Source: Rubrivivax sp.
Lineage (GTDB): Bacteria; Pseudomonadota; Gammaproteobacteria; Burkholderiales; Burkholderiaceae_C
Assembly: GCA_020720385.1 (NCBI GenBank)
Contig: DYOR01000014.1
Coordinates: 1-40,417 of the forward strand
Reading direction: 5' to 3'
Length of the DNA stretch: 40,417 nt
Part shown: positions 1-40,417 of the stretch, piece after piece
Position numbering within the stretch: the stretch's first letter is position 1
Layout: every line of letters starts with the position of its first letter
The notes under the pieces: generated by a model
What the model saw: the letters and a program-made list of their open reading frames with translations, nothing else
What the model was told of the DNA's origin: nothing
Databases searched by the model: none
Program-made: the position numbers and the translations under genes

Positions 1-656
1 CGGCGTCGGCCCCGGGGCGGCGCCGGGCGGCCACCGCGGCGCACGGGGCCGTGCGAGTCCACCGCACGCGGCCGCGTGACGTCGGCAATGAGCATGAGCG
101 CGCGCACCGTGTCCTGCACCGCCTCGGCCAGGTCGGCCGGGGGCTCCAGGGTGTCGATCACCGCCAGCAGGGTGTCGGCATCTTCCAGGTCCTCGGGGTC
201 GAAGTGCATGAAGAGCAGGGCCAGGGGCTCGACCAGCTCCGGATTGTCGAGTGCCATCAGCGCCGGGAAGGCGTCCATCGCCGCGGCAAACCCGGCCACC
301 CAGGGCAGCACGCCCTCGGCCGGCGTGGCCTCGTCGTCGAGTTGGTAGATCCAGGGGTCGAACCATTGGCGCTGGGCGATGGCGCGGTCGAGTTCGGCAT
401 GGCGGCGCCGCACCAGCGCCTGCAGCTCCTCGAGCGCCGCGCCCGCGGGCGCGGGCCGGCCTTCGATGTCGGTGACCAGCGCCAGCCACTCTGCCGGCGC
501 GGGGCGCTGCGGCTGCAGCAGCACGCCGCAGAGGAATCCGTCGAGCGCACTCAGGTCCAGGGGTTGCAGGGGCGGCGGCAGCGCGTCGAGCAGCGACTCG
601 AGCTGCTGCAACTCGGTGTCCGAAAGGGAGGCGGCGGGCGGTGTCGGTTGGGTCAA
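1..656 (-). CDS. UPF0149 / YecA-YgfB-like family protein (partial, C-terminus beyond window start)
   Basis: Minus-strand frame open from TTG at 656 to the window edge: LTQPTPPAASLSDTELQQLESLLDALPPPLQPLDLSALDGFLCGVLLQPQRPAPAEWLALVTDIEG...QRQWFDPWIYQLDDEATPAEGVLPWVAGFAAAMDAFPAL. The LDGFLCGVL motif and overall pattern fit UPF0149. Absent from the supplied ORF track, probably because it has a TTG start and runs off the edge. Confidence 0.75.
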   Translation of the reverse strand, partial: MTQPTPPAASLSDTELQQLESLLDALPPPLQPLDLSALDGFLCGVLLQPQRPAPAEWLALVTDIEGRPAPAGAALEELQALVRRRHAELDRAIAQRQWFDPWIYQLDDEATPAEGVLPWVAGFAAAMDAFPALMALDNPELVEPLALLFMHFDPEDLEDADTLLAVIDTLEPPADLAEAVQDTVRALMLIADVTRPRAVDSHGPVRRGGRPAPPRGRR

Positions 657-732
657 GGAGAAAATCCCTCAGGGAGCGGGAGCGGTTGATTGTCCGGCAT
701 AGACTGCCGCATCGAACCCAAGGAGCAATGTC

Positions 733-2253
733 ATGGGCGCACCCAAGGCCTACGTTCAAACCGGTGACATCGGCCACTGGATAGGCGGTGCCGCGTTCGG
801 CGGCAGCGGCGCACGCAAGCAGACCGTCTGGAATCCAACCCAGGGCACAGCGGCCTGCCAGGTGCTGCTGGCCAGCGTGGAGGACGTGAACGCCGCGGTG
901 GCCGCGGCCACCGCGGCGCAGCCGGCCTGGGGCGACACGCCGCCGATCCGCCGCGCCCGCGTGCTCAACGCCTTCCTCGGCCTGCTCAACGAGCACAAGG
1001 ACCGGCTCGCGGCAATGATCACCGCCGAGCACGGCAAGGTTTTCACCGATGCCCAGGGCGAGGTCATGCGCGGCATCGACATCGTCGAGTTCGCCTGCGG
1101 CGTCCCGCAGCTGCTCAAGGGCGACTACACCGACCAGGTGAGCACGGGCATCGACAACTGGGTGCTGCGCCAGCCCCTGGGCGTGGTCGCCGGCGTCACG
1201 CCGTTCAACTTCCCGTGCATGGTGCCGATGTGGATGTTCCCGCTGGCGCTGGCCTGCGGCAACGCCTTCATCCTCAAGCCCAGCGAGCGCGATCCGTCGC
1301 CCTCGCTGCTCATGGCCGAGTTGCTGAAGCAAGCGGGGCTGCCCGACGGCGTGTTCAGCGTGGTGCAGGGCGACAAGGTGGCGGTGGACGCGCTGCTCAC
1401 CCACCCCGACGTGAAGGCGCTCTCCTTCGTCGGCTCCACGCCCATCGCGCAGTACATCTACGAGACCGGCGCGCACCATGGCAAGCGCGTGCAGGCCCTG
1501 GGCGGCGCCAAGAACCACATGGTGGTGATGCCCGATGCCGATCTGGACCAGGCCGTCGATGCCCTTATCGGCAGCGCCTACGGCTCGGCGGGCGAACGCT
1601 GCATGGCCATCAGCGTGGCGGTGCTGGTGGGCGACGTGGCAGAGCGCATCGTCCCACGGCTGGCCGAGCGCACGCGCGCGCTGAAGATCAAGAACGGCAT
1701 GGAGCTCGACGCCGAGATGGGCCCCATCGTCACGCGCGAGGCGCGCGAGCGCATCGAGAAATACATCGGCATCGGCGTCGAGGAAGGAGCCACGCTGGTG
1801 GTCGACGGCCGCGGCCACAAGGTGCCGGGTTTCGAGCAGGGCTTCTTCACCGGCGGCTCCTTGTTCGACCACGTGCTGCCTTCGATGCGCATCTACAAGG
1901 AAGAGATCTTCGGCCCCGTGCTGGTGTGCGTGCGCGTTGCCGACCTTGCACAGGCGCTGGCGCTGGTCAACGCGCACGAGTTCGGCAACGGCGTCGCCTG
2001 CTTCACCAGCGACGGCGGCGTGGCGCGCGAGTTCGCGCGGCGCGTGCAGGTGGGCATGGTGGGCATCAACGTGCCCATCCCCGTGCCCATGGCCTGGCAT
2101 GGTTTCGGCGGCTGGAAGAAGAGCTTGTTCGGCGACACGCACGCCTACGGCGAGGAAGGCGTGCGCTTCTACACGAAGCAAAAGAGCGTCATGCAGCGCT
2201 GGAGTGGCAGCATCGGCAGGGGCGCCGAGTTCGCCATGCCCACCGTCAGGTGA
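733..2253 (+). CDS. mmsA: CoA-acylating methylmalonate-semialdehyde dehydrogenase
   Basis: 506-aa ALDH-superfamily [31 protein letters not shown], catalytic-Cys motif [14 protein letters not shown] and [18 protein letters not shown] are characteristic of MmsA. Confidence 0.95.
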
Positions 2254-2291
2254 GGTGTGCGCAGCCGGGAGTGTGGAGCAACGGAGGCAGC

Positions 2292-3155
2292 ATGACCCAC
2301 CTGATTCCCGATTGCGAAGCCGGTTACGCGCGCCGTTGCTTACTGCTCGCGACGGCCGCCTGCGTGATGGCCGGCGTGTGGCCGCCGCAAAGCGCGCAGG
2401 CTGCCGTCAGCGACATCGGCGACGCCATCAACAAGGCCGGCCGCCAGCGCATGCTCTCGCAGCGCATGGCCAAGGCCTACTGCCAACTGGGGCTGGGGCT
2501 GGTGCCCGAGCAGTCGCGGAAGATCCTCACCGTCTCGCAGCAGCTGTTTGCCAGCCAGTTGGTCGAGCTGACGGCTTTTGCGCCCACGCCCGACATCCGC
2601 CAGACTTATGACGAACTGGGCCGTCTGTGGCAGCCCTACCGCACCCTGCTCGAAGGCAAGCCCGGGCGCGACGAAGCACGGCGCGTCGCTGCGCTGAGCG
2701 AAGACGTGTTGCGCTCGGCGCACCTGGCCACCACGCAGCTCGAGCTGCACGCCGGCACCAGCGTGGGCCGGCTCATCAACATCGCGGGGCGCCAGCGCAT
2801 GCTCTCGCAGCGCATGGCCAAGTTCTACATGCTGCGCCAATGGGGCATCAGCAGCGCGGAGATGGACAACGAGGCCCAGATCGCGCAGCGCGAATTCACC
2901 AGCGCGCTGGCCGCCCTGGAAGCCGCACCGGAGAATACCGCCGCCGTCAAGGACGACCTCGAACTGGCACGCGCGCAATGGGTGTTCTTCGGCCAGGCAC
3001 TCCGTCAGCAGGGCGCCGCAGGCGCACTCAACCCCGTGCATGCCACCGACGTGGCCACCACCAGCGAGCGGCTGCTCGAAGTGATGGACCGCGTGACCGG
3101 GCGCTATGCGGCGCTGAGCGCGGCGACGGCTCCGGCGCCCGCGCGCAAGCGGTGA
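2292..3155 (+). CDS. Type IV pili methyl-accepting chemotaxis transducer N-terminal (PilJ-type) domain protein, predicted periplasmic
   Basis: ATG at 2292 after GGAGG; signal-peptide-like N-terminus (CLLLATAACVMAGVWPPQSAQAAVS); two copies of the INxAGRQRMLSQRMAK motif; no methyl-accepting or kinase domain. Confidence 0.8.
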   Translation: MTHLIPDCEAGYARRCLLLATAACVMAGVWPPQSAQAAVSDIGDAINKAGRQRMLSQRMAKAYCQLGLGLVPEQSRKILTVSQQLFASQLVELTAFAPTPDIRQTYDELGRLWQPYRTLLEGKPGRDEARRVAALSEDVLRSAHLATTQLELHAGTSVGRLINIAGRQRMLSQRMAKFYMLRQWGISSAEMDNEAQIAQREFTSALAALEAAPENTAAVKDDLELARAQWVFFGQALRQQGAAGALNPVHATDVATTSERLLEVMDRVTGRYAALSAATAPAPARKR

Positions 3156-3322
3156 GTACCGCGCCGCCTGCCCCGTGGCCTGCGGCGCCGCGGGTGGGTC
3201 GCGCTGGATGCGCCGGCGTGAGTCGGCGCTGCACCCGGTGCAAACGCCTCAGCGGCGATCAAGGTCGCCGCGCGCGCTGGTGGGCGCGCTGGCGGGACGC
3301 GCGCACCTAAACTACGCGATCC

Positions 3323-4078
3323 ATGCGCTGGCCACTTGTGTTCCTCGTTCTGTGCGCTTCAGCTGCGCACGCCCAGAGCTGGCACGAGCCGGCGACCGGC
3401 ATGACCTTCCTGCGCGTTCCCGGCGGCTGCTTCGCCATGGGCGACACCTTGGGCGGGGGCGAGCACAACGAATACCCGGTGCATGAGGTGTGTCTCGGGG
3501 ACACCTGGATCGGCAAGTTCGAGGTCACGCAGGGCGAATGGCGCGCGCTCATGGAGCAAAACCCGTCGGCGTATGTGGGGAGCGACCGGCTGCCCGTCGA
3601 CAGCGTGAACCAGGCCGACATCGCCGCGTTTGTCCGGCGCCTGGGCGAGCGCAATCCAGGACACCTGTTTCGCCTGCCCACCGAAGCCGAATGGGAATTC
3701 TCTTGCCGCGCCGGCGGACGCTCGACCCCATTCAGCGGCGAGCCGCCGCCGCAAGGTGCAAACACTGCCGAATACGCCAACCAGCATGGCGAGGGCACGA
3801 CCCCGGTGGGCCGTTTCGCGCCGAATGCGCTGGGACTCCACGACATGAGCGGCAACCTCTGGGAGTGGGTCAGCGACGTCTATGCCAGCGACGCCTATGC
3901 CCACCATGCACGCGACAGCCCTCACTATCAGGCTGCCGGGCCCGCCCGCCTCTTGCGCGGGGGCGCGTGGAGCCACGATGCCCTCTTTGCCCGGTGCAGC
4001 AAGCGCCACATGCATTGCCGACCGACCGCGCGCTTCGACTTCGTCGGGTTCCGGCTGGTGATGGAAATGGCGCGCTAG
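3323..4078 (+). CDS. Secreted formylglycine-generating enzyme (SUMF1/FGE-sulfatase) fold protein
   Basis: MRWPLVFLVLCASAAHAQS signal peptide; GMTFLRVPGGCFAMGD, VTQGEWRALM, RLPTEAEWEFSCRAG, MSGNLWEWVSDVY, LLRGGAWSHD, FVGFRLV are family hallmarks. Confidence 0.88.
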   Translation: MRWPLVFLVLCASAAHAQSWHEPATGMTFLRVPGGCFAMGDTLGGGEHNEYPVHEVCLGDTWIGKFEVTQGEWRALMEQNPSAYVGSDRLPVDSVNQADIAAFVRRLGERNPGHLFRLPTEAEWEFSCRAGGRSTPFSGEPPPQGANTAEYANQHGEGTTPVGRFAPNALGLHDMSGNLWEWVSDVYASDAYAHHARDSPHYQAAGPARLLRGGAWSHDALFARCSKRHMHCRPTARFDFVGFRLVMEMAR

Positions 4079-4108
4079 CGAGCGGTGCAAACACCGACCG
4101 ACGACCCC

Positions 4109-4148
4109 GCCGCTGGGCCGCATCTCTGCGGGGCCCATGCTCAGCGGC
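4109..4148. terminator. Possible bidirectional hairpin between convergent genes
   Basis: GCCGCTG(4109-4115)...CAGCGGC(4142-4148) enclosing CCGCA-TCTC-TGCGG, in the gap between the convergent FGE-like gene and tdh; no strong T-run. Confidence 0.35.
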
Positions 4149-4179
4149 AGCTGTGCCCGTTCATGGCGCGCCCGCGCCC

Positions 4180-5217
<1,038 letters not shown>

Positions 5218-5263
5218 GGGGGTTCGGTTTTGCAGTGCAGTGTCTGGAGCTTAAGCCTGCCGC

Positions 5264-6472
5264 TCAGGCGATCGCCCCCAGGGCCCGGCCCACCTTGGTG
5301 AAGGCGCCCACCGCCTGGTCGATCTGCGCCGGGGCGTGCGCCGCCGACATCTGCGTGCGGATGCGCGCCTTGCCGCGTGGCACGACCGGAAAGCTGAAAC
5401 CGATGACGTAGATGCCTTCGAGCAGCAAGGCGTCGGCCATGCGCGTGGCCAGCTGCGCATCCCCCAGCATCACCGGCACGATGGCGTGCTCACCGGGGAC
5501 CAGGGCGAAACCGGCCTGGGCCATGGCGTGGCGGAAACGCGCGGCGTTGGCCTGCACGCGCTGGCGCAAGGCCGCACCTTCGGCCGAGCGCAGCAGTTGC
5601 AGCACGGCCAGCGAAGCGGCGACGATGGACGGTGCCAGCGAGTTCGAGAACAGGTAGGGGCGCGAGCGCTGGCGCAGCAGATCCACCACCTCGCGGCGGC
5701 CGGCCACGTAGCCGCCGCTGGCCCCGCCCAGCGCCTTGCCCAGGGTGCCGGTGTAGATGTCGATGCGCTCGCTCACGCCGCAGTGTTCGGGCGTGCCGCG
5801 GCCCTGTGCGCCGACGAAGCCCACGGCATGCGAATCGTCCACCATCACGCGGGCGTCGTAGCGCTCGGCCAGCGCGCAGATGCCCTGCAGGTTGGCGATG
5901 ATGCCGTCCATCGAAAACACGCCATCGGTGGCAATCAGCTTGAAGCGCGCGCCGGCGGCGTCGGCGGCCTGCAGTTGCGCTTCCAGATCGGCCATGTCGT
6001 TGTTGCGGTAGCGATAGCGCTGGGCCTTGCACAGGCGCACGCCGTCGATGATGCTGGCGTGGTTGAGCTCGTCGCTGATGACGGCGTCCTCTTCGCCCAG
6101 CAGCGTCTCGAACAGGCCGCCGTTGGCGTCGAAGCACGACGAGTACAGGATGCAGTCCTGCGTCCCCAGAAAATCCGCCAGCGCCATTTCCAGCGCCCGG
6201 TGGGGGGTCTGCGTGCCGCAGATGAAGCGCACCGAGGCCATGCCGAAGCCGAACCCGTCCAGGCCCTGCTTGGCGGCGCCGATGAGCCGCGCGTCATCGG
6301 CCAGGCCGAGGTAGTTGTTGGCGCAGAAGTTGATCACCTCCGCCCCGGAATCCAGTCTCAGCGTCGCGCCTTGTGGCGTGGCGATCAGGCGCTCTCGCTT
6401 GTAGAAGCCGTCGCTGCGGATCTGCGCCAGGGTTGAATCCAGGTGTTGGTAGAACGAATCACTCATCGACAC
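5264..6472 (-). CDS. kbl: Glycine C-acetyltransferase (2-amino-3-ketobutyrate CoA ligase)
   Basis: 402 aa; [55 protein letters not shown]-lysine motif; operon with tdh. Confidence 0.96.
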
Positions 6473-6690
6473 TCCTGCAACGCATCTTGTGGGCTGGGGT
6501 CACGGGCGCGCTGGGCATGCGTGCGCCGCGGGCGCCAAGCGGAAATTATCGGCCCCGGGGCCGCCTGACCTGGCTATACAAGCGCAACGGTGAAGTCATG
6601 AGTGCGTGGCGGCAGGGCCTGCTTCACCCGCGACGGCGGCGTACCGCCATGCGTGCGACCCCGCTCTGCCCTCGGTGCCCCGTTGCGTCT

Positions 6691-7278
6691 TCACGCCGCC
6701 GCATCGTAGGCCTGCTTCAGCCAGCCCACCACGGTCGCGTCGAGGTCGGCCTTGGCCGTGATGCGCGTGGTGGCATTGCACATGCTGCCGGGCGGCTGCA
6801 CTTTCAGCCGCACATCCGGCGCGAGGTTCCTGGCATTCAGGCCAATCTCGACGCTGTCCTTGGTGGCGGGCCCCACGGTCGCGAATTGCTTCCTTCTGCG
6901 CAGGCTGATGTAGGTTTTCTTCGGCGCCTCCTCGAAGGAGCCAAAGCTCCGCACGACGGCCATCACGGCCTCGTGAATCGGGCGCAAGCCAAGCTTGGCA
7001 CCACTGTAGATCGCATCGAGGGGGTCGCCGTCTCCACCCGTGGCGACGGCCACCGCCACGCCGCCACCCAGCTCGGGCAGCGGTTTGTCGACGAAGTGGA
7101 CCACCGTGTTGGCGTCGCCGTGGCCGAGCTTGAACTGCTCCATCAGCCAAGTGCGCTTCTCACCGAACTTGACCGCGCCGCTCGCAGCCAATGCGGCATG
7201 CAGCTCGGCGATGGTCCTGCCGGTCTTGGCCTGGATGTTCTTCAGCTGCGAGATCGTCGCGGTTTGCGGGTCGGCCAT
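6691..7278 (-). CDS. DUF4287/DUF5655-like domain protein
   Basis: MADPQTATISQLKNIQAKTGRTIAELHAALAASGAVKFGEKRTWLMEQFKLGHGDANTVVHF... then HEAVMAVVRSFGSFEEAPKKTYISLRRRKQFATVGPATKDSVEIGLNAR. Family assignment from remembered patterns. Confidence 0.7.
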   Translation of the reverse strand: MADPQTATISQLKNIQAKTGRTIAELHAALAASGAVKFGEKRTWLMEQFKLGHGDANTVVHFVDKPLPELGGGVAVAVATGGDGDPLDAIYSGAKLGLRPIHEAVMAVVRSFGSFEEAPKKTYISLRRRKQFATVGPATKDSVEIGLNARNLAPDVRLKVQPPGSMCNATTRITAKADLDATVVGWLKQAYDAAA

Positions 7279-7358
7279 CGGTGCCTCCTGACGAATCGAA
7301 TGGGAAATTGCACAAACCCAATGGGAGACCTTCGGTGGAACCTCGGGCTCGGGGTGGG

Positions 7359-7853
7359 CTACTCCTGTCGCTGCATGCGCACGCGCCAGGCTTCGGTCCA
7401 ACCCTGCGGCGTCTTGACTTCCGTGAGCACCAGGTAGGTGGCGTCGCCATCGCGACGCCACGTGCTGCGGTAGGTCCGTTGCTGCTTGCCGTCGCTGTAG
7501 CTCTCCTCTGGGAATACCAGTGCGCCATCCTGCACCGTCATCGTGCCGCGACTGTGGCCGCCGAGGACATTGATGTAGAGGTAATGAACCGCTTTCGATG
7601 CCGCATCGAAGTAGTAGATCGTCTCCCCGCCGTAGGGCGCCGAACCGCCGACAACGGTGTGCCGGTCGCGCAGGAACTGACGGTCGTAGACCCATTCGAA
7701 ACAGTGTTCGTCGACCTGCTTGCCATCCGGAAAGGCCCCTTTCCAGCAGCTGCCCGCAAGAAAGGCCTGTGCCTGGAAGTGGGCAAGCGGTGTCCGGGGC
7801 TGCGCGAGCGCGATCACGGGCAGCATGGCGAGAATCAGCAGGGAGCCACGCAT
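7359..7853 (-). CDS. Predicted secreted hypothetical protein (lipocalin-like/DUF1579-like beta-rich)
   Basis: Signal peptide MRGSLLILAMLPVIALAQP; compact beta-rich sequence (HFQAQAFLAGSCWKGAFPDGKQVDEHCFEWVYDRQFLRDRHTV); starts 3 nt after the TetR gene stop. Confidence 0.7.
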   Translation of the reverse strand: MRGSLLILAMLPVIALAQPRTPLAHFQAQAFLAGSCWKGAFPDGKQVDEHCFEWVYDRQFLRDRHTVVGGSAPYGGETIYYFDAASKAVHYLYINVLGGHSRGTMTVQDGALVFPEESYSDGKQQRTYRSTWRRDGDATYLVLTEVKTPQGWTEAWRVRMQRQE

Positions 7854-7856
7854 CGA

Positions 7857-8495
7857 CTATGTCCTCTTGGGTTTGCGGGAAGCGGGGACCGCGCGCGCTT
7901 CGTCAAGCAGGCGGTCGAAGTAAGCGCGGAGCTGGCCGACCGCCGTGTCGAACAGAGCGACATCGCGATACGTTCGGGCGAGCATCACGCCGCCCTCCAT
8001 CGTCGTCAGAACGAAGCTGGCGAGCGCACGCCGATCCAGACGGTGGGGCAGTCGAGGGCCGGCATCCACGAGGCAGCGCTCGATGGCAGCGACCCAGGCG
8101 GAAAAGTTGGCCATGAGCCGCGAGCGCACGGGCGGGTCCGGCTCGTGCAGCTCGAGCGCGAGGCTGCCGATCGGGCAGCCATAGGTGCACTCCGTCTGGA
8201 CGATCAACTCGCGGTACTTCGCGAGCAGTGCGAACACGCGCTCAACGGGATCCGCAATGTCCTTCCATACGGGCGTGAGCAGCATGGCATCGATGCCGTC
8301 GTGATAGAGGTCGAGTACGGCAAGCAGGACATCCTGCTTTCCAGGAAAGACGTGATAGAGACTGCCGCTGTGCAGGCCCGCGCGCTTGAGCAGGTCGGCG
8401 ATGCTGGTGGACTGGTAACCCTTTTCCCAGAACAGCTCCATCGCCGCAAAGAGGATGCGCGATCGGGTCTCCGGAAGACTGACTTGATCGATCAT
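7857..8495 (-). CDS. TetR/AcrR family transcriptional regulator
   Basis: N-terminal HTH: TRSRILFAAMELFWEKGYQSTSIADLLKRAGLHSGSLYHVFPGKQDVLLAVLDLY. Confidence 0.93.
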   Translation of the reverse strand: MIDQVSLPETRSRILFAAMELFWEKGYQSTSIADLLKRAGLHSGSLYHVFPGKQDVLLAVLDLYHDGIDAMLLTPVWKDIADPVERVFALLAKYRELIVQTECTYGCPIGSLALELHEPDPPVRSRLMANFSAWVAAIERCLVDAGPRLPHRLDRRALASFVLTTMEGGVMLARTYRDVALFDTAVGQLRAYFDRLLDEARAVPASRKPKRT

Positions 8496-8532
8496 TCAAG
8501 GCAATGTACCCAGTCTTGATCGGTTGATCAAG
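8483..8532. promoter_or_regulatory. Tandem TetR-type operator palindromes
   Basis: CTTGATCGATCATTCAAG (8483-8500) and CTTGATCGGTTGATCAAG (8515-8532), both 18 bp with CTTGA...TCAAG arms; centres 32 bp apart; the first overlaps the TetR start codon. Confidence 0.7.
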
Positions 8533-8603
8533 TCTGTCCGGGCCTGTCGCGCCACCGTCCGCTACGGTCACCCGACCAGGCGCGGTCAGCGCGGCGTGCC
8601 GCG

Positions 8604-9431
8604 CTACAGCTTCTCGGTCTCGCCGGCGCGTGGCTGCCACTTCATGAGGCGTTTCTCGACGCGCCCCACGGCGGCGTCGAGCACCAGCGCGAAGGCGGTG
8701 AGCACGAGGATGCCGGCCATCACCGTGTTCATGTCGAAGGTGCCTTCGGCCTGCAGGATGAGGTAGCCCACGCCCGAGGCGCTGCCCAGGTATTCGCCCA
8801 CCACGGCGCCGACGAAGGCCAGGCCCACGCTGGTGTGCAGGCTGGAGAAAACCCAGCTCGTGGCGCTGGGCAGGTAGACGTGGCGCAGCAGCTGGCGGGG
8901 GCTCGCGCCGAGCATGCGCGCATTGGCCAGCACCACCGGGCTGACTTCCTTCACCCCCTGGTAGACGTTGAAGAAGACGATGAAGAACACCAGCGTCACG
9001 CCCAGCGCCACCTTGCTGCCTATGCCCAGGCCGAACCACACGGCGAAGATCGGCGCCAGGATGATGCGCGGCATGCTGTTGAGCGCCTTGACGTAGGGCT
9101 CGAGGATGGCGCTGGCCATCGGCGCCAGCGCCAGCCACAACCCGCCGGCCAGCCCGAGCACCGAGCCGGTGACGAAGGCCAGCACCGTCTCCACCAGCGT
9201 CACCGCCAGGTGGCGGTAGATGTCGGCATCGCTGACGAACCAGGTCCACACGCGCGCGAGCACCTTCAGCGGCTCGCCGAAGAAGAAGGCCGCCTGGCGG
9301 TCGTTGTCGAACATGAAGTTCGGCACCAGCCCGGGCGTGGTCATGAGGTACCAGAAGGCGAACACGGCCAAGAGCAGGGCCGCCTGCCACAGGCGCAGGG
9401 TGCCGGCGCGCGGCTTGATCAGGGACCACAT
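8604..9431 (-). CDS. ABC transporter permease (nitrate/sulfonate/taurine SsuC/TauC type)
   Basis: 276-codon ORF starting MWSLIKPRAGTLRLWQAALLLAVFAFWYLM; permease signature (NARMLGASPRQLLRHVYLPSATSWVFSSL). ATGA overlap with the upstream ATPase gene. Confidence 0.92.
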   Translation of the reverse strand: MWSLIKPRAGTLRLWQAALLLAVFAFWYLMTTPGLVPNFMFDNDRQAAFFFGEPLKVLARVWTWFVSDADIYRHLAVTLVETVLAFVTGSVLGLAGGLWLALAPMASAILEPYVKALNSMPRIILAPIFAVWFGLGIGSKVALGVTLVFFIVFFNVYQGVKEVSPVVLANARMLGASPRQLLRHVYLPSATSWVFSSLHTSVGLAFVGAVVGEYLGSASGVGYLILQAEGTFDMNTVMAGILVLTAFALVLDAAVGRVEKRLMKWQPRAGETEKL

Positions 9432-10243
9432 CAGGCGGCCTTCACTTGCAGTTGCTGGGCGTAGCCCTCGAGCACCTCTTCGCGCAGCACGGCCCAGATG
9501 GCGGCGTGCAGTTCGATGAAGCGCGCCGTGGTCTTGATCTCGGCGACGTCGCGCGGGCGCGGGATGTCGATGGTGAATTCGCCGATGGGGTGGCTCGCCG
9601 GGCCGGCCGAGAGCACCACCAGGCGGTCGCTCATGGCGATGGCCTCGTCGAGGTCGTGGGTGATGAAGAGCACGGCTTTCCGTTTGGCCTGCCAGAGCTC
9701 CAGCACCTCGTTTTCCATGAGCTGGCGCGTCTGGATGTCCAGGGCCGAGAAGGGCTCGTCCATGAGGATGATGTCGGGGTCCAGCGCCAGCGTCTGTGCC
9801 AGCGACGTGCGCTTGCGCATGCCGCCGGAGAGCTGGTGCGGGTAGCGGTCGCCGAAGGCGGCGAGGCCGACGCGGCGCAGCCACTCCTGCGCGCGCGCCT
9901 GGGCGTCGCCGGCGCCGCGGAACTCCAGCCCGGCCATGACGTTGCCCAGCGCGGTGCGCCAGGGCATCAGGCTCTCGCTCTGGAACATGTAGCCCGCGCG
10001 CGCGTTGATGCCCACCAGCGGCTCGCCGAAGACATGCACGCTGCCCGTGCTCGGCACGAGCAGGCCGGCGGCGACGTTGAGCAAGGTGCTCTTGCCGCAG
10101 CCCGTGGGGCCGACGACGGAGACGAACTCGCCCGCGCCGACGCTGAGCGAGACGTCGCGCACGGCGGTGTAGCGCTGGCCGGGGTCGCCCTTGCTGACGA
10201 AGGTGCACGACACGCCCTGCAGCGACAGTGCCTGTGAATTCAT
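9431..10243 (-). CDS. ABC transporter ATP-binding protein (SsuB/TauB type)
   Basis: Walker A GPTGCGKST, signature LSGGMRKRTSLAQTLALDPDIILMDEPFSALD. Confidence 0.95.
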   Translation of the reverse strand: MNSQALSLQGVSCTFVSKGDPGQRYTAVRDVSLSVGAGEFVSVVGPTGCGKSTLLNVAAGLLVPSTGSVHVFGEPLVGINARAGYMFQSESLMPWRTALGNVMAGLEFRGAGDAQARAQEWLRRVGLAAFGDRYPHQLSGGMRKRTSLAQTLALDPDIILMDEPFSALDIQTRQLMENEVLELWQAKRKAVLFITHDLDEAIAMSDRLVVLSAGPASHPIGEFTIDIPRPRDVAEIKTTARFIELHAAIWAVLREEVLEGYAQQLQVKAA

Positions 10244-10310
10244 GCCTGAGCTTTCGTCGCGCAGCCTGCGCCGTTCGCTGTGTGCGGGCCCGGCGGGCCG
10301 GGCCGCGCCC

Positions 10311-11339
10311 TCAACCCCTGGGGTACTTGGCGTTGGCCTTCTTCACGAAGTCGTTGGTGTACACGGCGCCCAGGTCGAGTTTGGCCTTGGCGATCTCGGC
10401 GTCGATGCTGGCCAGCGCGCGCCAGGCCGTCTGCGCACCCTGCTCGGGGAACATGCCGTCGGGGCTGAGCGCGCCCTTGGCAGCGAGGAAGGCGTCGATG
10501 TAGACCGCGCGGTCGCCGAGCAGGAAGCTCTCCGGCACGGCGGCGATGATGTCGCGCGGCCCGGCGCTCTGGATCCACTTGTCGGCGCGCACGATGGCAT
10601 TGGCCATGGCCTGCGCCGTGGCCGGGTTCTTGTCGATGAACGATTGCGGGGCATACAGGCAGGCCGCGGGCATGGGGCCGCCGAAGATCTTGTCGGCCTC
10701 GGCCAGCACGCGCGTGTCGGCAACCACCTTGAGGTCGCCGCTGCGCTGCAGCATGGTGATCACCGGGTCGAGGTTGCTCAGCGCGTCGATCTGGCCCGAG
10801 CGCATCGCCGCCACCGCGCCCTGCGCCACGCCCACGCCAATCACCGAGACGTCACTCGGCTTGAGCCCCGCCTTGGCGAGGACGAAGTTGAGCATCACGT
10901 TGGTCGACGAGCCGGGCGCGCTCACGCCGACCTTCTTGCCTTTGAGATCCGCCACGCTCTTGAAATCGGGCATGGTCTTGGGGTTGATGCCGAGCACGAT
11001 CTGCGGCGCGCGGCCCTGCAGGGCGAAAGCGCGCATGCGCTGGCCCTTGAACTGCATGTTCACGGTGTGCTCGAAGGCGCCGCTGACGACATCGGCGCTG
11101 CCGCCGACCACGGCCTTCAGCGCCTGCGAGCCGCCGGCGAAGTCGACGATGTTCAGCTCCAGCCCCTCGGCCTTGAAGTAGCCGCGGCGCTCGGCGATCG
11201 TCAGCGGCAGGTAGTAGAGCAGGTTCTTGCCGCCCACGGCGATGGTGGCGTTGGGCTTTTCCAGCGCCTGGGCGCGGACGATGGCCGGTGCGGCGAGCAG
11301 GGTTGCGCTGCCGGCAAGCAGGAGGTGGCGTCTTTGCAT
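10311..11339 (-). CDS. ABC transporter substrate-binding protein (SsuA/NMT1-like), substrate unknown
   Basis: MQRRHLLLAGSATLLAAPAIVRAQA signal peptide; YYLPLTIAERRGYFKAEGLELNIVDFAGGSQALKAVVGGSADVVSGAFEHTV; heads the ABC operon. Confidence 0.92.
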   Translation of the reverse strand: MQRRHLLLAGSATLLAAPAIVRAQALEKPNATIAVGGKNLLYYLPLTIAERRGYFKAEGLELNIVDFAGGSQALKAVVGGSADVVSGAFEHTVNMQFKGQRMRAFALQGRAPQIVLGINPKTMPDFKSVADLKGKKVGVSAPGSSTNVMLNFVLAKAGLKPSDVSVIGVGVAQGAVAAMRSGQIDALSNLDPVITMLQRSGDLKVVADTRVLAEADKIFGGPMPAACLYAPQSFIDKNPATAQAMANAIVRADKWIQSAGPRDIIAAVPESFLLGDRAVYIDAFLAAKGALSPDGMFPEQGAQTAWRALASIDAEIAKAKLDLGAVYTNDFVKKANAKYPRG

Positions 11340-11405
11340 GGGGAGGGTCTCCGGACAAGGGGCGCAGCCACTCTAGCCGACGCGCCGGCGTTCTAACATT
11401 GGGGA

Positions 11406-12152
11406 ATGAACCGAACCCTGCTCATCACCGGCGCCAGCCGCGGCATCGGCGCGGCCACGGCACGTGCGGCCGCCGCGCGTGGCTGGGACGTGGCCATCAA
11501 CTACACCCACGCCGCCGACGCGGCACAGGCCGTCGCCGCCGAGGTGCGCGCGCTGGGGCGGCGCGCCCTGGTGCTGCAGGCCGACGTGGCCGACGAGGCG
11601 CAGGTGCTGGCGCTGTTCGCCGCGCTGGATCGCGAATGGGGCCCCCTCGCGGGCCTGGTGAACAACGCCGGCGTGGTGGACGTGGCGGCGCGGCTCGACG
11701 AGATGAGCGCCGCGCGCATCCAGCGCATGTTTGCCATCAACGTCTTCGGCACGCTGTGGTGCGCGCGCGAGGCCGTGCGCCGCATGAGCACGCGCCACGG
11801 CGGCGCGGGCGGCGCCATCGTCAACCTCTCCTCGGTGGCCGCGCGCCTGGGTGCGCCGGGGCAGTACCTGGACTACGCCGCGGCCAAGGGGGCGATCGAC
11901 ACCTTCACCCTGGGCCTGGCGCGCGAGGTGGCCACCGAGGGCGTGCGCGTGAATGCAGTGCGGCCGGGCATCATCGAGACCGAGATTCACGCCAGCGGCG
12001 GCCAGCCTGGGCGCGCGCAGCAGATGGCCCCCAGCGTGCCCATGCAGCGCGCCGGCACGGCCGACGAAGTGGCCGCGGCCATCGTCTGGCTGCTCTCCGA
12101 CGAGGCCAGCTACACCACCGGCACCACCATCGACGTCAGCGGCGGGCGCTAG
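11406..12152 (+). CDS. SDR family NAD(P)-dependent oxidoreductase
   Basis: TGASRGIGAAT nucleotide-binding motif, NNAGV, YAAAKG catalytic motif, C-terminal YTTGTTIDVSGGR. Confidence 0.95.
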   Translation: MNRTLLITGASRGIGAATARAAAARGWDVAINYTHAADAAQAVAAEVRALGRRALVLQADVADEAQVLALFAALDREWGPLAGLVNNAGVVDVAARLDEMSAARIQRMFAINVFGTLWCAREAVRRMSTRHGGAGGAIVNLSSVAARLGAPGQYLDYAAAKGAIDTFTLGLAREVATEGVRVNAVRPGIIETEIHASGGQPGRAQQMAPSVPMQRAGTADEVAAAIVWLLSDEASYTTGTTIDVSGGR

Positions 12153-12158
12153 GCCCGC
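12142..12158. terminator. Short hairpin over the SDR stop codon, between convergent genes
   Basis: GCGGGC-GCTAG-GCCCGC, perfect 6-bp stem with the TAG stop in the loop; 22-nt gap to the convergent CHAT gene end. No T-run. Confidence 0.3.
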
Positions 12159-12174
12159 GCTGGCGTCGCGGCGC

Positions 12175-15100
12175 TCACTTGGCGTGGCCCCTGAGCGTGG
12201 CGAGCAAGGTCCTGGCCGCGTTGCGCTCCTCGCCCTTGGCCACGGCGGCATAGGCCGTCAGCACGAGCTCGGCCTGGTCGGCCACGGTGCCCCAGAGCTG
12301 GCGGCCCGAGACGCGGCCGTGCAGCTCGGCATAGGCCTCCTGCAGCGCGCCCAGCCTGGCCGCCAGGGTGCTCGAGGCGATGCCGTCGTAGGACTCGAGC
12401 TCCACCTGGCCGGCGTAGCACCAGAAGTCGGGGGCGGTGTGCGATTTGGCCTGCAGGCTGCGGCGCACGGCGTCACTGGCTTCGGCGTCGAGGCCGACCC
12501 AGCCGCGCTGGCCGACGTGGACCACCAGCTCCAGCGCCATGCGGTTGAGCGCCGGGTAGTAGAGCTCGGGTGACTGCTCGGCCGTGGCCAGCCTCTCGGC
12601 GCTGAGGTAGCTCTCGGTGGCCATCTTCAGCGCCACCTTGTGCGCCGCGAGGTTGCCGCTCTTGCGCTCGAGCAGGGCCAGGCGCTTCCACGCCGAGCCG
12701 CACAGGCAGTGCCGCTCCATCGTCGGCTGCAGCCCGGTGAGCGTCTGCAGGTCGCGCAGCGCGCGCGCGATGTCCTCGCGCGCCGCGGGCAGCGCCGCCT
12801 TGTCGGTGACCCGGTCGGCGCGCTCCCAGCCGCGGCGTGCGAGCAGGTTGCCCAGCTGCTCGTGCGTCTTGAGCGAGGCGCTGGCATCGTTGCAGCGCAG
12901 GGCGCGCTCGTACCAGGCGATGGCCGCGTCGCGGTCGCCGGCCTCGGCGTAGGCCACGCCGAAGGCCTCGGCCACCGCCCCGATCTCGCCCCACAAGGCG
13001 CTGAAGCGCGCCTCCAGGTGGCGCACCTTTTCCAGCTGCTCGGCCGGGTCGGCGCGCATCCACTTGGACTTCACCGCCACTTCCTCGAGTGCCAGCGTCA
13101 GCGCCAGCGCCGAGGCGATGCCCTCGTATTCCTCGCGCGGCGCGATGGGCGTGGCGGCGGCGTCGGCGGCGCTGCGGCGGTAGCTCCAGTTGGGGTCGCC
13201 GTAGCACTGGTAGGCGGCCCAGGTGTTGCTGGCCTTGTCTTCCAGCCAGGCCGCCTCGCGGGCGATGGCCACCGCGGTGATGAAGGGCTTGTGGTCGAGG
13301 ATCTCGCGGTAGAAGGTGGTGGCGAAGACCTTGGCCGGTGCGTCATCCACGGCCCAGCCCGCGGCGATGACGCAGCGCACGCCGATCTCGATGAGCGAGT
13401 CGGCCACGCCCCAGGCGAACTCGGCGCGGTTGATGGTGCGCAAGGCCTGCTGGCTGTCGCGCGCGGCGAGGTGGCAGCAGTTCACGAACACCAGTTCGGG
13501 CACCGTGCGCATGCTCTTGATCTCGTCGGAACCCAGGAAGGTGTCGTCCGAGAGCACCACGCCGCCCTTGCTCAGGAGCTGGCCCTTGTCGTCCTTGCGC
13601 ACGGGCTCGCCGTGGCCGGCCACGTGGATGATGCGGTAGCGGCGCTCGAACAGGGCGTTGATGATGCTGGTGGCGTCGTTGCCGTCGATGAGCGCGTTGA
13701 CGCGCTGTGCGCCCAGGCCGCCGGCGCCGCCCAGCGCCTTGACCACGGCCTCGGCCTCCGCGCGCGCGCCGGGCAGCGGCGGGTAGATGGCCGCGTCGAC
13801 CTGCGGCTCGCCGATCACCAGCACGGCGTCGTCGATGTGCGCGTCCTGCACCTGCTGGCGGTAGTGCTCCTGGCGCAGCTTGCGCAGCAACTGGGCGCGT
13901 ATGGCCCAGGGGCGGTCCTCGCTGCGCGAGGGGTCGTCGCCGCGCGTGTCGAGCAGCTCCCAGGGGATCACGGCGGTCTTGTCGTCGAGCTCGAGCAGCA
14001 CGCGGCCGGTGCCGGCGAGGAAGGGCTCCACCTCGGTCGGCACGAGCAGCTGAAAGAGGGTGCGGCCGAGCTGGGTGTCGCGGCTGCTGGCGGTGGAGGC
14101 ACGCGCCACGAGTTCGCGCAGCAACTTGCCCTGCGTGCTCTGCGCGCGCACCTCGGTGCGCGCGCGCTTGGTGTCGAGGGCGAACTCGATGTTGTCCTCG
14201 CCGGGGCAGGTGGCGCGGATGAAGTCGTAGTCGGCGCCGCGGTAGCCGCTGTCGACCTGGCGGCGCAAGGGGCCCACACCACTGCGGATGCTGGCGCTGA
14301 TCTCGAAGCGCCCGGGCGCGGCCGTGGCCAGCACCTGCAGCCCGTGCCAGGCGTCGGAGGCGCGCTCCAGGTAGAGCTCCACCAGGGTGAGATGGCTCAC
14401 CAGCGGCCAGCCGCTGGCGCGCATGCGGTCGTTGGCCTCGCGCACGCCCAGCGCGATGGCACGCGCGGCGTTGCTGCAGTTCATGCCCACGCCGCCACTG
14501 CCCATGAGGGTGGCGGCGAGCTCGATCTCCGCCGGCGCGCCCACGGCGCTTTCGGCCATGCGCTGCGCCCAGGCGATGACGCCCTGGCGCACGGTGTGCG
14601 TCAGGCCCTGCTCGTCGAGCTTGCCCTCCTCGCCCAGGCCCGCCACCACGGCGCTGGCGGGCTGCGGCGCGCGCCAGGGGTTCTCCGGGTCGGCGCTGGA
14701 GTTGACGAAGATCTGGTGCGTGCCCGGCTGGTCGGGGTACAGGCCGGCATCGAGCGAGGCCTTCATCGCCCCGCCGATGAGCCGGTTGACCACCGCCTCG
14801 GTGCCGGTGAGGCTGAGCGAGCGCGAGTGGCCCACCATGAGGTGCTGGCCGACGAAGCTCAGGTTGCCGTTGAGCACGCTCACGCGCAGCGCCGCACCGG
14901 CGCGGCCGGCCGGTGCCTCGGCCAGGGTGCGGCGGCCGGCGAAGACCGAGCGTTCGTTGTCGGCCGGCACCGCCGCGTGCCTTTCGCGCGAGGGCCGGCT
15001 GCGCACGTGCACCAGCGGCGCGCCGGCGCCGCGCGCCGCACCGCGCGCGGCACCTTCGGTGACCAGCCGCTCCAGCGCCGCGGTGTCGCCGCGCGCGAGC

Positions 15101-17703
15101 AGCTCGACGAAGGCGTCGAAGGCCCCGCCGGCATCGGGCAGGCCGCCGTGTTCGCAGTCGAGCTTCCAGGTGCGCACGCCGGGCAGCAGGGCGCACTCGA
15201 GCGGCACGCGGCCGTCGCCGCCGTCGGTGGCGTCGAGGTAGGCGAAGCCGTCGGCGCCCCATTCGAAGCCGTCGGGCGTGAACTTGGCGCGCCCCACCAC
15301 GAGCGCGACCTTGTCGGCCCAGGCGGGCAGGTCGTGCTCGCGCTGGGCATCCAGCCGCTGGCGCAGCGCGCGCGCCTGGTCGAGCACCGGCTGCGGCGGC
15401 ACGCCCCACTCGTAGGCGGCGTCGGCGCCATCGCCGGCGTAGCGGTGCCACCAGTTGGCTTCCTGCACGCGCTTGAGGTCGTCGGTGGCGAGCTTGGCCC
15501 AGGTCTCGGCGCGGTCCAGCGCGAGCGCCGGGTCGAGCAGGCTGGCCTGCAGCTGCAGGAAGCCGGGCATCTCGGCCATGAGCTGGCGCGCCTGGCGGTC
15601 GCGCAGCGGCGAGCCGAAAGCGGCCAGCGCGTTGCCGAAGGTGTCGTCGCCCGAGAGCACCTGCATCGGCGCCCACGAGCCGCCGTTGGGCGTGCCCAGC
15701 ATGAGCAGCCGCGCGCCTTCGCGTTTCATCAGGCGCTCGAAGGTCTTGGGCCGCTCGAGCTGCATGGTGCGCGCGAGCACCCCGCCCATGCTGTGGGCGA
15801 GCAGGCGCACGGGCTGGCCGCTGGCGTTGCGCGCGTCGAGCGCCTGGTCCACGGCGTCGGCCAGCCGGCGCGCTTCTTGCTCGATCGGGCGGCGCCAGTC
15901 GAAGGCGAAAGGGACCACCTCGTGCGTCTCGGCCAGGTGGTCCATGAGGTCGTCGTAGACCAGGCCGATGGGCCCGTCGGGGGCCACGCCGTCGGGCGCA
16001 CCGGTGTACTTGAGCTTGCCCAGGCCGCCGATGAGGCGCAGGCTGAGCCAGATGCGCTTGTCACCGGCCTTGAGGTTGCTGCCCAGGATGCCCGGCAGCA
16101 CGAACACGGCGGGCTTGTCGCTCGCCGGCCGCCCGTCCCCGGCGTTGCGCCGCGCGGCGCGCAGCCCGCCTGCGTCCTGCCCCGCCCAGGACAAGGGCCC
16201 GATGGTGAGGAAGCCCGCCGGCGTGGCCTGCGTCAGGCCGCCGACCACGGCCTGCACCGTGCGCTCGTTGGCGAAGTAGTTGAAGTGCGTGACCTTGCCG
16301 CCCTGGTCGAGCAGGAAGCTGGCACCGCCTTCGCGCGGGCTGCCGCCGTACATGCTGCGCGTCTGCACGACGATGTCGTTGTCGGTCCAGTAGTAGGCGT
16401 CGGCGAGCAGCGTCTTCAGCCAGCTGCCCACGCTGTCGCCCTGCAGGTCGCCGGCGACCACGCGCAGTTCGCCCGGGATGGCCTCCTCCGAGGCGTTGAG
16501 CCAGTTCACCAGCGGCGTGTCGGGGATCATCGCCGCCAGGCCGGGCAGCTCGTCGGGGCTGGCGCGGCGGCGCGCCACCTCGGCGAGGAAGTCCACCACC
16601 GCCGGCAACACGGGCACGCCGGCGAGCTCGATGGACCACTTCAGCACCGACATGTAGGCGTCGAGCCGCTTGCTCGCCAGCAGCGTGCCGCGCGCCGGGC
16701 AGGCCACGCGCAGCACGCGCTCGACGCGGATGTCCTTGGCGCGCACGGCGGCAGCGAGCTCTTGCAACTCCTTGCGCTGCCCTGCGTAGGCCGGGTCGGC
16801 AAAGAAGGCCAGGTCCGCGGCGCCGATGGGCCGCGCACCGGCCATGCGCCCGGCCACCAGCGCCAGCACCTCGGCCACCAGGCCGCCGCGCGAATGCGTG
16901 GCCAGGTGCAGCCGCGCGCCGGCCGGCAGCGCCTGCACCAGGGTCAGGGCATTGGCGATCGGACTGGCGCCGACGGTCGGGTGGTCCAGCGCATAGACGC
17001 GGCCGCCGTAAAAGCTGAAGAGCTCGCCCACACGCTGCGGGTGCAGCGCCCAGAGCTTGCCGAAAGTGCTGAAGGTGTCGACGAAGGTGCCGTGCAGAAG
17101 CACCAGCAGCGGCTCGCTCGCCGGCTTGGCGGGCGCCGGCACCTGCGCCAGCTTCAGCCCGCTGCCCTTGAGGGCGGTGAGCGACTCGCGCTCGAGCGCG
17201 TAGACACCGGCGTCGACCTGGCCGTCGACCTTGCTCACCACCAGGCTGGCGGCGAAGTCCACGGCCTTGTCCTTCGCCAGGCCGGTGAGCACCTCGAAGG
17301 CCGAGAGCACCACGTCGCCGAGGAAACCGCCGCCGCGCGTGGGCGCGGCCTGCTCCAGGCCACGCCAGCGCAGCTGGCTGGGCACGGCGATGTCGCCCGC
17401 CTCGACGCTGGCCGCGGCGCTGCGCTGCGCCGTGCCCTGGCCGAGCAGGAGATCGCGCGCGCTGTGCGGGTGCAGCATGAGCACGGGGCCCCCGGCGAGG
17501 TGCAGCAGCACCACGTCTTCGCCGGGCACGGCGGTGACGCGCACGGTGTCGCCGCCGCCACGCCGCGCCGACACGCGCACCGACTCCTTCACCTGCCCGG
17601 GCAGGCCCGAGGCGCCCGGCGGCCGCGCCGCGGGCATGCCGCGCGAGACCTGGCGCTGGCCGGGGATGACAAAGGTGATGGGCGTGTTGTCTGCGCTGGC
17701 CAT
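12175..17703 (-). CDS. Giant multidomain protein: alpha/beta-hydrolase + LCAT-like lipase + unassigned middle region + CHAT caspase-like protease + TPR-like C-terminus (1842 aa)
   Basis: ATG at 17703 preceded by GAGGAGA. Hydrolase 1: PLLVLLHGTFVDTFSTF, THSRGGLV, TDNDIVVQTRSM, KVTHFNYF. Hydrolase 2: VFVLPGILGSNL, LLAHSMGGVLARTM, GDGRVPLECA, CEHGGLPD. CHAT: IPWELLDT, RIIHVAGHGEP (His), ELVFVNCCHLA (Cys). C-terminal helical repeats with AIAWYERALRCND. Confidence 0.88.
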   Translation of the reverse strand: MASADNTPITFVIPGQRQVSRGMPAARPPGASGLPGQVKESVRVSARRGGGDTVRVTAVPGEDVVLLHLAGGPVLMLHPHSARDLLLGQGTAQRSAAASVEAGDIAVPSQLRWRGLEQAAPTRGGGFLGDVVLSAFEVLTGLAKDKAVDFAASLVVSKVDGQVDAGVYALERESLTALKGSGLKLAQVPAPAKPASEPLLVLLHGTFVDTFSTFGKLWALHPQRVGELFSFYGGRVYALDHPTVGASPIANALTLVQALPAGARLHLATHSRGGLVAEVLALVAGRMAGARPIGAADLAFFADPAYAGQRKELQELAAAVRAKDIRVERVLRVACPARGTLLASKRLDAYMSVLKWSIELAGVPVLPAVVDFLAEVARRRASPDELPGLAAMIPDTPLVNWLNASEEAIPGELRVVAGDLQGDSVGSWLKTLLADAYYWTDNDIVVQTRSMYGGSPREGGASFLLDQGGKVTHFNYFANERTVQAVVGGLTQATPAGFLTIGPLSWAGQDAGGLRAARRNAGDGRPASDKPAVFVLPGILGSNLKAGDKRIWLSLRLIGGLGKLKYTGAPDGVAPDGPIGLVYDDLMDHLAETHEVVPFAFDWRRPIEQEARRLADAVDQALDARNASGQPVRLLAHSMGGVLARTMQLERPKTFERLMKREGARLLMLGTPNGGSWAPMQVLSGDDTFGNALAAFGSPLRDRQARQLMAEMPGFLQLQASLLDPALALDRAETWAKLATDDLKRVQEANWWHRYAGDGADAAYEWGVPPQPVLDQARALRQRLDAQREHDLPAWADKVALVVGRAKFTPDGFEWGADGFAYLDATDGGDGRVPLECALLPGVRTWKLDCEHGGLPDAGGAFDAFVELLARGDTAALERLVTEGAARGAARGAGAPLVHVRSRPSRERHAAVPADNERSVFAGRRTLAEAPAGRAGAALRVSVLNGNLSFVGQHLMVGHSRSLSLTGTEAVVNRLIGGAMKASLDAGLYPDQPGTHQIFVNSSADPENPWRAPQPASAVVAGLGEEGKLDEQGLTHTVRQGVIAWAQRMAESAVGAPAEIELAATLMGSGGVGMNCSNAARAIALGVREANDRMRASGWPLVSHLTLVELYLERASDAWHGLQVLATAAPGRFEISASIRSGVGPLRRQVDSGYRGADYDFIRATCPGEDNIEFALDTKRARTEVRAQSTQGKLLRELVARASTASSRDTQLGRTLFQLLVPTEVEPFLAGTGRVLLELDDKTAVIPWELLDTRGDDPSRSEDRPWAIRAQLLRKLRQEHYRQQVQDAHIDDAVLVIGEPQVDAAIYPPLPGARAEAEAVVKALGGAGGLGAQRVNALIDGNDATSIINALFERRYRIIHVAGHGEPVRKDDKGQLLSKGGVVLSDDTFLGSDEIKSMRTVPELVFVNCCHLAARDSQQALRTINRAEFAWGVADSLIEIGVRCVIAAGWAVDDAPAKVFATTFYREILDHKPFITAVAIAREAAWLEDKASNTWAAYQCYGDPNWSYRRSAADAAATPIAPREEYEGIASALALTLALEEVAVKSKWMRADPAEQLEKVRHLEARFSALWGEIGAVAEAFGVAYAEAGDRDAAIAWYERALRCNDASASLKTHEQLGNLLARRGWERADRVTDKAALPAAREDIARALRDLQTLTGLQPTMERHCLCGSAWKRLALLERKSGNLAAHKVALKMATESYLSAERLATAEQSPELYYPALNRMALELVVHVGQRGWVGLDAEASDAVRRSLQAKSHTAPDFWCYAGQVELESYDGIASSTLAARLGALQEAYAELHGRVSGRQLWGTVADQAELVLTAYAAVAKGEERNAARTLLATLRGHAK

Positions 17704-17765
17704 GCCGTCTCCTCGATAGGAGCGCGAGCATCGGCGCAAAGCGCCGCCCCAGCAAGACGTGGTGC

Positions 17766-18653
17766 CTATCGACCTAGGGGTGGCGCCAGCCGCTGCAGCA
17801 CCAGGGTGGCCAGGCCCGAGCGCTGCTGCAGCTGCTGTGCGGCGGCCAGCGCCGCCTCGCGCGTGGCAAAAGGCCCGGCCTGCACGCGCAGCAGGCCCGC
17901 CTCCTCGAGCACCGCCACGCCGGGCAGACCCTCGGCCTCGCGCAGCGCGCGCTGCTGCAACTGCACGGCACCCTCGCGCTGGCGAAAGGCACCCAGCTGC
18001 AGCCAGAAGCCCGCCTCGGCCTGCGGGCGTTCACCCGGCGCGGGGTCGTCGGCGGGCAGCCCCGGGGTCGGCGCCAGGCTCGCCAGCGCTCGCGGCGTCA
18101 GGCCGGCACGGATCTCGCCGTGCGTGAGGCGGCGCACTTCCACCGGCGCCACGCCGCGCAGCACGCCGAGCTTGAGCGCGGCGGTGTAGCTCAGGTCGAT
18201 GACGCGGCCCTCGGCGAAGGGGCCGCGGTCGTTGATGCGCACGATCACCTCGCGCCCGTTGGCCGGGTTGCGCACGCGCGCATAGCTCGGGATCGGCATG
18301 GTCTTGTGCGCCGCCGTCATCGCGTACATGTCGTAGGGCTCGCCGCTGGAGGTAGGCAGGCCGTGAAACTTGCGTCCGTACCACGAGGCGCCGCCGCGCT
18401 CGGCCCAGGGCAGGTCGGCGCTCATCGGCACGTAGCGCTGGCCGAACACCTCGTAGGGCTTGTTGGGGCCACCCACGCGCAGCGGCTCGACGCGCGGCTC
18501 GGCATCGGGCACCTGCTCCAGGTCGGCCGGCGGGCGCAGCGGCGGGCCGTCCGCTCCGGCCGGCGCACGCGGGCGGCTGGCGCAGCCGCCCAGCGCCAGG
18601 GCGACGAGCAGGACGGATGCGAGCAGCGCGTTGAGATGACGCAGGCGGTTCAA
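17766..18653 (-). CDS. rlpA: Septal ring lytic transglycosylase RlpA family lipoprotein with SPOR domain
   Basis: Lipobox LALGGC; PYEVFGQRYVPMSADLPWAERGGASWYGRKFHGLPTSSGEPYDMYAMTAAHKTMPIPSYARVRNPANGREVIVRINDRGPFAEGRVIDLSYTAALKLG; C-terminal SPOR-like repeat. Confidence 0.95.
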   Translation of the reverse strand: MNRLRHLNALLASVLLVALALGGCASRPRAPAGADGPPLRPPADLEQVPDAEPRVEPLRVGGPNKPYEVFGQRYVPMSADLPWAERGGASWYGRKFHGLPTSSGEPYDMYAMTAAHKTMPIPSYARVRNPANGREVIVRINDRGPFAEGRVIDLSYTAALKLGVLRGVAPVEVRRLTHGEIRAGLTPRALASLAPTPGLPADDPAPGERPQAEAGFWLQLGAFRQREGAVQLQQRALREAEGLPGVAVLEEAGLLRVQAGPFATREAALAAAQQLQQRSGLATLVLQRLAPPLGR

Positions 18654-18790
18654 GCGCGATCACCGAGGGAACGGACAAGCGAGTGTAGTCAGCGTGAACC
18701 CCAGCGTGACGGCAGGAGACTTGCGCTTTTCCCCGTGGCTCGGCGATCGTGGGCTAATCTCGCATGCTCTGTGTTCCTGGAGAGGTCGAC

Positions 18791-19981
18791 ATGGCGAGAA
18801 CCCCCGCAACCCCCCGGGCCAGCGCGCCCGCACGCAAGGCCGCCGCACGCAGCCAGGCGCCGGCCCCGGCGCGCGCCCGGCCCGCGCTGCGTGCGGTGGA
18901 GCAGGGCGATGTCCTGCCCCATGCCAGCGCGCGCACGGCCGAGGCCGACCGCGTGGCGCGGCGCACGAGCACCGCGCAGACGGTGCGCCAGGAGGTCACC
19001 GTGGACCTCCTGGCCAAGGCCGGGAGCGGCGAGCCGGCCAACGAGGTGGTGCGCCAGCTGCACGCCCTCGTCGCCGGCGCTTCGCCCGACGAAGTCAAGG
19101 CCCTGCGGCGCAGCCTGTTCAAGCGCGAGGAGACCGGGGCGGTGGTCGACGTCGACGCCGAGCTCAGCCCGGGCTGGCGCGAAGGCGCCTACCCCTACAA
19201 GAACCTGCTCTCGCGCAAGAGCTACGAGCGGCAGAAGTACCGCCTGCAGGTGGAACTGCTCAAGCTGCAGGCCTGGGTCAAGGAGACCGGCCAGCGCGTG
19301 GTCATCCTCTTCGAGGGGCGCGACGCCGCGGGCAAGGGCGGCGCCATCAAGCGTTTCACCGAGCACCTCAACCCGCGCGGCGCGCGTGTCGTGGCGCTGG
19401 AAAAACCCAGCGAGGTCGAGCGCGGCCAGTGGTACTTCCAGCGCTACATCGCGCACCTGCCCACGCGCGGCGAGATCGTCATGTTCGACCGCAGCTGGTA
19501 CAACCGCTCGGGCGTCGAGCGCGTGATGGGCTTTTGCAGCGAGGCCGAGTACGACGAGTACCTGCGCCAGGCGCCCGAATTCGAGCGCCAGCTGGTGCGC
19601 TCGGGCGTGCACCTCTTCAAGTTCTGGTTCTCGGTGAGCCGCGAGGAACAGCGCCGGCGCTTCAAGGAGCGCAAGGGCCACCCGCTGAAGCAGTGGAAGC
19701 TGAGCCCCATCGACGTCGCCTCGCTCGACAAGTGGGACGACTACACGCGCGCCAAGGAGGCCATGTTCATCCACTGCGACACCTCCGATGCGCCGTGGAC
19801 GGTGATCAAGTCCGACTGCAAGAAACGCGCACGGCTCAACGCCATGCGCTACCTGTTGCACCGCGTGCCCTACGCGCACCGCGACCCGGCCACGATCGGC
19901 GCGGTGGACCCGCTCATCGTCGGCCGTCCGTCGCTCGTGCCCAGCGTGGGCGACGACCAGCTCGCCAGTGGCCACGGCTGA
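18791..19981 (+). CDS. ppk2: Polyphosphate kinase 2 family protein
   Basis: Walker A FEGRDAAGKGGAIKRF, MFDRSWYNRSGVERVMGFC, FKERKGHPLKQWKLSPID; Ala/Pro/Arg-rich N-terminal extension. Confidence 0.93.
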   Translation: MARTPATPRASAPARKAAARSQAPAPARARPALRAVEQGDVLPHASARTAEADRVARRTSTAQTVRQEVTVDLLAKAGSGEPANEVVRQLHALVAGASPDEVKALRRSLFKREETGAVVDVDAELSPGWREGAYPYKNLLSRKSYERQKYRLQVELLKLQAWVKETGQRVVILFEGRDAAGKGGAIKRFTEHLNPRGARVVALEKPSEVERGQWYFQRYIAHLPTRGEIVMFDRSWYNRSGVERVMGFCSEAEYDEYLRQAPEFERQLVRSGVHLFKFWFSVSREEQRRRFKERKGHPLKQWKLSPIDVASLDKWDDYTRAKEAMFIHCDTSDAPWTVIKSDCKKRARLNAMRYLLHRVPYAHRDPATIGAVDPLIVGRPSLVPSVGDDQLASGHG

Positions 19982-19991
19982 GGAGGCGGCG

Positions 19992-20585
19992 ATGAGCGAG
20001 CCCTGGCCCACGGCGTGGGAGAACACCCAGCTTCTCATCACCTCGCGGCACAACGTCTCGCCCAGGCGGCTCGTCGAGCCCGGCCCGGACGCGCAGGAGC
20101 TGCACTCGCTGCTCGCCCTGGCCGCGGCCGCGCCGGACCACCAGCAGCTCAGGCCCTGGCGCTTCGTCATCGTGCCGGCGGCCAGGCGCCCCGAGCTGGG
20201 CGAGGTCTTCGCGCTGGCGCTGGCCGACCGCGACGCCAGCGCCACGGCGCCGCAGATGGAGCAGGCGCGCGAGAAGGCGCTGCGCGCGCCGCTGCTCATG
20301 GTCGCGGTGGCCTGCCTGGGCCCGCGCGAGCCCGACGTGCCGGCGCTCGAGCGCATGGTCTCGCTCGGCGCGGCGATCCAGAACATCGCCCTGGGCGCCC
20401 ACGCCCTGGGCTACGGCTGCGGACTGACCAGCGGCCAGGCCCTGTCCTCGCCGCGCCTGGCCGAACTGCTGGCGCTGGGCCCGGGCGAGACCGCCGTGTG
20501 CTGCATCAACCTGGGCACGGTGAGCAAGCACAAGGCCGCGTCGACGACGCGGCCCGAGCCGGGCGACTTCACGACGACGTTGTAG
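19992..20585 (+). CDS. Nitroreductase family protein
   Basis: AGGAGG at 19981-19986, directly at the PPK2 stop; LITSRHNVSPRRL, APDHQQLRPWRFVIV, SLGAAIQNIALGAHALGYGCGLTSG. Confidence 0.88.
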   Translation: MSEPWPTAWENTQLLITSRHNVSPRRLVEPGPDAQELHSLLALAAAAPDHQQLRPWRFVIVPAARRPELGEVFALALADRDASATAPQMEQAREKALRAPLLMVAVACLGPREPDVPALERMVSLGAAIQNIALGAHALGYGCGLTSGQALSSPRLAELLALGPGETAVCCINLGTVSKHKAASTTRPEPGDFTTTL

Positions 20586-20600
20586 CGGACCGACCGCTCG

Positions 20601-20674
20601 AGCAAATGTGGCTCCGCCACTTTGCTTGAACCCCCCGCGGGGGCGGGCAGGGCGCAGCCCGGCCCCGGGGGCGC
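20601..20674. repeat. GC-rich palindromic intergenic element (terminator/REP-like) between convergent genes
   Basis: AGCAAAtGTGGC-TCC-GCCACTTTGCT stem-loop (20601-20626), followed by CCCCCCGCGGGGG and further GC palindromes. Confidence 0.5.
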
Positions 20675-22102
20675 TCAGCGGCTGGCCGCCTGCGCCGGCG
20701 CGGCGTCCCAGCCGCCGCCGAGCACCTTGTACAGCGTGACGCGGTTCTGCAGCTGCGCCAGCTGCGCTTGCAGGACGGCCTGCTGCGCGGCGAAGAGCGA
20801 GCGCTGGGCGTCGAGCAGATCGAGCAGGCTCGCCGCGCCATGGCGGTAGCGCAGCTCGACGAGCCGGGCGCGCTCGCCTTCGGCCTGCGCCTGCGCCTGC
20901 TGCGCGCGCAGCTGCTCGCCCCAGGTGCTGCGCCCGGCCAGGGCGTCGGCGACTTCGCGGAAGGCCGTCTGCACCGCCTTGTCGTACTGCGCCACGGCGA
21001 TCTCGCGTGCCACCTGCGCGGCGTCGAGGTTGGCGCGGTTGCGGCCGGCGTCGAAGATCGGCAGCACGAGCTGCGGCGCGAAGGTCCAGCCCCAGGAGCC
21101 GGACTTGAACAGGCCCGAGAGTTCCGTGCTCGCGCTGCCCGCGCTGCCGGTGAGGGTGATGCGCGGGAAAAAGGCCGCCCGCGCCGCGCCGATGTGGGCG
21201 CTGGCGGCCACCAGCTGCTGCTCGGCCTGGCGGATGTCGGGGCGGCGCTCGAGCAGGTCCGCCGGCAGCCCCGCGGCGAGCTCGGGGCCCAGCGACAGGC
21301 TCGCCAGGCGGGGTATCGCATCAGTCGCGCCAGCGGCCACGGAGGCGGTGGCCCCGGTGCCCACGAGCTGGACCAGGGCGTGGGCGTCGGTGGCGCGCTG
21401 GCGCTGCTGCTGGGCCCGCGCCACGCGAGCCGCTTCCACCAGCGAACGGGCCTGCTGCGCCTCGAGCGCGGAGGCCGCGCCGTGCTCGAACTTGAGCCTC
21501 GTCAGGGCCAGCGACTCCTCGCGCGTGCGCAGCGTCTGGCCGATCAAATCCAGCGCCTCGTCGTCCGCGCGCAGGGCGAGCCAGGTACTGGCCACGGCAG
21601 CGACGAGGCCGATGTGCACGGTCTTGCGCGCCTCCTCGCTGGCCAGGAGCTGGGCCCGTGCGGCGTCGGAGAGGTTCTTCACGCGGCCGAAGAAGTCGAG
21701 CTCGTAGGCCGTCACGCCCAGCCCGGCGGTGTAGACGTTGGGGCTCGCCGACGTGGGCTCGCTGCGCACCGTGCCCGCGCCGGCGGCGTTGACGCCGGGC
21801 AGTGCATCGGCGCGGCGCAATTGCAGCTGCGCGCGCGCCTGCTCGATGTTGAGCACGGCGATGCGCAGGTCGCGGTTGTTCGCCAGCGCCGTCTCGATCA
21901 GCTGGCGCAGCCCCGCGTCGGTGAAGACGCTGCGCCAGTCGGTGTCGGTCGCCACCGCGCCGCCGGTCGGCGGCGCGCCCGGGAAGATCGCCGGCGTGGG
22001 CAGCGCCGGCCGCTGGTGCGGCGGGGCAAGCGATGCGCAGCCTGCGAGCAGCAGCGCCGCCGCACAGGCCGCCGCGGTGCGGCAGGTCGATGCGGCGCTC
22101 AT
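20675..22102 (-). CDS. RND efflux system outer-membrane lipoprotein (NodT/OprM family)
   Basis: MSAASTCRTAAACAAALLLAGCASLAPPHQRP lipobox; ALANNRDLRIAVLNIEQARAQLQLRRAD; LLERRPDIRQAEQQLVAASAHIGAARAAFFPRITLTG. ATG overlaps the upstream permease stop. Confidence 0.95.
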   Translation of the reverse strand: MSAASTCRTAAACAAALLLAGCASLAPPHQRPALPTPAIFPGAPPTGGAVATDTDWRSVFTDAGLRQLIETALANNRDLRIAVLNIEQARAQLQLRRADALPGVNAAGAGTVRSEPTSASPNVYTAGLGVTAYELDFFGRVKNLSDAARAQLLASEEARKTVHIGLVAAVASTWLALRADDEALDLIGQTLRTREESLALTRLKFEHGAASALEAQQARSLVEAARVARAQQQRQRATDAHALVQLVGTGATASVAAGATDAIPRLASLSLGPELAAGLPADLLERRPDIRQAEQQLVAASAHIGAARAAFFPRITLTGSAGSASTELSGLFKSGSWGWTFAPQLVLPIFDAGRNRANLDAAQVAREIAVAQYDKAVQTAFREVADALAGRSTWGEQLRAQQAQAQAEGERARLVELRYRHGAASLLDLLDAQRSLFAAQQAVLQAQLAQLQNRVTLYKVLGGGWDAAPAQAASR

Positions 22103-25100
22103 GGCTGGTCCTCCCCGGTGCCGTGGGCGGCATCGGCCACGGCCTCGTGCGCGTAGATCTGGCGCTGTCGCTCGCTGCCCCTGAAGAGCGTGCGGATGAG
22201 AACGAAGAAGATGGGCACGAAGAACACGCCCAGGGCGGTGGCGCTGGCCATGCCGGCCATCACGCCGGTGCCGATGGCGTGCTGGCTGGCCGAGCCCGCG
22301 CCCGCGGCGATGACCAGCGGCAGCACGCCCAGGATGAAGGCCAGCGAGGTCATGAGGATGGGCCTGAAGCGCAGATGGCAGGCGGCCAGCGCGGCCTCCA
22401 CCAGCCCGCGGCCCTGGGCTTGCAGGTCCTTGGCGAACTCGATGATGAGCACCGCGTTCTTCGCCCCCAGGCCGATGATGGTGATGACGCCGATCTTGAA
22501 GTAGATGTCGTTGGCCAGGCCGCGGAACTGCGCACCCAGCAGCGCGCCGAGCACGCCCAGCGGCACCACCAGCAGCACCGCCAGCGGGATGCTCCAGCTC
22601 TCGTAGAGCGCGGCCAGGGCGAGGAAGACGGCGAGCAGGGCGAAGCCCACGAGGACGAGGATCGTCGAGCCGGCGAGCTTCTCCTCGCGCGACTGGCCGG
22701 TCCACTCGAACGCGAAACCCGCCGGCAGCTGCGTCGCCAGGCGCTCCATCTCGTCCATCGCCTCGCCGGTGCTGCGGCCGGGTGCGGCGTCGCCGGCGAT
22801 GCGCATCGTCGGGTAGCCGTTGTAGCGCACCGTCTGCACCGGGCCGGTGATCCAGTGCGTGCGCGCGAAGGCCGAGAGCGGCACGGCCTGGCCCCTGGCG
22901 TTGATGGCGTTGATGCGCAGCAGGTCGTCGGGCTGCATGCGCGCGGGCGCATCGGCCTGCACGATGACGCGCTGCAGGCGGCCGGCGTTGGGGAAGTCGT
23001 TGACGTAGGCCGAACCGAAGGCCGTCGACACGGCGGCGTTGATGGCGTCGAAGCCCACGCCCAGCGCGCTGGCCTGGTCGCGGTCGATGTCCAGCTGCAG
23101 CTGCGCGGTGTCTTCCAGGCCGTCGGGGCGCACGCCGGCGAGCACCGGGCTTTGCGCCGCCAGGCCCAGCATCTGGTTGCGCGCCGCGAGCAGCGCCTCG
23201 TGGCCCTTGCCGCCGCGGTCCTGCAGGCGCAAGGTGAAGCCCGTGCTGCGCCCGAGCTCGGGGATGGGCGGCGGGCTGAGCGCGAAGATGAAGGCGTCGC
23301 GCACGCCCTGCAAGGCGCCGGTGGCGCGGCCGGCGATGCCTTGCGCGCCGTGGGCCTCGCCCTTGCGCTCGGACCAGTCCTTGAGCGTGATGAAGGCCAG
23401 GCCGGCGTTCTGCCCCACGCCGGAGAAGCTGAAGCCGAGCACGCTGACCATGCTCTGCACTTCGGGCTGTTGCAGCATGAAGCCTTCCACCTGTTTCATC
23501 ACCTCGGTGGTGCGCACCACCGTCGCGCCGGGGGGCAGCTGCACGTTGGCGAGCACGTAGCCCTGGTCCTCGTTGGGCATGAACGAGGACGGCAGCCGCG
23601 TCACCAGCCAGGCCACCGCTGCGACGATGGCGACGTAGATCACGAGGTAGCGCGCCGCGCGGCGCAGCAATCGCGCCACGAGGCCCTCGTAGCCCTTGGC
23701 GGTGCGCGCGAAGCCGCGGTTGAACCAGCCGAAGAAGCCGCTCTTGGCATGGTGGTGGCCGGCCTGCACTGGCTCGAGCAGGTGCGCGCACAGCGCCGGC
23801 GTGAGCGACAGCGCCATGAAGGCCGAGAAGCCGATCGACGCCACCATGACCACCGAGAACTGGCGGTAGATGTTGCCCACCGCACCGGAGAAGAAGGCCA
23901 GCGGCACGAACACCGAGATGAGCACCACCGTCACGCCGATGATCGCCCCGGAGATCTGCCCCATGGCCTTGCGCGCCGCCTGCAGCGGCGGCAGGCCTTC
24001 CTCGCTCATGATGCGCTCGACGTTCTCCACCACGATGATGGCGTCGTCGACGACGATGCCGATCACCAGCACCATGCCGAACATGGTGAGCACGTTGATG
24101 GAGAAGCCCAGCGCGTGCAGCACGGCGAAGGTGCCGAGCAGCGCCACCGGCACGACGATGGTCGGGATCACCGTGTAGCGGAAGTTCTGCAGGAACAGGT
24201 ACATCACCAGGAACACCAGCGCCACGGCTTCGACCAGGGTCTCGACCACCTGGCGGATGGAGATGTCGATGAAGCGCGAGCTGTCGAAGGGGATGGCCCA
24301 CTTCACCCCGGCAGGAAAGTAGCGCTGCAGCTCGCCCATGCGCGCGCGGATGGCCTGCGCCGTGGCCAGCGCATTGCCGGTGGCCGAGAGCTGCACGCCG
24401 ATGCCGGTGGAGGGCTTGCCGTTGAGCCGCGCCGAGGTGCCGTAGCTCTGCCCGCCGATCTCGATGCGCGCCACGTCGCGCAGGCGCACGCTGGAGCCGT
24501 CCGTCTGGGCGCGCAGCACGATGGAGCCGAACTGCTCCACCGAGGTGAGCTGGCCCGGCACCACCACCGTGGCGGCAATGCCCTGGCCGGGCACCTGCGG
24601 CAGGTCACCCAGGGTGCCCGAAGCCACCTGTGCGTTCTGCGCGCGGATGGCGTTGCTCACGTCGCTGGCCGAGAGCTTGTAGCCCACGAGCTTGGCCGGG
24701 TCGATCCAGATGCGCATGGCGCGCTCGGTGCCGAAGAGCTGCGCCGTGCCCACGCCGTTGATGCGCTGGATCTCGGGCAGCACGTTGCGCGAGGCGAAGT
24801 CGCCCAGGGCGATGGGGTCGAGCCTGGGGTCGTCGGACGAGAGGATGAGGAAGAGGAGGAAGTTCGAACGCGCCTTGTCCACGCGCACGCCCTGTTGCGT
24901 CACCGCCTGCGGCAGGCGCGGTGTGGCGCGGCCCAGGCGGTTCTGCACGTCGACCTGGGCCAGGTCGGGATTCGTGCCGGTTTCGAAGGTCAGGGTGATG
25001 CTGCCGCTGCCATCGGCCTGACTCACGGACTCGGTGTAGATGAGTCCCGGCGAGCCGTTCATCTCGCGCTCGATGACGCTGATCACGCTGTCCTCCAGCG

Positions 25101-25266
25101 TCTGCGCGGCGGCGCCGGGGTAGGCCACCGAGACGACGATCGAGGGCGGCGCCACGGGCGGGTATTGCGAGACCGGCAGCTGGGTGATGGCGACGATGCC
25201 CAGCACGCTGATGAAGAGCGCGATGACCCAGGCGAAGATCGGGCGGTCGATGAAGAAGCGGGCCAT
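22099..25266 (-). CDS. RND efflux inner-membrane transporter, HAE1/AcrB type
   Basis: MARFFIDRPIFAWVIALFISVLGIVAITQLPVSQYP; VVDDAIIVVENVERIM; GLGAKNAVLIIEFAKD; VPIFFVLIRTLFRG. Confidence 0.97.
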   Translation of the reverse strand: MARFFIDRPIFAWVIALFISVLGIVAITQLPVSQYPPVAPPSIVVSVAYPGAAAQTLEDSVISVIEREMNGSPGLIYTESVSQADGSGSITLTFETGTNPDLAQVDVQNRLGRATPRLPQAVTQQGVRVDKARSNFLLFLILSSDDPRLDPIALGDFASRNVLPEIQRINGVGTAQLFGTERAMRIWIDPAKLVGYKLSASDVSNAIRAQNAQVASGTLGDLPQVPGQGIAATVVVPGQLTSVEQFGSIVLRAQTDGSSVRLRDVARIEIGGQSYGTSARLNGKPSTGIGVQLSATGNALATAQAIRARMGELQRYFPAGVKWAIPFDSSRFIDISIRQVVETLVEAVALVFLVMYLFLQNFRYTVIPTIVVPVALLGTFAVLHALGFSINVLTMFGMVLVIGIVVDDAIIVVENVERIMSEEGLPPLQAARKAMGQISGAIIGVTVVLISVFVPLAFFSGAVGNIYRQFSVVMVASIGFSAFMALSLTPALCAHLLEPVQAGHHHAKSGFFGWFNRGFARTAKGYEGLVARLLRRAARYLVIYVAIVAAVAWLVTRLPSSFMPNEDQGYVLANVQLPPGATVVRTTEVMKQVEGFMLQQPEVQSMVSVLGFSFSGVGQNAGLAFITLKDWSERKGEAHGAQGIAGRATGALQGVRDAFIFALSPPPIPELGRSTGFTLRLQDRGGKGHEALLAARNQMLGLAAQSPVLAGVRPDGLEDTAQLQLDIDRDQASALGVGFDAINAAVSTAFGSAYVNDFPNAGRLQRVIVQADAPARMQPDDLLRINAINARGQAVPLSAFARTHWITGPVQTVRYNGYPTMRIAGDAAPGRSTGEAMDEMERLATQLPAGFAFEWTGQSREEKLAGSTILVLVGFALLAVFLALAALYESWSIPLAVLLVVPLGVLGALLGAQFRGLANDIYFKIGVITIIGLGAKNAVLIIEFAKDLQAQGRGLVEAALAACHLRFRPILMTSLAFILGVLPLVIAAGAGSASQHAIGTGVMAGMASATALGVFFVPIFFVLIRTLFRGSERQRQIYAHEAVADAAHGTGEDQP

Positions 25267-25384
25267 CTCAGTACCGCCCGGCCGTTCCGAAGGACCTTCG
25301 CGCCCCAAGGGCCACGAAGGGGCCCCTGGCGAGCCCTGGGGGCAGCGAACGAAGTGAGCTTGGGGGCTTCATTTCAGGCCCCGC
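25267..25384. repeat. Palindrome-rich Burkholderiales-style intergenic element inside the efflux operon
   Basis: Minus-strand read AAGCCCCCAAGCTCACTTCGTTCGCTGCCCCCAGGGCTCGCCAGGGGCCCCTTCGTGGCCCTTGGGGCGCGAAGGTCCTTCGGAACGGCCGGGCGG resembles a dispersed intergenic sequence I recall from Comamonadaceae genomes. Confidence 0.45.
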
Positions 25385-26617
25385 TCACGGGCGCGCGCCC
25401 GACGAAGCGGGGCCCGCGGCCGCCGCGCCTGCCGCGCTCCACGGCACCGGCTTCACCGGGCCGGGCCCGCGCAGCTTCTGGAACCCGTCGGCCACCACCT
25501 TCTCGCCGGGCTGGAGGCCTTCGAGCACGACCCACTGGTTGCCCCGGCCCGGGCCCACCTTCACCGGGCGTGGCGTGGGCACGCCGTCGGCGCCCACCAC
25601 GAGCACGCTGTCGCCCTGGCTCGAGCGCATCACCGCCTGCTGCGGCAGGAGCATGGCCGCGGGGGCCTGCGCCTGCGCCAGCCGCACGCGCACGTACTGC
25701 CCGGGCAGCAGCAGGCCGTCGGCATTGGGCACCTCGGCGCGCAGCGTGATCTGCCCGGAGGTGGCGTCCACCGTCAGGTCGGAGAAGAGCAGCCGGCCGG
25801 CGCGCGGCAGCTCGCTGCCGTCCTCGAGCACCACGTGCACGGCCGCCGCGGCCTCGCCGGCACTGCGCAGCTGCCTGCCGGCCAGCGCCTTGCGCAGGCG
25901 CAGCACGTCAGCGGCCGACTGCGTGAAGTTCACGTAGACCGTGCTCGTCTGCTGGATGGTGGCCAGGGGCGTGCCTTCGGCCTGGCCCACCAGCGCGCCT
26001 TCGGTGACCAGCGCGCGGCCGATGCGCCCGGCGATGGGGGCGCCGACGCGCGTGTAATCCAGGTTGATGCGCGCCGTGGTCACGGCGGCCTTGCCCGCCG
26101 CGACATCGGCCTGCGCCAGTTGCTGGGCCGCCTGGGCGCTGACGTATTCCTGCTGGCTGATGGCGTGGGCCTGCACCAGGGGTGCGTCGCGCTCGGCCTG
26201 CGCCGAGGCTTGCGCCAGGTTGGCCTGCGCCCTGGCGAGCGCAGCCTGCGCACCCTCGAGCGCCGCGCGGTAGGGCGCGGCGTCGATCTCGTAGAGCAAC
26301 TGCCCGGCCTTGACCTCGCTGCCCTCACGGAAGAGGCGCTTGAGGATGATGCCGTTGACGCGGGCGCGCACCTGGGCGATGCGCACCGCCTCCACACGCC
26401 CCGGCAGCTCGGTTTGCAGGGCCACTTCCTGCGGCGTCACCGTGACCACGCCCACTTCGGGCGGCGGCGGTGTGCCCGCGGCGGCGGGAGGGGTGTCCTT
26501 GGCGCCACAGGCCACCAGGGCCGCGGTGACGGCAGCGGTCAGGGCGGCCGTCATGACGCTGCGCGCAAGCACCCGGCGCCAGGCGCGCAGGCGACTCAGG
26601 GATTCACTTCGGGTCAC
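25385..26617 (-). CDS. RND efflux periplasmic adaptor subunit (MFP/AcrA family)
   Basis: GTG start at 26617 with upstream GAGGA; lipobox-like AALVACGA; VALQTELPGRVEAVRIAQVRARVNGIILKRLFREGSEVKAGQLLYEIDAAPYRAALEGAQA. The ORF track start at 26749 is probably too long. Confidence 0.93.
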   Translation of the reverse strand: MTRSESLSRLRAWRRVLARSVMTAALTAAVTAALVACGAKDTPPAAAGTPPPPEVGVVTVTPQEVALQTELPGRVEAVRIAQVRARVNGIILKRLFREGSEVKAGQLLYEIDAAPYRAALEGAQAALARAQANLAQASAQAERDAPLVQAHAISQQEYVSAQAAQQLAQADVAAGKAAVTTARINLDYTRVGAPIAGRIGRALVTEGALVGQAEGTPLATIQQTSTVYVNFTQSAADVLRLRKALAGRQLRSAGEAAAAVHVVLEDGSELPRAGRLLFSDLTVDATSGQITLRAEVPNADGLLLPGQYVRVRLAQAQAPAAMLLPQQAVMRSSQGDSVLVVGADGVPTPRPVKVGPGRGNQWVVLEGLQPGEKVVADGFQKLRGPGPVKPVPWSAAGAAAAGPASSGARP

Positions 26618-26747
26618 GGGGCTGTCCTCGGCTGCGATGGTGGCGTGGGCCGCCCCACGCAAAGCCCGCAGCGTAGCCGCAATCCAGTTCACCCTGCGGC
26701 GCCGGGGCGTCGCCGGCCAGGTGCAATGCGGCACGGCCGGTGACGAC

Positions 26748-26782
26748 AAAAAACAACGGCGGCCCTTGCGGTGCCGCCGTTG
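26748..26782 (-). terminator. Rho-independent terminator downstream of the small secreted protein gene
   Basis: Minus-strand CAACGGCGGC-(9 nt)-GCCGCCGTTG followed by TTTTTT: perfect 10-bp stem plus T-run. Confidence 0.87.
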
Positions 26783-26805
26783 GTGAGGGAGCGAGGCCAG
26801 TGCGA

Positions 26806-27126
26806 TCAGCAGCCCGCGGCCTTCTTGAACGACTTGCTCAGGTTCTTGCCACCGGCGTTGTCGTAGGTCAGGCGGACCTCGTCGCCGGTGCCGATGCGCT
26901 TGTCGGCAAACTTGTCCAGCGTGGTCTTGTCGGTGACGTTGACGGTGATCTCGCCTCCGCCCTTGGTGTTGCTCAGGGTGACCACGGCCGACTTGCCGTC
27001 GGCAGCCACCTTGATGGCGGTGACTTCGGCGACAGCCTTGACGTCGGCGGCCAGGGCCACGGACGAGAAGGCGACGGCGGAAAGCGCCAGCGCAGCGGCG
27101 GCGGTGATCTTGCTCAGGGTACGCAT
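26806..27126 (-). CDS. Small secreted protein of unknown function (possibly ExtJ-like)
   Basis: 106 aa: MRTLSKITAAAALALSAVAFSSVALAADVKAVAEVTAIKVAADGKSAVVTLSNTKGGGEITVNVTDKTTLDKFADKRIGTGDEVRLTYDNAGGKNLSKSFKKAAGC; signal peptide, SD-like AGAGGA upstream. Confidence 0.8.
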   Translation of the reverse strand: MRTLSKITAAAALALSAVAFSSVALAADVKAVAEVTAIKVAADGKSAVVTLSNTKGGGEITVNVTDKTTLDKFADKRIGTGDEVRLTYDNAGGKNLSKSFKKAAGC

Positions 27127-27221
27127 CGAAAGTCCTCTAAAAAGTGAATGCCACGCCTTGGATAACGCGGCGGGAAATGAAAGGTTGACCTTGGGGCCGG
27201 GCGCCGCCCGTCCCCCGGGGT

Positions 27222-28961
27222 TTAGAACTTGACCTCGAGCGTGCCGTACACGTCGTAGGCCTTGGACAGCGGCGTGGTGGGCATCATCTGACCATTCACG
27301 TCGGATATCTTCATCGGCGCGCCGACCCAGTTGTTGCTGCCGGTGTACTTGAAGTCGTAGTACTGGACACCCAGGCGGAAGAAGGTCTTCGCCGAACGCG
27401 AGGCCAGCGGGGTGTCGGCGAACTCGTGAATCACGTAGGCGTCGTAGACGTTGCCGCGCGTGCCGACCTTGGATGTCCACATGTCGCCGGCCGCCGGCGC
27501 AAAGGTGATCCAGTTCTTGCTGCCGTGGTTGTATTCGAAGCCGATCTTGGTGTTCGACGGCAGGTCGTACCGCATACCGAGCAGAATCGCGCCGCCGGTC
27601 TTGCTGGTCGGGGCTTCGGGATTGAAGAATCCACCGGTCATCAAACCCTGGAAGCCGAACTGTGCGGAGACGTTGCTGTTCGGGTGCGTGACACTCAGAC
27701 CCAGATCTGCAAAGTAGTTCAGGGTACCGCTGCCGAGCTTGATCGAGCTGGCCGCGCCGACACCGTACCAGTCGATATCACCCAGATTGATCTTCGGGAT
27801 GGTGTTGCCGAAATAGGTGTTGCTCATCTGCGGCGCGTCGAAGATCTTCACGCCGCGGTTCCATTGCAGCCACACGCGCAGGGCCTCGGTGTCGAAGGGC
27901 ACCACGGCCACGCCCAGCATGTCGGTGTCGTCGATGGAGTTGCCGCGCGGCGTGCTGAAGCCGCTCTCGAAGCCGCGTCCGTAGCACACCTTGCTGTAGA
28001 AGCCGGGCAGGGATTCGATCTCCGGCGCGTAGCCCAGGGTCATGCCGTCGAAGGCGTAGTTGACGAGCAGCGCCGGGGTGCCGCCGTTGCCCGGGCGGGC
28101 GGTGTTGTTCTTGAAGTTCGTCGGTGCGCCGTCGGTGGCGGGCCGGCGACCCACGGAGAACCAGATGTCCTCGTTCGGGCCGAGGTTCTTCCAGGTGGCG
28201 AACGCCCGGTCGACATTCAGGTAGCTGCTCGACGGCACATGGCCCAGCGTGCCGTCGAAAACGCCCACGCGGTCGGCAAAGAACGGCGCACTGCCCGCAT
28301 TCACCACCGACGACTCGCTCTGCGAGCCGAACACCTTGTACATGCCGAGCTTCACCGTCATGGACACGTTGTCGGTCACGTGCATGCCCAGGTCGAGGCC
28401 GAACTTGTTGGTGTAGGTGAGCTTGTTCTTGGGCTTGTAGGCGTCGACGAAGGCCGGGCCGGCGAAGGAGGCGAGGCCACCCATCATGGCCATGTTCGCG
28501 CCAAGGAAGGCCTGCGCCTGATCGAAGGTCTGCACCCCGGCCATGCCGCTGGCGAAACCCATCAACCCGGTGAGCATGGCGCCGGTTTCTGGCGTGGGGT
28601 TGGAGAAGAAGGCGGTCTGGAGCTGGTTTTGCGCGTTGGCAAATACCGCACTCACGTCAGTGAATGGTTTTGTTTCGCCATTGAGACTGTCGACACGGAA
28701 TTGATAATCACCGCCAACGGTCAACCACTGACCCAGGGATTTATCGCCAACGCGTTTGACGCTTTTGGCAACTTCCGCCGCCACTTCCTTCTTTGCATTT
28801 TCCTGGTTGGCCTTGACCTGGGCCTTGAGTTGTTCCAGTTCCTTGGTCAGTTCTTCGACGCGGCGAAGAATATCTGCCTCGGCGGCAAAAACGCCAACTG
28901 GCAGGAACATACCCGAAACAATGGCCGACAGCACGGCCAGTTTCATTCGACTTTGTCTCAT
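27222..28961 (-). CDS. DUF3373 family outer-membrane porin-like protein
   Basis: 579 aa; signal peptide, N-terminal coiled coil EADILRRVEELTKELEQLKAQVKAN, then GDYQFRVDSL, KFGLDLGMHVTDNVSMTVKLGMYKVFG, WFSVGRRPATDGAPTNFKNN and terminal beta-strand VYGTLEVKF. Confidence 0.85.
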   Translation of the reverse strand: MRQSRMKLAVLSAIVSGMFLPVGVFAAEADILRRVEELTKELEQLKAQVKANQENAKKEVAAEVAKSVKRVGDKSLGQWLTVGGDYQFRVDSLNGETKPFTDVSAVFANAQNQLQTAFFSNPTPETGAMLTGLMGFASGMAGVQTFDQAQAFLGANMAMMGGLASFAGPAFVDAYKPKNKLTYTNKFGLDLGMHVTDNVSMTVKLGMYKVFGSQSESSVVNAGSAPFFADRVGVFDGTLGHVPSSSYLNVDRAFATWKNLGPNEDIWFSVGRRPATDGAPTNFKNNTARPGNGGTPALLVNYAFDGMTLGYAPEIESLPGFYSKVCYGRGFESGFSTPRGNSIDDTDMLGVAVVPFDTEALRVWLQWNRGVKIFDAPQMSNTYFGNTIPKINLGDIDWYGVGAASSIKLGSGTLNYFADLGLSVTHPNSNVSAQFGFQGLMTGGFFNPEAPTSKTGGAILLGMRYDLPSNTKIGFEYNHGSKNWITFAPAAGDMWTSKVGTRGNVYDAYVIHEFADTPLASRSAKTFFRLGVQYYDFKYTGSNNWVGAPMKISDVNGQMMPTTPLSKAYDVYGTLEVKF

Positions 28962-28993
28962 CGGTGCCTCGCAGGAAGAGAAATGGGATGGTC

Positions 28994-29018
28994 CAGTTTC
29001 AGATAATTTCTCAAACTG
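28994..29018. promoter_or_regulatory. 25-bp imperfect palindrome upstream of the DUF3373 porin gene
   Basis: CAGTTTCAGATAATTTCTCAAACTG: 10 of 12 pairs match, including 6-bp perfect outer arms; 32 nt lie between it and the porin start codon. Confidence 0.5.
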
Positions 29019-29115
29019 CGATACACACGCGAAAGGAAATCGATACTGAATGGATCGGCGAGAGTGTACTTAGGGTTTGTTCGGGGGAAATTGATGTGTG
29101 TCAAGGGTGCGCCTG

Positions 29116-29133
29116 CGGCCCGTGCGCGGGCCG
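29116..29133. terminator. Hairpin between the deacylase gene end and the porin upstream region
   Basis: CGGCCCG-TGCG-CGGGCCG, perfect 7-bp stem; no T-run. Confidence 0.3.
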
Positions 29134-29178
29134 GAAGTCACGCCTTTGAAGGGCGCCGCAGCGGGCGCCGCCGCGCCG

Positions 29179-30138
29179 CTACAAGGGGCGCGAACTGGCC
29201 TGCGCCAGGTAAAACCACTCGTGCCCGGGCAGGGCCGAGACGTCGGGGAAGACGATGTAGCCGGCCTGCGCGGCGTGCACTTCGCTGCCGTCGGCGCGCA
29301 CGGCGATGAGTTCACCCGCCGCCAGCGGGTCGAAGCTCGTCCAGGCCTTGACGAAGCGGTCCCCCTCGGCGTGACGGTCGACGACTTCGCTCAGCGCGAG
29401 GCATTCGAAGGGCGCGGCCGGCGGCGCCAGCGGGAGCTCGGCCAGGCCGAGCAAGGCCAGCGTCTGGCGGATGGCGGTGTAGGCCACGTCGGGCGCCCGG
29501 GGGTCGTCGTGCTGGCCGCATTCCAGGGTGATGCCGTAGCCACCCTGAGCGCGCATGTACTCGGTGGTGCCCACGCCGTAGCTCGGATCCTCGTGCACCG
29601 CGCCGGGGGTCAGCGCGCGGCTGCGTCGGCGCGCCACGCCGGCGGCGTAGGCGCTCATCCAGCCTTCGACGACGCGGTTCGGGCCCGCGTGCATGGCCAG
29701 CCGGGCTTCGGCGGCCTCGAAGGCGAAGGGCTCCAGCGCGCCGCGGTTGTCGGCCGGACCGCGCATGACGAAGGGCCGGCCCGGGCTGCGAAAGCTGTGC
29801 AGGTCGAGCAGCACCTCGTGCGCGGCGAGCAGCGGGCACAGCGCGCCCGCGACGCGGTCCTCGTAGTCCTGCGGCGTGGCGCTGGGTTGCAGGCGGCGGT
29901 TGAGGTTGCGCTCGCCCATGCGCCGCACGTGGTTGTAGGCCAGCGGGTTGCACACCGGCACGAAGGTCACGCGGCCGCGCACGATCTCCACCTCGCCGCC
30001 GTCGATCTCGGCGAGCACGCGGCGGATGCCTCGCGTGCCGGCGGTCTCGTTGCCGTGCACCGCGCCGGTGACGATGAGTTGCGCACCCGGGGCCAGGCCG
30101 ACGCACTGATGCGCGCGCAAGAAGCCGTTGCTGATCAC
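29179..30138 (-). CDS. Succinylglutamate desuccinylase/aspartoacylase-type M14 family zinc deacylase
   Basis: GTG start; [22 protein letters not shown] zinc motif, [49 protein letters not shown]. 4-nt overlap with the purC stop. Confidence 0.9.
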
Positions 30139-31058
30139 GCCGGGCCTTCGCAGAGCAGCCGGTAGGCCATGGCGTAGCGCTCGTGCACGCCCAGGAGCAC
30201 CGCCTCGGGCAGGTCCAGCGCCGCTTGCTCGGCGCCGCCGGTGACGCCGCTGGCCGCGAGCCAGTCGCGCAGCGGCTGCTTGTCCAGCGCATGGATGCGC
30301 CCGGCGGCCAGTTCGCCGGCGAGCCAGAAGCGCGACGAATCCGGCGTCAGCACCTCGTCCATGAGGGTCAGCCGGCCGGCCTCGTCCAGACCGAACTCGA
30401 ACTTGGTGTCGGCGATGACGATGCCGCGCGTGAGCGCGTACTTGGCGGCGGCCTTGTACAGGCGCAGCGCCGTGTCGCGCACCTCGGCGGCACGCGCGCC
30501 ACCGAGGATGCCCTCGAGCTGGGCGAAGCTGATGTTCTCGTCGTGGTCGCCCGCGGCGGCCTTGCTCGCCGGCGTGAAGATCGGCGCGGCCAGCGGCTGC
30601 GTGCTCGTCAGGCCCGGCGGCAGCGCGATGCCGCACACCGTGCCGCTCTTGAGGTATTCCTTCCACCCCGAGCCGGCGACGTAGCCGCGCACCACGGCCT
30701 CGCACGGCAGGGGCTTGAGCCGCTTCACGAGCATGGCGCGCCCCTGCACCTGGTCGACCTCGTCGGCGGCGACGACGCTCTCGGGCGCCTCGCCGCTGAG
30801 GTGGTTGGGCGCCACGTCGCGCAGCAGGTCGAACCAGAACAGCGCCATGCGCGTGAGCAGCCGCCCCTTGCCCGGCACGGGGGCCTTCATCACCACGTCG
30901 AAGGCGCTGAGGCGGTCGCTCGCCACCATGAGCATGCGCTCGGCGCCCACGGCGTAGAGGTCGCGCACCTTGCCGCGGGCGATGAGCGGCAGCGAGTGCA
31001 GGGCCGTGGTCTTCACGGCGGGGCCGAGGTCGGCCAGGGTGAGCTGGGATGGGTTCAT
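30135..31058 (-). CDS. purC: Phosphoribosylaminoimidazolesuccinocarboxamide synthase
   Basis: [89 protein letters not shown]. Confidence 0.97.
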
Positions 31059-31082
31059 GACGGCGCTCCTGCGGGGGAGCCG

Positions 31083-32000
31083 CTATTTTGCGCGCAGGAC
31101 GTCCTCGCACAGCCGCAGCGTGCCGGCGTCGGCGTCCAGGGCCACGCGCACGCCCAGGGGCAATGGCCGGTGGGGCGTGCCGTGGCCGCTGGGCCAGCCC
31201 GCCAGCAGCGGCTTGCCCAGCGTGGCGAGCATCTCGCGCAGCAGCGCCGCGGGCGGCTCCTGCTCGGTGAAGCTGCCGAGCACGAAGCCCGCCGCAGCCC
31301 CGAGCACGCCGGCCAGGCGCAGCTGCGTGAGCAGGCGGTCGACGCGGTACGGCTCCTCGCCCACGTCCTCGAGGAAGAGGATGGCGCCGGCGGCGTCCCA
31401 GGCCCAGGGCGTGCCCAGCAGCGCCGCCACCAGGCTCAGGTTGCCGCCGACGAGCCGGCCCTGGGCGCGGCCGCCGACGTGCAGGCCGGCGGCGCGCGTC
31501 GCGGGGTCGAGCGCGGGTGCCAGCACGTCGCCGGCGCGCAAGCCCTGGCGCAGCAGGGCAAAGAGCGCCGTCTCGTCGTCCTCGCGGCCGGGCTTGACGA
31601 GGTCGGAAGCGGGCATGGGCGCGTGCAGGCTCGCCAGCCCCTCGCGGCACCACAGTGCGTGCAGCGCGGTGATGTCGCTGTAGCCGATGAGCAGCTTGCG
31701 CGCGCGGCGCACCAGCGCGGCGTCGATGCCGTCGAGCAGGCGCATGGCACCGTAGCCGCCGCGCAGGCAATGGATGGCGGCGACCGCGTCGTCGGCCAGG
31801 GCGGCATGCAGGTCGGCCAGGCGCAGCGCATCGGGCCCGGCGAGGTAGCCGTCCTCGGCGCGGCAGCTCGGGTACAGACGCAGGCGATAGCCCTGGCGCG
31901 CATAGAGCGGCTCGATCGCCTGCAGCGCCTCGGGCCGGGCGGGGCCCGCGGGGGCGAGCACCGCGACCAGGTCGCCCGGCTGCAGGGCGCGAAAGCTCAT
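31083..32000 (-). CDS. LD-carboxypeptidase (S66 family, muramoyltetrapeptide carboxypeptidase)
   Basis: MSFRALQPGDLVAVLAPAGPARPEAL; AIHCLRGGYGAMRLLDGID; LIGYSDITALHAL; GGNLSLVAALLGTPW; ILFLEDVGEEPYRVDRLLTQLRLAG. Confidence 0.94.
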   Translation of the reverse strand: MSFRALQPGDLVAVLAPAGPARPEALQAIEPLYARQGYRLRLYPSCRAEDGYLAGPDALRLADLHAALADDAVAAIHCLRGGYGAMRLLDGIDAALVRRARKLLIGYSDITALHALWCREGLASLHAPMPASDLVKPGREDDETALFALLRQGLRAGDVLAPALDPATRAAGLHVGGRAQGRLVGGNLSLVAALLGTPWAWDAAGAILFLEDVGEEPYRVDRLLTQLRLAGVLGAAAGFVLGSFTEQEPPAALLREMLATLGKPLLAGWPSGHGTPHRPLPLGVRVALDADAGTLRLCEDVLRAK

Positions 32001-32070
32001 CTGGCCCCCAAGGCGCTGCGCGCCGGCCCCCCGTGGGGTCGCGAGCGGCTTCGGAGCGGCCGTGCGCCGC

Positions 32071-33120
32071 TCACTGCAGCGAGCCCACCAGGCGGTGGAT
32101 GGCCGCTCCCAGCGCGGGCATGCGCCAGGTGGTGGCGCAGCGCTCGTGCGGCGCGTAGCGTTCGCCCAGGTTGCTGAGCAGGGCCACGATGTAGTGCCGG
32201 CCGTCGCTGCGCACGATGCCGGCGTCCGAGCAGTAGTTCGCCGTGCTCCCGGTCTTGTGCGCGAAATGCGGCGCATCGGGCAGGCCGCCCACCCAGCCCG
32301 GCGTGCCGCGCAGCGAGCCCGAAGAGAGCACTTCGTCGCGCTGCTGGCGCGCGAGCACGGCGAGCAGGTGCGCGCAGCTCGCCGGTTGCAGCAGGGCCGT
32401 GCCCGCGGGCAACCAGGGCGGCGCGCTCGCCTGCGCGTCGAGCAGCCAGAGCAGCCGGGCGGTGTCCCAGGCCGTCATGTGGATCTGGCTCACGCCGGCG
32501 CCGTCGGCGTTGCGCCAGCCACCGTGGACCGTCGTGCCGTTGAGCTGCAGCGTGTGCAGCCCGAGTTCGGCCAGGCGTGTGTTCAGGGCGTGCACCAGGT
32601 CGAGGCGGCGCAGCAAGGCCACCAGCGCCGTGGTGGCGTCGTTGTCGCTGGCCACGAGCATGGGTTCGAGCGCCGCGGGCCAGTCGCAGCGGCCGCGGTC
32701 CACGGCCAGGCCCACGCCCACCGCCACCAGGAGCTTGAGCAGCGAGGCCGGGTAGGGCGCGACGAAGCGCCGCCGCGCCTGCGGCCGCTCGACGATGGCG
32801 CGCCAGGCCATGCGCGACCAGTCCGCGCCGGGCAGCCAGGGTGTCGAATCGAGCTCCGCGCTGCGCTGGTCGGCGTCGAAGCGGATGTCGTGCACCGCCC
32901 CGGCGCGCGCGTCGATGCCGGCAACGATGCCCTGCTCGAACTCGCGCGAGAAGAGCACGTTGGCCCAGACCGGTGCGCGCGTGCCGGCAAACGAGACCAG
33001 CGCCAGGTCGAGGCTCGGAAACCGTTCCACCGGGGCGCCGCCGCACCAGCCGTCGGCGGTCTGGCCGAAGCCCTGCGCGCGCACGGCCTGGAGCAGTCCC
33101 TGGGCGAGCGTCTCGTTCAT
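32071..33120 (-). CDS. Serine hydrolase with class A beta-lactamase/penicillin-binding fold
   Basis: Complete triad of motifs: SxxK (YPASLLKLL), SDN (LVASDNDAT), KTG ([16 protein letters not shown]). Confidence 0.88.
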
Positions 33121-33208
33121 GCGCGGGGATTGTGGCAGCGGCCGCCGCCTGCCAAGGGGATGGGCTCGCCCCGCCCTTCCGCGCGCGGCCAGGGCGGCGC
33201 GAAGGGAT

Positions 33209-36200
33209 TCATGGGCGCGGCGGCAAGGCGGGCACGCCCAGGCGTGGCCGCACGCCGAAGTCCGGCCGCGCCACGCCCAGGCGGGCGCTGGCCGACAGGG
33301 CTTCGGCCACGGCGGCCGCCAGCTGGCGGTCGCGCTGCGGCGCGTTGAAGGCGTCGTCCTGCGGCGCATTGGCGACTTCGAGCTGCGGGTCGGTGCCGTA
33401 GTTCTCCACGCCCCAGCCCACGTCCTTGAACCAGAAGGAGTATTCGGGCTGGGTGGTCTCGGTGCCGTCGACGAGCTTGTGGCGCGGCCAGATGCCGACC
33501 ACGCCGCCCCAGGTGCGCTGGCCCACCAGGGTGCCCACGCCCATGAGCTTGAAGTTGTGCGAAAAGATGTCGCCGTCGCTGCCGGCGTGTTCGTTGGTCA
33601 GCGCCACCACCGCACCGGCGGGCGCCTCTTCGGGGTAGCAGCTCGGCTGGCCCCAGCGCGCCACGTTCCAGGCGATGCGCTTGCGTGCCACCTTTTCCAG
33701 CAGCAGCTGCGAGACATGGCCGCCGCGGTTGTAGCGCACGTCGACGATGAGCGCGTCGCGGTCGCATTCGGTGGCGAAGTAGCGGTGGAATTCGGCGAAG
33801 CCCGCGCTCATCATGTCGGGCAGGTGGAAGTAGCCCACACGGCCGCCGCTGGCCTCGTGCACCCAGGCGCGGTTGCGCTCCACCCACTCGCGGTAGCGTG
33901 CCGGCGCTTCGTCGGCGAGGGCGGTGACGAGCACCTCGCGCGTGGTGCCGTCGTCCGCCGCCAGCGTGAGGGCGACCTTGGCGCCCGCGTGGTGCACCAG
34001 CAGCGCCTGCGGCGGCAGCGCCGCCGACACGGACTGCCCGCCCACCGCGACGATGCGTTCGCCCACGCGCGCCTGCACGCCCACGGCGTTGAGCGGCGAA
34101 TCGGCCGCCGCATCCCAGGCGTCGCCCTGCACGGTGCCGAGGATGCGCCAGCCCTCGGCCTCGGGGCGCAGCTCGGCGGCGAGGTGGCCCAGGGCCACCG
34201 CCGGTGGCTTGCGGTGGTCGCCGCCCATCTCGTAGGCGTGCGAGGTGCCGAGCTCGCCCTGCAGCTCCCAGATCAGGTCGGAGAGCTCGCCGCGCGTGGC
34301 CACGCGCGGCAGCAGCGGCGCGTAGCGCGCGAACATGGATTCCCAGTCCACGCCCGACATGTCCTCGACCCAGAAGTGGTCGCGTTGCAGCCGCCACACC
34401 TCGCGCAGCAGCTGCGCCCATTCCTGCGGCGGGTGGGTGGGTACGCGCAGCCGCGTCAGGTCGATCTCGCCGCCCAGCCTGGACGGTTTGCGCACGCGCG
34501 GCTCACGCTTGTCGTCGGGAGGCTTGGCGGCGTCGATGGCCTGCAACTGCGTGCCGTGGCGCAGCACCAGCGTGTGCCGGTCGGCGGCGAGGACGAAGCT
34601 GTCGGCCTGCTCCACCAGGGTCTTGACCTCGCCGCTGGCGAAGTCGAAGACCTCGAGCCGCCCGGGCGATTCCTTGTGGCCGCCGCGGCCGTGCGCGCCG
34701 GCAATGGGCAGCGTCGTCCACACGACCTTGCCGCGCGCGGCTCCGGCGATCTGGCCGAAGCGCCCTTCGGGCACCGGGAAGGCCGCCACGCGGCGCGCCA
34801 GGCCCTCGGCCTCGATGGGCGGCAGGGCCGCCGGCGGCGCGGAGGCCGGGGGGCGATCCTCGCCCTGCATGCCCTTGGGTTCGGGTTCGAAGGGCGGGGG
34901 CCCACCGGCCTGCAGGGCGATGAGGTAGGGGCGCGCCGCGCGCGGAAAACTGAGTTCGAACTGCACGCTGTCGTAGACCGGGTCGAAGGTGCGCAGCGAG
35001 AGGAAGTAGAGGTAGCGCCCGCTGGGGTCGAAGGCCGCGCCGTAGTCGCGGAACTCCGGCGTGGTGGCCAGCAGCGTGCGCCCGCTGGCGCGCTCGAAGA
35101 GCTTGATCGCCGTGTGCCGCGGGCTGGTGGCGAAGGTGTAGGCGAGCCAGCCGCCGCAGGGCGACCAGGCCGGGTCTTCGATGCGACCGCATGCGCTGCG
35201 GTCGGCGAGCACGAGCTCGCCGCTGGCCACGTCGCCGACCCACAATTCGTTGCGATGGTTGGCGGCGGCCAGGTGCGTGCCCACGGGCGCCGCGCACAGC
35301 GCGGTGATGCGGCCCAGGGCCCAGGACAGCTCGCGCGTGCGCTCGCCGCGCGAGCCCTCGAAGACCTCGATGCGTTCCTCGCCCGAGGCGTCGCTGGTGG
35401 CCACCAGGGTCTGCCCATCGGCCAGCCATTGCCCCAGGCGGCGGCGCGCCGGTGCGTCGGGCCGCTCCTGCCCGAGCCGGCGCACCGCGCCTTCCCACAA
35501 GGCCATGGTGAAGAGCTGGCCGCGGACTTCCAGCGCCAGGCTGTGGCCCGCCGGGTGCAGCGCCATGCCCTGCAGGTTTTCCGCCGCGGGCACGAAACGC
35601 CGCGCGGCCTGGGTGCGCGAACCGGGCACGGCGATGTCCAGCTTGCGGCTGCGCTCGCTGGCCGGGTCGTAGAGCCAGAGCTCGGCGGCGCACTGATAGA
35701 CGATGCGCTGGCCGTCGCTGCTGGCGTGGCGCGCGTAGTGCTCGGCGTGGTCGGTGTGGCGGCGCAGCGCACTGCCGTCGGGCGCGCAGGAATAGAGGTT
35801 GCCCACGCCCTCGGCGTCGCTGAGGAAGTACAGGCGCTCGCCCAGCCACATCGGGCAGGTGAGGTTGCCCTGCAGCGCCGCCAGGCGCTCGAACGCGCCC
35901 GTGCCGGCGCCGGTTTCCATCCACAGCTGCCCGGCCGTGCCGCCTCGGTAGCGCTTCCAGCGTGCCGGGTCGGCGGTGTTGCGCCCGATGGCGCGCCGCC
36001 CGGCCGGGCCGAAGGCGAGGTGGTTGATCTGCCCCAGCGGCACGCGCTCGGGCACGCCGCCTTCGGGGCTGATGGTGTAGGCGTGCCAGTTGCGAAAGAA
36101 GGGCTGGCCGTGGTTGCTGCAAAAGACGATGCGCCCATCGGGCGCCCAGCCGCGCACCGCCAGATCGCTGCCCAGCCAGGTGAGCCGCCGCGCCGGCCCG

Positions 36201-36439
36201 CCGGCGGCAGGCATGAGCCAGACCTCGCTGTGCTGTTCATCGCGGCCGGCATACGCCAGCCAGCGGCCATCCGGCGAGAGGCAGGGCGTGGCCGGCTCGG
36301 ACAGGCCGGCGCTGAGGCGCTGCGCGGCGCCCGCCGCGAGGCTGCAGCGCCACAGGTCGTCGTCGCTGACGAAGACCAGCGTGTCGCCCTGCAGGCTGGG
36401 CTGGCGCAGGTAGGCGGGAGGGGGTGTGTCGATCGGCAT
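33209..36439 (-). CDS. Tricorn-protease-like S41 peptidase with N-terminal beta-propeller and PDZ
   Basis: 1076 aa; propeller repeats ([30 protein letters not shown]); PDZ-like [12 protein letters not shown]; catalytic motif [37 protein letters not shown]. Confidence 0.93.
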
Positions 36440-36505
36440 CAGGCTCTCGCGGCAGGCAGGGTCCGGCGATCTTCCCATGCGTTCGGGCCCACGGAGCCGA
36501 TGGGC

Positions 36506-36525
36506 GCACCCCCGAAAAGGGGTGC
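36506..36525. terminator. Hairpin in the divergent intergenic region upstream of mnmA
   Basis: GCACCCC-CGAAAA-GGGGTGC, perfect 7-bp stem. Confidence 0.35.
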
Positions 36526-36589
36526 CCCGGCCGGCGGGCCTCCCCCCAAAGGTCGGGCGTCGCAGCGTCGGGTGCGGATAATCCGCAGC

Positions 36590-37705
36590 ATGCCGAAGAT
36601 GCGCATCGTGGTGGGCCTGAGCGGCGGCGTGGACTCCGCGGTCAGCGCCTGGCTGCTCAAGCGCCAAGGGCACGAGGTCGTCGGCGTCTTCATGAAGAAC
36701 TGGGAAGACGACGACGCGGGGGAATACTGTTCGAGCAATGCCGACTTCGTCGACGCCGCGGCGGTGGCCGACGTCATCGGCATCGAGATCGAGCACGTCA
36801 ACTTCGCTGCCGAGTACAAGGACCGCGTCTTCGCCGAATTCCTGCGCGAGTACGCCGCCGGCCGCACGCCCAACCCCGACGTGCTGTGCAACGCCGAGAT
36901 CAAGTTCAAGGCCTTCCTCGACCACGCGCTGCGCCTGGGCGCGCAGAAGATCGCCACCGGGCACTACGCGCGGGTGCGCGAGCTCGGCGCTCGCTTCGAG
37001 CTGCTCAAGGGCCTGGACCCGGCCAAGGACCAGAGCTACTTCCTGCACCGCCTGAACCAGGCACAGCTCGCGCGCACGCTCTTCCCGGTGGGTGAGCTGC
37101 GCAAGACCGAGGTGCGACGCATCGCCGCCGAGATCGGCCTGCCGAACGCGAAGAAGAAGGACTCCACCGGCATCTGCTTCATCGGCGAGCGGCCCTTCCG
37201 CGAGTTCCTCGAGCGCTACCTGAGCGACGATGCCGGACCCATGCTCGACGAGCACGGGCGCGAGGTCGGCCGCCATGTGGGCCTGAGCTTCTATACGCTG
37301 GGGCAGCGCCAGGGCCTGGGCATAGGCGGCCTGCGCGCCGGCGGTGGCGAGCACGCGCCGTGGTACGTGGCGCACAAGGACCTGCAGCGCAACGCGCTGC
37401 ACGTGGTGCAGGGGCACGGACACCCCTGGCTGCAGTCGAGCTGGCTCGAGGCCGAGGACCTGAGCTGGGTGGCTGGCGCGCCGCCCGCACCCGGCCCGCT
37501 GGCGGCCAAGACGCGCTACCGCCAGGCCGACGCGCCGTGCGTGCTCTCGCTGGCCCAGGGCGTGGCGCGCCTGGAATTTGCCACGCCACAGTGGGCCGTG
37601 ACGCCGGGCCAGAGTGCCGTGCTCTACGACGGCGAGCGCTGCCTGGGCGGTGGCGTCATCGCGCGCTGCGCCGTGCCCGCGGTGCGCGCCATGGCGCGCG
37701 CTTGA
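36590..37705 (+). CDS. mnmA: tRNA 2-thiouridine(34) synthase MnmA
   Basis: [79 protein letters not shown]. Confidence 0.97.
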
Positions 37706-37757
37706 TCCAGCGCCACCGCGACGCGGGCCTGTCCTGGCGGCGGCCGGCGCGCCCCGG

Positions 37758-40417
<2,660 letters not shown>

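Follow-up and report, generated by a model that had tools for sequence, protein, structure and literature searches.

A double-hydrolase, macro-like and CHAT protease protein of Rubrivivax: a probable executor of a caspase-type conflict system

A gene of a Rubrivivax-type bacterium (MAG of 3.36 Mb) encodes one long chain in which two lipase-like hydrolases are joined to a caspase-like CHAT protease, and raises the question of whether such a combination serves immunity, envelope lysis or lipid housekeeping. The window, by which we mean the whole 40,417-nucleotide stretch that was analysed, was originally predicted to encode a self-contained, protease-gated phospholipase, with a housekeeping or envelope role held to be equally open. 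Because relatives of the protein lie repeatedly beside metacaspase, TIR and STAND (NLR-like) genes, we consider it most likely to be the executioner of a caspase-type immune or suicide system. On balance, we believe that it is a cytoplasmic executor in bacterial conflict, which would unleash its two lipid hydrolases.

The reading frame, as translated from the window, runs uninterrupted for 1842 codons from an ATG at 17703 to a stop at 12175-12177. Its codon-position GC of 0.74/0.51/0.96 is typical of a genuine gene at such GC content. An intact frame of this length had been claimed at the outset, and is confirmed by the translation, the codon-position GC and a ribosome-binding site. The domain order is an N-terminal region, the DUF7379 hydrolase 1, the LCAT-like hydrolase 2, a macro/M17N-like domain, CHAT and TPR-S:

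17709..17714 (-): ribosome-binding site GAGGAG, 5 nt upstream of the ATG, read from the sequence
12175..17703 (-): whole gene, hydrolase-hydrolase-macro-CHAT-TPR-S (ORF, translation, codon-position GC, Pfam, 77 full-length homologues)
16234..17121 (-): alpha/beta hydrolase 1 (DUF7379), aa ~195-490 (Pfam, structure model, conserved residues)
15064..16113 (-): alpha/beta hydrolase 2 (LCAT-like), aa ~531-880 (Pfam, Foldseek, conserved residues)
14899..15063 (-): variable linker, aa 881-935 (alignment, composition; pLDDT < 50 at aa 883-894)
15040..15045 (-): Arg887-Gly888, candidate cleavage site (Arg conservation in homologues)
14254..14898 (-): macro/M17N-like domain, aa ~936-1150 (Foldseek on the predicted model, weak Pfam match in one homologue)
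13195..14073 (-): predicted CHAT protease domain, aa 1211-1503, dyad His1364 and Cys1410 (Pfam, conservation)
12178..13116 (-): TPR superhelix with TPR-S (aa 1591-1724), aa ~1530-1842 (Pfam, model, Foldseek)

Residue conservation was assessed in 77 full-length homologues, down to ~30% identity and with a few representing the same locus twice. Structures were modelled separately for the N half and the C half from alignments of 27 sequences (mean pLDDT 74 and 80). Both hydrolases match Pfam above curated cut-offs (DUF7379 at aa 200-288, E 1.2e-26; LCAT at aa 594-691, E 9.1e-6), and the best Foldseek matches of the N-half model are LCAT and bacterial lipases. The predicted triad of hydrolase 1 consists of Ser271 (THSRGG motif, codon at 16891-16893), Asp443 and His473, which are kept in 76, 77 and 77 of the 77 homologues; that of hydrolase 2 consists of Ser638 (HSMGG motif, codon at 15790-15792), Asp830 (in GDGRVP) and His852 (in CEHGG), kept in 73, 77 and 77. 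The fold and the full predicted Ser-Asp-His triad of LCAT/lipase-type enzymes are thus both present. Ser638 is replaced by Gly in four homologues (two loci, each present twice or nearly so) and Ser271 is missing in one, so that one hydrolase can be lost.

The C half carries the predicted protease. CHAT (PF12770; aa 1211-1503, E 9.3e-31) scores 107.8 bits against a cut-off of 24, and the two residues of its predicted dyad, His1364 of the GHG motif (codon at 13612-13614) and Cys1410 of the CC pair (residues 1409-1410, at ~13474-13479), are each present in 77/77 homologues. The tail matches TPR-S (aa 1591-1724, E 1.1e-9), also above the curated cut-off, and the C-half model matches TPR superhelices in Foldseek; since Pfam has the name TPR-S, this tail has already been described by others. 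The same model matches leucine aminopeptidase N-domains and macro domains with probability 1.0, including macroH2A with a TM-score by target of 0.70 (probability 1.0), a value that qualifies the predicted model as a macro fold, and from these Foldseek matches aa ~936-1150 are assigned as a macro/M17N-like domain. When the C half was searched against the PDB by sequence profile, TPR proteins were the only matches, so that the assignment rests on the model and on one sub-cut-off Pfam match, to Peptidase_M17_N (E 0.0037), seen in the macro region of a hydrolase-free Rhizobium homologue only. By analogy, the macro-like domain may be a ligand sensor.

Strong selection appears to act on all three active sites, namely the two triads and the CHAT dyad. 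The motifs THSRGG, HSMGG, GHG, CC, GDGRVP and CEHGG all lie where the original prediction had placed them, and its proposal of CHAT and double-hydrolase folds is borne out by Pfam and by the N-half model, as is the conservation of every predicted catalytic residue (73-77 of the 77 homologues each). The domains that it named stand; it had missed the macro/M17N-like domain, Asp443 and His473, the identity of the tail as TPR-S, and the linker Arg887. A simple hydropathy scan of the protein gave no clear membrane segment. PADLOC returned no match, and NCBIfam no specific family for the protein.

Arg887 lies in the variable linker that follows hydrolase 2. It is conserved in 60 of 62 non-redundant homologues, mostly with Gly, Ala or Ser next, and is better kept than any other column of aa 880-935, such as P913 (55/62) and P904 (54/62); the linker alignment is gappy, and the aligner may therefore partly inflate the Arg887 column. 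Arg followed by Gly, Ala or Ser occurs in this stretch in 57 of the 62 homologues, compared with a mean of 41 and a maximum of 50 in residue shuffles, a control that we read as positive and not overwhelming. The stretch has pLDDT < 50 and is close to the end of the modelled construct. Arg/Lys enrichment of the linker as a whole was considered and rejected as weak (0.127, vs ~0.10 in the hydrolase, macro and CHAT domains); only Arg887 stands out. Metacaspases cleave after Arg or Lys, and separases, which are clan CD relatives, cleave after Arg (PMC4357240). Together with the conservation of Arg887, these preferences make Arg887-Gly888 a candidate cleavage site. Linker proteolysis would be compatible with Arg887 as the best-conserved linker residue, and the partner metacaspase described below bears the active-site motif of this Arg/Lys-cutting family.

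The genes that accompany homologues point to the context in which the protein acts. Divergent homologues carry a metacaspase (C14) of ~280 aa with SGHG and D-x-CHSG motifs intact, encoded mostly directly upstream and on the same strand. C14 genes lie <=5 kb from the homologue in 15/36 genomes, compared with 0.23 expected from genome-wide counts, and TIR genes in 8/36, compared with 0.45 (Poisson p ~2e-22 and ~3e-8, both of which ignore relatedness); when mapped on the protein tree, neither association can be accounted for by fewer than 8 changes. In the linked cassette of L141 both partners occur together (C14-main-TIR). The TIR and STAND partners include a TIR-NB-ARC-TPR gene directly upstream (L101), a TIR-SLOG gene (L098), a TIR protein encoded immediately downstream (L140) and, in Ensifer, a neighbouring nSTAND1 with a propeller-like region (L171). 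A Rhizobium locus (L173) encodes a macro-CHAT-TPR-S protein that lacks the hydrolases and is flanked by two TIR-nSTAND1-WD40 genes; a second hydrolase-free CHAT-TPR-S gene is found at L153. The Azotobacter plasmid copy adjoins restriction-modification and Fic genes. The immunity-type logic originally proposed for the protein gains support from the recurrence of metacaspase, TIR and STAND neighbours.

Two Paracoccus plasmids encode large proteins (1094 aa, L170:4682-7966; 1081 aa, L172:4279-7524) with almost no Pfam matches, on the same strand as the CHAT gene and directly upstream of it; they are possible sensors. An LCAT-CHAT protein of 1133 aa that lacks DUF7379 (L111:8440-11841, genome G008) possibly represents an intermediate architecture.

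No partner gene lies beside the CHAT gene in the window, as the original prediction had observed, and the Pfam-scanned neighbours gave no match to gasdermin (window and divergent loci) or to Cas genes (window). Several homologues likewise have no obvious co-directional partner adjoining them (e.g., L104, L107, L142, L143). These copies, and the presence of all required parts in one chain, speak for a self-contained enzyme in which CHAT would cut the linker of its own chain without help from a partner, and self-cutting at Arg887 would be possible since separases cut after Arg (PMC4357240). We nevertheless regard this reading as unlikely, given that metacaspase, TIR and STAND partners recur across homologues far above chance and that the metacaspase co-occurs with the gene even when unlinked. 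The genome of the window itself has a metacaspase, P0002, on another contig (L121), 77% identical to the metacaspase that immediately precedes the gene in L049. Within the genus, this metacaspase family is present in 12/23 genomes with the gene vs 0/14 without it (Fisher p 9e-4), and in 7/16 vs 0/9 when only genomes >=90% complete are counted (p 0.03); order-wide, any C14 gene is present in 11/12 genomes with the gene vs 41/188 without it (p 1.5e-6). The gene order in G022, read from coordinates, is RlpA, metacaspase, CHAT gene. The searched family is missing from 11/23 gene-bearing genus genomes, indicating that the partner is not obligatory, that other proteases substitute, or that assemblies miss the metacaspase gene.

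The genome of the window also encodes a related pair (L112:7330-13345, contig C68): a DUF7379-CHAT protein (1150 aa) and, after it, a CHAT protein (859 aa) with a TPR match. The two reading frames share 17 nt.

The distribution of the gene bears on whether it belongs to the core genome. The family is present in 23/37 genus genomes (a count that includes fragments and divergent versions and leaves out a weak partial match in G008) and absent from about a third. In the genus, inheritance is mostly vertical and the gene sits mostly in one slot, which lies among core genes and not in a defence island, between two flanks:

17769..18653 (-): RlpA (DPBB, SPOR), upstream flank of the slot (Pfam; sole genome copy)
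11406..12149 (+): SDR gene, downstream flank of the slot (Pfam)

The slot is empty, with RlpA directly joined to SDR, in L174 (gap 28 bp), L175, L176, L179 and L177, the last from a genome that has the gene elsewhere. Since RlpA and SDR are adjacent in several congeners without the gene at this slot, the gene is accessory. Outside the genus its occurrence is sporadic (25/399 genomes of the order, 13/369 of the class and 5/399 of the phylum, in samples that include the window's own genome), and plasmid copies are found in Azotobacter, Paracoccus, Ensifer and Rhizobium. A phage collection and IMG/VR contained no relative of the protein, and thus gave no sign of carriage by phages. The original prediction had named in advance, as evidence against itself, a universal presence in a single fixed core context; within the genus the slot is fixed but presence is not universal, and outside the genus that pattern is not seen.

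A ~32%-identical version of the gene in the congener G015 (L116:6103-12822) also lies just downstream of RlpA, so that integration may favour the RlpA slot. Elsewhere in the window, a DUF3373 protein of 579 aa (27222-28961, reverse strand) lies within a local GC dip to ~0.62.

A role for RlpA as a dedicated peptidoglycan partner was considered and rejected, since the genome has no other DPBB_1 match and RlpA stays where the CHAT gene is absent; it is probably a bystander. Other cell-wall genes do occur near homologues. M15-type peptidase genes are found in five loci (L092, L093, L105, L114, L152), among them genes beside the CHAT gene or its metacaspase at L092:6318-7007, L105:12986-13693 and L114:13884-14603, and an amidase gene in a similar position lies inside the L108 cassette (L108:12915-13856). 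The peptidases and the amidase suggest the cell wall as a further target of some versions. They would fit, as would the RlpA that adjoins the gene in Rubrivivax, a protease-run cassette of lipases and cell-wall hydrolases for envelope lysis or remodelling, serving development or programmed lysis and not phage defence. That most loci have no cell-wall genes, that RlpA is a sole copy kept when the gene is absent, and that TIR and STAND partners favour immunity make this explanation quite improbable; a lysis step and the immune reading are, in any case, mutually compatible. It is very improbable that the protein is a lipid enzyme of housekeeping type whose protease tail is regulatory and whose gene passes on with the core genome, since the fixed slot, mostly vertical inheritance and core neighbours that this role would explain in the genus are set against the third or so of congeners that lack the gene (several with cleanly joined flanks), its sporadic presence in 25/399 order genomes, its plasmid copies and an invariant CHAT dyad indicating that the tail is not degenerate, and the equal standing once given to this role is lost.

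The executor of a caspase-type conflict system that we favour would act in several steps, in an order that we infer. The macro-like domain, the TPR-S tail or both would sense a ligand that signals infection; in some lineages this ligand is probably derived from NAD and produced by a TIR or TIR-STAND partner. Sensing would trigger proteolysis by the CHAT domain of the protein itself, together with the partner metacaspase in lineages that have one. The linker after hydrolase 2, with Arg887-Gly888 as the candidate site, would then be cleaved or rearranged, freeing or activating the lipase-like hydrolases. These would damage the cell's own membrane lipids, their putative substrate, and the cell would be killed or arrested, stopping the infection. 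A more specific form of this scheme is put forward only tentatively: a two-tier caspase cascade in which TIR or STAND proteins give or relay an NAD-derived signal, macro-CHAT receives it, and metacaspase and CHAT cut at the linker Arg to release a phospholipase-like killer pair, the lipase counterpart of gasdermin release.

In animals, caspases unleash gasdermin. If the proposed mechanism is true, bacterial caspase relatives would unleash membrane-degrading lipases in a parallel manner, and one family would join TIR/NAD products, macro-fold sensing and proteolysis in a single chain. The switching of partners among metacaspase, TIR, STAND and, with the hydrolase-free core, TIR-STAND reveals interchangeable parts, and the cascade is directly testable.

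A literature search of partial coverage found no paper describing this architecture, none on DUF7379 and none relevant to TPR-S; several known systems resemble it in part. For the VMAP (MoxR-vWA) systems, whose immune context is predicted, Kaur et al. (2020; PMC7159879) state that caspase domains of VMAP components are invariably accompanied by a neighbouring alpha/beta hydrolase, the same pairing of a caspase-superfamily protease with an alpha/beta hydrolase as here. The VMAP hydrolase is, however, a separate neighbouring gene, whereas here two hydrolases, the macro-like domain and CHAT form one chain with the metacaspase as an extra, and the Pfam-scanned neighbours (window and divergent loci) include no MoxR, vWA or VMAP genes. 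In the Canu antiphage system, a caspase cuts a pro-nuclease, and conserved residues in disordered segments are the proposed cut sites (PMC12799240). Canu likewise places a caspase-family protease beside a hydrolytic effector; its effector is an MBL-fold nuclease encoded by a separate gene, its protease has Ig-like domains and not TPR or macro domains, and its defence has been shown by experiment.

Thoeris shares the TIR partner, and offers two likenesses: a macro-fold sensor of an NAD-derived signal, as ThsA macro domains bind ADPR-type ligands (PMC11204291), and the activation of a caspase-like protease by a TIR signal in Thoeris with a caspase-like effector, according to the account of Rousset et al. 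(2025) cited in PMC12799240. ThsA is a TM-macro protein without protease or lipase, whereas here a TIR partner occurs in a minority of loci only; no TIR gene (ThsB) lies next to the window gene. Craspase, the TPR-CHAT of type III-E CRISPR, is alike in joining a CHAT protease with TPR, but its Csx29 has neither hydrolases nor a macro domain and is run by Cas7-11, with no CRISPR gene among the neighbours examined here. The closest solved structure to the metacaspase P0002, the metacaspase-like GSU0716 of Geobacter (PDB 3bij, E 2.4e-83), is an uncharacterised structural-genomics protein. Caspase with hydrolase, TIR with macro, and CHAT with TPR are thus each known pairings; what is new is that one protein combines them and has a metacaspase as partner.
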